A stretch of 64,000 bases of DNA from Yoonia vestfoldensis. Lineage in GTDB: Bacteria; Pseudomonadota; Alphaproteobacteria; Rhodobacterales; Rhodobacteraceae. Each line of letters opens with the position of its first letter. Position 1 is the stretch's first letter. The stretch spans positions 3,302,001 to 3,366,000 of the forward strand of contig NZ_CP021431.1 of NCBI RefSeq assembly GCF_002158905.1. The letters run 5' to 3'. The translations under genes were made by a program, and so were the position numbers. Under the pieces are notes generated by a model. That model was not told the DNA's origin, did not search any database, and saw nothing but the letters and a program-made list of their open reading frames with translations. Of the stretch, positions 1-64,000 are shown one piece after another.

Positions 1-1
1 C

Positions 2-778
2 GATTCCGTCGCCCAGCGCATCGACGAAGACCGCGAGATCACGCGCTATATCGGGAATGTGCTGATCTTTCTGGGGCTTCTGGGCACATTCTATGGGCTG
101 GCAACCACCGTTCCGGCATTGGTCGAAACCATCCGGTCGCTGAACCCCGGCGACGGCGAATCCGGTGCCGATATCTTTGGGCGGCTTCAGGACGGGCTGG
201 AAAACCAGCTGGGCGGGATGGGCACGGCCTTTTCCAGCTCTTTGTTGGGGCTTGCGGGGTCGCTGGTCGTCGGTCTGCTAGAACTTTTCGCAGGGCACGG
301 GCAAAACCGGTTCTACCGCGAGCTTGAAGAATGGATGTCCACCATCACCCGCGTCGGGATCGACGGCGATGACAGCGCGGGCACGGGCGGGGCCGCGGCC
401 ACGGCCATGGTCGAACAGATGGGCGAAGTGATGGACACGATCCAGCTGCTGCTGGCGCAGAACGAGGCTGACCGCGCCGCCGCCGACAGCCGGTTCCAGA
501 CCCTGGCCCAGGCCATGACGACGCTGACACAGGTCGCGACCACGCATGATACATCCGCCCAGCTGGCCCGCGTGGCCGATGGGCAGGCCGCGCTGATCCA
601 GAAACTGGAGGATAGCGGGATGGATGGGATCGATGCCGAAAGCAGGATGCGGCTGCGGTCGATCGATGTGCAATTGCTGCGGCTGCTCGAAGAACTTTCC
701 GCCGGGCGGCATGAAAGCATCGGCGCGTTGCGGCAGGATCTGGCCGCCCTTGCCAGCGCGATCCGGGAAAGAGGCTGA
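2..778 (+). CDS. MotA/TolQ/ExbB-family proton channel subunit, 5' end outside window
   Basis: The frame is open from the first bases of the window, so the gene starts upstream; the GTG at 59 is an internal valine codon. The visible part begins with a charged segment, then a membrane helix (NVLIFLGLLGTFYGLATTV) and a second one around GMGTAFSSSLLGLAGSLVVGLLELFAG. That GxxTAFxxSLxGLAGSL pattern is the ExbB/TolQ/MotA channel signature. The C-terminal half is soluble and probably helical. The next gene starts 4 bases after the stop and encodes a MotB/OmpA-like protein, so the two probably form a proton-driven stator complex in the inner membrane. The substrate or motor served is unknown. Confidence 0.85.
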   Translation, partial: DSVAQRIDEDREITRYIGNVLIFLGLLGTFYGLATTVPALVETIRSLNPGDGESGADIFGRLQDGLENQLGGMGTAFSSSLLGLAGSLVVGLLELFAGHGQNRFYRELEEWMSTITRVGIDGDDSAGTGGAAATAMVEQMGEVMDTIQLLLAQNEADRAAADSRFQTLAQAMTTLTQVATTHDTSAQLARVADGQAALIQKLEDSGMDGIDAESRMRLRSIDVQLLRLLEELSAGRHESIGALRQDLAALASAIRERG

Positions 779-781
779 TCC

Positions 782-2383
782 ATGGCGCTCAGCCGCAGGT
801 CATCCAACCGTTTTCAAAACGCGATCTGGCCGGGTTTCGTGGATGCGATGACCGGCATCCTGCTGGTGCTGATGTTCGTGCTCAGTATTTTCATGGTGAT
901 CCAGTTCACGCTGCGCGAAACCATCACGGGGCAGGAATCGGAACTTGACCTCTTGTCAGTCGAAATGGCTACGCTCGCCGCGACGCTTGGGCTGGAACGC
1001 GACCGGACCGCCATGCTCAGCGCCGATCTTGACGCCGCCAATGCGCAAGCGGCCCAGCAGGCCAACCAGATCGCAGGGCTGATCGCGGAACGTGCGGCAC
1101 AGGATCGGGCGCTCGAACAAGCGCAAAACCAGATCACCGGTTTCGAGGCGCAGATCGCGGGGCTATTGGCCGACCAGCGGCAGGCGCGCGACACGATTTC
1201 GGGGCTGGAGGCCGCGCAAGACCAATTGCTGTCCGAACAAGAGGCCTTGAACCTTGCCCTGGCGCAGGCGCGCAGCGAAGTTGACGCAAGTGCCGAGACC
1301 GCCCGCCTTGCCGCCGCAAGACGCGCGGCATTGGAAGCCATGATCGCCGATCTTGAAACCGCAAGGGACGAAGACGCCACCCGGATCAGCACGCTAGAGG
1401 CAGAGCGCCTTGCCGATGCAGCCGCCGCCGCCGCCCTGCGCGAAAGGCTGCAAAATGCGGATGCCGAATTGACCGCCATGACCCTGAACCTTGAACGCCA
1501 GCGCCGCGAAGCCGAGGAAACGCTGACCCTGCTTGCGGCGGCGCGTGCAGCGCAGGACGCAATCGCCGCCGAACGGGCCGCGGCATTGACCGAGGCCGAA
1601 CGGCAAGCCGCGCTCTTGGCCACGGCGAATGCCGCCCTGTCCCGGCAAGAGGCCCAATCCGACGCCCGCCAACGGCAGGTCGCGGTGCTGAACGAACAGA
1701 TCCTTGCGCTGCGCAATCAGGTGGGCAATCTGCAAGGCCTGCTGAACATGGCCGAAGATGCGGATCGCGCCGCGCAGGTGCAAATCGAAACGCTGGGTGC
1801 GCAGCTAAATACCGCGCTGGCGCGGGCGGTTTCCGAGGAACGGCAACGCATCGCGCTGGAAGAGGCCGAACGCATCAGGCTTGAATCAGAGGCCGCGCGC
1901 CTGCAGGCCGAGGCGGAAAACCTTGAACGGTTCCGGTCCGATTTCTTTGGCCAGCTGCGCACGGTGCTGGAAGGCCAAGACAGGATCAGGATCGAAGGCG
2001 ACCGTTTCGTCTTTTCATCCGAAGTGCTGTTCGAAGTCGGGCGCGCCGACCTGTCACCGCAAGGGCGCGCCGAAATCGCCAATGTCGCGGGCATCCTGAA
2101 CAGCATCGCCGATGATATCCCCGCCGGGATCGATTGGATCATCCGCGTCGACGGGCATACTGACGACATCCCGATCACCCCGGGCGGCCGTTTCGCCGAT
2201 AATTGGGAACTCAGCCAGGCGCGCGCTCTCTCGGTGGTGCGGTTCATGGCAGAGGATCTGGGCATCCCGCCAACGCGGCTGGCCGCCAATGGCTTTGGTG
2301 AGTACCAGCCGCTGAACCCCGCCGATACGGCACAGGCACGCGCCCAGAACCGCCGGATCGAGCTGAAGCTGACGGAAAGGTAA
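782..2383 (+). CDS. MotB/OmpA-like peptidoglycan-binding protein with long coiled coil
   Basis: The protein has 533 residues. A single membrane helix lies near residues 18-42 (FVDAMTGILLVLMFVLSIFMVIQF). A very long alanine-, glutamate- and arginine-rich coiled coil follows (about 45-385). The C-terminus is an OmpA-type peptidoglycan-binding domain (about 395-533) with the VDGHTDDIPI and NWELSQARALSVVRFM motifs and a terminal NRRIELKL. This architecture is that of a stator or cell-wall anchor partner of the upstream TolQ/MotA-like subunit. The coiled coil would span the periplasm. Its length is greater than that of classical MotB, so a flagellar role is unlikely, but I cannot assign a process. 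Confidence 0.85.
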   Translation: MALSRRSSNRFQNAIWPGFVDAMTGILLVLMFVLSIFMVIQFTLRETITGQESELDLLSVEMATLAATLGLERDRTAMLSADLDAANAQAAQQANQIAGLIAERAAQDRALEQAQNQITGFEAQIAGLLADQRQARDTISGLEAAQDQLLSEQEALNLALAQARSEVDASAETARLAAARRAALEAMIADLETARDEDATRISTLEAERLADAAAAAALRERLQNADAELTAMTLNLERQRREAEETLTLLAAARAAQDAIAAERAAALTEAERQAALLATANAALSRQEAQSDARQRQVAVLNEQILALRNQVGNLQGLLNMAEDADRAAQVQIETLGAQLNTALARAVSEERQRIALEEAERIRLESEAARLQAEAENLERFRSDFFGQLRTVLEGQDRIRIEGDRFVFSSEVLFEVGRADLSPQGRAEIANVAGILNSIADDIPAGIDWIIRVDGHTDDIPITPGGRFADNWELSQARALSVVRFMAEDLGIPPTRLAANGFGEYQPLNPADTAQARAQNRRIELKLTER

Positions 2384-2502
2384 GCACCGACAATCCCGGT
2401 GATGCCCCATGGATGACCAGCCCGTGGATCACGGGCCTATGGATCACAGGCGGACGCCCGCCGCTATTGCAGCCAATCCGCAGCGCAAAAGATCAGGCAC
2501 CC

Positions 2503-3687
2503 CTAGGCAAAAACCAATGGCTGCGCATTGCGTTGATGCCGAGAGACCAGATTGCGCGCAGGCCGACCGGTGACCACGGGGCGGGCAAAAGCGACCGTTT
2601 CTTTTTCCATCTCTGGAAACAGTTCAAGCAGCTCGTTGCGCGTGGCGAAATCGAGGCTGCGCAGCACCATAGGTCCAAGATAGAAACTTTCCATCGCGGC
2701 CCCTTCTGCCAGAACGATCCGATGCGCGTCGAACATCAGATGGATATAGACGATATCCATGACATCATCTGCCCGCGCGATACCCGCCAAGCCGACCAGA
2801 TCCTTTGCTGCGACCAACACCTCGTCAGCGTCGAACATCCGCCGGGCGATCCGCGAACGGATCAAGACGCGATGCTGCGGCGAAACCATGACATCGCGCT
2901 TTGGCAAGCCTGCGCCAAGCGCCCCGGCCTTGATACGCACAGGCCACCATTTCGGCATGCGGGACAAGACGTCGGACCTGATATGCCGCCGACCGACCCA
3001 TCGCAATGTCTGCAACCCCGCATCGCAGGTGACAATGCGATCACCCGGCACCAATTCCTCGATCAGGCGCGGGCCGGTCTCGGTTTCGATCAGGGTTCCC
3101 GCAGCAAAACATATCGGGAAAAAGTCGGTTTTCAGGACAGGGGCGGTCACGCCATCCCCAAGCCTCACATCGTTTGAATAAGGCGTAAATGTCGTCGCCC
3201 CATTGCGTATACCACCACCAAACAGCTGCCAGGGATTGAAGTCGCCAGGATAATCGTTGCCAACCGAAATCAGGGTAAAGGTGGTTCCGATCGGCGGCGG
3301 TCCGACCCATTCTTGGGTGACCGGGTTCCAGCCTTCGGACATGACACTGCCATTATACAGCGAATCTATGGTGGTAGCGACTTTCACCTTGCCAATGAAA
3401 TAATCAATGCCGTTGCTGTCGCGGACAACAAAACCGTAATCCATTTCGATGAATGTACCAGCCGCAAAGCTGGTCCCGCTGATCGTGTAATCTTCGGTCA
3501 GCCCACCGGCCACAGAGCGAGAATCGGCAATGCCATCCCCTGCAACGGTCACGACCTGCCCCGATTCAGGTGTCTGGAGCGTTATCTGATCCCCCACAGC
3601 AGCGCTGCCCGTATCATCATTGCTGCGCAGCATACCATTTGGATCATCCCAGGCATCGCGGTTGAACAAATAAAAACTGTAGGACAT
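2503..3687 (-). CDS. Hint-domain protein (Hedgehog/intein-type), 394 aa
   Basis: The chosen start (MSYSFYLFNRDAW) has a strong TAGGAGGAG ribosome site 7 bases upstream; an in-frame start 33 bases earlier lacks one. The N-terminal ~210 residues are beta-rich and Asp/Gly-rich with no family I recognise. From about residue 215, ICFAAGTLIETETGPRLIEELVPGDRIVTCDAGLQTLRWVGRR matches the Hint domain common in Rhodobacteraceae, with the catalytic-type cysteine in CFAAGT. A central VMVSPQHRVLI gives the Hint histidine. No C-terminal extein follows the domain, so it is not a normal intein. It may act as a self-cleaving or anchoring domain on a surface or secreted protein. Confidence 0.85.
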   Translation of the reverse strand: MSYSFYLFNRDAWDDPNGMLRSNDDTGSAAVGDQITLQTPESGQVVTVAGDGIADSRSVAGGLTEDYTISGTSFAAGTFIEMDYGFVVRDSNGIDYFIGKVKVATTIDSLYNGSVMSEGWNPVTQEWVGPPPIGTTFTLISVGNDYPGDFNPWQLFGGGIRNGATTFTPYSNDVRLGDGVTAPVLKTDFFPICFAAGTLIETETGPRLIEELVPGDRIVTCDAGLQTLRWVGRRHIRSDVLSRMPKWWPVRIKAGALGAGLPKRDVMVSPQHRVLIRSRIARRMFDADEVLVAAKDLVGLAGIARADDVMDIVYIHLMFDAHRIVLAEGAAMESFYLGPMVLRSLDFATRNELLELFPEMEKETVAFARPVVTGRPARNLVSRHQRNAQPLVFA

Positions 3688-3879
3688 CACACTCCTCCTA
3701 CGACGACGGTTAATATCCAAAAATTAAAAATTGCTTACGATAAGAAAGCTTGTTCATCCTACGGCTAATTTTGGTTTATTTTTGTTTATAAAATGGTCCA
3801 ATATCGCCACGCAGATCTCGTCTGCGGGCGGCGAATGGCGGCGGGCGAAGACCTGCATCACAGCTGCGCTGGCCCCATG

Positions 3880-3910
3880 AAAACGGGCGCCAGCATCACG
3901 CCGGCGCCCG
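3880..3910 (-). terminator. Rho-independent terminator of the ABC-transporter operon
   Basis: CGGGCGCC (3884-3891) pairs with GGCGCCCG (3903-3910). Read on the minus strand the hairpin is followed by TTTT. It lies about 30 bases after the stop of the substrate-binding protein, at the end of the leftward operon. Confidence 0.8.
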
Positions 3911-3939
3911 CATGTCTTGTCATGATCGGTCAGATCAGT

Positions 3940-4926
3940 TCAGTTCAGCGCCTGATCGGTGATCACATGCGTCCAGGCACCGGTCGGCGCGGTCGAAATC
4001 ACCGGGTCAGACCCGCCGCCCAGCAAGGTCGCCACGGTGCGTTCGTAATCGGCCGGGTCCAGCGCGCCATTCGATCCGGCGGTCAGTTTGGCGACTTCCT
4101 GCATCATGCGGATCTGGGCCGCCTCTGACTGGGCACCGGTTTCATCATATTCGATGATGATGGCACCAGCGGCTTCGGGGTTTTCCTCAGCCCATTTCCA
4201 GCCCTTCATCGAGGCGCGGACGAAACGCACCATCTTTTCCACGAAAGCCGGATCTTCAAGGTTCTGTTCCAGCACCCAGATCCCGTCTTCGAGCGTGGCG
4301 ACGCCCTGATCTTCATACATGAAGGTCACCAGTTCCGCCGGATCGACGCCTGCATCCAGCACCTGCCCATATTCGTTGTAGGTCATGGTGGAAATGCAAT
4401 CCGCCTCGCGCTGCAACAGCGGATCGACGTTGAAACCCTGCCGCAGCACGGTCACGCCATCTGGGCCGCCATCGGTGGGGATACCGGCCTGGGCCATCCA
4501 GCTGAGGAATGGATATTCATTGCCAAAGAACCACACGCCGATGGTGCGGCCACGGAAATCCTCGACCGATTCAATGCCGGTATCTTTCCAGCAGGTCAGC
4601 ATCAGACCCGATGTCTTGAAGGGCTGGGCGATATTGACCACCGGCAGACCGCGTTCGCGTGCGGCCAAAGCGGATGGCATCCAGTTCAGCATCGCATCGG
4701 CCCCGCCGCCCGCCAGCACCTGTGGCGGCGCGATATCTGGACCGCCGGGCAGGATGGTGACGTTCAGCCCTTCTTCGTCATAAAACCCCTGATCGAGGGC
4801 GACATAATAGCCCGCAAACTGGGATTGCGTGACCCACTGCAATTGCAGCGACACGTCATTGTCTTGCGCCTGGGCCATGCCGCCCAGACCGACGGCAAGC
4901 GCCGCCGCGATCATCGTCTTGTTCAT
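3940..4926 (-). CDS. NMT1/THI5-like ABC transporter substrate-binding protein (pyrimidine-type)
   Basis: The start at MNKTMIAAALAVGLGGMAQAQ follows a GGAGGT ribosome site; a TTG 12 bases upstream is less likely. The first ~21 residues are a Sec signal peptide ending AQA. The mature protein shows the NMT1/THI5 fold signature (LQWVTQSQFAGYYVALDQGFYDEEGLNVTILPGG) of riboflavin and pyrimidine-precursor binding proteins. It is the last gene of a leftward operon with two permeases, an ATPase, dihydropyrimidinase and an amidohydrolase. A pyrimidine base or a related compound is therefore the likely ligand; this is inferred from context, not from binding residues. Confidence 0.85.
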   Translation of the reverse strand: MNKTMIAAALAVGLGGMAQAQDNDVSLQLQWVTQSQFAGYYVALDQGFYDEEGLNVTILPGGPDIAPPQVLAGGGADAMLNWMPSALAARERGLPVVNIAQPFKTSGLMLTCWKDTGIESVEDFRGRTIGVWFFGNEYPFLSWMAQAGIPTDGGPDGVTVLRQGFNVDPLLQREADCISTMTYNEYGQVLDAGVDPAELVTFMYEDQGVATLEDGIWVLEQNLEDPAFVEKMVRFVRASMKGWKWAEENPEAAGAIIIEYDETGAQSEAAQIRMMQEVAKLTAGSNGALDPADYERTVATLLGGGSDPVISTAPTGAWTHVITDQALN

Positions 4927-4968
4927 TTTGACCTCCAAGTCAGTGTGATGCCCTCTTGCCGGGGCTTG

Positions 4969-5820
4969 TTATTTGCGTTGCGATGGGTGCCAGAAAGTCA
5001 CCCGCCCCTCGACCCATGCGACAGCACCATAAAGCGCGCTGCCGGCAATCGCTGCGACCACAATTTCGGCCCAGACCATATCCAGCGCAAGCCGCCCCAC
5101 GGATGTCGATATCCGAAAGCCCATTCCCACCGTGGGAGAGCCGAAAAATTCAGCAACAATCGCCCCGATCAGCGCCAAAGTCGTCGCGATTTTCAATCCG
5201 TTAAAGATGAACGGCATGGCGGCGGGCAGGCGCAGCTTGAACAGGGTCTGCCAATAGCCTGCACCATAGGTGCGCATTAGGTCGCGCTGCATGGCGGTCG
5301 TGTCCCGCAGGCCTGCGACAACATTCACAAGGATCGGGAAAAACACCATCACAGCGACAACCGCCGCCTTGGACTGCCAATCGCTGCCCAGCCAGCGCAC
5401 GAAAATCGGCGCGATACCCACGATGGGCAATGCCGCCATGAACCCGCCCACGGGCAGGATGCCGCGGGTCAGGAAATCCGACCGATCCGCCAACACCGCG
5501 ACGACAAAGGCGCAGACCATCCCGATGACATAGCCGGTCATCGCGCCCTTGATGATCGTCTGCTGGAAATCCGCCCAAAGGATCGGCAGCGAATGCGCAA
5601 ATCGGTCGGCAATCATGCTGGGCGGTGGCAGCACGATCGGGCTGACGCCGGTCAGCCGCACCAGCAATTCCCAGATCAGCAGGAATGTCAGGCCAAAAAC
5701 CACCGGCACCAGCAGGCGCACGAGCGCGGTATCAGCCACCCGGCTGGCAGCAAGGCGGGCATTGATGAACCAGCCCAAGGCCCAGACCGCCAGCACAGGG
5801 ATCAGCACAGTTCCGGTCAT
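4969..5820 (-). CDS. ABC transporter permease (BPD type), first of two
   Basis: The protein has 283 residues with about six membrane helices. An EAA-like cytoplasmic loop (LMRTYGAGYWQTLFKLRLPAAMPFIFNGLKIATTLALIGAIVAEFF) contacts the ATPase. It is of the SsuC/TauC/ThiX permease type that works with NMT1-like binding proteins. Its ATG overlaps the TGA of the next permease (ATGA), so the two are translationally coupled. The C-terminus ends about 40 bases before the binding-protein gene. Confidence 0.9.
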   Translation of the reverse strand: MTGTVLIPVLAVWALGWFINARLAASRVADTALVRLLVPVVFGLTFLLIWELLVRLTGVSPIVLPPPSMIADRFAHSLPILWADFQQTIIKGAMTGYVIGMVCAFVVAVLADRSDFLTRGILPVGGFMAALPIVGIAPIFVRWLGSDWQSKAAVVAVMVFFPILVNVVAGLRDTTAMQRDLMRTYGAGYWQTLFKLRLPAAMPFIFNGLKIATTLALIGAIVAEFFGSPTVGMGFRISTSVGRLALDMVWAEIVVAAIAGSALYGAVAWVEGRVTFWHPSQRK

Positions 5821-6737
5821 GCTGCGGCCATCCCCATGCGGCGCAGGGTCAGCCTTTCCATCGCGGTGAAGATCGCGACAAGCGCCGCTGCCGTGATCGC
5901 CGCCGCAAAGAGCGCGGCCCAGGTCACCAGCGGATTGCCATATTGATCCCCCACCAGCATCCGCGCGCCAAATCCCGCGCGCGCGCCTGTGGGCAATTCC
6001 GCCACGATCGCCCCCACCAGCGCTGCCGAAATCCCGATCTTGAACGAGGCAAACAGATAGGGCACCGAGGCCGGAAGGCGCAGCTTCCAGAACCCCTGCC
6101 CCGCGCTGGCATGATAGGTGCGCAAAAGATCAAGCTGCATCGCATCGGGGCTGCGCAAGCCTTTGACCATGCCGACGACAACGGGAAAGAAGCTCAGATA
6201 GGCGCTGATCACGGCCTTGGGCAACAGGCCCTGAATGCCGAACTGCCCCATCATCACGATGATCATCGGCGCCAAGGCAAGGATGGGTATGGTCTGGCTG
6301 GCGATGGCCCAGGGCATCACGCTCATATCCATGGCGCGGTTATGCACGATCCCGATAGCCAGCAGAATGCCCAGCGTCGTGCCGATCACAAAGCCGACCA
6401 ATGTCGACGAAAGCGTGACCCAGCCGTGATAGACCAGCGACCGGCGCGAGGTGATATTCTGCAAGGCGATGGTGTTCCACATCTCGCCCACCACCTGATG
6501 CGGCGAGGGCAGGCGCGGCCGCTCCAGATGATAGGTCAGCGGGATCAGATCCGGATTGGCGATACTCAGCCCCAGACCGGAATAAGCCTGGCGTTCCGCC
6601 GGGGTCGCAGGGGTCACGGCCAAGCCGTCGCGCTGCGCCTGATCGGCGGTCAGATGCATATTCATCGGCACGACTGCCAAGACCCAGATCAACAGGATCG
6701 CAGCCACGATGGTCAGGATCGGCAAGACCGATTTCAT
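5817..6737 (-). CDS. ABC transporter permease (BPD type), second of two
   Basis: This 306-residue membrane protein is a paralogue of its downstream neighbour, with an EAA loop (LLRTYHASAGQGFWKLRLPASVPYLFASFKIGISAALVGAIVAE). It has a longer N-terminal periplasmic region after the first helix (about residues 25-80). Two non-identical permeases indicate a heterodimeric transmembrane pore. It overlaps the following permease gene by 4 bases. Confidence 0.9.
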   Translation of the reverse strand: MKSVLPILTIVAAILLIWVLAVVPMNMHLTADQAQRDGLAVTPATPAERQAYSGLGLSIANPDLIPLTYHLERPRLPSPHQVVGEMWNTIALQNITSRRSLVYHGWVTLSSTLVGFVIGTTLGILLAIGIVHNRAMDMSVMPWAIASQTIPILALAPMIIVMMGQFGIQGLLPKAVISAYLSFFPVVVGMVKGLRSPDAMQLDLLRTYHASAGQGFWKLRLPASVPYLFASFKIGISAALVGAIVAELPTGARAGFGARMLVGDQYGNPLVTWAALFAAAITAAALVAIFTAMERLTLRRMGMAAA

Positions 6738-6753
6738 CCCCGGCCCCCTATAT

Positions 6754-6789
6754 CTTCCGAGCCCAAATATCCCCGCCGGAGGCAGCGCC
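6754..6789 (-). repeat. Rhodobacteraceae intergenic repeat CTCCGGCGGGGATATTTGGGCTCGGAAG, copy 1
   Basis: This copy lies immediately after the stop of the ABC ATPase gene, in the sense direction of that gene. The same core (CTCCGGCGGGGATATTT) recurs at 14692, 33813 and 39614, with a weaker copy at 45793. Confidence 0.8.
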
Positions 6790-7571
6790 TAGTCATCCAC
6801 ATGGCCCGCCCGCAATCCTTCGCGCACACGATGCGCAATATCGATGAATGCCTTGCTGTCGCGAATATCCAGCGGCCGTTCGCGTGGCAGCGGGCTGTCG
6901 ATCACATCGGTGATCCGGCCGGGGCGCGGCGACATGACGACGATCTTGGTGGACAGATAGACCGCCTCGGGGATCGAATGGGTGACGAAACCGATGGTCT
7001 TTTCGGTGCGCGCCCAAAGTGCAAGCAGCTGTTCATTCAGATGGTCGCGCACGATTTCATCCAGCGCCCCGAAAGGTTCATCCATCAACAAGATATCGGC
7101 ATCAAAGGCCAGCGCGCGGGCGATACTGGCGCGCTGCTGCATCCCGCCGGACAGCTGCCAAGGAAATTTCTTCTCGAACCCCGCGAGGTCAACCAGCGCC
7201 AGCACGCGCGCCACCCGCTCGGCCTGTTCGGCCTTGGAAAAGCCCATGATCTCTAGCGGCAGTTTCACATTGCCGCCGATGGTGCGCCACGGATACAGCC
7301 CCGCCGCCTGAAACACATAGCCATAGGCCCGCGCGCGCCGCGCAGCGTCAGGTGTCATGCCGTTGACCGTCAAGCTGCCATCCGTCGGCGTCTCCAGCCC
7401 CGCGATGCAGCGCAGGAATGTCGTCTTGCCACAGCCCGATGGGCCAATGAAGCTGACGAATTCGCCCTTGGCGATATCCATATTGACATCTTTCAGCGCA
7501 TGGACCGGACCGTCATTGGTCTGGAACGTCAGGTTCAGCCCTTGCGCGCTGATCACGGGATCATCAGTCAT
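6789..7571 (-). CDS. ABC transporter ATP-binding protein
   Basis: The Walker A motif is GPSGCGKTT, the signature is LSGGMQQRASIARALA, and Walker B is ILLMDEPFGALD with the H-loop in FVTHSIPEAVYL. The family is that of SsuB/TauB/ThiZ importer ATPases. The ATG at 7571 overlaps the hydA stop by one base (TGATG); a GTG one codon earlier is also possible. It energises the two adjacent permeases. Confidence 0.92.
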   Translation of the reverse strand: MTDDPVISAQGLNLTFQTNDGPVHALKDVNMDIAKGEFVSFIGPSGCGKTTFLRCIAGLETPTDGSLTVNGMTPDAARRARAYGYVFQAAGLYPWRTIGGNVKLPLEIMGFSKAEQAERVARVLALVDLAGFEKKFPWQLSGGMQQRASIARALAFDADILLMDEPFGALDEIVRDHLNEQLLALWARTEKTIGFVTHSIPEAVYLSTKIVVMSPRPGRITDVIDSPLPRERPLDIRDSKAFIDIAHRVREGLRAGHVDD

Positions 7572-9025
7572 CACACCCCCGTCGCGGGAATGCCCGTGCG
7601 TTCAACCGGGCGGGGGGCGGTCAGCTCTTTCCATGTCGACAGTGCGGTGTTCGTCGGCGTATTGGGCGCGCGCTTGACGAATTGGCCGTGGCCCTCGCGG
7701 CTGCGCATCTCGCCATCATGGACCGCGACATGGCCGCGCGTCAGGGTGAAACGCGGCAGGCCAGTGACTTTCTTGCCCTCGAAGACATTGTAATCAATCG
7801 CTGATTGCTGGGATTTGGCCATGATCGTCTTGGACTTTTCAGGATCCCAGACCACCAGATCGGCATCCGCACCGACCAGCACCGCGCCCTTGCGCGGGTA
7901 GCAATTCAGGATCTTGGCGATATTGGTGGATGTCACGGCGACAAATTCATTCATCGTCAACCGGCCCGTGCGCACGCCATGCGTCCAGAGCATCGGCATC
8001 CGGTCCTCTAGCCCGCCGGTGCCGTTCGGGATCTTGGTGAAATCGCCCACGCCGTAACGTTTCTGATCCGTGGTAAAGGCGCAATGATCCGTCGCCACCA
8101 CCGACAGGCTGCCCGATTGCAACCCCGCCCACAGGCTATCCTGATGCATCTTGTTGCGGAACGGCGGCGACATGACGCGCCGCGCGGCATGGTCCCAGTC
8201 CTGATTGAAATATTCGCTTTCATCCAAGGTCAGATGCTGGATCAGCGGTTCCCCCCAGACGCGTTTGCCCTGCATCCGCGCGCGCCGGATCGCCTCATGC
8301 GCCTCTTCGCAGGATACATGCACGATATAAAGCGGCACGCCGGTCATATCGGCGATCATGATGGCGCGGTTTGCCGCCTCGCCCTCGACCTGCGGGGGGC
8401 GGGAATAGGCGTGCGCCTCTGGCCCGGTATTGCCCTCGGCCAGTAGCTTGGCGGACAGTTCCGCAACCACATCGCCATTCTCGGCATGGACCATCGCGAT
8501 GGCCCCGAGCGAGGCGAGACGGGCAAAGGATGCATACATCTCGTCATCATTGACCATCAAGGCGCCTTTATAGGCCATGAAATGCTTGAAGGTGTTGATG
8601 CCACGGTCGCGGACGACGCTTTCCATCTCGTTGAAAACCTGTTCGCCCCACCATGTCACCGCCATGTGGAAGGAATAATCGCAAGACGCGCGGCCCGATT
8701 TGTTGTCCCACATCTGCAGCGCGTCATGCAGGCCCTGACCCGGCGCAGGCAGTGCGAAATCGACGACCATCGTGGTGCCACCGGACAAGGCCGCGCGGGT
8801 GCCGGATTCAAAATCATCCGCCGAATAGGTGCCCATGAAAGGCATTTCCAGATGCGTATGCGGGTCGATCCCGCCCGGCATGACATAGCAGCCGGTGGCG
8901 TCGAGCTGTTCGTCGCCTTTCAGGTTCTGCCCGATCTCGATGATCTTGCCCCCGTCGATCAGGACATCCGCCTTATAGGTCAGGTCCGCCGTGACGATGG
9001 TGCCGTTCTTGATGATAGTGGTCAT
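7571..9025 (-). CDS. hydA: Dihydropyrimidinase (hydantoinase)
   Basis: This 484-residue amidohydrolase has the metal-binding GGIDPHTHLEMPFMG motif, the carbamylated-lysine region FKHFMAYKGALMVNDDEM, a histidine-bearing MVHAENGD and the ATDHCAF motif with the catalytic-type Asp. It opens 5,6-dihydrouracil or dihydrothymine to the N-carbamoyl-beta-amino acid, the second step of reductive pyrimidine breakdown. GGGAGAG lies just upstream of the ATG. It is in one leftward transcription unit with the transporter and amidohydrolase genes. Confidence 0.93.
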   Translation of the reverse strand: MTTIIKNGTIVTADLTYKADVLIDGGKIIEIGQNLKGDEQLDATGCYVMPGGIDPHTHLEMPFMGTYSADDFESGTRAALSGGTTMVVDFALPAPGQGLHDALQMWDNKSGRASCDYSFHMAVTWWGEQVFNEMESVVRDRGINTFKHFMAYKGALMVNDDEMYASFARLASLGAIAMVHAENGDVVAELSAKLLAEGNTGPEAHAYSRPPQVEGEAANRAIMIADMTGVPLYIVHVSCEEAHEAIRRARMQGKRVWGEPLIQHLTLDESEYFNQDWDHAARRVMSPPFRNKMHQDSLWAGLQSGSLSVVATDHCAFTTDQKRYGVGDFTKIPNGTGGLEDRMPMLWTHGVRTGRLTMNEFVAVTSTNIAKILNCYPRKGAVLVGADADLVVWDPEKSKTIMAKSQQSAIDYNVFEGKKVTGLPRFTLTRGHVAVHDGEMRSREGHGQFVKRAPNTPTNTALSTWKELTAPRPVERTGIPATGV

Positions 9026-9047
9026 TGATCTCTCCCTGTCTTCACCC

Positions 9048-9068
9048 GTCCCGGCCCAAAGCCGGGAC
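9048..9068. repeat. Short palindrome GTCCCGGC-N5-GCCGGGAC
   Basis: A perfect 8-bp inverted repeat sits in the short gap between hydA and the GIY-YIG gene. It belongs to the same GC-rich palindrome type as the longer ones at 9414 and 13186. Confidence 0.7.
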
Positions 9069-9079
9069 CTGTGTCCGGC

Positions 9080-9364
9080 TTAGACAGGAATATGGGCGGT
9101 GATGTCCTGCCAATGCGGATTGGCCGTGTGGATCAGCTGATTTTTCCAAGCGCGCCGCCAGCGTTTGATCGCGCGTTCGCGCCGCAGGCTGGAGTCGAAA
9201 TCGTCGTGCGTTTCGAACCAGACCAGCGTCTTGATCTTGTATTTCGCCGTATGCACGGATCGTCCGTCGCGGTGGTGTTGCACGCGGGAATGCAGGTTGC
9301 GGGTGCGCCCGATATAGATCGCACCGTTGGGGCGTGAGGCCATGATGTAGACGAAGTGGGTCAT
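9080..9364 (-). CDS. Small GIY-YIG nuclease-domain protein, 94 aa
   Basis: The likely start MTHFVYIMASRPNGAIYIGRTRNL gives a compact single-domain protein. VYI and IYIGRT correspond to the GIY and YIG elements. The conserved Arg follows (LHSRVQHHRDG), then a catalytic-type Glu in RRERAIKRWRR. It is UPF0213-like in size. It lies between two pyrimidine-catabolic genes and is flanked on both sides by GC palindromes, so it is probably a late insertion in the operon rather than a functional member. It has no obvious ribosome site. Confidence 0.8.
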   Translation of the reverse strand: MTHFVYIMASRPNGAIYIGRTRNLHSRVQHHRDGRSVHTAKYKIKTLVWFETHDDFDSSLRRERAIKRWRRAWKNQLIHTANPHWQDITAHIPV

Positions 9365-9413
9365 GCCGCAATTTTGGCTGCATGTGGTGAACAAGTGGTA
9401 AATGCGCATCACG

Positions 9414-9475
9414 CCCCGGACCTGATCCGGGGCCTCTCGCCGGGCTGGGTACGAGGCCCCGGATCAAGTCCGGGG
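9414..9475. repeat. 62-bp inverted repeat (REP-like)
   Basis: The 23-bp arms at 9414-9436 and 9453-9475 match at 22 of 23 positions and are separated by 16 bases. Each arm is itself partly palindromic (CCGGACCTGATCCGG). It would form a stable hairpin in the mRNA between the amidohydrolase and GIY-YIG genes. Confidence 0.85.
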
Positions 9476-9493
9476 TGTTCTGTAGGGTCACAC

Positions 9494-10744
9494 TCACGCC
9501 ACAATCTCCGCCGTCTCGACCACCGCGTGAAACAGCACATCCGCCCCCGCAGCCGCCCATTCAGGCGTGATTTCTTCGGCCTCGTTATGGCTTAACCCAT
9601 CCACACAGGGGCACATGATCATCGCCGTTGGATAAAGGTCATTGATCCAACACGCATCATGCCCCGCGCCAGACACGATATCCATATGGCTATAGCCCAG
9701 CCTTTCAGCGGCATGTCGCACGGCAGCGACGCAGTTTTCATCAAAGGCGGGCGGGTCGAACTGGCCCACGATTTCGGCCTCGAACGCGACCCCGATATCC
9801 GCACAAATCTGTGGCGCGCGGTCCATCAATTCGGCCACCATCGCATTGAGCTTGTCCAGCAGATGCGTGCGCAGATCGACGGTAAAGACCACCTTGCCCG
9901 GAATGATGTTGCGGCTGTTGGGATAGACGTCGATATGCCCAATCGCCCCCACCGCATTCGGCTGGTTCTTCATCGCGATCTCATGGACCAATTCGGTGAT
10001 CAGCGCCAATCCGCGCCCGGCGTTCTTGCGCATATGCATCGGCGTCGATCCGGTATGGCTTTCCTTGCCGGTCACAATGCATTGCACCCAGCGCAGCCCC
10101 TGCCCATGGGTGACAACACCGATCTGCTTGCCTTCAGCCTCCAATATCGGGCCTTGTTCAATATGCAGCTCAAAGAAAGCATGCATCTTGCGATCACCCA
10201 CCTTTTCGGGACCTTTCCAGCCGATCCGTTCCAGCTCGTCCCCGAACCGTTTGCCCTTGGCATCAACACGGTCAAGCGCCCAGTCCAGCGCATGTTTGCC
10301 CGCAAACACCCCCGAGGCCAGCATCGCAGGCGCATAGCGCGTGCCTTCTTCGTTGGTCCAGTTGGTCACGACGATGGGATGTTTGGTCTTGATATCCAGA
10401 TCGTTCAGCGTGCGGATCACCTCCAGCCCGCCAAGAACCCCCAGCACCCCGTCATATTTGCCGCCCGTAGGCTGGGTATCCAGATGCGAGCCGACATAGA
10501 CCGGCAGCGCGTCAGGGTCGGTGCCTTCGCGGCGGGCGAACATATTGCCGATCTCGTCCACGCCCATGGTGCAGCCCGCAGCCTCGCACCAGCGTTGAAA
10601 CAAGTGCCGGCCTTCGCCATCTTCATCAGTCAGGGTCTGGCGGTTGTTGCCGCCCGCGATGCCGGGGCCGATCTTGGCCATCTCCATCAGGCTGTCCCAC
10701 AGGCGTTCACCGTTGATCTTGAGGTTCTCTGCGGGGGATGGCAT
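9494..10744 (-). CDS. Zn-dependent N-carbamoyl-beta-alanine/L-amino-acid amidohydrolase
   Basis: The start chosen is MPSPAENLKINGERLWDSL because GGAG lies 5 bases upstream of that ATG; another ATG four codons earlier has no ribosome site. The M20/M28-type dinuclear zinc residues appear in VGSHLDTQP and NWTNEEGTRYAP, with a late histidine region in VSGAGHDACWI. The family includes beta-ureidopropionase and L-carbamoylase. With PreAT and HydA present it would hydrolyse N-carbamoyl-beta-alanine, the third step of the pathway. It is the first gene after the RutR-type operator. Confidence 0.9.
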   Translation of the reverse strand: MPSPAENLKINGERLWDSLMEMAKIGPGIAGGNNRQTLTDEDGEGRHLFQRWCEAAGCTMGVDEIGNMFARREGTDPDALPVYVGSHLDTQPTGGKYDGVLGVLGGLEVIRTLNDLDIKTKHPIVVTNWTNEEGTRYAPAMLASGVFAGKHALDWALDRVDAKGKRFGDELERIGWKGPEKVGDRKMHAFFELHIEQGPILEAEGKQIGVVTHGQGLRWVQCIVTGKESHTGSTPMHMRKNAGRGLALITELVHEIAMKNQPNAVGAIGHIDVYPNSRNIIPGKVVFTVDLRTHLLDKLNAMVAELMDRAPQICADIGVAFEAEIVGQFDPPAFDENCVAAVRHAAERLGYSHMDIVSGAGHDACWINDLYPTAMIMCPCVDGLSHNEAEEITPEWAAAGADVLFHAVVETAEIVA

Positions 10745-10766
10745 CGGGCTCTCCATTTTTCTTGGT

Positions 10767-10782
10767 TTGACCAAACGGTCAA
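10767..10782. promoter_or_regulatory. RutR-type operator
   Basis: TTGACCAAACGGTCAA matches the RutR consensus TTGACCAnnTGGTCAA at 13 of 14 defined positions. It lies 23 bases before the amidohydrolase start and 126 bases before rutR, in the divergent promoter region, so it could control both directions. Confidence 0.8.
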
Positions 10783-10907
10783 AAGGACGCTAACAGAGGT
10801 TTAGAACCAGTCAAGTTTTCCGCGTGAGGTTTCGGCAAATGCTGGTTATGCAAGCAAAGCAGACAGCAGACGGGCCGTCACGCCACTAATTTGGGCAGAG
10901 CAAGATC

Positions 10908-11510
10908 ATGACGAAAGCGCCGACCCGAATCCAGAAACGCAATCGGGCGGCGATCCTGTCGGCGGGGCTGGATGTATTCTCGCAATATGGCTTTCGCGGG
11001 ACCACCTTGGACCAGATCGCCGAGGCGGCGGGGCTGTCGAAACCCAACCTGCTTTACTATTTTCCGTCAAAGGAATCGATCCATACCGCCTTGCTGGAAC
11101 GTCTGCTGGAAAACTGGCTGGAACCGTTGCAAGCGCTGGATGCGGCGGGTGATCCGGTCACGGAAATCATGGGTTACGTCCGGCGCAAGCTGGCCATGAG
11201 CAAGGATTTCCCCCGCGAAAGCCGCTTGTTCGCCAATGAAATCCTGCAAGGCGCGCCACGGATCGAAACCATCCTGCGCAATGATCTCAAGCGGCTTGTC
11301 GATGAAAAGGCGGCTGTCATCCAAGCCTGGGCCGACGCGGGCAAGATCGCGCCGGTCGATCCGTATCATCTGATCTTTTCGATCTGGGCATTGACCCAGC
11401 ATTACGCCGATTTCGATGTCCAGGTCGGCGCGGTGCTGGGCGACCGCGCGCCCTTTGACGGCGCTGCGCTTTTTCTCGACCAGCTTTACGGCAAATTGCT
11501 GGGTCCTTAG
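10908..11510 (+). CDS. rutR: TetR-family regulator RutR (uracil/thymine-responsive)
   Basis: The 200-residue protein has an N-terminal TetR helix-turn-helix (TTLDQIAEAAGLSKPNLLYYFPSKESIHTALL). The C-terminal domain strongly resembles E. coli RutR, including DEKAAVIQAWADAGKIAPVDPYHLIFSIWALTQHYADF. In E. coli, uracil or thymine releases RutR from DNA. Here it is divergent from a pyrimidine-degradation operon that has a near-consensus RutR site, so it probably derepresses that operon when pyrimidines are available. Confidence 0.92.
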   Translation: MTKAPTRIQKRNRAAILSAGLDVFSQYGFRGTTLDQIAEAAGLSKPNLLYYFPSKESIHTALLERLLENWLEPLQALDAAGDPVTEIMGYVRRKLAMSKDFPRESRLFANEILQGAPRIETILRNDLKRLVDEKAAVIQAWADAGKIAPVDPYHLIFSIWALTQHYADFDVQVGAVLGDRAPFDGAALFLDQLYGKLLGP

Positions 11511-11523
11511 GACAGCATTAACG

Positions 11524-11790
11524 ATGGTGATGCAGATTGGTGCCATGCAAATCGTTCACGCCGCCACTGTTCGCCATCCTCGTGCCAACCCAAGTTGGTG
11601 CGCGCGTATTTTTGATGCAAAATCTGCGCGTCGGGGCGGGATTGTCCGCCGCGCCGTTCGCGATGTGGACCGCGAGATCGGGCGCGCCGCTTTTGTCGCA
11701 GAAGTGACCCGCCGCGGTTTTCAGCTGATCGAATGCGGCGGCCAATATATCGTCATCTGCAACGCCGGGCAGCTGGTCGTCCACACCTGA
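11524..11790 (+). CDS. Small conserved protein of Rhodobacteraceae, 88 aa
   Basis: The gene begins 13 bases after rutR and is probably cotranscribed. The segment AKSARRGGIVRRAVRDVDREIGRAAFVAEVTRRGFQLIECGGQYIVICNAG resembles a small protein often annotated in this family as a phosphoribosylanthranilate-isomerase-like protein; that name has no visible basis here because no TIM barrel can fit in 88 residues. ATG codons at 11524, 11530 and 11545 are all possible and none has a clear ribosome site. The function is unknown. Confidence 0.6.
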   Translation: MVMQIGAMQIVHAATVRHPRANPSWCARIFDAKSARRGGIVRRAVRDVDREIGRAAFVAEVTRRGFQLIECGGQYIVICNAGQLVVHT

Positions 11791-11794
11791 CAGC

Positions 11795-11818
11795 AAAAAT
11801 CTTCGTCCGAAGATTTTT
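11795..11818. terminator. Terminator hairpin, rightward unit (rutR side)
   Basis: AAAAATCTTCG (11795-11805) is perfectly complementary to CGAAGATTTTT (11808-11818), leaving a tight turn. The A and T tracts let it work in both directions. It lies 4 bases after the small gene that follows rutR. Confidence 0.8.
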
Positions 11819-11827
11819 GTCGCAAGC

Positions 11828-11852
11828 CAAGAATTTTTGACAAAAATTCTTG
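11828..11852. terminator. Terminator hairpin, leftward unit (preA side)
   Basis: CAAGAATTTTT pairs with AAAAATTCTTG around a 3-base GAC loop. It lies just after the preA stop on the minus strand and forms a back-to-back pair with the hairpin at 11795. Confidence 0.8.
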
Positions 11853-11856
11853 CCCA

Positions 11857-13161
11857 CTACTCGGCCGCCACGGCCCCCGGATTGTTGGGATGCGTCGTCC
11901 AGTTGGCATAATCCTTTTGCACGACCTTGCCGGTGCGCGGATCGACCTGCCCGGGTTCCATCGCCTCCATCGTGATACAGTTCTCGACAGGACAAACATC
12001 GACGCAAAGGTTGCAGGCCACGCATTCTGCGTCGATCACGGTAAAGGTCCGGTCCGCGGACATGGCAATGGCCTGATGGCTGGTATCTTCGCAAGCGGCA
12101 AAGCAGCGGCCGCATTTGATGCAATCATCCTGATTGATCTTGGCCTTGGCGACATAGTTGAGGTTCAGATATTGCCAATCCGTGACATTGGGCACCGCAC
12201 GGCCAACGACCTGTTCGACCGCAGTATAGCCTTTTTCATCCATCCATTCCGACAGGCCGCTGATCATTTCCTGCACGATCTTGAAACCATAGGTCATCAC
12301 CGCCGTGCAGACCTGCACATTGCCGCAGCCAAGGCTGATATATTCCGCCGCGTCGCGCCATGTCGTGACACCGCCGATGCCGCTGATCGGCAGGCCGCGC
12401 GTATCGGGATGGCGCGCGATTTCGGACACCATGGACAGCGCAATCGGTTTCACCGCCGGGCCGCAATAGCCGCCATGCGATCCTTTGCCATCGATAGAGG
12501 GTTCGGGCGACATGCTGTCGAGGTTCACCGAGGTGATCGAATTAATCGTGTTGATCAGGCTGACCGCATCCGCGCCACCGCGCATCGCCGCCGCCGCAGG
12601 TTTGCGGATATCAGTGATATTGGGCGTCAGTTTCACGATCACCGGCTTGTCGTAATATTGCTTGCACCAGCGTGTGACCATTTCGATATATTCGGGCACC
12701 TGCCCCACGGCGGCCCCCATGCCGCGCTCGGACATGCCATGCGGGCAGCCAAAGTTCAGCTCGATCCCGTCGGCACCAGTTTCCTGCACGCGCGGCAGGA
12801 TGTCTTTCCATGCCTGTTCCTCGCAAGGTACCATGATCGAGACGATCATCGCGCGGTCGGGGTAATCGGCCTTGACCCGTTTGATTTCGTCAAGGTTGGT
12901 CTGCAACGGACGGTCGGTGATCAATTCGATATTGTTCAGCCCCAGCAAGCGCCGGTCCGCGCCATAGATCGCGCCATAGCGCGGGCCGTTGACATTGACG
13001 ACAGGCGGCCCTTCGGACCCGAGCGTTTTCCACACAACCCCGCCCCAGCCCGCTTCAAAGGCGCGGCGGACATTGTATTCCTTATCCGTCGGCGGAGCAG
13101 AGGCCAGCCAGAACGGGTTGGGGGATGTGATGCCCAGAAAATTTGTTGTCAGATCAGCCAT
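11857..13161 (-). CDS. preA: NAD-dependent dihydropyrimidine dehydrogenase subunit PreA
   Basis: The 434-residue protein has an FMN-binding TIM barrel resembling dihydroorotate dehydrogenase at the N-terminus (ELNFGCPHGMSERGMGAAVGQ with the active-site cysteine region, GIGGVTTWRDAAEYI). Two 4Fe-4S clusters sit near the C-terminus (CIKCGRCFAAC and CVACNLCVDVCPVENC). With PreT it reduces uracil or thymine to the dihydro form using NADH, the first step of the pathway. It is downstream of preT on the same strand, separated by a palindromic repeat. Confidence 0.95.
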   Translation of the reverse strand: MADLTTNFLGITSPNPFWLASAPPTDKEYNVRRAFEAGWGGVVWKTLGSEGPPVVNVNGPRYGAIYGADRRLLGLNNIELITDRPLQTNLDEIKRVKADYPDRAMIVSIMVPCEEQAWKDILPRVQETGADGIELNFGCPHGMSERGMGAAVGQVPEYIEMVTRWCKQYYDKPVIVKLTPNITDIRKPAAAAMRGGADAVSLINTINSITSVNLDSMSPEPSIDGKGSHGGYCGPAVKPIALSMVSEIARHPDTRGLPISGIGGVTTWRDAAEYISLGCGNVQVCTAVMTYGFKIVQEMISGLSEWMDEKGYTAVEQVVGRAVPNVTDWQYLNLNYVAKAKINQDDCIKCGRCFAACEDTSHQAIAMSADRTFTVIDAECVACNLCVDVCPVENCITMEAMEPGQVDPRTGKVVQKDYANWTTHPNNPGAVAAE

Positions 13162-13185
13162 GGCTTTATCCTTTGCTATCCGCCC

Positions 13186-13247
13186 GTCCCGGGCGTGACC
13201 CGGGACCTCGTGCGGTGATGTGAAAGGTCCCGGGTCAAGCCCGGGAC
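13186..13247. repeat. Inverted repeat GTCCCGGGCGTGACCCGGGACC / GGTCCCGGGTCAAGCCCGGGAC
   Basis: Arms at 13186-13207 and 13226-13247 match at 21 of 22 positions. It occupies most of the preT-preA gap, so the dicistronic mRNA would carry a strong hairpin there that may set the ratio of the two subunits. Confidence 0.85.
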
Positions 13248-13257
13248 GCGGCCTTGC

Positions 13258-14586
13258 TCATGCGGTCAAAGCCGCATGGATATCCATCGCCGCATCGCGC
13301 CCTTCGGCCACGGCGGTCACGGTCAGATCGTCGCCACCGCTGGCGCAATCGCCCCCGGCCCAGACACCAGCGCGGCTGGTGCGCCCGGCCCCAGTTACCG
13401 CGATCTTGCGCCCGTCGAGCGCCAGCCCTGCATCGGTGACCAGCGTCTGGCCGATCGCCTTGAACAGCTGGTCGACGGGCAGGCGGATGGTCTCACCAAT
13501 GCCTTGCAGACCTGCGCCGGTATCGGCGGTATATTCCAGTTCGACCTCGCGCAGGGCCCCATTGCCGTGGATCGCGACAGGCTGGACATTGAACAAGAGC
13601 CGCACGCCGTGGGATGCGGCAAGGTCCTGTTCATAGCGGCTGGCGCTCATCGCGTCGCGACCGCGCCGATAGGCGATGGTGACATTCTGCGCGCCCAGCA
13701 ATTTGGATTGCACGGCGGCATCGACCGCCGTCATCCCGCCACCGATGACCACGACATCGCGGCCCACGGGCAAGGCGGTCAGGTCGCTGGCCTGCCGCAG
13801 CGCGGCGATGAAATCGACGGCATTATCGACGCCATCCTTGTCCTCGCCTGCGGTGCGCAATGCGTTCACACCGCCAAGGCCGACTGCAAGAAACACCGCG
13901 TCGAATTCACCCGCCAGCGCATCAAGCGACAGATCGCGGCCCAGCGCCTTGCCGGTTTGCAGCGTGATGCCGCCGATACCCATCAGCCAATCCACCTCGC
14001 GCGCGGCGAAATCATCGGTGGATTTATAGGCGGCGATGCCGAATTCGTTCAGCCCGCCGGGTTTGGCCTGCGCATCGAAAATCGTCACATCATGGCCATG
14101 CATCGCCAGACGATGCGCACAGGCCAGACCCGCCGGGCCAGCGCCAACGACAGCCACGTTTTTGCCAGTGGCAGGGGCGCGGTCATAGGGATGGCTTTGC
14201 CGGGCCATCAGCGTATCGGTGGCGTAACGCTGCAACCGCCCGATTTCGACCGGTTTGCCTTCGGCGGCTTCGCGCACGCAGGCCTGTTCGCACAGATCCT
14301 CGGTCGGGCAGACGCGGGCGCACATGCCGCCAAGGATGTTCTGGTCAAAGATGGTTTTCGCCGCAGCCTCTGGCGTACCGGTGCTGATCTGGCGGATGAA
14401 CAGCGGGATGTCGATGCTTGTCGGGCAGGCCGTGACGCAGGGCGCATCATAGCAGAAATAGCAGCGATCCGCCGCAACGCGGGCTTCGTGCCGGTCGAGG
14501 GGGGCGTGCAGATCGGTGAAGTTCTGGGCAAGCGTTTCAGCGGGCAAGCGGGCCGCTGCAATTCCGGGGGTCATCGGGTTGGACAT
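13258..14586 (-). CDS. preT: NAD-dependent dihydropyrimidine dehydrogenase subunit PreT
   Basis: The 442-residue protein is glutamate-synthase-small-subunit-like. The N-terminal Fe-S motif is CYFCYDAPCVTACPTSIDI plus CARVCPTEDLCEQAC. An FAD site is visible in VVGAGPAGLACAHRLA and an NAD(P) site in VVIGGGMTAVDAAVQ. It passes electrons from NAD(P)H to PreA. An AGGA lies upstream of the ATG. A degenerate RutR-like palindrome sits 50 bases upstream, so it may share regulation with the divergent operon to its left. Confidence 0.93.
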   Translation of the reverse strand: MSNPMTPGIAAARLPAETLAQNFTDLHAPLDRHEARVAADRCYFCYDAPCVTACPTSIDIPLFIRQISTGTPEAAAKTIFDQNILGGMCARVCPTEDLCEQACVREAAEGKPVEIGRLQRYATDTLMARQSHPYDRAPATGKNVAVVGAGPAGLACAHRLAMHGHDVTIFDAQAKPGGLNEFGIAAYKSTDDFAAREVDWLMGIGGITLQTGKALGRDLSLDALAGEFDAVFLAVGLGGVNALRTAGEDKDGVDNAVDFIAALRQASDLTALPVGRDVVVIGGGMTAVDAAVQSKLLGAQNVTIAYRRGRDAMSASRYEQDLAASHGVRLLFNVQPVAIHGNGALREVELEYTADTGAGLQGIGETIRLPVDQLFKAIGQTLVTDAGLALDGRKIAVTGAGRTSRAGVWAGGDCASGGDDLTVTAVAEGRDAAMDIHAALTA

Positions 14587-14635
14587 GGCTGGATCCTGTC
14601 TGGCGTGTCACCCTCAGCCTGCCACAGTTTTATTT

Positions 14636-14651
14636 TTTATCAAATGGTAAA
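14636..14651. promoter_or_regulatory. Candidate second RutR site upstream of preT
   Basis: TTTATCAAATGGTAAA keeps 11 of 14 defined RutR positions and the palindromic layout. It lies 50 bases upstream of preT. The three mismatches make this tentative. Confidence 0.4.
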
Positions 14652-14691
14652 TTTTTGGCAGTTTATGAACACGCAAACGCCCCTCCGGGGC

Positions 14692-14724
14692 GGCCTCCGG
14701 CGGGGATATTTTTACTCTGAAGAT
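14692..14724 (+). repeat. Rhodobacteraceae intergenic repeat, copy 2
   Basis: GGCCTCCGGCGGGGATATTTTT followed by ACTCTGAAGA lies between preT and the sugar dehydrogenase gene, antisense to both. It shares the core of the copies at 6754, 33813 and 39614. Confidence 0.75.
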
Positions 14725-14736
14725 GCAAGGGCTTGG

Positions 14737-15645
14737 TTAGAAGTCGAAAGCGTCGACCACATGCCGTTTGCCCAGCGTCAGCGCATCCGCGATATGGATC
14801 ATCGGGGTGATGTCGACCTCGGATGCTGCTGTTTTCACCAGTGCTGCCATCCGGTCATAGAGCGCGGGATATTCGCGGTCGGGGCCGGATTCGACATCTG
14901 CCCCATTGATCACCAGCTGCGCGCCGCCGTCATGCAGGGCGAGCGTGCCATCCGTCGTTTCCACCGTGATGTCCCAGCTTTGCGGGCCGGTTTGCCGCCA
15001 GTCGAAACTGCCCGTGACATTGCCCGTCCATGCGAGTTCAGCCGCAATCGGCGTGTCACGGTTGGCCGGAAAGGAGAGATCGGCTTGCCGCAGATGCACG
15101 GGCGCAGGCAGTATTTCCGTCATGATCGACAGGGCGTTGCTGCCGGGATCGAAGACGCCCATGCCCCCCGGTGCAAAGACCCAATCCTGCCCCGGATGCC
15201 AGCGGCGCACATCCTCTTTCCAGGTGATATGGGCGGCGGTGATGATCTTATCCGCAAGCCATGCCTTGGCGGGGGCGACGCCTTTGGCCATCCGGCTATG
15301 CCATGTGGTATAAAGCGTCACACCCGCATCCTGCGCCATGGCGGCCAGTGCCTGCACCTCGGCCAAGGTCGCGCCGGGGGGTTTTTCCAGCATCACATGC
15401 CGGCCAGCGGCGATGGCGGCAGCGGCGTAATCATAGCGCGGCACCGGCGGCAGGCAGAGCGAGACCGTGTCGATATCGGGCCGTTCCGCAAGCATCTGGG
15501 CGAAATCGGTGTAGGCGGGGACGCCATCCACCGTGCCCGCGCGGCTGACCGTCGCGGCAAGGGTCCAGTCGGGGCTGGCGGCAATGGCGGGGACGTGCTG
15601 GTCAACGGCGATCTTGCCGATGCCCACAAGGCAGATGGGTCGCAT
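14737..15645 (-). CDS. Gfo/Idh/MocA-family sugar 1-dehydrogenase (galactose/arabinose type)
   Basis: The N-terminal Rossmann site is ICLVGIGKIAVDQHVPAI. The EKPPGATLAEVQAL motif with its catalytic-type lysine is the family hallmark. The C-terminal domain carries WKEDVRRWHPGQDWVFAPGGMGVFDPGSNALSI, which is found in D-galactose/L-arabinose 1-dehydrogenases. Its ATG overlaps the stop of the upstream dehydratase by one base. Together they would carry out oxidation and dehydration steps of a non-phosphorylating L-arabinose or D-galactose route; the substrate is inferred. Confidence 0.8.
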   Translation of the reverse strand: MRPICLVGIGKIAVDQHVPAIAASPDWTLAATVSRAGTVDGVPAYTDFAQMLAERPDIDTVSLCLPPVPRYDYAAAAIAAGRHVMLEKPPGATLAEVQALAAMAQDAGVTLYTTWHSRMAKGVAPAKAWLADKIITAAHITWKEDVRRWHPGQDWVFAPGGMGVFDPGSNALSIMTEILPAPVHLRQADLSFPANRDTPIAAELAWTGNVTGSFDWRQTGPQSWDITVETTDGTLALHDGGAQLVINGADVESGPDREYPALYDRMAALVKTAASEVDITPMIHIADALTLGKRHVVDAFDF

Positions 15646-17402
15646 CAATGTGCCTCTTTGCCGACGGCATTGCCGCGATGGCCCACGAGGAAATCGAAAT
15701 CGGCCCCCGTGTCGGCCCCCATCACGCGGTCATGATAAAGCATCGCGTAACCACTGGCCGGGCGCGGATTGGCCCCTGATTTTTCCGCCGACCATGTGGC
15801 CAGACGCGCCTGCAATTCCGCATCGGGGATGTCCAGATGCAAGCGGCGACCCGCGACATCGAGTTCGATCATATCGCCATTCTGCACAACAGCCAGCGGG
15901 CCGCCCATCGCCGCCTCGGGCGAGGTATGCAGGACCACGGTGCCAAAGGCGGTGCCGGACATGCGGGCATCAGAGATGCGCACCATATCGGTGATGCCTT
16001 TTTTCAGGATCTTCGGCGGCAGGCCCATATTGCCGACCTCGGCCATGCCGGGATAACCGCGCGGGCCGCAGTTTTTCAGCACCATCACGCAGGTTTCGTC
16101 GATGTCCAGATCAGGGTCGTTGATGCGGGCCTTGTAATCGTCGATATCCTCAAACACGACGGCACGCCCGCGATGCTGCATCAGGGTTGCGGTCGCCGCA
16201 GAGGGTTTCAGCACCGCGCCACCGGGGGCCAGATTGCCGCGCAGCACCGCGATGCCGCCCGATTGCGTCAGGGCCTTTTCGACGGGCAGGATCACATCCT
16301 CGTTCCAGTTGCGCACGTCCTTGACCTCGTCCCAGATCGTCCCGCCAGAGACGGTCAGCGCGTCGCGGTGCAGCAATCCCGCCTCGCCCAGACGTTTGAT
16401 CACGACAGGCAGGCCGCCGGCGTAAAAGAATTCTTCCATCAGGTATTTGCCCGATGGCATCAGGTTCAGGATCGTGGGCACATCGCGGCCCAGCCTATCC
16501 CAATCATCCAGCGTCAGGGTGACATCCTTGGTGCGCCCTGCCATGGCCAGCAGATGGATCACCGCATTGGTGGACCCGCCGATGGCGGCATTGGTGCGGA
16601 TCGCGTTTTCAAAGGCGGCCTTGGTCATGATGTCAGAGGGTTTGAGATCATCCTTGACCATCTGCACAATGCGCCGCCCCGTCAGATGCGCCATCACGCG
16701 GCGGCGGCTATCCACGGCAGGGATCGCGGCATTGCCCGACAGCGCCATGCCCAAAGCCTCGGCCATGCTGGCCATCGTGCTGGCCGTGCCCATGGTGTTG
16801 CAAGACCCCGGCGAGCGGGACATCGACGCCTCTGCCTCGACGAATTCTTCGGCGGTCATTTCGCCTGCGCGCACCGCTTCAGAGAATTTCCACAGATGCG
16901 TGCCCGATCCGACCCGTTCACCGCGGAAATGGCCGTTCAGCATCGGCCGGCCCGACACCACGATGGCGGGCAGATCGACCGAAGCCGCACCCATCAACAA
17001 CGCCGGCGTGGTCTTGTCACAGCCCGCCAGCAGCACGACGCCGTCGATGCATTTGCCGCGCAGCGCCTCTTCGACATCCATGGCGCAGAGGTTGCGATAC
17101 ATCATTGCGGTCGGGCGCAGGGTGCTTTCTGACGGGCTGAAGACCGGGAATTCCACCGGGAAACCGCCTGCCTCATAGACGCCGAATTTCACACGCTCGG
17201 CCAGATCGCGCAGATGAGCGTTACAAGGCGTCAATTCCGACCATGTGTTGCAGATCCCGATCACCGGGCGGCCATCCAGCAGATCGGCGGGCAGGCCCTG
17301 ATTTTTCATCCAAGAGCGGTGATAGATCGCATCTTTCGACGACCCCCCGAACCATTCCTGTGACCGAAGTCGACGTGGCCAGCTGGCGGGTATGAAGGTC
17401 AT
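15645..17402 (-). CDS. IlvD/Edd-family sugar-acid dehydratase, probably L-arabonate dehydratase
   Basis: The 585-residue protein has the Fe-S cysteines of the IlvD/Edd family (GICNTWSELTPCN, LLAGCDKTTPALLMGAAS, SPGSCNTMGTASTM) and the C-terminal ISDARMSGTAFGTVVLH motif. The SSKDAIYHRSWMKNQGL start is typical of sugar-acid dehydratases rather than of the valine/isoleucine enzyme. Pairing with a sugar 1-dehydrogenase points to arabonate, with galactonate or xylonate as alternatives. No lactonase or later pathway enzymes are in view. Confidence 0.85.
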   Translation of the reverse strand: MTFIPASWPRRLRSQEWFGGSSKDAIYHRSWMKNQGLPADLLDGRPVIGICNTWSELTPCNAHLRDLAERVKFGVYEAGGFPVEFPVFSPSESTLRPTAMMYRNLCAMDVEEALRGKCIDGVVLLAGCDKTTPALLMGAASVDLPAIVVSGRPMLNGHFRGERVGSGTHLWKFSEAVRAGEMTAEEFVEAEASMSRSPGSCNTMGTASTMASMAEALGMALSGNAAIPAVDSRRRVMAHLTGRRIVQMVKDDLKPSDIMTKAAFENAIRTNAAIGGSTNAVIHLLAMAGRTKDVTLTLDDWDRLGRDVPTILNLMPSGKYLMEEFFYAGGLPVVIKRLGEAGLLHRDALTVSGGTIWDEVKDVRNWNEDVILPVEKALTQSGGIAVLRGNLAPGGAVLKPSAATATLMQHRGRAVVFEDIDDYKARINDPDLDIDETCVMVLKNCGPRGYPGMAEVGNMGLPPKILKKGITDMVRISDARMSGTAFGTVVLHTSPEAAMGGPLAVVQNGDMIELDVAGRRLHLDIPDAELQARLATWSAEKSGANPRPASGYAMLYHDRVMGADTGADFDFLVGHRGNAVGKEAH

Positions 17403-17651
17403 GGTGCAATCCCTGTGATGTTTGCGCTATCAGTACAATGCGGCAAAGGGGAATCCAAGCTTTGCGCGCCGGATAAAAATTTACAGCTAAGTCAAGGTTT
17501 TGTAAATTTATTCACAACAGAAGAGTTCAAAACCCTTATCTTATTTGCAACTTCTGACAATCTGATAACCTGCACGCGGAGGAGATGGCATGCGTTCACC
17601 TGGTTGGACCGCGCCATTGGCTGAAAAGCCGGGATGATAAACGGAGGATTC

Positions 17652-19616
17652 ATGACAAACGCACCCAGCGCCGACGGTCGGTTTGCGCCTTCTGCGGCCT
17701 TTGCCGCCAAGGCCCATGTGACAGCAGATCAATACCAGGCGATGTATGATGCGTCGATTCAGGACCCTGCGCGTTTCTGGGCAGAGCATGGCAAAAGAAT
17801 CGACTGGATCAAGCCTTTCACAAAGGTGAAAAGCACCAGCTTTGCTCCCGGTAATATCGATATAAAATGGTTCGAGGACGGCACGCTGAACGTCAGCGCC
17901 AATTGCATCGACCGCCATCTGGAAACCCGTGGCGACCAGACCGCGATCATCTGGGAACCCGATGATCCAAAGGATGCCGCCCAGCATATCACCTATAAGG
18001 AATTGCACCGGCGCACCTGCCGGATGGCCAATATTCTGGAAACATTGGGCGTGCGCCGCGGCGACCGCGTGGTGATCTATCTGCCGATGATCCCCGAGGC
18101 CGCCTATGCGATGCTGGCCTGCGCGCGGATCGGCGCGGTGCATTCCATCGTCTTTGCGGGTTTCTCGCCCGATGCTTTGGGTGCGCGGATCAATGGCTGC
18201 GACGCCAAGGTTGTCATCACCGCCGATCACGCACCGCGCGGTGGCCGGTCCACGCCGCTGAAATCGAACACTGATGCCGCGCTTTTGCATTGCAAGGACA
18301 GCGTCAAATGCCTTGTCGTGCGCCGCACGGGCGGGCAGACCACTTGGGTGGACGGGCGCGATTACGATTACAACGAGATGGCGATGGAGGCCGATGATTA
18401 CTCTGCCCCCGCCGAAATGGGCGCCGAAGACCCGCTGTTCATTCTTTACACGTCAGGGTCCACCGGCCAGCCCAAAGGTGTTGTGCATACATCGGGCGGC
18501 TATCTGACCTATGCGGCGATGACGCATCAATATACATTCGACTATCATGACGGTGACATTTTCTGGTGCACCGCCGATGTGGGCTGGGTCACGGGCCACA
18601 GCTATATCGTCTATGGACCGCTGGCCAATGGTGCGACCACGATCATGTTCGAAGGCGTGCCGACCTACCCCGATGCGGGCCGGTTCTGGGAAGTCTGCCA
18701 GAAACACAAGGTCAACCAGTTCTACACGGCCCCCACCGCGCTGCGCGCGCTGATGGCACATGGCAACGCGCCTGTGGAAAAATACGATCTGTCCAGCATC
18801 AAGGTACTGGGCACCGTGGGTGAACCGATCAACCCCGAGGCCTGGAACTGGTACAATGACGTCATCGGCAAGGGCAAATGCCCCATCGTCGATACATGGT
18901 GGCAGACCGAAACCGGCGGCCATTTGCTGACACCGCTGCCCGGTGCGATCGCAACCAAGCCCGGTTCGGCCACCTTGCCGTTCTTTGGCGTGCAGCCGGT
19001 GATCCTTGATCCGCAATCGGGCGAGGAAATCACCACGACCGCCGCCGAAGGTGTGCTGTGCATCAAGGACAGCTGGCCCGGCCAGATGCGCACCGTCTAT
19101 GGCGATCATGAACGGTTCGAGAAAACCTATTTCGCCGACTACAAGAATTACTATTTCACGGGCGACGGCTGCCGGCGCGACGAAGACGGCTATTACTGGA
19201 TCACCGGTCGCGTTGATGACGTGATCAATGTCTCTGGTCACCGGATGGGCACGGCCGAGGTCGAAAGCGCGCTGGTCGCCCATGTCGATGTCGCCGAGGC
19301 CGCTGTTGTGGGGTATCCCCATGCGATCAAGGGACAGGGCATCTATGCCTATGTCACGCTGATGAACGGGGTTGAGCCATCCGAGGAGCTGCGCAAAGAG
19401 CTGGTCAAATGGGTCCGCTCCGAGATCGGGCCAATCGCCAGCCCCGATCTGATCCAATGGGCGCCCGGCCTGCCTAAAACGCGGTCCGGCAAGATCATGC
19501 GCCGCATCCTGCGCAAGATCGCCGAAAACGATCATACGACGCTGGGCGATATCTCGACGCTGGCCGATCCCTCTGTGGTCGATCATCTGATCGAACACCG
19601 GATGAACAAAGCATGA
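17652..19616 (+). CDS. acs: Acetyl-CoA synthetase
   Basis: The protein of 654 residues starts at [11 protein letters not shown] behind GGAGG; an ATG 18 bases earlier is less well placed. The AMP-forming adenylation signature is [27 protein letters not shown] and the C-terminal [15 protein letters not shown], with its acetylatable lysine, are typical of Acs. It turns acetate, ATP and CoA into acetyl-CoA, AMP and PPi. Its stop overlaps the next gene, an adenylate kinase, by 4 bases. Confidence 0.96.
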
Positions 19617-20299
19617 GCGGCGCAGAGACGATCACCCGCCCCGCCGTGCTGATCCTGCTGGGGCCTCCGGGCGCGGGCAAGGGCACGCAGGCGCGGATGT
19701 TGCAGGACCGGTTCGGTCTGGTGCAATTGTCCACCGGCGATCTGTTGCGCGCCGCTGTTGCCGCCGGGACAGAGGCCGGTCTGGCCGCGAAATCGGTGAT
19801 GGCGGCGGGCGGTCTGGTCAGCGATGATATCGTGCTGGCGATCCTCAAGGACCGGCTGGCCGCGCCCGACACACAAAAAGGCGTGATCCTGGACGGCTTT
19901 CCGCGCACCACCGTGCAGGCCGAGGCGCTGGATATCTTGCTGGCCCAAAGCGGGCAGCGGATCAACGCGGCCATCTCTTTAGAGGTGGATGATGCCGAAA
20001 TGGTGACGCGTGTGGCCGGGCGCTATACCTGCGGCGGCTGCGGCGAAGGCTATCACGACAGTTTCAAGACGCCCGCGGTTGCCGGTGTTTGCGACAAATG
20101 CGGTGGCACCGATATGCAGCGCCGCCCCGATGACAATGCGGCGACGGTCGGCCAGCGGCTGGCGGCCTATCACGCGCAAACCGCGCCGCTGATCACCTAT
20201 TACGAGAATAAAGGCACTCTGCAACGGATCGACGCCATGGGCGAGATCGGGCAGATCGCCGAAGAGCTGGGCACGATCGTCAAACAGGCGGTCGTGTAA
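19613..20299 (+). CDS. adk: Adenylate kinase with zinc-type lid, coupled to acs
   Basis: The 228-residue protein has a P-loop ([13 protein letters not shown]), an AMP-binding [11 protein letters not shown] and DGFPRT, and a lid carrying four cysteines ([10 protein letters not shown] and [10 protein letters not shown]) that fit a structural zinc site. ATGA overlap with acs implies coupled translation. The family converts AMP and ATP to two ADP, so this copy would remove the AMP made by Acs. The usual adk copy near ribosomal genes is not in this window, so paralogy is inferred, not seen. Confidence 0.9.
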
Positions 20300-20367
20300 C
20301 AGGGAGGGGAAGAGGGCACAAAAGATCTGGTGCCTTCGATCAAGTGCAACAAGGGAGGATGCCAAAA

Positions 20368-20628
20368 ATGGCAGAGGAACCACAAAACAACAACGCGTAT
20401 TGGTCCGCGAACGTGCGGATCATTCTGATTAGCCTGGTGATCTGGGCGACAGTCTCTTTCGGCTTTGGCATCATCTTGCGGCCAGCGCTGATGGGCATTT
20501 CCGTCGGCGGCGCCGATCTGGGATTCTGGTTCGCGCAGCAAGGCTCGATCCTGGCATTTCTGGGCCTGATCTTTTTCTACGCCTGGCGGATGAACAAACT
20601 CGATGCTGAGCACGGCGTCGAGGAATAA
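20368..20628 (+). CDS. DUF4212 small subunit of sodium/substrate symporter, 86 aa
   Basis: The start MAEEPQNNNAYW has GGGAGG about 9 bases upstream; ATG at 20359 and GTG at 20344 are poorer. Two membrane helices are visible (VRIILISLVIWATVSFGFGIIL and FWFAQQGSILAFLGLIFFYAW). DUF4212 proteins are the small partners of VC_2705-type solute:sodium symporters, as at the next gene 21 bases downstream. Confidence 0.88.
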   Translation: MAEEPQNNNAYWSANVRIILISLVIWATVSFGFGIILRPALMGISVGGADLGFWFAQQGSILAFLGLIFFYAWRMNKLDAEHGVEE

Positions 20629-20649
20629 GTGTAAGGGACAGGGAAACCA

Positions 20650-22458
20650 ATGGATCAGTATACACTCAACCTGCTGGTGGTGGGCGCGTCTTTTGCGCTC
20701 TACATCGGCATCGCGATCTGGGCCCGCGCGGGCTCTACATCGGAATTTTATGCAGCCGGACAGGGCGTTCCGCCCGTCATGAACGGCATGGCGACGGCGG
20801 CAGACTGGATGTCGGCGGCGTCTTTCATCTCGATGGCGGGTCTGATCGCCTTCGTGGGCTACGACAACTCGACCTTCCTGATGGGCTGGACCGGCGGCTA
20901 TGTGCTGTTGGCGTTGCTCTTGGCGCCTTACCTGCGCAAATTCGGCAAGTTCACAGTGCCCGAATTCGTCGGTGACCGGTTCTATTCCAACGGGGCACGG
21001 ATCGTTGCGGTGATCTGTCTGATCGTCATCTCGGTGACCTATGTGATCGGGCAGATGCGCGGCGTGGGGGTGACCTTTGCGCGCTTCCTCGAAGTGTCCA
21101 CCGACACCGGGCTTTATATCGGCGCGTCAATCGTTTTTGCTTATGCCGTGTTCGGCGGGATGAAGGGCATCACCTACACGCAGGTCGCACAATATTGCGT
21201 TCTGATCGTGGCCTATACGATCCCCGCATTGTTCATCTCTTTGCAAATGACGGGCTCGATCCTGCCACAGCTGGGTCTGATCGGGACTTACGCACCATCA
21301 GGCGGTGACCTGACCTTCCTGGCCAAGCTGGACCAGGTGGTGATGGAACTTGGCTTTAGCCAATATACCGCGCATTCGACATCGACGCTGAACATGATCT
21401 TCTTCACGATGTCGCTGATGATCGGTACAGCCGGTTTGCCACATGTCATCATCCGCTTCTTCACCGTGCCAAAAGTTGCCGACGCACGTTGGTCGGCCGG
21501 TTGGGCGCTGGTTTTCATCGCATTGCTTTACACCGTGGCACCTGCCGTGGGGTCGATGGCGCGTTTGAACATCACGACAACCTTCTGGCCAAATGCTGTC
21601 ACCGGCGAAGCGCTGGCAGGCGATCCGATCTCGCTTGAGGAAATCAACACCAACCCCGAGCTGTCCTGGATCAATACCTGGAAGAACACGGGTCTGCTTG
21701 ATTTCGAAGACAAGAACGGTGACGGTTTCATCCAGTACTACAACGATGGCAATGCAGGCATGCAGGCGATCGCGGCAGAACGTGGCTGGGCCGGCAACGA
21801 GCTGACCAAGTTCGACCGCGACATGCTGGTGCTTGCAAACCCAGAGATTGCGGCTCTGCCAGGTTGGGTGATCGCATTGGTCGCTGCTGGTGGTCTGGCT
21901 GCGGCGCTGTCAACGGCAGCAGGTCTGTTGCTGGCGATTTCCTCTGCAATCTCGCATGACCTGATCAAAGGCTCGATCAACCCGAACATCAGCGAAAAAG
22001 GCGAATTGCTGGCTGCGCGGGTTGCGATGGGCTTTGCGATCCTGCTGGCGACATGGCTGGGCCTCAACCCTCCGGGCTTTGCGGCTCAGGTTGTGGCGCT
22101 GGCCTTCGGTCTGGCAGCGGCGACGATCTTCCCTGTGCTCATGATGGGGATTTTCTCCAAGCGTGTGAACAAGGAAGGCGCTATCGCAGGGATGTTGGTC
22201 GGGTTGTTCTCAACCTCGATCTATATCTTCCTGTTCCTGGGCTGGTTCTTCATCCCCGGCACAGCGACGCTGGCCAACACGCCTGACAATTGGCTGTTCG
22301 GCATTTCGCCAGCTTCCTTCGGGACCGTTGGTGCAATCCTGAACTTTGCAGCCGCCTATATCGTGTCGGGCCTGACCAAGGCACCACCACGCGAAATCCA
22401 AGAGCTGGTTGAATCGATCCGCGTGCCAAAAGGCGCGGGCGCGGCAACCGGTCACTAA
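20650..22458 (+). CDS. Sodium:solute symporter, VC_2705 subfamily (acetate-type)
   Basis: The 602-residue protein has about 13 membrane helices of the SSS family, with FYAAGQGVPPVMNGMATAADWMSAASFISMAG near the N-terminus. A long extra-membrane insertion lies around residues 320-400, containing an acidic EDKNGDGFIQYYNDGN stretch that resembles an EF-hand-like calcium loop. Its position after acs, adk and the DUF4212 subunit suggests acetate or another short carboxylate as substrate. A strong terminator follows. Confidence 0.9.
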   Translation: MDQYTLNLLVVGASFALYIGIAIWARAGSTSEFYAAGQGVPPVMNGMATAADWMSAASFISMAGLIAFVGYDNSTFLMGWTGGYVLLALLLAPYLRKFGKFTVPEFVGDRFYSNGARIVAVICLIVISVTYVIGQMRGVGVTFARFLEVSTDTGLYIGASIVFAYAVFGGMKGITYTQVAQYCVLIVAYTIPALFISLQMTGSILPQLGLIGTYAPSGGDLTFLAKLDQVVMELGFSQYTAHSTSTLNMIFFTMSLMIGTAGLPHVIIRFFTVPKVADARWSAGWALVFIALLYTVAPAVGSMARLNITTTFWPNAVTGEALAGDPISLEEINTNPELSWINTWKNTGLLDFEDKNGDGFIQYYNDGNAGMQAIAAERGWAGNELTKFDRDMLVLANPEIAALPGWVIALVAAGGLAAALSTAAGLLLAISSAISHDLIKGSINPNISEKGELLAARVAMGFAILLATWLGLNPPGFAAQVVALAFGLAAATIFPVLMMGIFSKRVNKEGAIAGMLVGLFSTSIYIFLFLGWFFIPGTATLANTPDNWLFGISPASFGTVGAILNFAAAYIVSGLTKAPPREIQELVESIRVPKGAGAATGH

Positions 22459-22467
22459 GACCACAGG

Positions 22468-22500
22468 GCGGGCAGTTCGCAAGGACTGCCCGCTTTCACT
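22468..22500 (+). terminator. Rho-independent terminator after the symporter gene
   Basis: GCGGGCAGT (22468-22476) pairs with ACTGCCCGC (22485-22493), followed by TTTCACTTTT. It separates the acs-adk-symporter unit from the DUF294 gene, which may have its own promoter or depend on read-through. Confidence 0.85.
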
Positions 22501-22547
22501 TTTCAGATGTCTGCTGCCTATGCCACGGCCGGACAAGGATACATCAG

Positions 22548-24383
22548 ATGCCCCGATCCATGCTTGATCTGCGCCGGTTTCTTTTGTCGATCCACCCCTA
22601 TGACAGTCTGCCAGATGCCGATTTTCAACGCGTGCTGACGCAGATCATCCGCGTGCCGATCACGCAGGATGATGTGATCTATGCTTTCGGGGCCCCCTGC
22701 AAAGGGCTTTATGTCATCCTCGAAGGCGAGGTCGAGATCACGACCGAAAGCGGCGAGATCGTGTCACATCTGGGCAGCCGCAATTCCTTTGGCGAACGCG
22801 GGCTGATGCGGGACGGCACGACCGGCACCCATGCCCGCGCGCTGAGCGATGGTGAATTGCTGCTGCTGCCCGCGGATGATTTTCACGCCATGATCGCGGC
22901 CAATGCAGGCGCGCATCGTTTCTTTACCCGTGGGCGAACGCGCAATGATGCCGATGCCACCCGCCCCGCCTCGCTGACCGAAACCCGTGTCGATCAGCTG
23001 ATGGCCAGCGATCCCGTCACCTGCACCGCAGAGGATACGATCACCACCGCCGCCCAGCTGATGCGCCAGCATCGGATATCCTGTCTTGCGGTGATGGCAG
23101 GCACGCGGCTGGCCGGGATCGTGACGCTGCATGACATCAATAACCGCGTCGTGGCCGAAGGGCTGGACACCGGATTGCCGGTCAGCCGGATCATGACGGC
23201 AAATCCCGAAACGCTGCCACCAGCGGCGATCGGGTCAGATGTGCTGCATATGATGATGGAACGCCGCTTTGGCCATGTGCCCGTCGTCGATCAGGGAAGG
23301 CTGCTGGGGATCGTGACCCAGACAAACCTGACACGGTTTCAGGCCACGAATTCCGCATCCTTGGTGCGCGATGTCGTGCGCGCCGTCACCGCCGAGGATA
23401 TGGCCGCCGTCACCGCAGGCATTCCGCAACTGCTGGTGCAGCTGGTGGGCGCGGGCAACCGGCACGAAACCGTCACCCGGCTGATCACCGATATCGCCGA
23501 TGCGATCACCCGCCGGCTGCTGGCGCTGGCCGAAGACCATCTGGGGCCGCCACCGGTGCCCTATCTGTGGCTGGCCTGCGGATCGCAGGGGCGGCAGGAA
23601 CAGACCGGCATTTCGGATCAGGACAATTGCCTGATGCTGGATGACAGCGTGACCGATGGCGATATGCCCTATTTCACCGCCTTGGCCAAATTCGTCAGCG
23701 ACGGGTTAGACGAGGCGGGTTATTTCTATTGCCCCGGCGACATGATGGCGACCAATCCGCGCTGGTGCCAGCCGATGCGGGTCTGGCGCAGCTATTTCCA
23801 CCGCTGGATCGACAGCCCCAGCACCGAGGCGCAGATGCTGGCCTCTGTCATGTTCGACCTGCGTCCGATTGGCGGCACGAAATCCCTGTTCGAGGATCTG
23901 CACCAAGAGACGCTGGAAAAGGCCGCGCGCAATTCGATCTTCGTGGCGCATATGGTGTCCAATTCGCTTAAGCATACGCCGCCGCTGGGGTTGCTGCGCG
24001 GCTTTGCAACGCTGCGCAGCGGCGAGCATAAGAACCATATCGACATGAAGATGAACGGCGTGATCCCGATTGTCGATCTTGGCCGGATCTATGCTTTGCG
24101 TGGCCAGCTGGACAGCGTCAACACGCGCGCGCGGATCGCCAGCGCACATGGGGCAAACCAGATCAGCCAATCGGGCGGGCGCGACCTGCTGGATGCCTAT
24201 GATCTGATCGCACAGGCCCGGCTGGACCATCAGGCGACACTGATCCGGGCGGGGGCAAAACCTGACAATTTCATGTCACCCAACGTCTTGTCCGAATTCG
24301 AGCGCAGCCACCTGCGCGATGCCTTCGTCGTGGTGCGCACGATGCAATCTGCTGTTACACAGGGGCGTGGCGTCATCGGCTGA
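22548..24383 (+). CDS. cNMP-binding/CBS/DUF294 putative nucleotidyltransferase
   Basis: The 611-residue protein is modular. A cyclic-nucleotide-binding fold lies at about 15-130 (GLYVILEGEVEITTESGEIVSHLGSRNSFGERGL). A pair of CBS domains covers about 145-265. A GlnD-like nucleotidyltransferase core sits near 340 (LACGSQGRQEQTGISDQDNCLM, with the GS...DxD pattern), and a DUF294 C-terminal helical domain follows. Such proteins often follow sodium:acetate-type symporters and may modify or gate them in response to nucleotides. The target is unknown. Confidence 0.88.
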   Translation: MPRSMLDLRRFLLSIHPYDSLPDADFQRVLTQIIRVPITQDDVIYAFGAPCKGLYVILEGEVEITTESGEIVSHLGSRNSFGERGLMRDGTTGTHARALSDGELLLLPADDFHAMIAANAGAHRFFTRGRTRNDADATRPASLTETRVDQLMASDPVTCTAEDTITTAAQLMRQHRISCLAVMAGTRLAGIVTLHDINNRVVAEGLDTGLPVSRIMTANPETLPPAAIGSDVLHMMMERRFGHVPVVDQGRLLGIVTQTNLTRFQATNSASLVRDVVRAVTAEDMAAVTAGIPQLLVQLVGAGNRHETVTRLITDIADAITRRLLALAEDHLGPPPVPYLWLACGSQGRQEQTGISDQDNCLMLDDSVTDGDMPYFTALAKFVSDGLDEAGYFYCPGDMMATNPRWCQPMRVWRSYFHRWIDSPSTEAQMLASVMFDLRPIGGTKSLFEDLHQETLEKAARNSIFVAHMVSNSLKHTPPLGLLRGFATLRSGEHKNHIDMKMNGVIPIVDLGRIYALRGQLDSVNTRARIASAHGANQISQSGGRDLLDAYDLIAQARLDHQATLIRAGAKPDNFMSPNVLSEFERSHLRDAFVVVRTMQSAVTQGRGVIG

Positions 24384-24409
24384 CGCAGCTGCAACCAAAG
24401 GACCCAAGA

Positions 24410-24934
24410 ATGTATGTCGATATCATCACCATCGTCACCGCAGGCTTTGCCGCGGCAGGCGTTGCGCTGATCCTCAACCGGCTTAGCAGGCGGCGCTTGC
24501 CACGCTGGATCATTCCCGCCTTTGCGGGCGCAGGCATGATCGCGATGAGCCTGACCAACGAATATCGCTGGTATCCGCGCACGCTGACGCTGCTGCCCGA
24601 AGGCTTCGAGGTGATCTCGACCGTGGATTATGCCGCACCGTTCAGCCCCTGGACCTATCTTGTGCCCTATGTGAACCGCTTTGCTGCCGTCGATGTGGCC
24701 GGGGCGCAGCGCAATGCCAATGCGCCCGGAATGCTGCTGACCAATGTGGTGTTTTTCCAGCGCTGGCAGCCGATGCAATTGCGCACCGCCTTGTTTGACT
24801 GCGTCCAAGGCCGGACGGCCCTGCTAGAGGATAACGCGGTTTTCAGAGAGGATGGCACAGTCCAAGTATCACGCTGGGATCAGACCGGCCCGGATGATCC
24901 TGCGACAACGCTGGTCTGCGCAGGGGCGATCTGA
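24410..24934 (+). CDS. Hypothetical membrane protein, 174 aa
   Basis: Two helices are visible at the N-terminus (YVDIITIVTAGFAAAGVALIL and WIIPAFAGAGMIAMSL). A soluble domain of about 120 residues follows (TLLPEGFEVISTVDYAAPFSPWTYLVPYVNRFAAVDVAG), presumably periplasmic. I recognise no family. Its stop overlaps the ATG of the exonuclease fusion by one base, and the upstream gene is DUF294, so it is likely part of the same functional unit. Confidence 0.75.
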   Translation: MYVDIITIVTAGFAAAGVALILNRLSRRRLPRWIIPAFAGAGMIAMSLTNEYRWYPRTLTLLPEGFEVISTVDYAAPFSPWTYLVPYVNRFAAVDVAGAQRNANAPGMLLTNVVFFQRWQPMQLRTALFDCVQGRTALLEDNAVFREDGTVQVSRWDQTGPDDPATTLVCAGAI

Positions 24935-26343
24935 TGCTTGACCGGCTTCGCCCGCGCCAGCGCACGCTTGCTTTCTTCGCCTTGCTGGCCTTTGGCTGCA
25001 TCGCGATTCTGGCAGCTGCGCTGGTGCTGGCCGAGGCCCGTCTGGACCAAGCCGAAGCGCGGCAGGCCTTCATCGCGGCGGGGATCATCGGCGCCTTCGG
25101 CCTGTTGGGATTTGCCGCGCTGATGTGGTTCGTTTTCGATGACATGGTCGTGCGCCCGATGGAACGGCTGGCCGCAGCGATGCAAGCCCATGCCGCGACC
25201 GATATGCGCAACGGGATCGACCCGGATATGGCGCGCCATCTGGGCGATCTGGCCAAAGGCGCGGCGGCGCTGACGTCACGGCTGGCCTCTGCGCGCGCCG
25301 AGGCCGATGCGAATTTGGCGCGTTACACCAGCAAGCTGGCGACCGAGCGTGAACATCTGACGCGCATCCTGTCGGCTATTCCCGCAGCGGTGCTGATGGT
25401 CAGCCCCGACCACCGGATCGCCCTTTATGATGGTCATGCCGCCCTGATGCTGGACGACCAGCACCATCTGGGACTGGGGCAAAAGATCTTTGACTATTTC
25501 GACGAAACCTATTTGCGCGCCGCACTCGGTAATCTTGCGCGCAGCGGAAACGCGACGCTGGACCAGCAGATCCCCACGGCCGATGGCGCATCACTGCTGG
25601 ATGTCAGCCTGCATAATCTGGGGCGGGACCAAGGCTATATGCTCAGCTTTCCGGTCCCCAGAGAGGCAAGCCCCGCCCGTCCCGTCGTCTTCGATTTCGC
25701 GATGACCACGCGCACAGAAACCCGCGACATCCAGGACGTGCCGCTGCGCGATCTGACCTATGTGGTCTTTGACACGGAAACCACGGGCTTTTTGCCCAAC
25801 AAGGACGAGGTGGTGCAAATCGGCGCGCTGCGCGTCGTGAACGGGCAGCAAGCGCCGGGCGAGGTGCTGGATATCCTCGTTAATCCCGGACGGCCGATCC
25901 CGGCCAGTTCGACGGCTGTGCACCGGATCACCGATAGCATGGTGAAAGACGCCCCCGACATGGTGCAGGCAGGGCGCAGGTTTCACAGCTTTGCCCGCGA
26001 CGCGGTGCTGGTTGCGCATAACGCGCCTTTCGATCTGTCGTTCTTTCACCGTTACGCGCCCAAGATCGGGGTGAAATTCGATCATCCGGTGCTGGATACG
26101 GTGCTGCTATCCGCAGTGCTGTTCGGGATCACCGAAGGGCATACGCTGGACGAGCTGGCCCAAAGGCTGGGCATCGAATTGCTGGACAAACACCGCCATA
26201 CCGCGATTGGCGATGCCATCGCCACGCGCGATATCTTTCTGCGGATGATCCCGATGCTCGAAGCACGCGGATTGGCCACCTTTGGCGCGGTGGTGAACGA
26301 GATCCGCAAGCACAAGCGCCTGTTGCCGGATATGAACGGCTAG
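24934..26343 (+). CDS. Membrane-anchored PAS-like sensor fused to a DnaQ-type 3'-5' exonuclease
   Basis: The 469-residue protein begins with two membrane helices (about 12-32 and 47-68), then a HAMP-like linker (VRPMERLAAAMQAHAATDMR) and a coiled coil. A PAS-like segment lies at about 146-245 (TRILSAIPAAVLMVSPDHRIALYDGHAALML). The C-terminus is a full DEDDh exonuclease: Exo I VFDTETTGF near 278, Exo II VAHNAPFDLSFF near 362, Exo III HTAIGDAIAT near 422. A sensor-histidine-kinase front end on a nuclease is an unusual fusion. It is coupled by overlap to the hypothetical membrane protein upstream. Confidence 0.88.
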   Translation: MLDRLRPRQRTLAFFALLAFGCIAILAAALVLAEARLDQAEARQAFIAAGIIGAFGLLGFAALMWFVFDDMVVRPMERLAAAMQAHAATDMRNGIDPDMARHLGDLAKGAAALTSRLASARAEADANLARYTSKLATEREHLTRILSAIPAAVLMVSPDHRIALYDGHAALMLDDQHHLGLGQKIFDYFDETYLRAALGNLARSGNATLDQQIPTADGASLLDVSLHNLGRDQGYMLSFPVPREASPARPVVFDFAMTTRTETRDIQDVPLRDLTYVVFDTETTGFLPNKDEVVQIGALRVVNGQQAPGEVLDILVNPGRPIPASSTAVHRITDSMVKDAPDMVQAGRRFHSFARDAVLVAHNAPFDLSFFHRYAPKIGVKFDHPVLDTVLLSAVLFGITEGHTLDELAQRLGIELLDKHRHTAIGDAIATRDIFLRMIPMLEARGLATFGAVVNEIRKHKRLLPDMNG

Positions 26344-26423
26344 CGGGTCAAAACCGTGCAACCCGTACTGCGATCCGCGCTTTGGGGCCTTGCACCCGCG
26401 CCTTCGCTGCGGCACCAAGCCTT

Positions 26424-27284
26424 ATGACCCAAACGCTTTTATCATTCGGACATGGCTTTAGCGCGGCGGCGCTGGCGCAGATATTGCTGCCACAGGGCTG
26501 GCGGATCATTGGCACCACCCGGTCCGAGGACAAGGCCGCGCGGCTGCATCAGGCCGGGGTTGAACCACGGATCTGGCCCGGTGCCGACATGCGCCCGGCG
26601 CTTGATGCGGCGACCCATCTGCTGATCTCGGCCGCACCGGATGCGGATGGCGATCCGGTGCTGGCCGCCCTGCAAGACGAGATCGCCGCGCGTGCCGGCC
26701 AATTCGCATGGGTCGGCTATTTGTCCACAACCGGGGTTTACGGCGATCACGCCGGCGATTGGGTCGACGAAACCACCCCCCTGACACCGGCCACGAAACG
26801 CGGCATCGCGCGGGTCGCAGCCGAGACCGCCTGGGCCGCCATCCCCGATCTGCCGCTGCATATCTTCCGGCTGGCAGGGATTTACGGGCCGGGGCGCGGC
26901 CCTTTCGCCAAGGTGCGCGACGGCTCTGCCCGGCGGATCATCAAGCCCGGACAGGTGTTCAGCCGCACCCATGTCGCCGATATCGCGCAGGTGCTTGCCG
27001 CCTCGATCGCGCGGCCCAATCCCGGCGCTATCTATAATGTCTGCGACGATGACCCCGCCCCGCCCGAGGATGTGATCGGCTATGCCGCCGCCTTGCTTGG
27101 GCTGCCGCTGCCCACGGCACAGGATTTCGCCACCGCCGAGATGACCCCCATGGCGCGCAGCTTTTACGCCGAAAGCAAAAAGGTGCGCAACGACCGGATC
27201 AAGGACGAATTGGGGGTGCAGCTGATCTATCCAGATTACCGCAGCGGTCTGCAGGCCTTGCTGGCGCAGGAAACGACGGGCTGA
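26424..27284 (+). CDS. NAD(P)-dependent epimerase/SDR-like protein (YeeZ type)
   Basis: The likely start is MTQTLLSFGHGFSAAALAQIL, giving 286 residues. It has an atypical Rossmann start (SFGHGFSA instead of GGxGxxG), a YLSTTGVYGDHAGDWVDE segment with the SDR tyrosine, and RLAGIYGPGRGPF. This pattern is that of YeeZ-like extended SDRs. The substrate is unknown. It is a separate unit from the exonuclease gene, 80 bases upstream. Confidence 0.8.
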   Translation: MTQTLLSFGHGFSAAALAQILLPQGWRIIGTTRSEDKAARLHQAGVEPRIWPGADMRPALDAATHLLISAAPDADGDPVLAALQDEIAARAGQFAWVGYLSTTGVYGDHAGDWVDETTPLTPATKRGIARVAAETAWAAIPDLPLHIFRLAGIYGPGRGPFAKVRDGSARRIIKPGQVFSRTHVADIAQVLAASIARPNPGAIYNVCDDDPAPPEDVIGYAAALLGLPLPTAQDFATAEMTPMARSFYAESKKVRNDRIKDELGVQLIYPDYRSGLQALLAQETTG

Positions 27285-27455
27285 CGGCAGGCCCGATCCC
27301 GGCCGCCAAAAGACCAGTTTGCCGATGGCAGATGCGCATAAGCGCGCAACTTTGCCGCGATTTTTAACCGTGACATGCGGCGACGCGTCCGGTGGCACTT
27401 GTTGTCGGGCGGCGGAACATACATATGCGGGCGAGATATGAACAAGGACATTTCG

Positions 27456-28232
27456 ATGAATCTGCGCGCCCGCACATCCGCCTTTCTTGACCGGCCCTTC
27501 GTGGGGCAATTCATCTTTGGCGTGATCGTCTTTAACGCGATGATCCTTGGGCTAGAAACATCGGATAGCGTGATGGCCCAGGCGGGCGGGCTGATCCTGC
27601 TGCTGGACCAGCTTTGCCTTGCGATCTTTGTGGTTGAACTGGGGGCCAAGCTCTTTGCCTATGGGCCGCGGTTCTTTCGGGGCGGCTGGAATATCTTTGA
27701 TTTTGTGATCGTCGGCATCTCGTTGGTGCCGGGCAATGGCGGGCTGTCGGTGCTACGCGCCTTGCGCATCCTGCGGGTGCTGCGCGTCATTTCGGTGGTG
27801 CCGTCATTGCGCCGCGTGGTCGAAGGCTTTGTCATCGCCCTGCCCGGCATGGGGTCGGTCTTTCTGCTGATGGGGATCGTGTTCTACATCGGCGCCGTCA
27901 TGGCGACCAAGCTGTTCGGCAACAGCTTTCCGGAATGGTTTGGCACTCTGGGGGCCTCGGGCTATTCGCTGTTCCAGATCATGACGCTGGAAAGCTGGTC
28001 AATGGGGATCGTCCGCCCGGTGATGGAGGTCTATCCCTATGCCTGGGCGTTTTTCATCCCCTTCATCATGATGACGACTTTCGCGGTGGTGAACCTGCTG
28101 GTCGGTCTGATCGTCAATTCGATGCAAGACGCCCATGCCGAAGAGGGCAATGCCGCAACAGATGCCTATCGTGACGAGGTGCTGGCCAAGCTGACCGCGA
28201 TCGAAAAGCGGCTGGATCAGACCGGCAAGTGA
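27456..28232 (+). CDS. BacNav-type voltage-gated sodium channel
   Basis: The start MNLRARTSAF has AAGGA 7 bases upstream; an in-frame ATG at 27438 is possible. The protein is a single six-helix domain. S4 carries regularly spaced arginines (LRALRILRVLRVISVVPSLRR, about 95-115). The pore loop contains the selectivity filter TLESWSM, identical to that of the well-studied NavAb channel. A short C-terminal coiled coil (about 235-258) would tetramerise it. In the family such channels give sodium currents, probably linked to motility or pH responses in marine bacteria. Confidence 0.9.
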   Translation: MNLRARTSAFLDRPFVGQFIFGVIVFNAMILGLETSDSVMAQAGGLILLLDQLCLAIFVVELGAKLFAYGPRFFRGGWNIFDFVIVGISLVPGNGGLSVLRALRILRVLRVISVVPSLRRVVEGFVIALPGMGSVFLLMGIVFYIGAVMATKLFGNSFPEWFGTLGASGYSLFQIMTLESWSMGIVRPVMEVYPYAWAFFIPFIMMTTFAVVNLLVGLIVNSMQDAHAEEGNAATDAYRDEVLAKLTAIEKRLDQTGK

Positions 28233-28332
28233 CCTGAACCGGACAGGCACAAACCATGATCCGGTCGGGTTTCATGTCCGCGCGCCAGCCTGCCCTGCGC
28301 GCGCCAAAACATCGCAGATTGCCGCCAATGCC

Positions 28333-29745
28333 TTAGGCCAGATAGGCCAGCCTGACCCCGCCCCAATGACGCCCCTTGACCATGATCGGGGCAGAGACGT
28401 CTTTCATCATCGCATAGGTCCCATTGCCCATGTCCCGGCGATAGGCCTGTAGCAGGAACGGACGCTTGCTGCGGCCTGCGGCCAGACCGACGCGATCATT
28501 GAAAATCCGCCGGTTGCGGCAATTGGCAGCGTTCCAATCGGGATCATCGGGGCGCTGTGGGTGACTGAACTTGAGGTTATGGGTCGGCAGATAGCCATCG
28601 CTATTGACCGCCGCGCAAAATACCACGCGATCAGACAGGTCCAGCGCGGGTTCCTGAAACGCGGGCAGCACCCGGTCGGTGAACCGCACAGAGCGCAGAA
28701 CCACCTGCGCAGGGTTGCTGCCGGGGACAGGGCGATAATCGCGGTCAAAAAGGTCGGCCGATGACACCTCTCCGCTTTGGAGGGCCTGGTCGAACCGGGC
28801 GCTGATCCGGCTTGCCAGATCCTGCGCCGCGGTGATGTAGGGCGTGTCTATCGTTTCCAAGCCGATCAGCGCGGTCATCGCTGTCAGGGTCTCGGAACTA
28901 TTGGTCAGATCAAGCATTTTCTCGCGCGCATGCGCAAGGCTTTGGTCGGATGCGGCGATCCCGGCCGACAGGTCATCAATGCCCGATTTCATCTGCACGA
29001 TTTCGGTCGCAATACTGGTCGAGGCCCCGACGATATCGCGCTGCGCGGCAATGACCGAACCCATGACGCGCGGCATATTCTCGACCAATGCGCTGATATC
29101 GTCGATCTGCGTGCGGATCACCCCGGCATGGTCCAGCGCGCGGTCGGTTTCCCCGCGCAGCCCGGCCAATTCACGGTCAAGCGCGCCAATCGTGCCAGCG
29201 ATTTCGCCTGTCGCGTCGCGCGTGGTCTGCGACAGGTCTTTCACCTCGCGCGCCAGCACCATAAAGCCGCGCCCATGCGCCCCGGCGCGCGCCGCCTCGA
29301 TCGCGGCATTCAACGACAAAAGGTTGGTCTGGCGCGAAATTTCACCGATTTCGCCCGAAACGCGGGCAACGCTGGTCAATGTGTCCTGCAGGCGGCCGAA
29401 CTGATCCGCGATATGCGTGACCGTATCGATCAACGCGGCCACATCCGCCACCATCGCCTGCAATTTACTGCCGCTTTCCTGCGCGTTTTCTTCGGCCCTA
29501 GAGGATATATCCTGCGCCGCCTCTGCCGAGGTCAGCACCGCCTGCGCCCGACCAGAAATATGATCAACGCGCTGCGCCAGTTCGCTGCCCGTGCGCGATT
29601 GCTGGCCGACCTGTTGGGACGTGTCGTCAACATGACCAGAGACCCCGGCAATATCAATCGACAGATCACCCAGACGGCGCGCAAGTTCGGCCATCAGCGC
29701 ATCGGATTTGTCTTGTTCAGGCATATCCTGTTGCAGATCTTTCAT
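28333..29745 (-). CDS. Soluble methyl-accepting chemotaxis protein with C-terminal sensor
   Basis: The 470-residue protein has no membrane helix and no HAMP. The MCP signalling hairpin comes first, with its conserved tip (EIGEISRQTNLLSLNAAIEAARAGAHGRGFMVLAREVKDLS, about 135-175). The C-terminal ~170 residues hold a sensor-like domain (DRVVFCAAVNSDGYLPTHN, NDRVGLAAGRSKRPFLLQAYRRDMGNGTYAMMKDVSAPIMVKGRHWGGVRLAY). This reversed order, signal first and sensor last, suggests a cytoplasmic receptor for an internal cue. It is a lone gene with no che genes in view. Confidence 0.88.
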   Translation of the reverse strand: MKDLQQDMPEQDKSDALMAELARRLGDLSIDIAGVSGHVDDTSQQVGQQSRTGSELAQRVDHISGRAQAVLTSAEAAQDISSRAEENAQESGSKLQAMVADVAALIDTVTHIADQFGRLQDTLTSVARVSGEIGEISRQTNLLSLNAAIEAARAGAHGRGFMVLAREVKDLSQTTRDATGEIAGTIGALDRELAGLRGETDRALDHAGVIRTQIDDISALVENMPRVMGSVIAAQRDIVGASTSIATEIVQMKSGIDDLSAGIAASDQSLAHAREKMLDLTNSSETLTAMTALIGLETIDTPYITAAQDLASRISARFDQALQSGEVSSADLFDRDYRPVPGSNPAQVVLRSVRFTDRVLPAFQEPALDLSDRVVFCAAVNSDGYLPTHNLKFSHPQRPDDPDWNAANCRNRRIFNDRVGLAAGRSKRPFLLQAYRRDMGNGTYAMMKDVSAPIMVKGRHWGGVRLAYLA

Positions 29746-29815
29746 CAGCGATTCCCGTCCTAATGTGCCGTAGCCTAGACCGAAACCGACAATGATTTGT
29801 TAAGACCCGCTTGGC

Positions 29816-31729
29816 TCAGGCGCGTTTGCCCAGACGGGCGACGCCCAGCGCCTCCAGGACTTTTGCCTCGATATGCGCGGCATTCATGCCCGCCACATCA
29901 TACATCGCCTTGGGGCTGGCCTGATCAATGAAGATATCGGGCAGCACCATGGACCGGAACCGCAGCCCGTGATCAAAGACACCTTCATCCGCCAGCAATT
30001 GCGCGACATGGCTGCCGAAACCACCAACGGCACCTTCTTCGACGGTGATCAGCGCGTCATGACCGGCAGCCAGCCGCAATATCAGGTCCCGGTCCAGCGG
30101 TTTGGCGAAACGCGCATCGGCAACGGTGGGCGTGATGCCTTTGGCCTCCAGTGCCTCGCAGGCGCGGGTCACCTCGGACAGGCGGGTGCCAAAGGACAGA
30201 ATCGCAACCTGCGCGCCTTCGCGGATCATGCGGCCTTTGCCAATCTCCAAGGGCGCTGCGTTTTCGGGGATCTCGACCCCCACACCTTCGCCACGTGGAA
30301 AGCGGAAGGCGATAGGGCCGTCATCATGCGCCGCAGCGGTGGCGACCATGCGGACCAGTTCAGCCTCATCCGCGGCGGCCATGACGACGAAACCGGGCAG
30401 ATTGGCCAGAAAGGCCACATCGAACGACCCCGCATGGGTCGCGCCATCCGCGCCCACCAGCCCGGCGCGGTCGATGGCGAAACGCACGGGCAGACGCTGG
30501 ATCGCGACATCATGGACAACCTGATCGTAACCGCGCTGCAGGAACGTCGAATAGATCGCGCAAAACGGACGCATCCCGCCTGCGGCCAGCCCCGCGCTGA
30601 AGGTCACGGCATGTTGTTCGGCGATACCCACGTCGAAACAGCGGCTGGCATAGCGGTCCATGAATTTCGCAAGACCGGTGCCATCGGGCATGGCGGCGGT
30701 CACGGCACAGATGCGCGGATCGCTGGCTGCATGTTTCAACAGGCTTTCGGCAAAGACGGATGTATAGCTCGGCGCATTGCTGGGGGCCTTGGCCTGCTTG
30801 CCCGTGACCATATCGAATTTCGCGGTGGCATGGCCCTTGTCACTGGCGCGTTCAGCGGGGGCATAGCCTTTGCCCTTTTTCGTGATCGCATGGATCAGGA
30901 TCGGGCCATCAGCCCGCGCTTTGACGGTGCGCAAAACGGACAAAAGCTGGTCCATGTCATGCCCGTCAATCGGCCCCAGATAGGAAAAGCCCAACTGTTC
31001 GAACAGGGTCCCGCCCACGGTCATATGCTTCAGAACATCCTTGGCGCGCTTGGCCCCTTCGCGGAACGGTTCGGGCAGCAGCGACACGGCGCCCTTGGCC
31101 GCAGCCTTGAATTCCTGAAACGGCGCACCGGCGTAAAGCTGTGACAGATAGGACGACATCGCGCCCACCGGCGGGGCGATGGACATTTCATTGTCGTTCA
31201 GGATCACGATCAGCCGCTTGCCCAGATGGCCCGCATTGTTCATCGCCTCATAGGCCATCCCGGCCGAAATCGCGCCATCCCCGATGATCGCGATGGCATC
31301 ACCCCCATCGCCGCCCAGATCACGCGCCACGGCAAAGCCCAGTGCCGCCGAAATCGAGGTGCTGGAATGCGCGGCCCCAAACGGGTCATAGGGGCTTTCG
31401 GACCTTTTGGTGAATCCAGACAACCCACCTTCGCTGCGGATCGTGCGGATCCGGTCGCGCCGGCCTGTCAGGATCTTGTGGGGATAGGATTGATGCGACA
31501 CATCCCAGATGATCTTGTCCTTGGGCGCATCGAATACGGCATGCAGCGCCACGGTCATTTCCACCACACCCAGCCCCGCGCCCAGATGGCCGCCTGTCAC
31601 GGACACGGCGGCAATCGTTTCAGCGCGCAATTCATCGGCCAGCTTGCGCAGCTGCGCATCCGACAAGGATTTCATATCGGCCGGGGTCTGGACATTGTCC
31701 AAAAGCGGGGTGTTGGGTTGGTCCGACAT
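29816..31729 (-). CDS. dxs: 1-deoxy-D-xylulose-5-phosphate synthase
   Basis: The 637-residue protein has the thiamine-diphosphate site [35 protein letters not shown] and the transketolase-like pyrimidine domain ([17 protein letters not shown]). It condenses pyruvate with glyceraldehyde 3-phosphate, the first step of MEP isoprenoid synthesis. It follows ispA by 11 bases in an HDAC-xseB-ispA-dxs operon. Confidence 0.96.
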
Positions 31730-31740
31730 GGCGACCCTTC

Positions 31741-32625
31741 CTAATGCGTGCGCGCGGTGACAAAACGCGCGGCGTCCTTTAATGTTTCGGCATCATCGCC
31801 ATAGGCAGATAGCGCATCACAAGCCTGCGTGACCAGATCCGCTGCGCGGCGTTTCGCCCCATCCAGCCCTAAAAGAGACACGAAAGTCGCCTTGCCCGCC
31901 GCCGCATCCTTGCCCACGGCCTTGCCGACAAGTGCTGCATCGCCGGTCACATCCAGCACATCATCAGCGATCTGGAAGGCCAGACCCAGACAATCGCCAT
32001 AAATGCGCAAAGCGGCCTGATCGGCCTGCGCCATACGCGGCCCGACCAACGCGGCCCATGAAATCAACGCACCGGTCTTGCCCGCCTGCAAGGCGATGAT
32101 CTGATCCAGCACCAGCGGCAGAGCCGCCGTTTCCGCCGCAATATCCGCCGCCTGCCCGCCCACCATGCCGCGCACGCCCGCCGCCTGGGCAAGGGTCAGC
32201 ATCAGGTCGATCTTGGGCGCATCCGGACAATCCAGCCTGCCGAGTAATTCAAAGGCCAGCGCCTGCAAAGCATCGCCCGCCAGCACGGCCGTTGCCTCGT
32301 CCCAGCGCTTATGGACCGTGGGCTGGCCACGGCGCAGGTCGTCGTCATCCATGCAGGGCAGATCATCATGCACCAGCGAATAGGCATGGATACATTCGAT
32401 CGCCGCCGCCGCATGGGCCGCGACCTGCGGCGAGACACCATGCAGACGGGCGGTTTCCAAGGCCAGAAAAGCGCGCAAAGCCTTGCCGCCCGTGACAGCA
32501 TAGATCATCGCCTCAGGCACGGGTCCGGACAGGTCCGACAGGCTGGCCGCTATGGTCTGGGTCGCGATCCGCCCCGCCTCTGGCAAGGCATCAGGCAAGG
32601 GGCGCCGCGCAAGCAGGTCAACCAT
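31741..32625 (-). CDS. ispA: Farnesyl diphosphate synthase
   Basis: The 294-residue polyprenyl synthase has the first aspartate-rich motif [15 protein letters not shown] and the second [14 protein letters not shown]. It makes C15 diphosphate from IPP and DMAPP for quinones, carotenoids and undecaprenyl carriers. Its start overlaps xseB by 8 bases, and dxs follows, so supply and use of isoprenoid precursors are cotranscribed. Confidence 0.94.
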
Positions 32626-32851
32626 CCAGCGGCGCTGTCCCTGTCGGCTGGCCCGTCTCGCCCAAGGTGATGCGGGCGACCTTTTCCTCGGCTTCCTTCA
32701 GCTTGGCCTCGCAGCGGGCCTTCAGCGCAGCACCGCGCTCATATAGCGCAATGGATTGGTCAAGTGCCACATCGCCGCGCTCCAACTGGCCGACAACGGT
32801 TTCCAGCTCCTTGATTGCGTCTTCGAAACTCATCTGGTCAACCTCGGTCAT
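32618..32851 (-). CDS. xseB: Exodeoxyribonuclease VII small subunit
   Basis: The 77-residue protein shows the whole family signature SFEDAIKELETVVGQLERGDVALDQSIALYERGAALKARCEAKLKEAEEKV. It forms multimers with XseA, which is not in the window. It overlaps the HDAC-family gene by 4 bases and ispA by 8. Confidence 0.93.
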   Translation of the reverse strand: MTEVDQMSFEDAIKELETVVGQLERGDVALDQSIALYERGAALKARCEAKLKEAEEKVARITLGETGQPTGTAPLDG

Positions 32852-33771
32852 CGGCCTCTTTCCTCCAAAATACGGACATGGGCGGCTGCGGATGCGCCCA
32901 GCGCCAATAGGTCATAGCCGCCTTCCAGCGCCGACACCACCCTGCCGTGGCAATGGCTGTCCGCAAGATCGCATAGACGCGCGGTGATCCAGGCGAAATC
33001 ATCCTCGGTCAGCTCCAGCCCCGCCAGCGGATCATCGCGATGCGCATCGAACCCCGCCGAAATCAGGATCAGCTCAGGCGCAAAGGCATCGACGCGGGGC
33101 AAAACCACGCGCTCCATCACATCGCGAAACGCCTTGGACCCCGTACCGCCGCGCAAAGGCACGTTCAGCACATTGCCCACACCGGTTTCATGCGCGGCCC
33201 CGGTGCCGGGATAAAGCGGTGATTGATGCGTGGAACAAAACAGGATGCGCGGATCATCCTCGACCAGATCCTGCGTGCCATTGCCGTGATGCACGTCGAA
33301 ATCGACAATAGCGACCCGGGACAGCCCGTGATGGTCCAGCGCATGTTTGGCCGCAATCGCCACATTGCCAAAGAAACAAAAACCCATCGCAGTCGCGCGT
33401 TCGGCATGGTGACCGGGCGGGCGCATCGCGGCAAAGGCATTGGCGACCTCGCCCGCCATGACCAGATCGACCGCGCGCACCACAGCCCCCGCCGCGCGAT
33501 AAGCCGCGGCCAGCGTGCCAGGGGACATATGGGTATCGGCATCCAGCGCGCGCCAGCCCGTTGCAGGTGCCGCCGCGCGCAGAGCATCGATATGCGCCTG
33601 CGGATGGGCGCGCAGCAAATCATCCTCGGCCGCCAATGGCGCCTTGACGCGCAAAAGGGCGATCCCGTCCAAAGCATCCAGCACGGCACCCAGCCGCGCC
33701 ACCTGCTCGGGATGGCCGGGGGGCGTCACATGGCCAAGGCCATCATCGTGAAAGATCAGCGCAGTTGTCAT
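32848..33771 (-). CDS. Histone-deacetylase-family (AcuC/class II-like) hydrolase
   Basis: The 307-residue protein has RPPGHHAERATAMGFCFFGNVAIAA and VDFDVHHGNGTQDLV, the zinc-binding and charge-relay residues of the arginase/deacetylase superfamily, plus ISAGFDAHRDDPLAGL. Bacterial members act on acetylated polyamines or proteins. It leads the HDAC-xseB-ispA-dxs operon, an arrangement conserved in Rhodobacteraceae. Confidence 0.9.
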   Translation of the reverse strand: MTTALIFHDDGLGHVTPPGHPEQVARLGAVLDALDGIALLRVKAPLAAEDDLLRAHPQAHIDALRAAAPATGWRALDADTHMSPGTLAAAYRAAGAVVRAVDLVMAGEVANAFAAMRPPGHHAERATAMGFCFFGNVAIAAKHALDHHGLSRVAIVDFDVHHGNGTQDLVEDDPRILFCSTHQSPLYPGTGAAHETGVGNVLNVPLRGGTGSKAFRDVMERVVLPRVDAFAPELILISAGFDAHRDDPLAGLELTEDDFAWITARLCDLADSHCHGRVVSALEGGYDLLALGASAAAHVRILEERGR

Positions 33772-33812
33772 AGCCCCACAGAACCCAATTCCATGACAAA
33801 GCTCAACAGGGT

Positions 33813-33845
33813 TCTTTTTTCCAAAAATACTCCCGCCGGAGGCCC
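33813..33845 (-). repeat. Rhodobacteraceae intergenic repeat, copy 3
   Basis: Read on the minus strand: GGCCTCCGGCGGGAGTATTTTTGG, then AAAAAAGAAC. It lies directly after the petR stop, in the sense direction. Confidence 0.8.
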
Positions 33846-33852
33846 AAAAGTT

Positions 33853-34554
33853 TTATTCCGGGGCCAGCATATAGCCTTCGCCGCGGACCGTTTGCAGGAA
33901 CCGCGGCTGTTTGGGGTCGGTCTCGATCTTGCGGCGCAGGCGGGTGATCTGGACATCGACGGCACGTTCCTGGGTCTGCCCGCCCGACCGGCTCAGTTCC
34001 TCGACCAGCTTGGTGCGGGTGACAGGCTCGCCGGGGCGGCCCGAAAAGATGCGCATCAACTGGCTTTCTGTGGCGGTCAGGCGGACAAGATCTTCGCCAT
34101 GCCACATCTCGCCGCGCTCGATATCATAGCGCACCGGACCCATATGCAGCACCTTGGGCAGGATCACGACAGGGTCGGCGGCGGGGACACGGCGCAGGAT
34201 CGCGTTGATGCGCAACAACAATTCCTTTGGCTCGAAGGGCTTGACCAGATAATCATCCGCCCCCGCCTCCAGCCCGGTGATCCGGTCGATCGTTTCACCC
34301 TTGGCGGTCAGCAGCATGATCGGGGTGGTGATGCTCCGGCGCAGGTCACGGCACAGCGCGATCCCATCCTCGCCGGACATCATGACATCCAGCACGATCA
34401 GATCGAATTCCAGCCCCGCCAGCACCCGGCGGGCATGGGCGGCATCGCGCGCGGTGGTGACCAGAAACCCCGCGCGCATCAGGAATTTCTGCAAAAGGCT
34501 GCGAATCCGGGCGTCGTCATCGACAATCAACAGGTGGGCGTCGTCAGCACTCAT
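33853..34554 (-). CDS. petR: OmpR-family response regulator, PetR-like
   Basis: The receiver domain (about 6-120) has the acidic pocket DDD, the phospho-acceptor in LIVLDVMMSG and the conserved lysine in YLVKPFEPKELLLRI. The C-terminal winged helix has RAVDVQITRLRRKIETDP and RGEGYMLAPE. Its ATG overlaps the upstream MarR gene (ATGA). The MarR-plus-response-regulator pair without a kinase matches petP-petR of Rhodobacter capsulatus, where it supports cytochrome bc1 expression. The symbol rests on this pairing. Confidence 0.85.
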   Translation of the reverse strand: MSADDAHLLIVDDDARIRSLLQKFLMRAGFLVTTARDAAHARRVLAGLEFDLIVLDVMMSGEDGIALCRDLRRSITTPIMLLTAKGETIDRITGLEAGADDYLVKPFEPKELLLRINAILRRVPAADPVVILPKVLHMGPVRYDIERGEMWHGEDLVRLTATESQLMRIFSGRPGEPVTRTKLVEELSRSGGQTQERAVDVQITRLRRKIETDPKQPRFLQTVRGEGYMLAPE

Positions 34555-35057
34555 TCCGGTTTGTCCTTCATCGCCTCGTAATGCAGGCGCGCCTCTGGGT
34601 CCATCATCGCCTCGAGCACCTGACGGAACCCGACCACAGCCGAGGGTCCGGCCGCCCGATAAGCGGCGCGCATCCGGTCACGCTGGGCATCGGATAATTC
34701 GCGTTCCAGCGTTGCACCGGCCGGGGTCAGATGCAGATGACGTTCGCGTTTATCCTTTTGGCCAACGCTGCTGATGACCAGACCGTCCTCGATCAGGCTG
34801 CGCAACACACGATTAAGCGATTGTTTTGTAACACCAAGTATCGACAACAGATTGTTGACTGTGGTGCCGGGGCTGCGATGGATGAAATGCAGCGCGCGGT
34901 GATGCGCGCGGCCATAGGATTTCTGCGCCAGAATACGGTCCGGGTCCGCGGTGAACCCACGATAGGCGAAAAACATCGCCTCGATCCCTTTGCGCAACTG
35001 TTCATCCGTCAGGAACAGCAGGTTTTGCCCCATCTGGGGCCGCGTGCCTTCTGGCAT
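34551..35057 (-). CDS. petP: MarR-family regulator, PetP-like
   Basis: The 168-residue protein has the MarR winged helix (HFIHRSPGTTVNNLLSILGVTKQSLNRVLRSLIEDGLVISSVGQKDKRERHLHLTPAG). It is cotranscribed with the response regulator and divergent from ilvE. In Rhodobacter capsulatus the corresponding PetP is needed with PetR. No operator could be defined in the 143-base divergent region. Confidence 0.82.
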   Translation of the reverse strand: MPEGTRPQMGQNLLFLTDEQLRKGIEAMFFAYRGFTADPDRILAQKSYGRAHHRALHFIHRSPGTTVNNLLSILGVTKQSLNRVLRSLIEDGLVISSVGQKDKRERHLHLTPAGATLERELSDAQRDRMRAAYRAAGPSAVVGFRQVLEAMMDPEARLHYEAMKDKPE

Positions 35058-35200
35058 CCTGTCCTCCCTCGTTACCTGGTCGACAATACGTCAGCTTTAT
35101 TGACATTCCAAGAATCAACTGTTAGCGATTTGGGGAAATTGCGCAACATTATATCCGAAACGGACCTTGTTGCGACACAATTGCAAAGTGTGGAGGAACC

Positions 35201-36070
35201 ATGGCAGGCGCTTATGACGACAGGGACGGCAAGATCTGGCTGGATGGCAAACTTGTAGAATGGCGCGACGCCAATGTGCATATCCTGACCCATGCGATGC
35301 ATTATGCCTCTTCGGTATTCGAGGGCGAGCGTTGCTATAGTGGCAAGATCTTCAAATCGCGCGCGCATTCCGAACGGCTGATCAAATCGGGCCAGTTGAT
35401 CGATTTCCAGATCCCCTATTCGGTGGATGAAATCGAGGCGGCCAAACAGGCGGCCCTTGATGCCAATGGCCTTAAAGACGCCTATGTCCGTCCCGTCGCC
35501 TGGCGCGGATCAGGCGAGGATATGGGCGTCGCGGCGGCGCGCAACCCTGTGCATCTGGCCGTCGCGGTCTGGGAATGGGGCAATTATTATGGCGATGCGA
35601 AAACCCGTGGCGCCAAGCTTGATATTGCGAAATGGAAACGCCCCAGCCCCGAAACCGCGCCCAGCCAGGCCAAGGCCGCCGGTCTTTACATGATCGCCAC
35701 CATGTCCAAACACGCCGCCGAAGCCAAAGGCTGTTCGGATGCGATGATGTTCGATTACCGCGGCTATGTGGCCGAGGCGACCGGCGCCAACCTATTCTTC
35801 GTCAAGGATGGCGAGGTCCACACGCCCAAGGCCGATGCCTTTTTGAACGGGATCACCCGTCAGACCGTGATCGGGATGCTGCGTGACAAGGGGATCGCGG
35901 TGCATGAACGTGTGATCATGCCCGAAGAACTGGAAGGTTTCCAGCAATGCTGGCTGACCGGCACCGCCGCCGAGGTCACACCCGTCGGCCAGATCGGTGA
36001 TTACAATTTCGAGGTCGGCGCATTGACCCGCGACATCGCGGCCGATTACGAAAAACTGGTCCGCGCCTAG
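35201..36070 (+). CDS. ilvE: Branched-chain amino acid aminotransferase
   Basis: The 289-residue fold-type IV PLP enzyme has the start MAGAYDDRDGKIWLDGKLVEWRDANVHILTHAMHYASSVFEG and the later GYVAEATGANLFFVKDG and ITRQTVIGMLRDKGI. GGAGGA lies just before the ATG. It transfers amino groups between glutamate and the keto acids of Leu, Ile and Val. A clear terminator follows. Confidence 0.94.
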   Translation: MAGAYDDRDGKIWLDGKLVEWRDANVHILTHAMHYASSVFEGERCYSGKIFKSRAHSERLIKSGQLIDFQIPYSVDEIEAAKQAALDANGLKDAYVRPVAWRGSGEDMGVAAARNPVHLAVAVWEWGNYYGDAKTRGAKLDIAKWKRPSPETAPSQAKAAGLYMIATMSKHAAEAKGCSDAMMFDYRGYVAEATGANLFFVKDGEVHTPKADAFLNGITRQTVIGMLRDKGIAVHERVIMPEELEGFQQCWLTGTAAEVTPVGQIGDYNFEVGALTRDIAADYEKLVRA

Positions 36071-36081
36071 CCCGATCAGAT

Positions 36082-36107
36082 AAAGGGCGCCCCAAAGGCG
36101 CCCTTTT
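36082..36107 (+). terminator. Terminator of ilvE
   Basis: AAAGGGCGCC (36082-36091) pairs with GGCGCCCTTT (36097-36106) around a CCAAA loop, followed by T. It lies 12 bases after the ilvE stop and could also serve the small leftward gene at 36113. Confidence 0.9.
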
Positions 36108-36112
36108 CAGCC

Positions 36113-36310
36113 TCAGCGCTGCCAGATTGGCGTGTCCGCCTGACGCGCGATGCGCAGAAATTCCGTGGCACGACGGGCAGACATATGCGCGCGCGGCCGC
36201 TTTTGCAGGTCCAAGGTCATGCGGCGCGGCAAGGCATCCTTTTTCATGCCAATGGCCCGCTGCAATGCATTGCCCGAGACTGTCTTGGCGTGATCAAGTG
36301 GATGTTTCAT
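36113..36310 (-). CDS. Small basic hypothetical protein, 65 aa
   Basis: An AAGGAGGAT ribosome site sits 3-10 bases before the ATG (MKHPLDHAKTVSGNALQRAIGMKKDALPRRM), which makes this short frame credible. It is rich in Arg and Lys with no membrane segment or recognised motif. It ends against the shared ilvE terminator. Confidence 0.65.
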   Translation of the reverse strand: MKHPLDHAKTVSGNALQRAIGMKKDALPRRMTLDLQKRPRAHMSARRATEFLRIARQADTPIWQR

Positions 36311-36377
36311 CAGATCCTCCTTCCATTGCGGACTCTGATCATACCACAAACCGGCCCAAAGTTCCTGCAATTTCGCC

Positions 36378-37298
36378 TCAACTCCCCGTGTTGCCGGTGG
36401 CTTTGCGTTGCTGGGCGCGCTGTAGGCCCAGCTTGCGTTCACGCCAGATGATCAGCACGCCGGCAAGGATGACGATACCCGCCCCGATCAGCATCGGGCC
36501 GGTCGGCACCTCGTCAAAGATGAAATAGCCGATCGCCAGCGCCAGGATGATCGAGGTGTAATCGAAAGGCGCCACCAGCGATGCATCGGCGAAACGATAG
36601 CTGGAGGTCAGGAAAATCTGCCCGATCCCGCCCAAAAGCCCCGCCATGACCAAAAGCCCGGCAATATTCCATGTGGGCGTGACCCAGCCCCAGGGGATCG
36701 TCAGCAGCGCCAGCAAGGATGACGTAACAGTGAACCATAACACGATGGCCGCCGTCGTCTCGGTCGCCACCAATTTGCGCACAAAGACCTGCGCCAGCGC
36801 CGTCAGCACCGCCCCCATCAACACGACGATTGCGCCCAGAGTTTCAGCCGTGTTCAGTGACGCGCCCATCGACAGGCGCGGCGACAAGACCACCAGCACG
36901 CCGACCATGCCCAGCGCAACCGCCGACAGGCGAAAGGCGCGCACATCTTCGTTCAGGAACATCGCAGCAAAGATCACCACCAGCAAAGGCGCGGCATAGC
37001 CGATGGCCGTCACCTCGGGCAGCGGCAACAGACCCAAACCCGCAAAGCCCAACCCCATCGCCGAAGTGCCGACCAGACCGCGCCAGAAATGGCCCATGGT
37101 ATTCTTGGTTTTCCAGCCATGGCGCAATTCGCCCCGCAGGGCCAACCAGCCAAAAATGATCGGCAGGGCAAAAAAGGACCGAAAGAAAACCGCCTGCCCC
37201 GGCGGCACGGTTTCCGAGGCGGCCTTGATCAGCCCTGCCATCGCCATGAACATGCCGACCGACGCGACCTTGAAGACGATTCCCTTGAGCGGCTGCAT
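36378..37298 (-). CDS. DMT-superfamily (EamA) transporter
   Basis: The start MQPLKGIVFKVASVGMFMAMAGLIK follows AGGGA. The 306 residues form about ten membrane helices as two EamA repeats (for example FFRSFFALPIIFGWLALRGEL and IGQIFLTSSYRFADASLVAPFDYTSIILALAIGYFIF). It resembles RhaT/RarD-type drug or metabolite exporters. The substrate is unknown. Confidence 0.88.
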   Translation of the reverse strand: MQPLKGIVFKVASVGMFMAMAGLIKAASETVPPGQAVFFRSFFALPIIFGWLALRGELRHGWKTKNTMGHFWRGLVGTSAMGLGFAGLGLLPLPEVTAIGYAAPLLVVIFAAMFLNEDVRAFRLSAVALGMVGVLVVLSPRLSMGASLNTAETLGAIVVLMGAVLTALAQVFVRKLVATETTAAIVLWFTVTSSLLALLTIPWGWVTPTWNIAGLLVMAGLLGGIGQIFLTSSYRFADASLVAPFDYTSIILALAIGYFIFDEVPTGPMLIGAGIVILAGVLIIWRERKLGLQRAQQRKATGNTGS

Positions 37299-37409
37299 GA
37301 TTTTCCCTTTTGACTGCGACACTATTGCGGCATCCGGACACAATGAAGCCCTTTTCGCTTGCTTATCGCAGCGGCTCGGGTACCGGTTACAAAACCGCAT
37401 AAGAAGAAC

Positions 37410-38438
37410 ATGATGAGCAGAACCAAAGACCGCCCTTCAGACATGACCGCGCGCGACTGGGTGCATGTGCTTGCGCAATACCGCGAGCCCAGCAATTGGC
37501 GCAGCAGCTTTGAATTGGCGGTCAGCCTGATCCCTTTCATCCTGTTATGGGTGCTTGCGGTCTGGGTCTCGCAATTCAGCTATCTGGGTGCTCTCTTGAT
37601 CTCGGCGCTGAACGGCCTGTTCCTGCTGCGGCTGTTCTGCATCCAGCATGATTGCGGACATGGATCGTTCTTCGGCAACCGCAATGTCAGCGACTGGATC
37701 GGGCGGGCCTTGGGCGTCGTGACCCTGACGCCCTATGATGTCTGGCGGCGCACCCATTCGATCCACCACAGCCATGCGGGCGATCTGGACCAGCGTGGCA
37801 TCGGCGATGTGATGACCCTCACGGTCGAGGAATACCACCAGCGTACGCCGTTCGGGCGGTTCCTGTATCGGGCCTACCGGCATCCGCTGGTGATGTTCGG
37901 GCTGGGGCCAACCTATATCTTTTTCCTGCAAAACCGCGTGCCGCTGGGCCGGATGCAGCGCGAAAGAAAATATTGGATCAGCGCCATGGGCACCAATCTG
38001 GCCGTTGCGGTGATCCTTGGCGCGATCTTCTATATCGGTGGTTTTGCGGCGCTGTTTCTGGTGTTCCTGCCCACGACATTGATCGCCGCCTCGATCGGGG
38101 TCTGGCTGTTCTATGTGCAGCACCAGTTCGAAACGACCCATTGGGACACGACCGAAAACTGGCAATTGCACGATGCCGCCCTGCACGGCAGTTCCCATTA
38201 CGACCTGCCGCCGATCCTGCGCTGGTTCACCGCCAATATCGGCATCCATCATGTGCATCACCTCTACAGCCGGATCCCGTTTTACCGCCTGACCGAGGTC
38301 TTGCGCGATCATCAGGATCTTGTGGATTGCAGCCGGATGACCCTGCTGCAAAGCCTCAAATGCGCCAGCCTCGATCTCTGGGATGAAAAATCACGGCAAT
38401 TGGTGTCTTTTGCCGCCGCGCGACGGGCAACCAGCTAG
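37410..38438 (+). CDS. Membrane fatty acid desaturase
   Basis: About four membrane helices surround the three histidine boxes: HDCGHGSFF, HSIHHSHAG and GIHHVHHLYSRIP. The order and spacing match acyl-lipid desaturases of the omega-3/omega-6 type. A likely diiron site would introduce a double bond in membrane lipids. Two adjacent ATG codons (37410, 37413) are possible starts. Confidence 0.9.
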   Translation: MMSRTKDRPSDMTARDWVHVLAQYREPSNWRSSFELAVSLIPFILLWVLAVWVSQFSYLGALLISALNGLFLLRLFCIQHDCGHGSFFGNRNVSDWIGRALGVVTLTPYDVWRRTHSIHHSHAGDLDQRGIGDVMTLTVEEYHQRTPFGRFLYRAYRHPLVMFGLGPTYIFFLQNRVPLGRMQRERKYWISAMGTNLAVAVILGAIFYIGGFAALFLVFLPTTLIAASIGVWLFYVQHQFETTHWDTTENWQLHDAALHGSSHYDLPPILRWFTANIGIHHVHHLYSRIPFYRLTEVLRDHQDLVDCSRMTLLQSLKCASLDLWDEKSRQLVSFAAARRATS

Positions 38439-38575
38439 GCTGACTGCGGCGTGACGCGCAAGATTGCACCGGACGCGCGGGTCTGGTTGGCAAAGGCGGG
38501 GGTCAAATCGGCATTCAGCTGCCCTGATCCACCTGCGCCACGGCGAAGGGCGGGATCAATATCAAGACACCCAAG

Positions 38576-39610
38576 TCATGGCGCATCTGCGTTCAGACGC
38601 AGGATAGCCCAGCGCGCCGCATCCGCCACGGCCGGATCAGGATCATCAACCAGATGTGACAGCGGGGCCACCATCGCCGGGTCACCCGAATTGCCCAGCG
38701 CATAGGCGACATTGCGCACGAAGCGGTCGCGCCCGATCCGCTTGATCGGCGATCCGGCAAAACGGGCGCGAAAGGCGGCATCATCCAGCTGCGCCAGCTC
38801 TGCCAAAGGCGGCGCCAGCAGATCATCGCGCGCGGCCAACCTTGCATCACGGCCAGAGGCTGCGAACTTGTTCCAGGGACAGACCGCCAGACAATCGTCA
38901 CAGCCATAAATCCGGTTGCCCATCAAAGCGCGCAGGTCCAGGTCCACCGGGCCTTTATGTTCGATGGTCAGATAAGAAATACAGCGCCGCGCATCCAGCT
39001 GGTAAGGGGCCGGAAAGGCCTGGGTCGGACAAATATCCAGACAGGCGGTGCAAGACCCGCAATGGCTGATCTCGGGTGTGTCAGGTTCCAGATCGACGGT
39101 GGTAAAGATCGCACCTAGAAAGACCCAATTGCCCAGATCACGGCCCAAAAGATTGGTATGCTTGCCCTGCCAGCCCAGCCCCGCCGCCTGCGCCAGCGGC
39201 TTTTCCATGACAGGGGCTGTATCGACAAAGACCTTGATCTCGGCCCCCGGCACCTGGTCGATCAACCAGCGGCCCACGACCTTCAGACGCTTCTTGACGA
39301 CATCATGATAATCGCGGCCCTGGGCATAAACGCTGATCGCCGCGCGGTCGCGTGCCTCCAGCACGGCAAGCGGATCATGATCGGGGGTATAGACCTCGGC
39401 CAGCATGATGACCGACCGCGCCGCGGGCCAAAGCGCTGTCGGGTCGCCACGCCAGCCCATCCGCTCGGCCATCCACGCCATCTGGCCATGGCGGCCATCA
39501 TCCACAAAAGCGGCCAGCCGTTCGGCCATTTCCGGCACCGCATCGGGGCGGCAGACACCCACCTTACCGAAACCCGCGTCACGCGCAAAGGCTGTCAGGC
39601 GCTCCTTCAT
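38576..39610 (-). CDS. queG: Epoxyqueuosine reductase QueG
   Basis: The 344-residue protein has two 4Fe-4S motifs near the C-terminus ([16 protein letters not shown] and [13 protein letters not shown]) and the cobalamin-binding N-terminal domain of QueG. HEAT-like helices close the protein. It carries out the last step of queuosine synthesis in tRNA, reducing the epoxide with cobalamin. The GST gene lies just upstream on the same strand, 61 bases away. Confidence 0.93.
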
Positions 39611-39613
39611 CCC

Positions 39614-39660
39614 TCTTCCGAGCCCAAATATCCCGGGGGAGCGCCGCAGGCGCGGGGGCA
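39614..39660 (-). repeat. Rhodobacteraceae intergenic repeat, copy 4
   Basis: Read on the minus strand: CCGGGATATTTGGGCTCGGAAG, preceded by a GC-rich GCCTGCGGCGCTCCC stretch. It lies just after the GST stop, in the sense direction. Confidence 0.75.
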
Positions 39661-39670
39661 GAGCCCCGTC

Positions 39671-40336
39671 TTAAAAATCCAGATCAGCATAATGCGCCGC
39701 CGGCTGAAAGCCCGGCACCTCGTCAGCCAGCAAGGACCGGAACGCCGGACGGGACTTGATCTTGGCATACCAATCCTTGACCACCTCATGCCGGTTCCAA
39801 TCGACATCGCTGGTGTAATCCAGGCAAGACAGATGCGCCGCCCCCGCGAAATCCGCCAGCGTCATGTCATTACCCGCCAGCCAGCGGCGGTTTTCCAGCA
39901 GATGCGCCATGTAATCCAGATGGAACTTGATCGCGCGCGCGCCGGCCTTGACATTGGCGCTGTCGGGATAGCCACGGCCCATCACCTTGCGATAGACGCG
40001 TTCGCCGGTCAGCTTGGACGTGACCTCGTGATAAAACTTGTCGTCGAACCAGCCGATCAGGCGGCGCATCTCATAGCGGCCCTCGGCATCACGCGGCATC
40101 AGCGGCGGCGTGGGCTGCACATCTTCCAGATATTCGCAGATCGCCGTGCTTTCAGACATGATACGGCCATTCATCTTCAGCACCGGCACCTTGGCGGCAG
40201 GGTTGCGGCGCAGGAATTCGGGGCTTTGTTCCCAATAACGTTCCTCGACCAGACCGACCTCGATCTTCTTTTCAGCGAGGCAAAGCCGCACTTTGCGCGA
40301 ATAGGGCGACAAGGGATAGTGATACAGCGTGTTCAT
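39671..40336 (-). CDS. Glutathione S-transferase family protein
   Basis: The start MNTLYHYPLSPYSRKVRLCLAEKK gives 221 residues; the longer frame upstream has no homology. The N-terminal thioredoxin fold has KVPVLKMNGRIMSESTAICEYLED with the cis-proline and the glutathione-binding ES pair. A helical C-domain follows (LAGNDMTLADFAGAAHLSCLDY). The substrate is unknown. Confidence 0.9.
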   Translation of the reverse strand: MNTLYHYPLSPYSRKVRLCLAEKKIEVGLVEERYWEQSPEFLRRNPAAKVPVLKMNGRIMSESTAICEYLEDVQPTPPLMPRDAEGRYEMRRLIGWFDDKFYHEVTSKLTGERVYRKVMGRGYPDSANVKAGARAIKFHLDYMAHLLENRRWLAGNDMTLADFAGAAHLSCLDYTSDVDWNRHEVVKDWYAKIKSRPAFRSLLADEVPGFQPAAHYADLDF

Positions 40337-40400
40337 GGCAAACCTGGCTTGGGTGATCGTGCTTCCATGCCGCAACCGGTCGCGGGGTTCAATGCCTGCG

Positions 40401-41153
40401 TCATCTCTCGAAACATTCCGCGCGGCCATCCGCCGCGATCGTTGCCGCACCCTGCAAGATCTGGGCGGCGCGGTTGCGGGTGAAACTGCTGGGGTTAGCG
40501 GCAGAGCGTTCCTTGGGCGCAGGCAGGATCGCGGCCAGCCTTGCAGCCTGCGTCGCGGTCAGATCGGCGGCATCAACGCCAAAATAATGCCGCGCCGCGG
40601 CCTGCACACCAAAAACACCCGCGTCGAATTCGGCGACATTCAGATAGATTTCAAGGATACGGCGTTTGCTCCAGAACACTTCGGTGACGGGGGTCCACAG
40701 CGCCTCGATCGACTTGCGCGCCCAGGACCGGCCATGCCACAGAAACACGTTCTTGACGACCTGCTGGCTGATGGTCGAGGCCCCGCCCCGCCCGCGTTCC
40801 ATCGCGTCGCGGATCGCATTCACATCAAGCCCCCAATGCAGGCAGAAATTGGCATCCTCCGCCGCCACCGCAGAGCGGATCATCACAGGCGCGATCCGGT
40901 CCAGCGCCACCCAATCCTGTGACACCCCGCCCAGCCTGCGGCTTTCGGACAGCATATAGGCATTGGTCGGCGGGTTGATCAGCGCATAAAGCAGGGTCCA
41001 GATCAGAACAAAGCCCGCGATCCCGCCGCCACCCCAGACCAGCACCCGGCGCACAGCACGCAGCACCCGCAGGCCAAGGCCCGGTTTCTTTGCCGCCGTG
41101 TCGCGCGCGGATTTGCGCGCGCGCCGTTTATTGGGTTTGGGGGTATCTGCCAT
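40401..41153 (-). CDS. mtgA: Monofunctional peptidoglycan glycosyltransferase
   Basis: The start MADTPKPNKRRARKSARD precedes one membrane helix (VLVWGGGGIAGFVLIWTLLYALI). The GT51 domain shows the catalytic Glu region AAEDANFCLHWGLD and RGGASTISQQVVKNVFLWHGRS, plus KRRILEIYLNVAEF. It polymerises glycan strands from lipid II at the membrane. uppP at 48143 supplies the carrier lipid for the same pathway. Confidence 0.93.
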   Translation of the reverse strand: MADTPKPNKRRARKSARDTAAKKPGLGLRVLRAVRRVLVWGGGGIAGFVLIWTLLYALINPPTNAYMLSESRRLGGVSQDWVALDRIAPVMIRSAVAAEDANFCLHWGLDVNAIRDAMERGRGGASTISQQVVKNVFLWHGRSWARKSIEALWTPVTEVFWSKRRILEIYLNVAEFDAGVFGVQAAARHYFGVDAADLTATQAARLAAILPAPKERSAANPSSFTRNRAAQILQGAATIAADGRAECFER

Positions 41154-41232
41154 CGCCCTGTATAGCCACAAGCCTGCCAGCTGGGTCAAGCGACCGCGCG
41201 CCCCGCGACTGCATTCAGCGCGGGGCGTTGCA

Positions 41233-44200
41233 TCATTCCGCCGGTATCGCGGTTTCCTCGATCATCAGCGGATGCTTGAGGTGGACCAGCATTTCCTTGG
41301 GGCAGATCTGCACGAAATGCGCTTTTTCCACATCCCAATGCTGCAAGATATCGGCGGCCTTGCGGCTGCCGGTTTCCGCTGCATGACGTTCGATCAGGCC
41401 TTTAAGCTGGTCATGCCAATGATCGACCGTCACCGGACAGGTCACCAGCGTTTCCATATTGATCAAGGGTGCCGATGCGCCTTTGGGATCATAAAGATAG
41501 GCCATCCCGCCGGTCATGCCTGCGCCAAAATTCGCGCCGATGCCACCAAGGATCACCGCGACACCACCGGTCATATATTCGCAACCATTGGTGCCGCAGC
41601 CTTCGATCACGACATGCGCGCCGGAATTGCGCACGGCAAAGCGTTCACCCGCACGCCCCGCGGCGAACAGATAACCCGCCGTTGCGCCGTAAAGCACGGT
41701 ATTGCCGATGATCGTGTTCTCGCTGGCGACCAGCGGGCTGATCATCGGGGGGCGCACGACGATGGTGCCGCCCGACAGACCCTTGCCGACGTAATCATTG
41801 GCGTCGCCCGACACTTCAAGCTTTAGCCCCGGCGCGGCAAAAGCGCCAAGCGATTGCCCCGCCGAGCCACGCAGTTTCACCGTCAGATGGTCGGGTTGCA
41901 GCGCGTTGCGCATCCCGAATTTCTGCACGATATGGCTGGATGTGCGGGTGCCGATGCTGCGCAACGTATTCTGCACCGCGTAATCCAGCTGCATCTTTTC
42001 GCCATCGTTGAGGAAACGTGCGGCATCCTGCACGATCTGCGCATCAAGCGTGTCATTGACCGCCGTGCGTGGGCGGTGCCGGTCATAGCGGATCTTATGC
42101 GCGCCATCGACGGTGATCAGCAGCGGGTTCAGGTCCAGATCATCCAAATGCGCCGACCCACGGCTGACCTGCGTCAGCAAATCCGCGCGCCCGATCACAT
42201 CATCAAGGCTCCGCGCCCCGATGCTGGCCAGAATCTCGCGCACTTCGGTCGCGTAGAAGGTGATCAGGTTCACCACCTTTTCGGCATTGCCGGTGAACTT
42301 GGCGCGCAAGGCATCATCCTGCGTGCACACACCGACGGGGCAGGTGTTCGACTGGCACTGACGCACCATGATACAGCCCATCGCGATCAGGGCGGCGGTG
42401 CCGATGCCGTATTCCTCGGCCCCCAGCATTGCCGCCATGACGATATCGCGCCCGGTGCGCAGACCGCCATCGGTGCGCAGCGTGATGCGTTCGCGCAGGT
42501 TGTTCATCGCCAGCACCTGATGCGCCTCTGTCAGGCCCATTTCCCACGGCAGACCGGCATATTTGATCGAGGTGCCGGGCGATGCGCCCGTGCCGCCATT
42601 ATGGCCCGAAATCAGGATCACATCGGCCTTGGCCTTGGCCACGCCCGCCGCAATCGTGCCAACGCCGGATGATGCCACCAGTTTCACCGTCACCTTACAG
42701 CGCGGGTTGATCTGCTTGAGGTCATAGATCAGCTGCGCCAGATCCTCGATCGAATAGATATCGTGGTGCGGCGGTGGTGAAATCAGCGTCACACCCTTGG
42801 TCGAATGGCGCAGGCGGGCGATCAGTTCCGTCACTTTCATACCGGGCAGCTGGCCGCCTTCGCCGGGCTTGGCCCCTTGGGCAACCTTGATTTCCAGCTC
42901 TTCGCAGGCGTTCAGATATTCCGCTGTCACACCAAACCGGCCCGATGCGACCTGTTTGATCTTGGCGGACGGGTTGTCGCCATTGGGTTCCGGCACGAAA
43001 TGCGCGGGGTCTTCGCCACCTTCGCCGCTGTCGGATTTCGCACCGATCCGGTTCATCGCGACGTTCAGCGTCTTATGCGCTTCGGGCGACAGCGCGCCGA
43101 GCGACATGCCGGGTGTCACGAACCGTTTGCGGATCGCGGTGATGCTTTCGACCTCTTCAATCGGCACCGGCGCACCCAAAGGTTTGATCGCCAGCAGATC
43201 GCGCAGATGGATCGGCGGATTGGCCTGCATCGACTTGGAATATTGCTGCCAAAGCGCATAGGACGCATTATTGCAGGCCGCCTGCAACATATGCATGGTC
43301 TGCGCTTCCCAAGCGTGTTTTTCACCCGACCGGCGCGCCTTGTAGAAACCACCGATAGGCAACACATCGCTGCCGCTTTTCCAGCCTTTGGCATGGACTT
43401 CTTCAGCCTTGGCCTGAATCCCCGTCGTGCCGATGCCGGAAATGCGGCTATGCATGCCGGGGAAATATTCGGCGACCATGGCGCGCGACAGGCCCACAGC
43501 CTCGAAGTTCAGACCGCCGCGATAGGACGACAGGACCGAAATACCCATCTTGGACATAATTTTCAGCAGGCCCGCGTCGATGGCCGCGCGATAGCGGCGC
43601 ACGGCATCGGTCAGCGTCCCGTCGATCAGCCCGCGGCGCAGACGGTCGGCGATGGAATCCTGCGCCAGATAGGCGTTGACCGTCGTCGCACCGCAGCCGA
43701 TCAGCACGGCGAAATAATGCGGGTCGATACATTCCGCCGAGCGGATATTGACCGAACAGAATGTCCGCAGACCCTTGCCCGTCAGCCCCGAATGCACGGC
43801 GGATGTGGCCAGAATCATCGGCATCGCCACACGGTCCGCCGATTGATGCTGGTCGGTCAGCACCAGATGGCCCGCACCGGATCGCACGGCGTCTTCCGCC
43901 TCGGCGCGGATACGTTGCAGTCCCGCATTCAGCGCGCCCCGTCCGGGGTCAAAGGTACAGTCGATAAAGGCGACGCTATCACCGAACTGGCGGACCATTT
44001 CGTCGAATTCCGCATTGGCGATGAACGGGCTGTCCAGCACCAGAATTTCGGTCTGCGACGAATCCTCGTCCAGCACGTTCTTGAGGTTGCCGAACCGCGT
44101 TTTCAGGCTCATCACGCGGCTTTCGCGCAACGAGTCGATGGGCGGGTTGGTGACCTGGCTGAAATTCTGCCGAAAGAAATGCGACAACGGCCGGTAGGTC

Positions 44201-45768
44201 GTGGACAGCACGGCAGATGGCGTATCATCGCCCATCGAGGCGATCATTTCCTTGCCATCCTCGGCCATGGGGGCCAGCACCTGTTCCAGCTCTTCGATGG
44301 AATAGCCGGCCGCGACCTGCCGCTTGCGCAGCTCTGCCCCGTCAAACAGCGCCTTTTCCGGCACGTTGCACATCAGGTTGTTCAGGTCCACGACCTTTTC
44401 CACCCAGTCACCAAAGGGCTGGGCAGCGGCCAGTTTGTCCTTAAGCTCGCGGTCGCGGTAAAGCCGCCCCTCAAGCATATCGACGGCGATCATCTGGCCG
44501 GGGCCAAGCGCGCCTTTTTCGACGACGCTGGCTTCGTCCACGGGGACCATGCCCATTTCCGACCCTGCCACCAGCAGGCCATCGCCCGTGACGACATAGC
44601 GCAAAGGACGCAACCCGTTGCGGTCCAGCCCGCCGCAGACCCAGCGACCATCGGTCATGGCCAGCGCGGCAGGACCATCCCAAGGTTCCATCACGGCGTT
44701 GCAATAGCCGTACATATCCTGCCAGGCCTGCGGCATTTCCACGGCCTGTTGCGACCAGGCCTCTGGGACCAGCATGGTTTTCGCCATGGGCGCGTTGCGA
44801 CCGGCGCGGACCAGCACTTCGAAAACAGAATCCAAGGCAGCGGAATCAGACGCACCCGAGGGGATGATCGGCTTGATATCTTCGGCCTTATCGCCAAAAG
44901 CACCGGATGCCATGCGGATTTCATGGCTTTTCATCCAGTTGACGTTGCCCTTGAGCGTGTTGATCTCGCCGTTATGGGCCAACATGCGGAACGGCTGCGC
45001 CAGCGACCATTGCGGAAAGGTGTTCGTCGAATAGCGCTGGTGATAGATCGCAAAGGCGGATTCAAACCGCACATCCATCAGGTCGGGATAGAATTCCGCG
45101 ACCTGTTCGGCCAGCATCATGCCCTTGTAGATCACCGACCGGCAGGACAGCGAACACAGATAAACACCCGGGATTTGCGCGGCAGCGGCGGCTTTTTCGA
45201 TGCGGCGGCGGATGATGTAAAGCTCGCGCTCGAATTCTTCCTCGGTCATGTCCTTTTCGCAGCGGATCAGGATCTGCTCGATCTCTGGCCGTGTGGCATT
45301 GGCCTTGTCGCCCAGCACTTCGATATTCACCGGCACATGGCGCCAGCCATAGATATAATGGCCCATCCGCAGCACTTCGGATTCGACAATCGTGCGGCAG
45401 CGTTCCTGCGCGCCAAAATCGGTGCGAGGCAGGAATACCTGACCCACGGCGATCATCTTGTCATCATCGGGTTCATGGCCGGTGCGGCGGACCTGATCAT
45501 AAAAGAACGGCACCGGGATCTGGACATGAATGCCCGCGCCATCACCTGTCTTGCCATCGGCATCAACAGCGCCACGATGCCAGATCGCTTTGAGCGCATT
45601 GATCCCCTTTTCGACGACATCACGCGAGGGCGTGCCGTCGATCGCGACCACAAGGCCGACACCGCAAGACGCATGTTCGTCATCATCGCGGTAGAGGCCG
45701 TTTTCGGCCATCCATTTGCGCTTGGCTTCTTCTGCCGCTACCCAGCTCTGGTCATAGCTTGTCATCAT
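41233..45768 (-). CDS. gltB: Glutamate synthase large subunit
   Basis: The 1511-residue protein has a short leader before the catalytic cysteine of the glutaminase domain (HASCGVGLVVAIDG). The FMN-binding synthase domain follows (SGHNGGTGASPGTSIKYAGLPWEMGL) and a 3Fe-4S motif (CIMVRQCQSNTCPVGVC). The C-terminus is the GXGXG beta-helix (GSAGQSLGAFAAPG). It makes two glutamates from glutamine and 2-oxoglutarate with GltD. A secreted-protein gene separates it from gltD. Confidence 0.96.
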   Translation of the reverse strand: MMTSYDQSWVAAEEAKRKWMAENGLYRDDDEHASCGVGLVVAIDGTPSRDVVEKGINALKAIWHRGAVDADGKTGDGAGIHVQIPVPFFYDQVRRTGHEPDDDKMIAVGQVFLPRTDFGAQERCRTIVESEVLRMGHYIYGWRHVPVNIEVLGDKANATRPEIEQILIRCEKDMTEEEFERELYIIRRRIEKAAAAAQIPGVYLCSLSCRSVIYKGMMLAEQVAEFYPDLMDVRFESAFAIYHQRYSTNTFPQWSLAQPFRMLAHNGEINTLKGNVNWMKSHEIRMASGAFGDKAEDIKPIIPSGASDSAALDSVFEVLVRAGRNAPMAKTMLVPEAWSQQAVEMPQAWQDMYGYCNAVMEPWDGPAALAMTDGRWVCGGLDRNGLRPLRYVVTGDGLLVAGSEMGMVPVDEASVVEKGALGPGQMIAVDMLEGRLYRDRELKDKLAAAQPFGDWVEKVVDLNNLMCNVPEKALFDGAELRKRQVAAGYSIEELEQVLAPMAEDGKEMIASMGDDTPSAVLSTTYRPLSHFFRQNFSQVTNPPIDSLRESRVMSLKTRFGNLKNVLDEDSSQTEILVLDSPFIANAEFDEMVRQFGDSVAFIDCTFDPGRGALNAGLQRIRAEAEDAVRSGAGHLVLTDQHQSADRVAMPMILATSAVHSGLTGKGLRTFCSVNIRSAECIDPHYFAVLIGCGATTVNAYLAQDSIADRLRRGLIDGTLTDAVRRYRAAIDAGLLKIMSKMGISVLSSYRGGLNFEAVGLSRAMVAEYFPGMHSRISGIGTTGIQAKAEEVHAKGWKSGSDVLPIGGFYKARRSGEKHAWEAQTMHMLQAACNNASYALWQQYSKSMQANPPIHLRDLLAIKPLGAPVPIEEVESITAIRKRFVTPGMSLGALSPEAHKTLNVAMNRIGAKSDSGEGGEDPAHFVPEPNGDNPSAKIKQVASGRFGVTAEYLNACEELEIKVAQGAKPGEGGQLPGMKVTELIARLRHSTKGVTLISPPPHHDIYSIEDLAQLIYDLKQINPRCKVTVKLVASSGVGTIAAGVAKAKADVILISGHNGGTGASPGTSIKYAGLPWEMGLTEAHQVLAMNNLRERITLRTDGGLRTGRDIVMAAMLGAEEYGIGTAALIAMGCIMVRQCQSNTCPVGVCTQDDALRAKFTGNAEKVVNLITFYATEVREILASIGARSLDDVIGRADLLTQVSRGSAHLDDLDLNPLLITVDGAHKIRYDRHRPRTAVNDTLDAQIVQDAARFLNDGEKMQLDYAVQNTLRSIGTRTSSHIVQKFGMRNALQPDHLTVKLRGSAGQSLGAFAAPGLKLEVSGDANDYVGKGLSGGTIVVRPPMISPLVASENTIIGNTVLYGATAGYLFAAGRAGERFAVRNSGAHVVIEGCGTNGCEYMTGGVAVILGGIGANFGAGMTGGMAYLYDPKGASAPLINMETLVTCPVTVDHWHDQLKGLIERHAAETGSRKAADILQHWDVEKAHFVQICPKEMLVHLKHPLMIEETAIPAE

Positions 45769-45792
45769 AATCTCCTTCGGTGGGTCGGCACC

Positions 45793-45821
45793 GCTTGCGC
45801 GGCCGAGAGTATTTTTCGGGG
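45793..45821 (+). repeat. Weak Rhodobacteraceae intergenic repeat, copy 5
   Basis: GCTTGCGCGGCCGAGAGTATTTTTCGG keeps the GAGTATTTTT core but only part of the CTCCGGCGG arm. It fills the gap between gltB and the secreted-protein gene. Confidence 0.4.
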
Positions 45822-45828
45822 CTTGGCC

Positions 45829-46503
45829 TTAGGGCCGGAACCCGGATTCAATCACATTGCATTCGTAACGGGGCTGGTCGGCGAAAAATCCTGCCTCGCC
45901 GGGATAGATGAATTCGACAGGCGAGGAATCCATGATCTGATCCGGCGTCGCATCTTCCCAACCTTCGCCCAGAAAGAACAAACGATGGTTTTCGCTGACA
46001 TATTGGCGACCGGATCCTGCATAGATCTCATTGCCATCGGCATCGGTTGTGCGGCCCTGAAATTCCGTCACCAACAGCGTTTCTCCGTCGATCACGATTG
46101 TTTCGCCGGTCAACATATCAAAGCCGACATGCCGTTCGGTGCCAGCATCAGTGTCCAGCGTGAAATCCCATGTATCCAGCTGCGTCGCGAATAATTCGTC
46201 CAAAGACGCCGGGTCGGGCGCAGGCAGCTGCAATATCTCGGTGCCGTTCAACTTGTAGCTTTCCAGCCATTGAAACTGGTCATCGACGCGCTGCACGCTG
46301 AACAGGCCGTTCTGTCCGATCAGCGCCAGCCATTGATGGCCCGCCGGATCCGCCGCACAGGTCCAGACATTCACCAAGACGCAATTGCGGTGCTGCACCG
46401 TCAGCTTGCCCGTGCAGCCCTGCGGCGGCGCAAAGCTTTGCTGCGCGGCGACAGGGGCCGCCAGCAGCAGCGCGATCAGCGTCAAAAGCGGCTTGGCCAT
46501 CAT
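45829..46503 (-). CDS. Secreted hypothetical protein between gltB and gltD
   Basis: The 224-residue protein begins with a signal peptide (MAKPLLTLIALLLAAPVAAQQ). Several cysteines (CTGKLTVQHRNCVLVNVWTC, YECNVIE) could form disulfides in the periplasm. I recognise no family. Its ATG overlaps the gltD stop by 4 bases, so it is coupled to glutamate synthase expression even though its product would be exported. Confidence 0.85.
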   Translation of the reverse strand: MMAKPLLTLIALLLAAPVAAQQSFAPPQGCTGKLTVQHRNCVLVNVWTCAADPAGHQWLALIGQNGLFSVQRVDDQFQWLESYKLNGTEILQLPAPDPASLDELFATQLDTWDFTLDTDAGTERHVGFDMLTGETIVIDGETLLVTEFQGRTTDADGNEIYAGSGRQYVSENHRLFFLGEGWEDATPDQIMDSSPVEFIYPGEAGFFADQPRYECNVIESGFRP

Positions 46504-47927
46504 TCTGCCGCGACCGAGGCTGCCTGCCCCAGATAGTCAAGGATTGCAGTCGCCGCATCGCGCCCGTCACGGATGGCCCAGACGACCAGCGACGCGCCAC
46601 GCACGATGTCACCGGCGGCATAGACACCGTCCAGACTGGTCTTGCCGGTGGTGAAATCGGCCTTGATCGTGCCCCAGCGGGTCACAGCCAGTTCCGGCAC
46701 ACCCCAGAGTGTGGGGATATCCTCTGGCTCGAAGCCCAGCGCCTTGATCACCAGATCGGCCTCTTCGATATAATCGGCACCGGCGATGACCTCGGGCATC
46801 TGACGGCCTGTCGCGTCGGGCGCGCCAAGGCGCATTTTCTGCACCTTCACACCAGAGACGGCATCGCCCTCGAACCCAAGCGGCGCAGAGAGCCAGACGA
46901 ATTCAACGCCCTCTTCCTCGGCATTGGCGACCTCGCGCTGCGATCCGGGCATATTGGCGCGGTCACGGCGGTAAAGGCATTTGACGCTTTCGGCACCTTG
47001 CCGGATCGCGGTGCGCACGCAATCCATCGCCGTATCGCCACCGCCGATGACGACAACGCGCTTGCCAACCGCATTCAGCGCGCCGCTGTCATATTCGGGC
47101 ACCTCATCGCCAAAGGATTTGCGGTTGCTGGCGGTCAGATAATCAATCGCGTTCACGATGCCTTCGGCGCTGGAATCGGGCAAATCACGGGTCTTGTAGA
47201 CGCCGGTTGCGATCAGCACGGCGTCATGTTTGCCCCGGATCGCGTCAAAGGACAGATCCTCGCCCACATTGCAATTCAGCACGAATTGCACGCCGCCATC
47301 TTCAAGCTGCGCCATGCGCTGCATGACGATGTCTTTTTCCAGTTTGAAACCGGGGATGCCATAGGTCATCAACCCGCCACCGCGGTCATAGCGGTCGTAA
47401 ACCGCAACCTGCACACCCTGACGGCGCAGCATATCGGCCGCAGCCAGCCCACCGGGGCCAGCCCCGATGATACCCACGCTTTCGGGGCGTTCGGCATGCG
47501 GGCGGATCGGCTGGACCCAGCCATTTTCAAAGGCAGTATCGGTGATGTATTTTTCCACCGACCCGATCGTGACCGTGCCATGGCCCGATTGTTCGATGAC
47601 GCAATTGCCTTCGCACAGACGGTCCTGCGGGCAGATGCGGCCACAGATTTCGGGGAAAGTATTCGTGGCCTGACTGATTTCATAAGCTTCCTGCAACCGG
47701 CCTTCGGCGGTCAGGCGCAGCCAGTCGGGGATATTGTTATGCAGCGGGCAATGGGTCTGGCAATAAGGCACGCCGCATTGCGAGCAGCGGCTGGCCTGTT
47801 CGGCAGCCTTGTCACGGGCATATTCGGCATAGATTTCGTTGAAATCCTGCTTGCGCAGGTCAGGTGGCCGTTTTTCGGGCATGTCCCGGTGAACGGTGGT
47901 AAATTTCAACATACTCTGGCCAGCCAT
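46500..47927 (-). CDS. gltD: Glutamate synthase small subunit
   Basis: The start MAGQSMLKFTTVHRDMPEKRPPDLRKQDF follows GAGGAGGA. The N-terminal 4Fe-4S cysteines are CSQCGVPYCQTHCPLHNNIPDW and CGRICPQDRLCEGNC. FAD and NADPH sites are GIIGAGPGGLAAADMLR and VVIGGGDTAMDCVRTA. It feeds NADPH electrons to GltB. It shares a 215-base divergent region with uppP that contains a notable palindrome. Confidence 0.95.
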   Translation of the reverse strand: MAGQSMLKFTTVHRDMPEKRPPDLRKQDFNEIYAEYARDKAAEQASRCSQCGVPYCQTHCPLHNNIPDWLRLTAEGRLQEAYEISQATNTFPEICGRICPQDRLCEGNCVIEQSGHGTVTIGSVEKYITDTAFENGWVQPIRPHAERPESVGIIGAGPGGLAAADMLRRQGVQVAVYDRYDRGGGLMTYGIPGFKLEKDIVMQRMAQLEDGGVQFVLNCNVGEDLSFDAIRGKHDAVLIATGVYKTRDLPDSSAEGIVNAIDYLTASNRKSFGDEVPEYDSGALNAVGKRVVVIGGGDTAMDCVRTAIRQGAESVKCLYRRDRANMPGSQREVANAEEEGVEFVWLSAPLGFEGDAVSGVKVQKMRLGAPDATGRQMPEVIAGADYIEEADLVIKALGFEPEDIPTLWGVPELAVTRWGTIKADFTTGKTSLDGVYAAGDIVRGASLVVWAIRDGRDAATAILDYLGQAASVAAE

Positions 47928-48056
47928 TGCCGTCCTCCTCATCCTGCGCAGACCTCGTTCTAGAGCGGTGGTCTGGAAAAGAAAAGGCAGTATAGCTGAC
48001 CTATATTGACAATTTTGCGCGCAAAGTGACGCCGCGACGTAATTTCTGCGGCAAAT

Positions 48057-48076
48057 TAGGTAACATATGTGACCTA
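48057..48076. promoter_or_regulatory. Candidate operator palindrome in the gltD/uppP divergent region
   Basis: TAGGTAACATATGTGACCTA is a 20-bp inverted repeat with one mismatched pair. Its TGACCTATAT half (48070-48079) recurs as a direct copy at 47997-48006, 73 bases away. Two helically related copies between divergent genes fit a regulator binding site; the regulator is unknown. Confidence 0.5.
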
Positions 48077-48142
48077 TATCTGCACTTCCCTCAAATTTTC
48101 ATGCGGATAGGGTGCGCAGAACGAATCACCACGGCGGTTTCC

Positions 48143-48946
48143 ATGACGACATTTCACCTTTTGCTGGTGGCCTTGATTCAAGGCGCGACAGAGTTTCTGC
48201 CGGTGTCATCATCGGGTCACCTGATCCTGCTGCCGGGGCTGACGGGCATGGCCGATCAGGGGCTGATCATCGATGTGGCGGCGCATCTGGGCACGCTGAC
48301 GGCGGTCATTGTCTATTTCTGGGGCGATGTGCGCTTGGCGCTGACCGGAACGCGCCGGCTGTTGCAGGGTAAGATCGATACCCAAGGCGCGTTTCTGGCG
48401 CTCTGCCTGCTGATCGCGACGATCCCGGTCATCATCGCGGGGTTCATCCTGAAAGTGACCGGATTGGCCGATACGCTGCGCGGGATCGCGGTGATCGGCT
48501 GGGCGATGCTGCTCTTTGGGATCGTGCTCTATATCGCCGACCAGAAAGGCGAAACGGTCAAGACCGCCGCACGCTGGACATTGAAAGACGCCGCGATCAT
48601 GGGGCTGTGGCAGGCGGTGGCGCTGATCCCCGGCACGTCACGGTCGGGTATCACGATCACGGCGGCACGGATGCTGGGCTATGCCCGGCCCGACGCGGCG
48701 CGGCTGTCGATGCTGATGTCGATCCCGACCATCATCGCCTCGGGCGCATTGCTAAGCCTTGACGTCATCGGCACCGCCACGGCGGCAGACCTGCGCGATA
48801 TTGCCATCGTGGCTGTGATGTCGGGCCTGGCCGCCTGGGCCGCGCTGGCGATCATGATGCGGCTTTTGCGCAGCGTCAGCTATACGCCTTATGTGATCTA
48901 CCGGATCGGGCTTGGGATCGTGCTGCTGGTCATCGCCTATAGCTAG
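48143..48946 (+). CDS. uppP: Undecaprenyl-diphosphatase
   Basis: The start MTTFHLLLVALIQGATEFLPVSSSGHLIL gives 267 residues, the usual family size. The two signature motifs are EFLPVSSSGHL and the LIPGTSRSGITITAARMLG region carrying the catalytic-type Arg and Ser. It has about eight membrane helices. It recycles the undecaprenyl carrier for peptidoglycan synthesis and can confer bacitracin resistance. Its stop codon shares the palindrome CTAG with the stop of the convergent gene. Confidence 0.94.
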   Translation: MTTFHLLLVALIQGATEFLPVSSSGHLILLPGLTGMADQGLIIDVAAHLGTLTAVIVYFWGDVRLALTGTRRLLQGKIDTQGAFLALCLLIATIPVIIAGFILKVTGLADTLRGIAVIGWAMLLFGIVLYIADQKGETVKTAARWTLKDAAIMGLWQAVALIPGTSRSGITITAARMLGYARPDAARLSMLMSIPTIIASGALLSLDVIGTATAADLRDIAIVAVMSGLAAWAALAIMMRLLRSVSYTPYVIYRIGLGIVLLVIAYS

Positions 48947-49923
48947 GACCGCAGGTTCTTGGCCGATTCCTTGATCACGTCATATTGGCCCGACGGACGG
49001 AACCGCCACAGATAATCGGGCAAAACGGCCATCATCGCGGTGGGGGTAATCCCCAGATCGGCAAAGCCCTTGGCCGCGTCGCTGACGACATTATCAACGG
49101 CCAGATTGGCGACCTGATCGCGCGTCACGGGCGGCACCACCAGACCCAGCGACACCACGCGCGCCATATTGAACCCGCCCGCCATGATCCGCGCAGCCCA
49201 GAACGGGATATTCACGATCAGGCGGCGACGGCGCACGACGGCCAGCATCTGCTGCATCAAGGCGCGGAAGGTCGCGACATCCGGCCCGCCCAGTTCATAG
49301 ATCCCGCCGGGGACCTCGCCCAACACGCCTTTGACGGCGGCGGCGGCCACATCATCGACATAGACCGGCTGGAACCGCGTATCGGCACCGATGACAGGCA
49401 GCACCGGGCCAAGACGGGTCATGCCCGCGAAACGGTTGAAAAATTCATCCTCGGCCCCGAAAATGATCGAGGGGCGCAGGATCACGGCACCGGGCATATG
49501 GTCCAGCACACCCTGTTCGCCTGCAGCCTTGGTGCGGGCATATGCGCTGGCCGATGTCTCGCTGGCGCCGATGGCCGACAGATGCACCATGCGCGCCACG
49601 CCCATTTCCGCCGCGATCCGGGCGATCCGCGTCGCACCTTCGGCCTGGACGGCGGCAAAGGTGTTTTTGCGCAATTCCGCCAGAACGCCGACGCAATTGA
49701 CCACAGCATCCGCCCCGTTGGTGACGGCAGCCACGCTGGCATCATCCCGGATGTTGCAGAAAACCGGCTCGACCTGACCGACCACGCCATAGGTGCGCAC
49801 GAACATCGCCTGATTGGTGTTGCGCACGGCAACGCGCACGCGCCAGCCGTTTTGCGCCATGCGGCGGGCGATATACCGCCCCACAAAACCGGATCCGCCG
49901 AAGATGGTGACAAGCTTTGACAT
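48943..49923 (-). CDS. Complex I NDUFA9-like NAD(P)-binding protein
   Basis: The 326-residue protein is an atypical SDR with a GGSGFVGRYIARRMAQNGWRVRVAVR nucleotide site and a RMVHLSAIGASETSASAYARTKAAGEQGV segment with the Y-x3-K-type pattern. NDUFA9-like proteins in alphaproteobacteria are accessory to or assembled with respiratory complex I. It is convergent with uppP, overlapping it by 4 bases. Confidence 0.85.
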   Translation of the reverse strand: MSKLVTIFGGSGFVGRYIARRMAQNGWRVRVAVRNTNQAMFVRTYGVVGQVEPVFCNIRDDASVAAVTNGADAVVNCVGVLAELRKNTFAAVQAEGATRIARIAAEMGVARMVHLSAIGASETSASAYARTKAAGEQGVLDHMPGAVILRPSIIFGAEDEFFNRFAGMTRLGPVLPVIGADTRFQPVYVDDVAAAAVKGVLGEVPGGIYELGGPDVATFRALMQQMLAVVRRRRLIVNIPFWAARIMAGGFNMARVVSLGLVVPPVTRDQVANLAVDNVVSDAAKGFADLGITPTAMMAVLPDYLWRFRPSGQYDVIKESAKNLRS

Positions 49924-50073
49924 AAGGCAGCCTTTGTTCCCGTTCGCTTTCGTTTACCGCCCCTACCCGTGTCAGACAAGGCGCAATCAGGCGCTGCGAA
50001 AGATCCTGCGATTTTCAGATCGAAAGCCGTTGACACGCCCGCGCCGCAGCCTTATTGCCGCCCCAGCACACCT

Positions 50074-50160
50074 GCCCAGGTGGCGGAATTGGTAGACGCG
50101 CTAGCTTCAGGTGCTAGTATTGGCAACGATGTGGAGGTTCGAGTCCTCTCCTGGGCACCA
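50074..50160 (+). tRNA. tRNA-Leu (anticodon CAG)
   Basis: An acceptor stem GCCCAGG/CCTGGGC, D-arm GGAATTGGTAGACGC, anticodon stem CTAGC/GCTAG with loop TTCAGGT, a long variable arm and GGTTCGAGTCC can all be read. CCA is encoded. The gene is intact although an element is integrated at its 3' end. Confidence 0.95.
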
Positions 50161-50161
50161 T
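50146..50161. other. attL: 16-bp direct repeat within tRNA-Leu 3' end
   Basis: CTCTCCTGGGCACCAT covers the end of the T-arm, acceptor strand and CCA. An identical copy occurs at 63005-63020, next to the far end of the element. Confidence 0.9.
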
Positions 50162-50256
50162 GTTGACTTTCAGCATTTCCATCTCCTTGATTTCACTTTG
50201 ATATTTTTCCGGTGCGGGCGTCTGGATTTCGGGTGCGGGCCGAGGGGGTTGGATTT

Positions 50257-51261
50257 TCATCGGCTCCACCCCCTGATCGCGAGCTTCTTTCGGTTGGCCG
50301 ACTTCGTGTAGTGAATGGCCATTTTGCCGCCCTCCCATCCGAACATCGCTTCCAGCTCATTCACCGTAGCCCCGGCCTCTGCGGCCCGCGTGGCGGCGAT
50401 CTTCCTCAGCCCATGCGCCGACTTCTCGACCCCCGCCTCGCGGCAGGCATCACGGAACATGTTGCCGAAGCTCTCCTTGGTCAGCGGCTTGCCCGAGGCC
50501 CCGACGATGAAGTGCATGTCGCCTGTCGGCCCTGCGTCGAGGCTCGCCTTGAGGGGCGCCAAGATCGGGATCGTCACTTCGGTGCCGGTCTTCTCGGTCT
50601 TCAACGTCGCCCAACCTTCGCGGATGTGCTGGCGGCCAATCTGAACCGCATCGCCACGGCGCAGGCCCGTGTAGAGCAACACGTCGATCCAGACCCGCTC
50701 CTTCGTACCGTGAGGCCATCGGGCGTGGTAGCGCTCGACGTCCTCGTCGGTCCAGACCGCGAAGCCGCCGCCCTTGCCGGTCTTGGGCGTCTTCACCCCT
50801 AGCGTCGGGTTCTCAGTCACGAAGTCCATTTCGACCGCCCAGTTGAACAAGCCGCTCATGGCCTTCCTGAAGTTTTCGGCCTGCGCCGGTGTCTTTGCCC
50901 GCTTCTCGACCCCCTTTGCGATCGTCGCCTTGGTGACCGCCGCGTAGGGCGCAGCTCCCGCGCTCTCGATGACGTGCTTCAGGATGTTGTTGCGCTGCTT
51001 CTGGGTGGCCTTGGCGAGGTCGGCGAAGGCGGTGGATCGCCGGTAGCGGTCGATCAGCCATTCGAGCGACTTCGGGTCGGCCTGCCGGTAGCGCGGCGCA
51101 GGCTCGACCCCTTTCAGCGCGTCCATGTAGGCCGCGTCGAAGCCCGGATCGAGCAGGTCCGGGAGGCGGATGCGTTTTCCGTGGTCGCGTCGGAAATACC
51201 AGTTGACGCGGCCGTGCCGGGTTCGTTCCCGTGACACATAGGGCGGGATATTCTTGCCCAT
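50257..51261 (-). CDS. Tyrosine integrase of the tRNA-Leu element
   Basis: The 334-residue protein has a core-binding domain (about 60-160) and the catalytic domain with Arg in LYTGLRRGDAVQIG, HGLRK for the His-x-x-Arg box and a terminal Tyr in MAIHYTKSANRKKLAIRGW. It lies 96 bases from attL and reads toward it, the usual place for a tRNA-targeting integrase. Two small genes upstream overlap or abut it. Confidence 0.94.
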   Translation of the reverse strand: MGKNIPPYVSRERTRHGRVNWYFRRDHGKRIRLPDLLDPGFDAAYMDALKGVEPAPRYRQADPKSLEWLIDRYRRSTAFADLAKATQKQRNNILKHVIESAGAAPYAAVTKATIAKGVEKRAKTPAQAENFRKAMSGLFNWAVEMDFVTENPTLGVKTPKTGKGGGFAVWTDEDVERYHARWPHGTKERVWIDVLLYTGLRRGDAVQIGRQHIREGWATLKTEKTGTEVTIPILAPLKASLDAGPTGDMHFIVGASGKPLTKESFGNMFRDACREAGVEKSAHGLRKIAATRAAEAGATVNELEAMFGWEGGKMAIHYTKSANRKKLAIRGWSR

Positions 51262-51263
51262 CG

Positions 51264-51461
51264 TCAGAGCTCGATCTCAATCGCGTCCTCGGCCAGCTCG
51301 GCGCGGGGATCGTGAAAGATCATCGGTGCGCCTGTGGCGCGGGTGAGGCGGATGCGACCATCCCGTTCGAGGACGACCTCCATTGCGGCGCCGGTCTGCT
51401 CGACGGCCCGGATTGCCCGGGCAACGTCGGCCTGCCGGAACTTGGCTGCGGTCCTCGGCAT
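51264..51461 (-). CDS. Small protein preceding integrase, 65 aa
   Basis: It runs MPRTAAKFRQADVARAIRAVEQTGAAMEVVLERDGRIRLTRA and ends 2 bases before the integrase start. Similar short proteins commonly precede integrases in Rhodobacteraceae islands. QADVARAIRAVEQ suggests a DNA-binding or excision-factor helix, but this is inference. Its ATG overlaps the RHH gene stop by one base (TGATG). Confidence 0.75.
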   Translation of the reverse strand: MPRTAAKFRQADVARAIRAVEQTGAAMEVVLERDGRIRLTRATGAPMIFHDPRAELAEDAIEIEL

Positions 51462-51634
51462 CACGAAGCCTCTTTCTGGCTTTCGAGCTCGTCGGGCGAC
51501 CAGCCGGAACCGTCTTTTAGGGTGCGGATGATCTGGCGGCTAAGCGGGCGGTCATTCCGGTTGGCTAAGTCCCGGAGGTGGTCTGCGAGGCTCAGCGGCA
51601 TCGGGACCGTCATTCGAACAAGTTCTTCTTTCAT
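51461..51634 (-). CDS. Ribbon-helix-helix regulator, leftward, 57 aa
   Basis: The translation begins MKEELVRMTVPMPLSLADHL and continues RDLANRNDRPLSRQIIRTLK, an RHH/CopG-Arc pattern: one beta strand (LVRMTVPMP), then two helices with the conserved turn (RPLSRQI). It ends with SPDELESQKEAS. GGAGC lies upstream of the ATG. It faces an opposite RHH gene across three operator-like palindromes. Confidence 0.8.
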   Translation of the reverse strand: MKEELVRMTVPMPLSLADHLRDLANRNDRPLSRQIIRTLKDGSGWSPDELESQKEAS

Positions 51635-51648
51635 TGCGGTGCTCCTTT

Positions 51649-51737
51649 CACGAATTTCGTGGTTGCCCTTGCAACATGCCGTTCACGAAATTCGTGGTCA
51701 AGTAGAACATTGACATTTTTCACGACTACCGTGAAAA
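51649..51737. promoter_or_regulatory. Three CACG-N5-CGTG operators between divergent RHH genes
   Basis: Site 1 is CACGAATTTCGTG (51649-51661). Site 2 is CACGAAATTCGTG (51684-51696). Site 3 is CACGACTACCGTG (51721-51733), extended to TTTTCACG-N5-CGTGAAAA (51717-51737). Centres are 35 and 37 bases apart. Sites 1 and 3 each lie next to one of the two divergent genes, which fits repressor control of both promoters. Confidence 0.8.
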
Positions 51738-51743
51738 GATCGC

Positions 51744-52097
51744 ATGGCTAGAGACGATGGATATACTCGATACACCGTGCGCATACCGACGCCGCTCTAT
51801 GAGCGCGTGAAGGCTGCCGCTGGCGAGAAGTCAGTCAACGCTGAGATCGTCGAGGCCCTTGAAGCGGCGTATCCCGCTCCGAACCAGCGCGAGGTCGTGC
51901 TGGATGTGATCGTCCTTTTGGCCGATTTGCAACGGCAGATGAAGGAGGCTGGCGGCGCTGAGGCTGACCTTCAAGCACTCAAATCCAAGTGCGACGAGGT
52001 AATCGCGCAACTTAAGAAAAACCCCGATTTAGCTGGTGAAGAGGGTGCGCAGACTGAGTTTGATCTAGCGTTGCTGTTGGCCCATTTCCGAACCTGA
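51744..52097 (+). CDS. Arc-family ribbon-helix-helix regulator, rightward, 117 aa
   Basis: The N-terminus (MARDDGYTRYTVRIPTPLYERVKAAAGEKSVNAEIVEALEAAYP) matches the Arc/Mnt RHH fold, with YTVRIP as the DNA-contacting strand and KSVNAEIVEAL as the second helix. The C-terminal 70 residues are helical (VVLDVIVLLADLQRQMKEAGGAEADLQALKSKCDEVIAQLKK) and could mediate oligomerisation. It starts 10 bases after operator 3. Confidence 0.85.
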   Translation: MARDDGYTRYTVRIPTPLYERVKAAAGEKSVNAEIVEALEAAYPAPNQREVVLDVIVLLADLQRQMKEAGGAEADLQALKSKCDEVIAQLKKNPDLAGEEGAQTEFDLALLLAHFRT

Positions 52098-52116
52098 CGG
52101 AGCGTGCAAGGCCTGC

Positions 52117-52401
52117 ATGAAACGCCCGACCCTGCTGGCGACGATCCGGTCGCATCATCTTTACCTCGAATGCGCCTGCGGGCGTGGCGCTGAGGTTTCG
52201 GTCTTAAGCGCGATCGGGCGGATCGGGCATAGCGCCAATGTCGGTGACGTGGTGGACAAGGCTCGGTGCGCGGCCTGTGGCGCGAAGTCGGTCAAAGGGG
52301 TGCGGATCGTCTACAAGGGCGCATCGGACACCGCGATGGCGGGTGCGGCGGGCAAGGTTGACCACGATCGTGAGGATGATGGCGGGGTGTCGGACTGGTA
52401 A
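52117..52401 (+). CDS. Small zinc-ribbon-like protein, 94 aa
   Basis: LECACGRGAEV and RCAACGAKSVKGVRI supply a CxC and a CxxC pair, a probable zinc ribbon. It is 19 bases after the Arc-like gene, so the two are likely cotranscribed. Its end meets the truncated end of the antisense parB remnant exactly, so the parB C-terminus was lost at this junction. The function is unknown. Confidence 0.7.
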   Translation: MKRPTLLATIRSHHLYLECACGRGAEVSVLSAIGRIGHSANVGDVVDKARCAACGAKSVKGVRIVYKGASDTAMAGAAGKVDHDREDDGGVSDW

Positions 52402-53353
52402 CCCGCGTCGAGGGCCTCCTTGGCCTCCGGCGACAGCGCCGCGACCTTGAGGGACCGCTCGACCGTCTGGCGCGTCATGCCCAGATTGCGGGCGGCCTCG
52501 CGGGTGCCGCCCTTATTGCCTCGGCCCTCGACGATGCCACGTTCAGAAACCGGCCCGTCTTGGGCCAGTTTCCGCTTCCCTTTGATCCCGACCCTTCCGC
52601 GACGAGCCCTGCGCGGTTGCTTTCAATTGGCGCAACTTGCGCCGATTGATGCTCGCCCTTGTTGTGTCCTCTAGTGGCCCAAGTTGGGCCACTAAGGCTT
52701 GCGCCCAAAGGTTGCGCAACTTGCGCATCCAGCCCATGCTGCTCCCCTGTGATCCTGCCCGGCCCAAGCGCATTGGGTTATGGCCAACTTGGCCGAAACC
52801 TCCCGCCTGCCGGATCGTCTGAAACGTGCGCAAGTTGCGCAGGTTTAGGTGCCCAACTTTGGCATCCCCTGCCATCCTGTAAGACAGGTGGCCCAACTTG
52901 GGCCACCTGCCGCTCCTTAAGATCCGGACCTGCCCGAACTCCTTGGGGTTTTTGCGCAACTTGCGCAGAAACCTACTGCCGACCGGATCGTCTGAAACTG
53001 GCGCAACTTGCGCCGGTTTCCCATCGGTCGTGATCCGTACCCGGACGACCGCGACCTATTTTATGGCCAACTTGGCCAGAAATTCGCTCCCCTGTGATCC
53101 TGACCCACTCGGCCACCAGCCCGGCGCGTTCGATATGGCTGATCTCCCGGCGGTGCAGGTTCTCCGCGATTTCCGTCAGGCGACCATCCGCCTCGCGGCC
53201 GTCGTCACCGTCGACCGCAGGCATCTGTAGCGCGTCGATGCTCTCCCATTTCAGCTTGATTGCAGCGGCAAGTCGGTGCCGACCCGCGATCAAGAGCAAG
53301 CGCTGGTGCTGCGGAGCCTGATTTGCCAGCCCTGTCGAACAATCCACGAGCAT
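52399..53353 (-). pseudogene. Broken ParB-like gene interrupted by a palindrome array
   Basis: On the minus strand, 53332-53050 encodes a ParB-like core (LLLIAGRHRLAAAIKLKW, then GRLTEIAENLHRREISHIERAGLVAEW, then VRITGERISGQVGHK). The ParB C-terminal part reappears in another frame at about 52600-52400 (GRGNKGGTREAARNLGMTRQTVERSL, then KVAALSPEAKEALDAG). Between them lie several hundred bases of diverged repeats and palindromes that break the frame. The ParB N-terminus is missing, replaced by the start of the restriction gene at 53432. Confidence 0.7.
52552..53078. repeat. Cluster of ~10 palindromes centred on CAA(C/G)TTG
   Basis: Perfect copies occur at 52629-52643, 52672-52694, 52713-52727, 52782-52794, 52827-52841, 52885-52909, 52953-52967, 53000-53014 and 53064-53078. 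Imperfect copies lie at 52552-52566 and 52850-52864. All are odd-length with a CAA-C/G-TTG centre. The arms are of two types, (G)GCC(C)/GGGCC and (T/G)GCG/CGC(A/C), and change together on both sides. The two types are interleaved. Confidence 0.9.
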
Positions 53354-53431
53354 AGATCGACGACGATAAGACTTTCGCCCTCCAAGATTGCTGCCTAGTG
53401 TCTTGGGAAATAGGACGGGAATATCACAACG

Positions 53432-56400
53432 ATGCTTTTTAACCGAAAGACGCTCAGTCGGAATATTCAGCCTGCGACGATCCCCGCCGATCACTTGGCC
53501 ACGCTGAACGAATGGGCTGATATGATCCGCTCGGGCCGCGTTTATGCTCTTAAGGAAACCGCCCTGCATGGGCAATTCGCGGTGAAGATAATCGAAGGGG
53601 TACTCGGCTATCACGGGCCTGTGGGAGGGACAGATTACACTGTCTCAGCCGAACAGGGAATTTTGCAGGGCAGTGTCGATCTGGCCCTTGGCCGGTTCGG
53701 TGGCAAGGTCCCGGAAATCCTCGCTCCGTTCGAGTTGAAAGGCGCAAAAACGAAAGACTTGGACGCCATCATGCCCGGGCGGAACAAGACCCCTGTTCAG
53801 CAGGCGTGGGAATACGCCATGAACGCGCGGGGTGTAAAATGGGTGCTTGTCTCGAACATGATAGAGCTGCGCCTCTACGGTTTCGGGGAGGGCACCTCAG
53901 CCTACGAGATGTTCCGCCTCGATCAGTTGACAGACCCGAAAGAATACGCGCGCTTCATGCTGCTCCTATCAGCGGAAAACCTGCTGTCTGGCCGCACGGC
54001 TGATCTGCTGAAAGATAGCCGCCGCGAAGACAAGGACATCACCGACAGCCTGTATCGGGATTACAAAGACCTGCGCCTAAATCTCATGAGCGCTGTCCAG
54101 AAGGCCGATACCTCGATCGCGCCCCTCGATGCGATCGCCGTCGCACAGAAGATCCTCGATCGGGTGCTGTTCATCGCCTTCGCCGAAGATACCGGCCTGC
54201 TGCCCGACAATACCCTGTCACAAGCCTTTGTTACCCGCGACCCCTACAACCCCCGCCCGGTCTGGGACAATTTCCGAGGCCTGTTCAACGCCATCGACAA
54301 GGGCAGTGATGCTCTAAAAATCCCCCGCTACAACGGGGGCCTGTTCCGGCAAGACGACACGATCAACGCCCTGACCCTGCCCGATGATGTGTGCGAGGGG
54401 TTCAAAAAGATTGGCGAGTATGACTTCGCGTCCGAAGTCTCTGTCACTGTGCTGGGCCACATCTTCGAACAATCCATCGCTGACGTTGAGCGCCTTCAGG
54501 CGCAGGCGCGGGGGGAGGAAACAGAAGAAACCAAAGCCACCGGTACCAGCGGGCGACGCAAGCGTGACGGGGTGGTCTACACCCCCGACTACATTGCCCG
54601 CTTCATCGTGGCTGAAACTCTGGGCGCGCACCTCGAAGAAGCCTTCAACGGTATTCTGCGAGCTCATGCCAAGGCCGGGGCCGATCTGTCTGACTATGCC
54701 GCCATACAGTGGCGCAGAAAATCGGCCGAGCTGGAAGCGTGGCAAGCCTACCGAGACCGGCTGAAATCGTTGCGCATTGTCGATCCCGCCTGCGGATCGG
54801 GCGTGTTCCTCATCATGTCCTTCGATTTCCTGAAGGCCGAACTGTCGCGCGTGAACGACAAGATTGCCGAGCTGCGAGGCAAAGATCAACACATTCAGGA
54901 CATGCTCGATCCTGACAGTGAAATCCTGACGAACAACCTTTTCGGGGTGGATGTGAACTCGGAAAGCGTTGAGATCGCCAAGCTGTCGCTTTGGATCAAG
55001 ACCGCCCGTCGCGGCAAGGTTCTGGACAGCCTGTCTGGCAACCTGCGCGTGGGTGATAGCCTGATCGAGGACAGCAACTTCGCCTATCTCGATCACGCTT
55101 TCACTTGGGAAACCGCCTTTCCCAGCGTCTTTGCCGAAGGTGGGTTCGACGTGGTTCTTGGCAATCCACCTTATGTGCGACAGGAAATGTTTTCTGGCCT
55201 CAAACCCTATCTGCAAAGCCGCTTCGAGGTGTATCATGGCGTTGGCGACCTATTCACCTACTTCTTCGAGCGCGGCCTGCGCCTTGTGAAACCGGGTGGG
55301 CGTTTGGGCTACATCTCCTCCAGCACCTTTTTCAAGACCGGCTCGGGCAAGCCGCTGCGTGAATATCTGTTGAAAGAAGCCACCATCGAAAGCGTAGTTG
55401 ATTTTGGCGACCTACAAATATTTGATGGAGTTACCACCTATCCGGCGATCCTGACAATGAAGCGTGGGGCCGCGGCAATAGATCACGAGCTGCGCTTCTG
55501 GAAGGTTGACGCGCTGACCGACGCCAACTTCCAAGCCCGATGGGAAAGTGCGCAAGCGCCTTATCCACAAACAGCCCTTCGGGCTGGATCATGGGAGCTG
55601 GAAAATCCCGTCCTGCGCTCCCTGCGCGAGAAAATCCGTGCGGGCAAAAAGACGCTCAAAGAGGTTTATGGATCGCCACTGCGCGGTATCGTGACCGGCC
55701 TTAACGCCGCCTTTGTGATCGACACGCCCACGAAAGAGCGGATCTGTGCCGATGACCCGTGCTCTGCCGAATTACTCAAGCCCTTCCTAGAGGGCAAGGA
55801 CCTGAAACGATGGCGCGCAGAGCCGCGCGGGCTCTGGCTGATCAAGATCGAAAAAGGATGGACGACACGCACCTATGCGGAAACCGATGAAGACAGAGCA
55901 TGGGAAGCCTTCCGTTCCGACTATCCAGCTTTGGCCTATTGGCTTTATCCATTTGCAGAACGCGCGCGCAAGCGGACCGACAAGGGCGATTTTTGGTGGG
56001 AACTAAGAGCTTGCGCCTATTATGATGCCTTTGACAAGCCTAAAATCGCCTACAAAGATATGGCTGACCGCGCACCATTCCATGTCGATTATGCCGGTTC
56101 CGTTATGGCAAACACAGGCTATTTTATCTCCAGTGATGATCACCACCTTGCATCTTATTTAAATTCAAAACTGTTCTGGTTCACCTATCTAAATGTAAGC
56201 GCACAAATAAGGGGCGGGTTCGTTCGTTTCTTTTCCGATCTTCTCAAAGAAATGCCTGTCCCTGAATGGTCGGAGGAACAGAAAGAGGAGCTTACAAGGC
56301 TATCTGACAGTGCCCACAAGTCGGCAAAAACCTGCCTCAAACTCCAAACCGCTCTCACCCGCCGTATCCCCGACCTCTGTCCGCCAGACCGCGAGCCAAA

Positions 56401-56656
56401 GCTCACCACCAAGCTCAAGGAATGGTGGACCCTGCCGGACTTCGCCACCTTCCGGGCCGAGGTGAACAAAGCGTTCAAGACCGATATTCCATTGGGCGAA
56501 CGCTCCGACTGGGAAGACTGGATTACCCGTGACCGCGCCGAGATCGTCCGCCTCACCGCCGAAATCGCTCAGGCCGAAGCCCAGATCGACAGTATCGTGT
56601 ACGGCCTGTTCGACCTGACACCTGACGAAATCGCGCTGCTGGAAAGCGTGGTATAG
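53432..56656 (+). CDS. Single-chain type IIG restriction-modification enzyme
   Basis: The 1074-residue protein has a nuclease of PD-(D/E)xK type near the N-terminus (SVDLALG with D83, APFELKG with E101 and K103, and PVQQAWEYAM). A helical linker follows. The adenine methyltransferase domain has motif I VDPACGSGVFLI near 449 and motif IV NPPY near 577. The remaining ~400 residues would hold the target-recognition domain. It should cut unmethylated DNA and modify its own site in one polypeptide. It is the element's evident defence gene, read opposite to the surrounding genes. Confidence 0.88.
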   Translation: MLFNRKTLSRNIQPATIPADHLATLNEWADMIRSGRVYALKETALHGQFAVKIIEGVLGYHGPVGGTDYTVSAEQGILQGSVDLALGRFGGKVPEILAPFELKGAKTKDLDAIMPGRNKTPVQQAWEYAMNARGVKWVLVSNMIELRLYGFGEGTSAYEMFRLDQLTDPKEYARFMLLLSAENLLSGRTADLLKDSRREDKDITDSLYRDYKDLRLNLMSAVQKADTSIAPLDAIAVAQKILDRVLFIAFAEDTGLLPDNTLSQAFVTRDPYNPRPVWDNFRGLFNAIDKGSDALKIPRYNGGLFRQDDTINALTLPDDVCEGFKKIGEYDFASEVSVTVLGHIFEQSIADVERLQAQARGEETEETKATGTSGRRKRDGVVYTPDYIARFIVAETLGAHLEEAFNGILRAHAKAGADLSDYAAIQWRRKSAELEAWQAYRDRLKSLRIVDPACGSGVFLIMSFDFLKAELSRVNDKIAELRGKDQHIQDMLDPDSEILTNNLFGVDVNSESVEIAKLSLWIKTARRGKVLDSLSGNLRVGDSLIEDSNFAYLDHAFTWETAFPSVFAEGGFDVVLGNPPYVRQEMFSGLKPYLQSRFEVYHGVGDLFTYFFERGLRLVKPGGRLGYISSSTFFKTGSGKPLREYLLKEATIESVVDFGDLQIFDGVTTYPAILTMKRGAAAIDHELRFWKVDALTDANFQARWESAQAPYPQTALRAGSWELENPVLRSLREKIRAGKKTLKEVYGSPLRGIVTGLNAAFVIDTPTKERICADDPCSAELLKPFLEGKDLKRWRAEPRGLWLIKIEKGWTTRTYAETDEDRAWEAFRSDYPALAYWLYPFAERARKRTDKGDFWWELRACAYYDAFDKPKIAYKDMADRAPFHVDYAGSVMANTGYFISSDDHHLASYLNSKLFWFTYLNVSAQIRGGFVRFFSDLLKEMPVPEWSEEQKEELTRLSDSAHKSAKTCLKLQTALTRRIPDLCPPDREPKLTTKLKEWWTLPDFATFRAEVNKAFKTDIPLGERSDWEDWITRDRAEIVRLTAEIAQAEAQIDSIVYGLFDLTPDEIALLESVV

Positions 56657-56953
56657 CGTGAAGGTCGGCTTCAGGGCACCGCCGCAGACACGCGGCGGCC
56701 CTGTGCGCCTATGCACTTTGCATTGCATTCGGTTTTTCAAATCGAAAAAAACGCGCGGAGGTGGCGCGGCGGCGGCCCCGCGAGCGGGGGGTCTCCCGGA
56801 GGGGACCCAAGGGGTGGGGGTCTGGGGGCGCCCTGCGGCCCCCCCCTGTGCGCAAGGCGGTGCGCCCGCTCTGTTGTGGTGCGCTCCCGGGACAGGCGCA
56901 CCAGCGGTGCACTGTGCGGCCCTGTGGCGATGGGGCTCAGCGGCGCGGTTCGA
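56657..56953. other. GC-rich structured gap, no gene supported
   Basis: This ~300-base stretch follows the restriction gene. It has strong hairpin potential: GGGTC/GACCC around 56790-56810, and GGTGCGCC (56859-56866) pairing with GGCGCACC (56895-56902). C and G runs and a GTGGGGGTCTGGGGGC tract are present. It could be a packaging, transfer or replication-structure site, but no known motif is seen. Confidence 0.45.
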
Positions 56954-57220
56954 TCATTCCGAGGGGGCTTCGCGTATCCGCTTATGCAGCCGCTTCACCT
57001 GCGCCTTCAGAGCGACGTTTTCAGCAACAAGCTCAGCGGCCTGCACGTCGGTCAGGATCGCGCGGGACCACTGGTGAAGCTCGACAGATAGCTGGATCAT
57101 GGGCGCAAGGTCGGCGGGTGCGACTTTACCTGAGGTCCGGAGACCTATCACACGTTTCTGCAGCTCATGCGTTTCCTGCGCGGCAGCTTGAGCCCACTCA
57201 ATTCTCGATCGAAACTGCAT
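56954..57220 (-). CDS. Small helical hypothetical protein, 88 aa
   Basis: It runs MQFRSRIEWAQAAAQETHELQKRVIGLRTSGKVAPADLAPMIQLSVELHQWSRAILTDVQAAELVAENVALKAQVKRLHKRI, all helical and ending in a short coiled coil. AGAGGTG lies upstream of the ATG. It is the last gene of the leftward cargo operon and is separated from the next by the iteron array. I recognise no family. Confidence 0.65.
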   Translation of the reverse strand: MQFRSRIEWAQAAAQETHELQKRVIGLRTSGKVAPADLAPMIQLSVELHQWSRAILTDVQAAELVAENVALKAQVKRLHKRIREAPSE

Positions 57221-57330
57221 CGCGGCACCTCTGATCTCCGACTACCAGAGCGAAGCACCAATAGACAACTGATTGGAACACTCAGTAAGGTCGGGGCGGC
57301 CGCATCGCGGTCGCCATGTACTTCCTGTTC

Positions 57331-57492
57331 ATTTCCAAGGTTATTATTTCCAAGGTTATGGGGGTGGGAAATTTCCACTAGGGGAGGTGGCGTTTCTCCA
57401 CTAGGGGGGTAGGAAATTTCCACTAGGGAGATGTGGCGTTTGACAACATGGGCCTGTTGCGTTTCACCACAGGGGCTGTTGCAATTTACAAC
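57331..57492. repeat. Iteron array, candidate origin of replication of the element
   Basis: Six 15-bp imperfect inverted repeats of the form GTKGNRWTTYNCMAC (third base A in one copy) start at 57364, 57387, 57409, 57433, 57456 and 57478, a 22-24 base period or about two helical turns. A degenerate reverse copy lies at 57511. Two tandem copies of ATTTCCAAGGTTAT (57331 and 57346) precede them. This resembles iteron origins and lies in the only gene-free stretch (57221-57585) near the primase operon. Confidence 0.75.
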
Positions 57493-57585
57493 CGTGGACG
57501 TCTGCCAGTGGTTGTAGAAATGCCGTGGCAGTAGCAGTGTTTGAAACTGGCGAGTTTTGCGCAAGGCGCAGCACCCGCCGAACCT

Positions 57586-57879
57586 TTAAGTTTCAGCGAA
57601 CAGGGCCGCGCGGATTACGTCGATGCCCATGCAGCGCACCGCGTCGGGGACGAGGCGGACGTTGCGTAAGCGTACCCTCGCGCCACACATTCTTCTCACA
57701 ACCTGCTCGGCGTCGGTCTCTGCTGCGTTGTGGGGCGGATCGTCGGTCAGCTGCGGTGACCAGCCGAGCGGGCCGCGCTGTTCGGAATACCAGCGACCGT
57801 GGCGCGGTGCTGCGGCAAAGGCGTCAGCGATCGTGCGCGCCAATTCCATTTGTTGCGGGGTTCGGATGCGCAGCGTCAT
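57586..57879 (-). CDS. Hypothetical protein, 97 aa
   Basis: The start MTLRIRTPQQMELARTIADAFAAAPRHGRWYSEQRG follows a GGGGG tract. Three or four cysteines are scattered (MCGARVRL, AVRCMG). It overlaps the gene before it by 4 bases in the leftward operon. No family is recognised. Confidence 0.65.
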   Translation of the reverse strand: MTLRIRTPQQMELARTIADAFAAAPRHGRWYSEQRGPLGWSPQLTDDPPHNAAETDAEQVVRRMCGARVRLRNVRLVPDAVRCMGIDVIRAALFAET

Positions 57880-58592
57880 TGTGTGCCCCCTTCGGACAGT
57901 TTGTGTTCGTCTTTCAGCGTAGCAGGCGCGGCGGCCTCGAAGCGTGAGTTTGCTTCCTGAACAGCTTTCGCCCAACCGGTTGCGCCGCTGCGGGCACCGG
58001 TTGCTTCTTCCATTGAAATGTCACATGGCCCGAACTCAGCCTCGCCTGCGAGCCGTTCCTCAATGGAGGCTATCCTCATTCGTGGTGGTAGAGCTTTCAG
58101 GATGGCCAGCGCGGCCGCGACGGGTGTGTCGGTTTCCAGCGCGAGAACGAGCGCTTGTTCAACATGATCAGCTGCAGCGTCTGCAGTCACGATCTGCCGG
58201 ATGCGGTCTGCCTCGGCCTTTGCGGCGGCATCTGCAATCGCCCTGGGCGGCAAGCCCAAGTCGGCTCCTGCAGGCAAGTCGCGCAGTAGTCCATTGATCT
58301 GCATTGCGGTCATGTCGGTCCGAAGCGCGAGTGAAAAGGCGGCCTCAGTCTTGCCTCGTGCCGTTGGGTTGCGCAGCACGGCCCCGAGCCGGGTGCGGAG
58401 GGCCTCTGCGGGGGTTGGGCCTGCAGCGGGCGTGGGCGTTGCCTGTGGCGCCGATGGGACCGCCTCGGAGGCAGTGCGACGTGACTGGAAGACAGGCGTG
58501 TCAAACCTCAGATCGGTGATCCCTTTCGCGCGAATTTCCGCGTTGGCGCGGGCGGCGATCATGTCAGGATGGTCTGCGATGTATCGCGTCAT
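57876..58592 (-). CDS. Hypothetical protein with two internal repeats like phage-protease tails
   Basis: The 238-residue protein has a proline-rich N-terminal part and two related segments, AAFSLALRTDMTAMQINGLLRDLP and QALVLALETDTPVAAALAILKALP, spaced about 45 residues. The LALxTDxxxxxxxxxLxxLP pattern resembles the C-terminal helical tail of phage S49-type head-maturation proteases. No catalytic part is present, so it might be a remnant or a standalone scaffold-like module. Confidence is low. Confidence 0.6.
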   Translation of the reverse strand: MTRYIADHPDMIAARANAEIRAKGITDLRFDTPVFQSRRTASEAVPSAPQATPTPAAGPTPAEALRTRLGAVLRNPTARGKTEAAFSLALRTDMTAMQINGLLRDLPAGADLGLPPRAIADAAAKAEADRIRQIVTADAAADHVEQALVLALETDTPVAAALAILKALPPRMRIASIEERLAGEAEFGPCDISMEEATGARSGATGWAKAVQEANSRFEAAAPATLKDEHKLSEGGTQ

Positions 58593-59055
58593 TTATTTCT
58601 CCCTTGGCGAGCCGAGCCTTGGCGGCCTCGGTCTGTTTTTCCATTCTGGCAAGCGACTTTTCGATCATCGCACTCAGGTTGGCGTGGTTATCGGGATCGT
58701 CCGGATAAACATTCGAGGGTATTTTGCGCATTTCCTCCACAACCATCACACCGAATTCGTCCATGACCTCTCCCGGCACATGGACCTCGATCAGTTCGTC
58801 CATTTTCCGCTTGATCCGGAGCTCCGTCTCTCGCGTCCGCGCCCGCGTGGCGGCATTCCCGCGCGCTTGTTCCAGAGCCTCGTCAGCTTTAATTTCATAG
58901 TAATTAATGGCACCGCGGATGACGGAAATGAGCGGATACCGTCCGGGCCCGTCCGTCTCGATGAAGCCCATCTCTCTCAATTTTCCAATTTGTCGAATGC
59001 TGACGCCGAGCAGCCGCGCGGCCTGCGATAGAGTGAGGTGCTGAACTTTCTGCAT
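58564..59055 (-). CDS. Nu1-like terminase small subunit (DNA-packaging protein)
   Basis: The start MQKVQHLTLSQAARLLGVSIRQIGKLREMGFIET follows GAGGAGA and forms a winged helix-turn-helix like lambda Nu1. A helical linker follows (AINYYEIKADEALEQARGNAATRARTRETELRIKRKMDELIEV) and a C-terminal helical part. The order and size (163 residues) match Nu1/TerS proteins, which recognise packaging sites. No large terminase is near it, a pattern known from phage satellites that borrow a helper's packaging motor. A generic MerR/Nu1-type regulator is the alternative. Confidence 0.7.
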   Translation of the reverse strand: MQKVQHLTLSQAARLLGVSIRQIGKLREMGFIETDGPGRYPLISVIRGAINYYEIKADEALEQARGNAATRARTRETELRIKRKMDELIEVHVPGEVMDEFGVMVVEEMRKIPSNVYPDDPDNHANLSAMIEKSLARMEKQTEAAKARLAKGEINDAIHRRPS

Positions 59056-59073
59056 ACATTCTCCTCTCAATTT

Positions 59074-59178
59074 GCCCTCGGCGAACGCGCCGCCGAGGGC
59101 GTGGGTGCGCCCGTCGATCCTTGGGCATTTCCCCCCTTGGGGATAAGGTGGCGCTCGCGGCTCACCAACGCGAGCGCC
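59074..59178. other. Two GC-rich hairpins in the 193-base gap upstream of the Nu1-like gene
   Basis: GCCCTCGGC (59074-59082) pairs with GCCGAGGGC (59092-59100). GGCGCTCGCG (59150-59159) pairs with CGCGAGCGCC (59169-59178). They lie between two leftward genes and have no T tail, so they may be attenuators or processing sites. Confidence 0.55.
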
Positions 59179-59248
59179 CAGCCGGGTGCGGGAGAGAGAT
59201 CGCCCCGACCAACGCGCACACCGCCATGAGAGGTGCGCGCGTAATTCA

Positions 59249-59788
59249 TCAGCTCAGCGCGTCGTCGCCTGCGAGGACGGCGCGAGGATCAGCGTCGGCG
59301 CGACGCTGAACATGCAGTCCGACGGCTTCGGCGGAGCGGATCGCAGCCTCTTCTGCCAACTCGAGGTCGAGAAGATCCTCGTCGATGCGGTGGAGGGCGG
59401 CTTCACGCTCTTCGGCCGAGATCGGTTTCGCCTCGTTCGAATATGCGGGTTCCAGCATCGCGGCGAGCTGGTCGCGGAAGGTTGCGCGGCTGGCGCCGAT
59501 CAACAGGCCCATCAAGACGCCGTTCTGCGGAATGGTCCAAGCGGGAGCCTCCGCCCGGGTCAGGCTGCGGACATTCGTTTCCCGCATGGCAATCGCGATT
59601 AGCTCGTCAATGTCGCGGTCGAGTGCGGCGAGGGCTTCGTCCTTGGGCACCGGCCGCGACGCAAGCTCGTCGCGCTCGTCGAGCAGGCGCAAGCGGCGCA
59701 TCCTGAGCTCTGCAAGGCCGTCGCTGATGGCAGCCGTGGCCTTCTTCTGCCCGGCCAGCAGTTTGCCAATGTCGCCAATGATGTTCAT
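59249..59788 (-). CDS. Helical hypothetical protein, 179 aa
   Basis: It runs MNIIGDIGKLLAGQKKATAAISDGLAELRMRRLRLLDERDELASRPV and contains coiled-coil stretches near both ends. It overlaps the preceding gene by 4 bases. No family is recognised; position in the operon suggests a role in replication or packaging of the element. Confidence 0.65.
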   Translation of the reverse strand: MNIIGDIGKLLAGQKKATAAISDGLAELRMRRLRLLDERDELASRPVPKDEALAALDRDIDELIAIAMRETNVRSLTRAEAPAWTIPQNGVLMGLLIGASRATFRDQLAAMLEPAYSNEAKPISAEEREAALHRIDEDLLDLELAEEAAIRSAEAVGLHVQRRADADPRAVLAGDDALS

Positions 59789-60210
59789 GCCGCGCCCCCT
59801 TGCTGGATCATTCCAAGACCGCCCGGCATCCGCGCGCCGGCATATCCTTCCGCGTCGCCAATCACCTCCTCCGGCACCGGGAGACCATGCTCACGGGCGA
59901 ATTCGCGGCAGCGGGTTTCGAGGGTCTTGGCGGCTTGGAAGCCCGCGCTGGCGTTTTGCCGCCGGTCTTCGAGGTCGGTAATGGTCTCGTCGAGGTCGGC
60001 GATGCGGGCCTCAAGGCGCTTCACTTCCGCCTCCACACCACCACGGTCGCTGTAGTCGCGACCCGTTGTCAGCCTTTCCACCCGCTCCGCAGCGCGGTGG
60101 CGCTCGTCGCGGACAGTGCGCAGGCGGTCGGCAAGCTCGCGGGTCGCAAGGTGGCGGGAGGTGGCGATCTCGCCTAAATGGCGAAGGCGGTTGAGGCTGT
60201 TGAAGTGCAT
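59785..60210 (-). CDS. Coiled-coil hypothetical protein, 141 aa
   Basis: The start MHFNSLNRLRHLGEIATSRHL follows AGGAGA. Residues about 45-105 (VEAEVKRLEARIADLDETITDLEDRRQNASAGFQAAKTLE) are a long coiled coil. The C-terminal LPVPEEVIGDAEGYAGARMPGG has no family I know. It is translationally coupled to the next gene. Confidence 0.65.
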   Translation of the reverse strand: MHFNSLNRLRHLGEIATSRHLATRELADRLRTVRDERHRAAERVERLTTGRDYSDRGGVEAEVKRLEARIADLDETITDLEDRRQNASAGFQAAKTLETRCREFAREHGLPVPEEVIGDAEGYAGARMPGGLGMIQQGGAA

Positions 60211-60285
60211 GAGATTTCTCCTGTTTCGCCAAAGATGCCCAAGTCGGCACAGCATTTCGACCGCCCCAAAACGCTGTGCCCCGTT

Positions 60286-60849
60286 TCACTCCTCACGAGT
60301 TATGATTTTGCGGATCGTTTCGGCATGTAAAACTTTGTGCCCTGCGCGATCGAGGAGGGCGAAGGTTTGGCCCTCTGCGTCCCGCTCGTGACGCGCTGCC
60401 CCCCATCGGGTCCATCGGGTGACGATTAGGCGTCCTGCTGCGGTCGCCGAAAGGTCGACGTATGGCGGAAGCCGCGCGACGTAGCGCAGCGCCGCATTCC
60501 GCTCCGCGATCCGGTGCGCATCCCGCGCCGACGCTCTCCCTCCCTCGGAAAGGCCCAGCCACTTTTGCAGCGAAACACCTTCGCCATCCGTGACCCACTG
60601 GGCAAGGTCACGGCCAATGGCCCGCGCTTTCGGGTAGGGCGCCATCGCAAGCCATTCCGCTGCCTCCCATAGGCTGCGCATTGCCTCGAGCCCCAGTGAT
60701 GTTTCAGGAACGGGATCGTCGATCTGTTTCAAGACCTGTTCAAACGGCACAGGCGGCCCGAATGCCCGTGGGCGGTCAATCCCGTCGATGGCGCTCGGGA
60801 CCGGTTGCATCACGTTTTTCAACGAGTTGTCGGTGTGATTTTTGCTCAT
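60286..60849 (-). CDS. Hypothetical protein, 187 aa
   Basis: It is largely helical, with MRSLWEAAEWLAMAPYPKARAIGRDLAQWVTDGEG in the middle. It sits between the primase-like gene and the coiled-coil gene and shares their orientation. No motif or family is recognised. Confidence 0.6.
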   Translation of the reverse strand: MSKNHTDNSLKNVMQPVPSAIDGIDRPRAFGPPVPFEQVLKQIDDPVPETSLGLEAMRSLWEAAEWLAMAPYPKARAIGRDLAQWVTDGEGVSLQKWLGLSEGGRASARDAHRIAERNAALRYVARLPPYVDLSATAAGRLIVTRWTRWGAARHERDAEGQTFALLDRAGHKVLHAETIRKIITREE

Positions 60850-60945
60850 ACACAGACCTCCGCACAGATCACCAACGCCGCACCTGTGGATACGGCAGGA
60901 GTGAGGGAGTGTTTTCTTTTCAAATTGAACTTGAAGGTCTTCATC

Positions 60946-62013
60946 TCAATGCCCCCCCGGTCTTTGGGTGGGGGGAGCGGGTGTATAGTGATTGTGCCCA
61001 GAAGTGGGCAGTCTATCGGATAGCCGATAAAGCCCCGCTTGACGCTTTTCTTTGCTAGGTGAACGCACCTCTTCGATCAGCTTTCGCTCGATAAGTACGT
61101 CACGTGCCATCGCGATCCTGCGTCGAGACCAAGGCGGCGATCCGGCCTCACTCATTGCACGCGGGGCGATGGCAAAATGTTGTCGATTGCCATGCCAGCG
61201 ACGAAAAATCTGGTACAAGACGAAAGCCTCAGGTTGGTCTAGCAGTTGGTCCATCAAAACGTCCTCCAGAGAAAATTGTGGCTTCCGAAGGCCGAGGAAG
61301 TTTCGGCCTGTCGCCTCGTATCGCCAAGCGCTGCGCGCGCACTTCTCGAGTTCAGATAGGGGCAGCGGGTCGGGCATCGCGGTCGCCCATGTGACAACGT
61401 CGTCGAAAAGTTGCTCTACGTCATCGCAGTGCCGCGCCATCGCCATTGCGTAGCGCCATGCCGCGTTGTTCCGCATCCCGGGCAGGACGCCCTCGGCGGC
61501 GCGAGTAGGGCGCAGGTCGAAGGCGCCCTCTCGTATCGTCGGGAGGCCGTCCAAGTCCGCCAGCGATCCGTGCAGGAAGCGGTAGGCCGTCTCCAGATCG
61601 TCCCGCGCGCTTGGCGGGCAGATCGAGAAGCCTTCGCCCAAAACGTCGATTGGCCAATCGTTGAAGGGGCGGATGTGCCGCCCCTCCCGATTATGTGTGT
61701 ACCAGAGTTTGTGCTTACGGCTGGCTGTCTGGATCACCACCGGCGTGTCGCCGAAATGGTCGAGGGCAGCCCCGACCCATGCCGTACCGACGGCATCGAC
61801 GTCGATCTCGACGATGCCCGAGCGCTTGCCCATGAGCAGCCCGAGCCCGTCGGCCGCGCCCAACTCAGTTGATCGCGCCCATGCTCGACTGTGGCGCAGT
61901 GTGGTTTCCTGCCACCGCTTCACGCGCGGCTTCTTGGCCCGGGTATCGACCGGAAAGGTGGGCAGGCCAGCGTCGGCGTAGACCGGCGCGTGATGGCCGA
62001 AGATGGCGGTCAT
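60946..62013 (-). CDS. Primase-polymerase-like protein (AEP/PriCT type)
   Basis: The 355-residue protein starts YADAGLPTFPVDTRAKKPRVKRWQ and carries LGLLMGKRSGIVEIDVDAVG, an archaeo-eukaryotic-primase-type active-site region with the EIDVD acidic pair. KHKLWYTHNREGRHIRP follows. The central part (RNNAAWRYAMAMARHCDDVEQLF) resembles a PriCT primase C-terminal domain. It likely primes replication of the element from an origin such as the iteron array. A helicase module is not present in this gene. Confidence 0.75.
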   Translation of the reverse strand: MTAIFGHHAPVYADAGLPTFPVDTRAKKPRVKRWQETTLRHSRAWARSTELGAADGLGLLMGKRSGIVEIDVDAVGTAWVGAALDHFGDTPVVIQTASRKHKLWYTHNREGRHIRPFNDWPIDVLGEGFSICPPSARDDLETAYRFLHGSLADLDGLPTIREGAFDLRPTRAAEGVLPGMRNNAAWRYAMAMARHCDDVEQLFDDVVTWATAMPDPLPLSELEKCARSAWRYEATGRNFLGLRKPQFSLEDVLMDQLLDQPEAFVLYQIFRRWHGNRQHFAIAPRAMSEAGSPPWSRRRIAMARDVLIERKLIEEVRSPSKEKRQAGLYRLSDRLPTSGHNHYTPAPPTQRPGGH

Positions 62014-62597
62014 GACGAACCTCCCACCGCACGACGGCCAAGGCGGGCGCGGAACCTACGTTCGATCTCAACCTCAGCGGCGCAGGGCGGTTGATGTCGG
62101 GCTGCGGCTTCGTCCCGGTCAGTCAAGGGGAAGGCCGCCACACGGGCCTGTCGTGCCGTCAGGATGCCCATACGGATCAGGCGAGCAGTGCGTTCGGGTG
62201 TGCCAAGCCCCGGCGCACATCTGCCGTGCCGTCGCCACCAATCCGCGAGCCAGCCGAGGATCGCCTCATCGTTATCTGGCATCTTCCGGCTTCGCTGAGC
62301 GGCCTGTGTGGCCTGCTGGGCGGCGTCCCTCAGCATGGTGGAGGTGGGCCACCACGGCCCACCCCACGCGCGGCGAAGGGCGCGACGGGTGCCTTCGAGA
62401 ATGGCGTCGAGCTCCTCAGGCGCAACGTCATTCGGGAGGGCGTCGTCCAGATCGGAGATAAGGTCCTCTGCCTCGGCCGTCCGAAGACGATCGGGCAAGT
62501 GCGTGCTCGGTCGGTAGCGGCGCAAGAGGCCGTCTGGACCTGCCATGAAGGTGCGGATCGCGGCCGCGCGATGGCAGGTTTGATTGTCCAAGGCCAT
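62010..62597 (-). CDS. Hypothetical protein, 195 aa
   Basis: Acidic and helical, with ISDLDDALPNDVAPEELDAILEGTRRALRRAWGGPWWP in the middle. It overlaps the primase-like gene by 4 bases, so the two are coupled; a replication partner is possible but unproven. Confidence 0.65.
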   Translation of the reverse strand: MALDNQTCHRAAAIRTFMAGPDGLLRRYRPSTHLPDRLRTAEAEDLISDLDDALPNDVAPEELDAILEGTRRALRRAWGGPWWPTSTMLRDAAQQATQAAQRSRKMPDNDEAILGWLADWWRRHGRCAPGLGTPERTARLIRMGILTARQARVAAFPLTDRDEAAARHQPPCAAEVEIERRFRARLGRRAVGGSS

Positions 62598-62600
62598 GGA

Positions 62601-62828
62601 TCAAGCGACCTCGTCGCCGACGATTGCGGCGAGTGTGTTGACGAAGAACCTCCACACATCCTCGGGTGCACCCCCAAGCTGGGCGACAACTGCGTCGAGG
62701 GTCGCGCCTGTCGCGTCGGAGATTGCGATCATTTCGTCAAGCCGCGCGTCGATTACGTTTTCAGTTGTTCCGAGGTGTACCGATGCGTTATCGTACGGTG
62801 TTCCTTCCACGGAGCTGTCGAGAGACAT
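62601..62828 (-). CDS. Small hypothetical protein, 75 aa, first gene of the leftward operon
   Basis: MSLDSSVEGTPYDNASVHLGTTENVIDARLDEMIAISDATGATLDAVVAQLGGAPEDVWRFFVNTLAAIVGDEVA is the most plausible reading, 3 bases from the next gene. No ribosome site is visible before the ATG, so the exact start is uncertain. A hairpin lies right at its 5' edge. Confidence 0.55.
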   Translation of the reverse strand: MSLDSSVEGTPYDNASVHLGTTENVIDARLDEMIAISDATGATLDAVVAQLGGAPEDVWRFFVNTLAAIVGDEVA

Positions 62829-62831
62829 TTC

Positions 62832-62866
62832 AAGAGCGCTCGGGCCTGCACGCCCGGCGCTCTTTT
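62832..62866 (+). terminator. Hairpin with T tail, reading rightward toward attR
   Basis: AAGAGCGC (62832-62839) pairs with GCGCTCTT (62857-62864) and CGGGC (62841-62845) with GCCCG (62852-62856) around a 6-base loop, followed by TT. It points rightward, where no rightward gene precedes it inside the operon, so it may end an antisense transcript. Confidence 0.6.
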
Positions 62867-63004
62867 CGTTTTCAGGCTGTCCAACGGGCCAACTTCTGGC
62901 TTCAAGGGGGTTCGGGCGGGCCTGAAAATTCTCTTTTAAGATCAATGGGGACTTTTGCCCGCACCGCTCGCACAAGTTATTGATTTTCTGATCTCGGGAT
63001 GCCT

Positions 63005-63020
63005 CTCTCCTGGGCACCAT
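63005..63020. other. attR: 16-bp direct repeat
   Basis: CTCTCCTGGGCACCAT is identical to the tRNA-Leu end at 50146-50161. Confidence 0.9.
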
Positions 63021-63305
63021 TCTCCTTCAGGTTTTGTTGTCTGCTATGCGCGATAGGCATGTCGCGCTTGGCGTGGGCTGGTTTCCAGGCAAATGCTGCT
63101 TTCGCGCGGGCTGACCGGAACCAACTTTCCATATATTTAATGCAGAGATACCCATCGCGCGGTTGACCGGCACGGCGCTGGCCAAGGGCGATTCCAGCGG
63201 GGCAAAGTGCCGTCGGGATAACATGGCAGAGCCGCACATCCTGCACGACGTGGCAAAGATGGTTGCAAAAGCGCTGGCTCTGGCCAGATCGTCGGTGAAA
63301 ACCGT
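63021..63305. other. Chromosomal gap right of the element, no gene supported
   Basis: Between attR and clpA no frame has homology I recognise. A rightward 34-codon frame (MAEPHILHDVAKMVAKALALARSSVKTVKYPAPL) is too short to support. AT-rich bases near 63129-63145 are the only distinct feature. Confidence 0.6.
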
Positions 63306-63341
63306 AAAATACCCGGCCCCGCTGTGATCCGCGGGACCGGG
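63306..63341 (-). terminator. Terminator of clpA
   Basis: Arms CCCGG (63312-63316) plus CCCGC (63318-63322) and GCGGG (63331-63335) plus CCGGG (63337-63341) pair with one mismatch. On the minus strand the hairpin is followed by TATTTTAC. Confidence 0.75.
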
Positions 63342-63349
63342 TGGATGGA

Positions 63350-64000
63350 TCACTCCGCCGTCAGCAGCGGTGGTTTGTTGCCGCCGGTGATGCGGCCTTG
63401 CTGCGGGGCTTCGAAGGTCAGGTCCAATTCGCCGTTCTTGACGCCAACCTTGACGATGCCGCCTTTCACCAAAGTGCCGAACAGCAATTCCTCGGCCAGA
63501 GGTTTCTTGATGTGTTCCTGGATCACACGCCCCAGCGGACGCGCGCCCATATTGGCATCATAGCCCTTGTCGGCCAGCCATTCAGCGGCAGCTTGCGTCA
63601 GTTCGATATGCACGTTGCGGTCGATCAGCTGGGCCTCGAGCTGGAGGACGAACTTTTCGACGACCTGCATGATCACATCTTTGGGCAAAGCGCCAAAGCT
63701 GATGATCGCATCCAGACGGTTGCGGAATTCCGGCGTGAAGATCCGTTCGATCGCGGCGGTGTCTTCGCCTGTCCGGGCCTCGCGGCCGAAACCCAGCGCA
63801 TTCTTGGACATCTCGGCCGCGCCGGCATTCGATGTCATGATCAGAATCACATTGCGGAAATCCGTCGTGCGGCCATTGTGATCGGTCAGCTTGCCATGGT
63901 CCATGACCTGCAACAGGATGTTATAGACATCCGGATGCGCCTTTTCCATTTCATCCAGCAGCAACACGCAATGCGGGTTCTGGTCGACGCCATCGGTCAG
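63350..64000 (-). CDS. clpA: ATP-dependent Clp protease ATPase subunit ClpA, 5' part outside window
   Basis: The frame is open to the window edge. The visible C-terminal ~216 residues include LLLDEMEKAHPDVYNILLQVMDHGKLTDHNGRTTDFRNVILIMTSNAG of the second AAA+ domain (Walker B and sensor regions) and the D2-small domain KPLAEELLFGTLVKGGIVKVGV. The exact ADFRNV/MTSNAG wording is that of ClpA. It unfolds substrates for ClpP. Confidence 0.93.
   Translation of the reverse strand: MTDGVDQNPHCVLLLDEMEKAHPDVYNILLQVMDHGKLTDHNGRTTDFRNVILIMTSNAGAAEMSKNALGFGREARTGEDTAAIERIFTPEFRNRLDAIISFGALPKDVIMQVVEKFVLQLEAQLIDRNVHIELTQAAAEWLADKGYDANMGARPLGRVIQEHIKKPLAEELLFGTLVKGGIVKVGVKNGELDLTFEAPQQGRITGGNKPPLLTAE

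Follow-up and report, generated by a model that had tools for sequence, protein, structure and literature searches.

The window, i.e., the whole 64,000-nucleotide stretch of the Yoonia vestfoldensis genome analysed here, contains a cluster of short palindromes that raises the question why repeats with a common centre should differ in the sequence of their arms and yet remain symmetric. An earlier note, made from the letters of the DNA, reported nine perfect and two imperfect palindromes of odd length, whose arms switch between a GGCC and a GCGC type. Our recount gave the same tally and the same lengths (13-25 bp), and both arm types are indeed present. The explanation that we consider very probable, judged from sequence comparison, is that these palindromes are parS-like sites located inside their own parB gene and read by the helix-turn-helix (HTH) which that gene encodes, that their arms track the protein, and that the window holds a multiplied and broken copy of such a gene.

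The nine perfect palindromes fall within 52629-53078 and the two imperfect ones lie at 52552-52567 and 52851-52863. The pattern GSSCAASTTGSSC occurs 13 times in the genome of 3,987,360 bp, as does a reversed control pattern; 9 of the 13 sites are clustered in 450 bp of the window, and all nine of these are perfect palindromes, compared to one of the four found elsewhere. A second pattern, GCGCAASTTGCGC, occurs five times in the genome, every time in the window locus (control: 1). Three units extended by AAAC/GTTT-type arms on the minus strand, 52995-53019 (site 2), 52948-52972 (site 3), and 52822-52846 (site 6), are paired at 10 of 11 stem positions each and, as had been remarked before, their mismatch is in the same place, which their sequences show to be position 8 from the centre. 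A 55-nt duplication of 84% identity connects 52792-52846 on the plus strand, which spans site 6 and part of site 7, with 52965-53019, and the palindromes inside the two copies differ symmetrically in their arms. Such symmetric change of both arms agrees with the suggestion, already made in the earlier note, that selection acts on the palindrome itself.

The palindromes (52547-53083) are part of a decayed parB-like gene of the minus strand, in which they lie between the ParB N-domain and the HTH. The remnant of the N-domain lies in the open frame 52976-53449 (minus strand), where RLLLIAGRHRL ... TEIAENLHRREISHIERAGLVAEWVRITGE at 53087-53302 can be aligned with relatives, and lacks the beginning of the domain. 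The HTH half lies in the open frame 52314-52622 (minus strand; EGRGNKGGTREAARNLGMTRQTVERSLKVAALSPEAKEALDAG), with its coding stretch at 52540-52400, the glycine of the HTH turn at 52481, and R and Q as the equivalents of residues 173 and 174 (numbering explained below). The two halves (53449-52976 and 52622-52314) are in different frames with intervening stops. A Pfam scan of the window ParB fragment gave no match; the fragment can nevertheless be aligned with relatives. An Eco57I-type methylase gene (53432-56656) adjoins the remnant; this Eco57I/MmeI-type restriction-modification gene abuts the truncated start of parB and may have replaced the missing part. On the other side, a phage-type integrase gene (50257-51261, minus strand) comes after a tRNA-Leu gene (50074-50160, plus strand) and, therefore, the palindrome locus probably belongs to an element that has a tRNA gene as its integration site. 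A Prim-Pol/PriCT_1 primase gene is found at 60946-62013 in the same region of the window.

A search of 248 family genomes with the window fragment gave matches to its own genome and to four distant genes, and a search of plasmids and phages with the 72-aa fragment gave no match at 1e-5. A profile search of named genomes yielded seven loci, in Bradyrhizobium jicamae, Rhodoplanes elegans (two), Maritimibacter fusiformis, Chthonobacter albigriseus, Stella sp., and a Roseicyclus MAG; a perfect CAA(C/G)TTG palindrome sits in the same place in four of these loci (L058, L061, L063, and L064), and the Roseicyclus palindrome belongs to the other arm class (TGCCCAAGTTGGGCA). In a scan of IMG/VR for TGCGCAASTTGCGCA, most of the matches listed are due to chance, and three (L108, L114, and L144) are parB genes. 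The ParB of L144 retrieved two distant records from phages and, at 1e-20, no match from plasmids. Most matches of a query with L011 to 295 family genomes were ordinary chromosomal ParB proteins, and this query was left aside. The scans of phage contigs, together with L058 and L062, provided 104 open reading frames, i.e., 65 unique ParB-like frames. A second subfamily, recognized by an EIDENL motif, consists of 67 unique open reading frames that passed the motif filter, obtained from 91 loci of which 80 were the best 80 of 473 relatives. Pfam ParB_N was found in both relatives scanned (E 2.1e-5, below the curated cut-off, and 7e-7, above it) and phrog_3264 is the best match for all four relatives scanned, so that a ParB-family N-domain is present in the relatives and, by alignment with them, in the window fragment. 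Directly upstream of the intact parB gene in all five contigs scanned (L330, L331, L336, L340, and L144) is phrog_5931, which is not ParA; a ParABS pair is, therefore, not evident there. This uncharacterised family carries a QHRL motif, itself reminiscent of ParB.

A matching site within the gene was found in about 100 related phage and bacterial genes, usually as a single copy, compared to about eleven in the window. Perfect palindromes of at least 13 bp are centred in 24 of 62 linkers (L187, L221, and L310 excluded) versus 11 of 541 other segments of the same genes, or 11 of 369 without L220, an open reading frame that contributes 172 very short segments; 22 of the 62 linkers exceed their synonymous shuffles at p <= 0.05 in this test. 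Linkers without CAANTTG mostly contain an inverted repeat around a different 3-nt centre. An inverted-repeat score of at least 8 is reached by 48 of 62 linkers (here without L220, L221, and L310) versus 27 of 372 other segments and 81 of 1860 synonymous shuffles. For the second subfamily the corresponding numbers are 61 of 67 genes, 24 of 451 segments, and 150 of 1340 shuffles, the last meaning that 11% of the shuffles still reach the threshold. In eleven phage contigs (approximately 380 kb) we counted 15 perfect palindromes of at least 19 bp, 11 of which are the one in parB.

Alignment of 58 units on their centres defines the element. Positions ±2 to ±12 are paired in 578 of 638 cells in spite of varying arm sequences, a fraction that looks somewhat better than it would across all 62 linkers because L205, L288, and L311 (no clear unit) were dropped by hand and L187 was dropped for its even centre. 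Pairing falls to 31, 25, and 15 of 58 at ±13, ±14, and ±15, so that the unit is 25 bp long. Its apex is CA-NNN-TG, with A-T at ±2 in 57 and C-G at ±3 in 56 of the 58 units; the CAA-N-TTG centre described earlier is seen in the window, but CAA(C/G)TTG is just one case of this wider apex on an 11-bp stem. Canonical parS has a conserved 16-bp sequence, whereas here three or four types of Watson-Crick pair occur at each of positions 4-12. Over ±4 to ±12 the paired fraction is 0.887, and dealing the right arms out among the genes lowers it to a mean of 0.366 (maximum 0.458). The centre has the same codon frame in 55 of the 58 units and other frames in three genes, so the cause does not lie in conservation of the peptide. 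Intact ParB frames, which would have counted against the earlier note if their repeats had been simply conserved codons, do exist among the relatives, yet the palindrome arms differ there and still pair. Some linkers are unusual: L114 (5065-5143) carries a tandem pair of different perfect palindromes (29 and 27 bp) that differ at base 4, L178 has a similar tandem pair with a mismatch in one member, and L325, a divergent ParB-like gene, has a linker with an 18-bp perfect stem and a 3-nt centre.

What do the variable arms follow? The inner arm bases (4-7) are correlated with the sequence of the HTH (Mantel r 0.26, p 0.0005; the same when the N-domain is taken into account) but not with that of the N-domain (r 0.05, p 0.17). 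When all HTH columns were compared with all stem positions, the top pair was the residue equivalent to 173 of Caulobacter ParB with base 6 (z 12.5), followed by residue 174 with base 4 (z 6.4); the 95% and 99.9% permutation maxima are 4.6 and 6.3. The numbering was obtained by aligning G-x-x-R with G170-K171-S172-R173 by eye. At residue 173, R goes with G at base 6 in 22 of 23 genes, K with T in 9 of 10, Q with A in 2 of 2, V with C in 6 of 8, E with C in 5 of 8, and D with C in 2 of 2. At residue 174, D goes with G at base 4 in 13 of 13, Q with C in 4 of 4, and T with G in 12 of 15, and R is mixed (G 4, A 2, C 2, T 1). Combinations of HTH columns 165, 167, 176, 177, and 179 with bases 6, 8, or 9 also exceed the 95% permutation maximum, indicating that ancestry contributes and that shared ancestry was not fully removed. 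The two leading pairs remain first and second when the relatives are reduced to 54, 43, 26, and 14 genes (p 0.003 and 0.013, respectively, at 14 genes), and both persist if inner bases are exchanged at random within classes of genes that have one outer arm in common (p 0.0002 each). In the sister genes L264 and L267, residue 174 is P and R and the base-4 pair is A-T and G-C, respectively. The R-G and Q-A pairs are those of the published contacts: R173 of ParB contacts G1 of parS and the matching Q of Noc contacts A1 (Jalal et al., 2020, PMC7383237).

The code was compared with 12 candidates from outside the training set, selected by an automatic filter. Base 6 agrees in all five candidates of the same subfamily whose residue had been seen in training (L205 R-G, L218 E-C, L360 V-C, L375 R-G, and L379 K-T), two of which also combine Q174 with C at base 4. 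Two members of the other subfamily, L324 and L325, contradict the code (R with C), and L328 has A with C, a base that was not seen with Ala in training. The remaining four have residues absent from the training set, i.e., S in L210 and P in L111, L311, and L377, which are of doubtful quality. By eye, L064 (R, Q; G6, C4) and the first site of L114 (R, D; G6, G4) agree with the code, and the second L114 site, with T at base 4, does not. An AlphaFold2 model of the L262 protein has a predicted HTH at 152-174, in which the 173 and 174 equivalents (residues 164 and 165) are the first two of the helix 164-174; the palindrome of this gene encodes residues 135-144, a low-confidence loop. An HTH is thus indicated both by the model and by the residue-base code.

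The outer arms behave differently from the inner ones. Bases 8-12 show a weak correlation with the N-domain (r 0.12, p 0.0045) and one with the HTH of p 0.033 uncorrected, or 0.16 given the N-domain. Apart from residues encoded by the palindrome itself, their strongest coupling is with a basic stretch ahead of the HTH (GGRP, GGRG, and GGKQP types; z up to 18.1). A basic arm that reads the minor groove would fit this and may serve as a lead, although plain linkage could give the same coupling since the stretch is only a few codons away from the outer bases. The outer arms are more symmetric than a typical operator requires, which counts against our main interpretation.

The HTH of the window has R173 and Q174 and, according to the code, its site should have G at base 6 together with C at base 4. 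Base 6 is G in all ten units that can be scored, all read on the minus strand; the remaining one, the imperfect site 5 at 52851-52863, reads GCCCAACTTTGGC on the plus strand. Base 4 is C, as predicted, in five units: sites 1 (53059-53083; stem 9/11), 4 (52885-52909; perfect over 25 bp), 7 (52776-52800; 9/11), 9 (52671-52695; 10/11), and 11 (52547-52571; 9/11, two mismatches). Site 11 lies closest to the HTH, whose frame it shares, and is, therefore, likely its "own" site. The other five units, i.e., sites 2, 3, and 6 (coordinates given above), 8 (52708-52732; 8/11), and 10 (52624-52648; 10/11), have G at base 4, a misfit to the HTH of the window that would suit other ParBs, of the D/T174 type. 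Hence, the two arm classes are distinguished by the base that residue 174 would read, which, like the connection of the site to the protein of the same gene, was missed in the earlier note. The window units are most similar to linkers of different relatives (L058 of B. jicamae for site 3; L185 for site 6; L114, L203, and L188 for site 10; L061 is a further best match), and the 55-nt duplication accounts for two pairs of units. It is likely that linker units of the locus were duplicated and exchanged repeatedly and that decay came later.

In the mechanism that we propose, a ParB-family protein would recognize a 25-bp parS-like site within the coding sequence of the flexible linker that immediately precedes its HTH, with two HTH copies bound, one per half-site. 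The recognition helix would read arm bases 6 and 4 with its first two residues, and the basic stretch may read the outer bases. Since protein and site would change together, the arms would vary among genes yet remain symmetric. The symmetry of the element, its position within the gene, and the residue-base code are observed, and physical binding is predicted from them. The window holds a broken family member whose linker unit has expanded to about eleven sites that fall into two classes of specificity. Our guess at the role is nucleation of a ParB clamp and feedback on transcription of the gene itself; one site per element would suit either a clamp-loading site or a feedback operator. The partition-type site which the earlier note listed among its options comes close to this predicted binding site, and its overall interpretation is partly supported.

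That note also mentioned hairpin RNAs and a mobile repeat. An RNA hairpin formed by the parB transcript or by an antisense transcript, its tip being a conserved CANNNUG, would produce arm co-variation through stem pairing; its shape would suit the 11-bp stem and the 3-nt loop, which is not palindromic in about half of the units (±1 paired in 30 of 58), and the linkers do fold more stably than their synonymous shuffles (mean z -1.48 with and -1.02 without a CAANTTG palindrome). We regard it as improbable, since G-U pairs on the sense strand (GT/TG 5) are rarer than A-C mismatches (AC/CA 16) in the 638 cells, since pairing ends abruptly at ±12, and since a hairpin does not predict the R-G/Q-A logic by which two recognition-helix residues track the inner bases. 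The excess of A-C over G-T in the stems may reflect a strand asymmetry.

A self-copying palindromic repeat tolerated in linkers, comparable to the Rickettsia palindromic elements, is in line with the about eleven copies in the window, with the two copies each in L114 and L178, and with the resemblance of the window units to linkers of different ParB genes. It is nevertheless very improbable: the arm sequence is not conserved, no second copy with at most 2 mismatches in 17 was found among the matches listed for the 11 phage contigs (approximately 380 kb; for one contig 12 of its 16 matches), where the palindrome occurs once, in parB, and the genome of the window has just one further palindromic GSSCAASTTGSSC. 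Moreover, sister genes with and without CAANTTG (L223 and L224) are of equal length, and such a repeat does not predict a code linking arm bases to HTH residues. That code also makes two other explanations extremely hard to credit. Template switching at short inverted repeats, correcting arm to arm to no function, would account for arms in the window that are symmetric despite the broken reading frame, but it leaves the fixed length, the fixed place, and the CA..TG apex unexplained as well. The palindromes have a size typical of sites of dimeric regulators and could thus be operators of a different regulator, e.g., a phage repressor, that happen to lie within parB. However, the arm bases track the HTH of the same gene, and in 8 of the 11 phage contigs the parB palindrome is the sole perfect one of at least 19 bp in the sequence covered.

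If the palindromes are indeed ParB sites, a further reading, which we put forward tentatively and hold to be possible rather than probable, is that many ParBs of phages and mobile elements are self-addressed genes, with the target in their own linker beside the code for the HTH, so that one recombination moves both. As part of this same tentative reading, the window would be a fossil with tandem linker units of two specificities, once perhaps a sink for the ParBs of competitors. Specificity could then change in one step, lock and key together, which suggests a route by which mobile elements gain a new specificity with the match of protein and site kept. For most DNA-binding families the matching of proteins to targets needs experiments; here the target seems to be written in each gene itself and, consequently, a recognition code of ParB-type HTHs would be readable from sequence alone. 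It would also suggest a role for orphan phage ParB proteins, seemingly left open by a 2025 survey.

The orphan ParB-CTPase proteins of mobile elements, which are common on phages and occur without parA, are of the same broad kind; their binding sites do not seem to be described, and the words "palindrom" and "inverted repeat" are absent from the main text of the paper on them (PMC12704722). Correlation of factors with their sites is an established method (PMC5045206). We found no account in the open-access literature of sites within ParB linkers whose arms vary and match the protein. Rickettsia palindromic elements are palindromes within reading frames that have a common sequence and occur in unrelated genes, whereas the palindromes here have no common arm sequence and were not found in unrelated genes. 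The operator OB of KorB (plasmid RK2) is similar in that it concerns the ParB family and an odd-length palindrome with a G/C centre, but it is 13 bp long, fixed in sequence, and located in promoters. Noc is likewise an orphan ParB relative with its own specificity, has Q at 173 combined with A, and provides the best solved relatives by sequence (Noc chains; 7ol9, E 1.3e-8); its NBS, however, is a single fixed sequence present at many chromosomal sites, unlike the arm-variable sites described here. Canonical parS is nearly invariant among bacteria, whereas our arms vary by gene and track the protein, the site has 25 bp with a 3-bp centre and lies in the linker before the HTH in most genes tested, and phrog_5931 rather than parA is the neighbour in the five contigs scanned. 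The likeness to ParB-parS lies in the ParB-family protein, the palindromic site within parB, and the reading of a base by residue 173 as R-G (PMC4442127; PMC7383237). A parS inside parB is thus already known, as parS-359 of Bacillus subtilis sits inside parB (spo0J; PMC4442127), and it is the arm-variable site, apparently matched to the protein of its own gene, that is new relative to the literature found.
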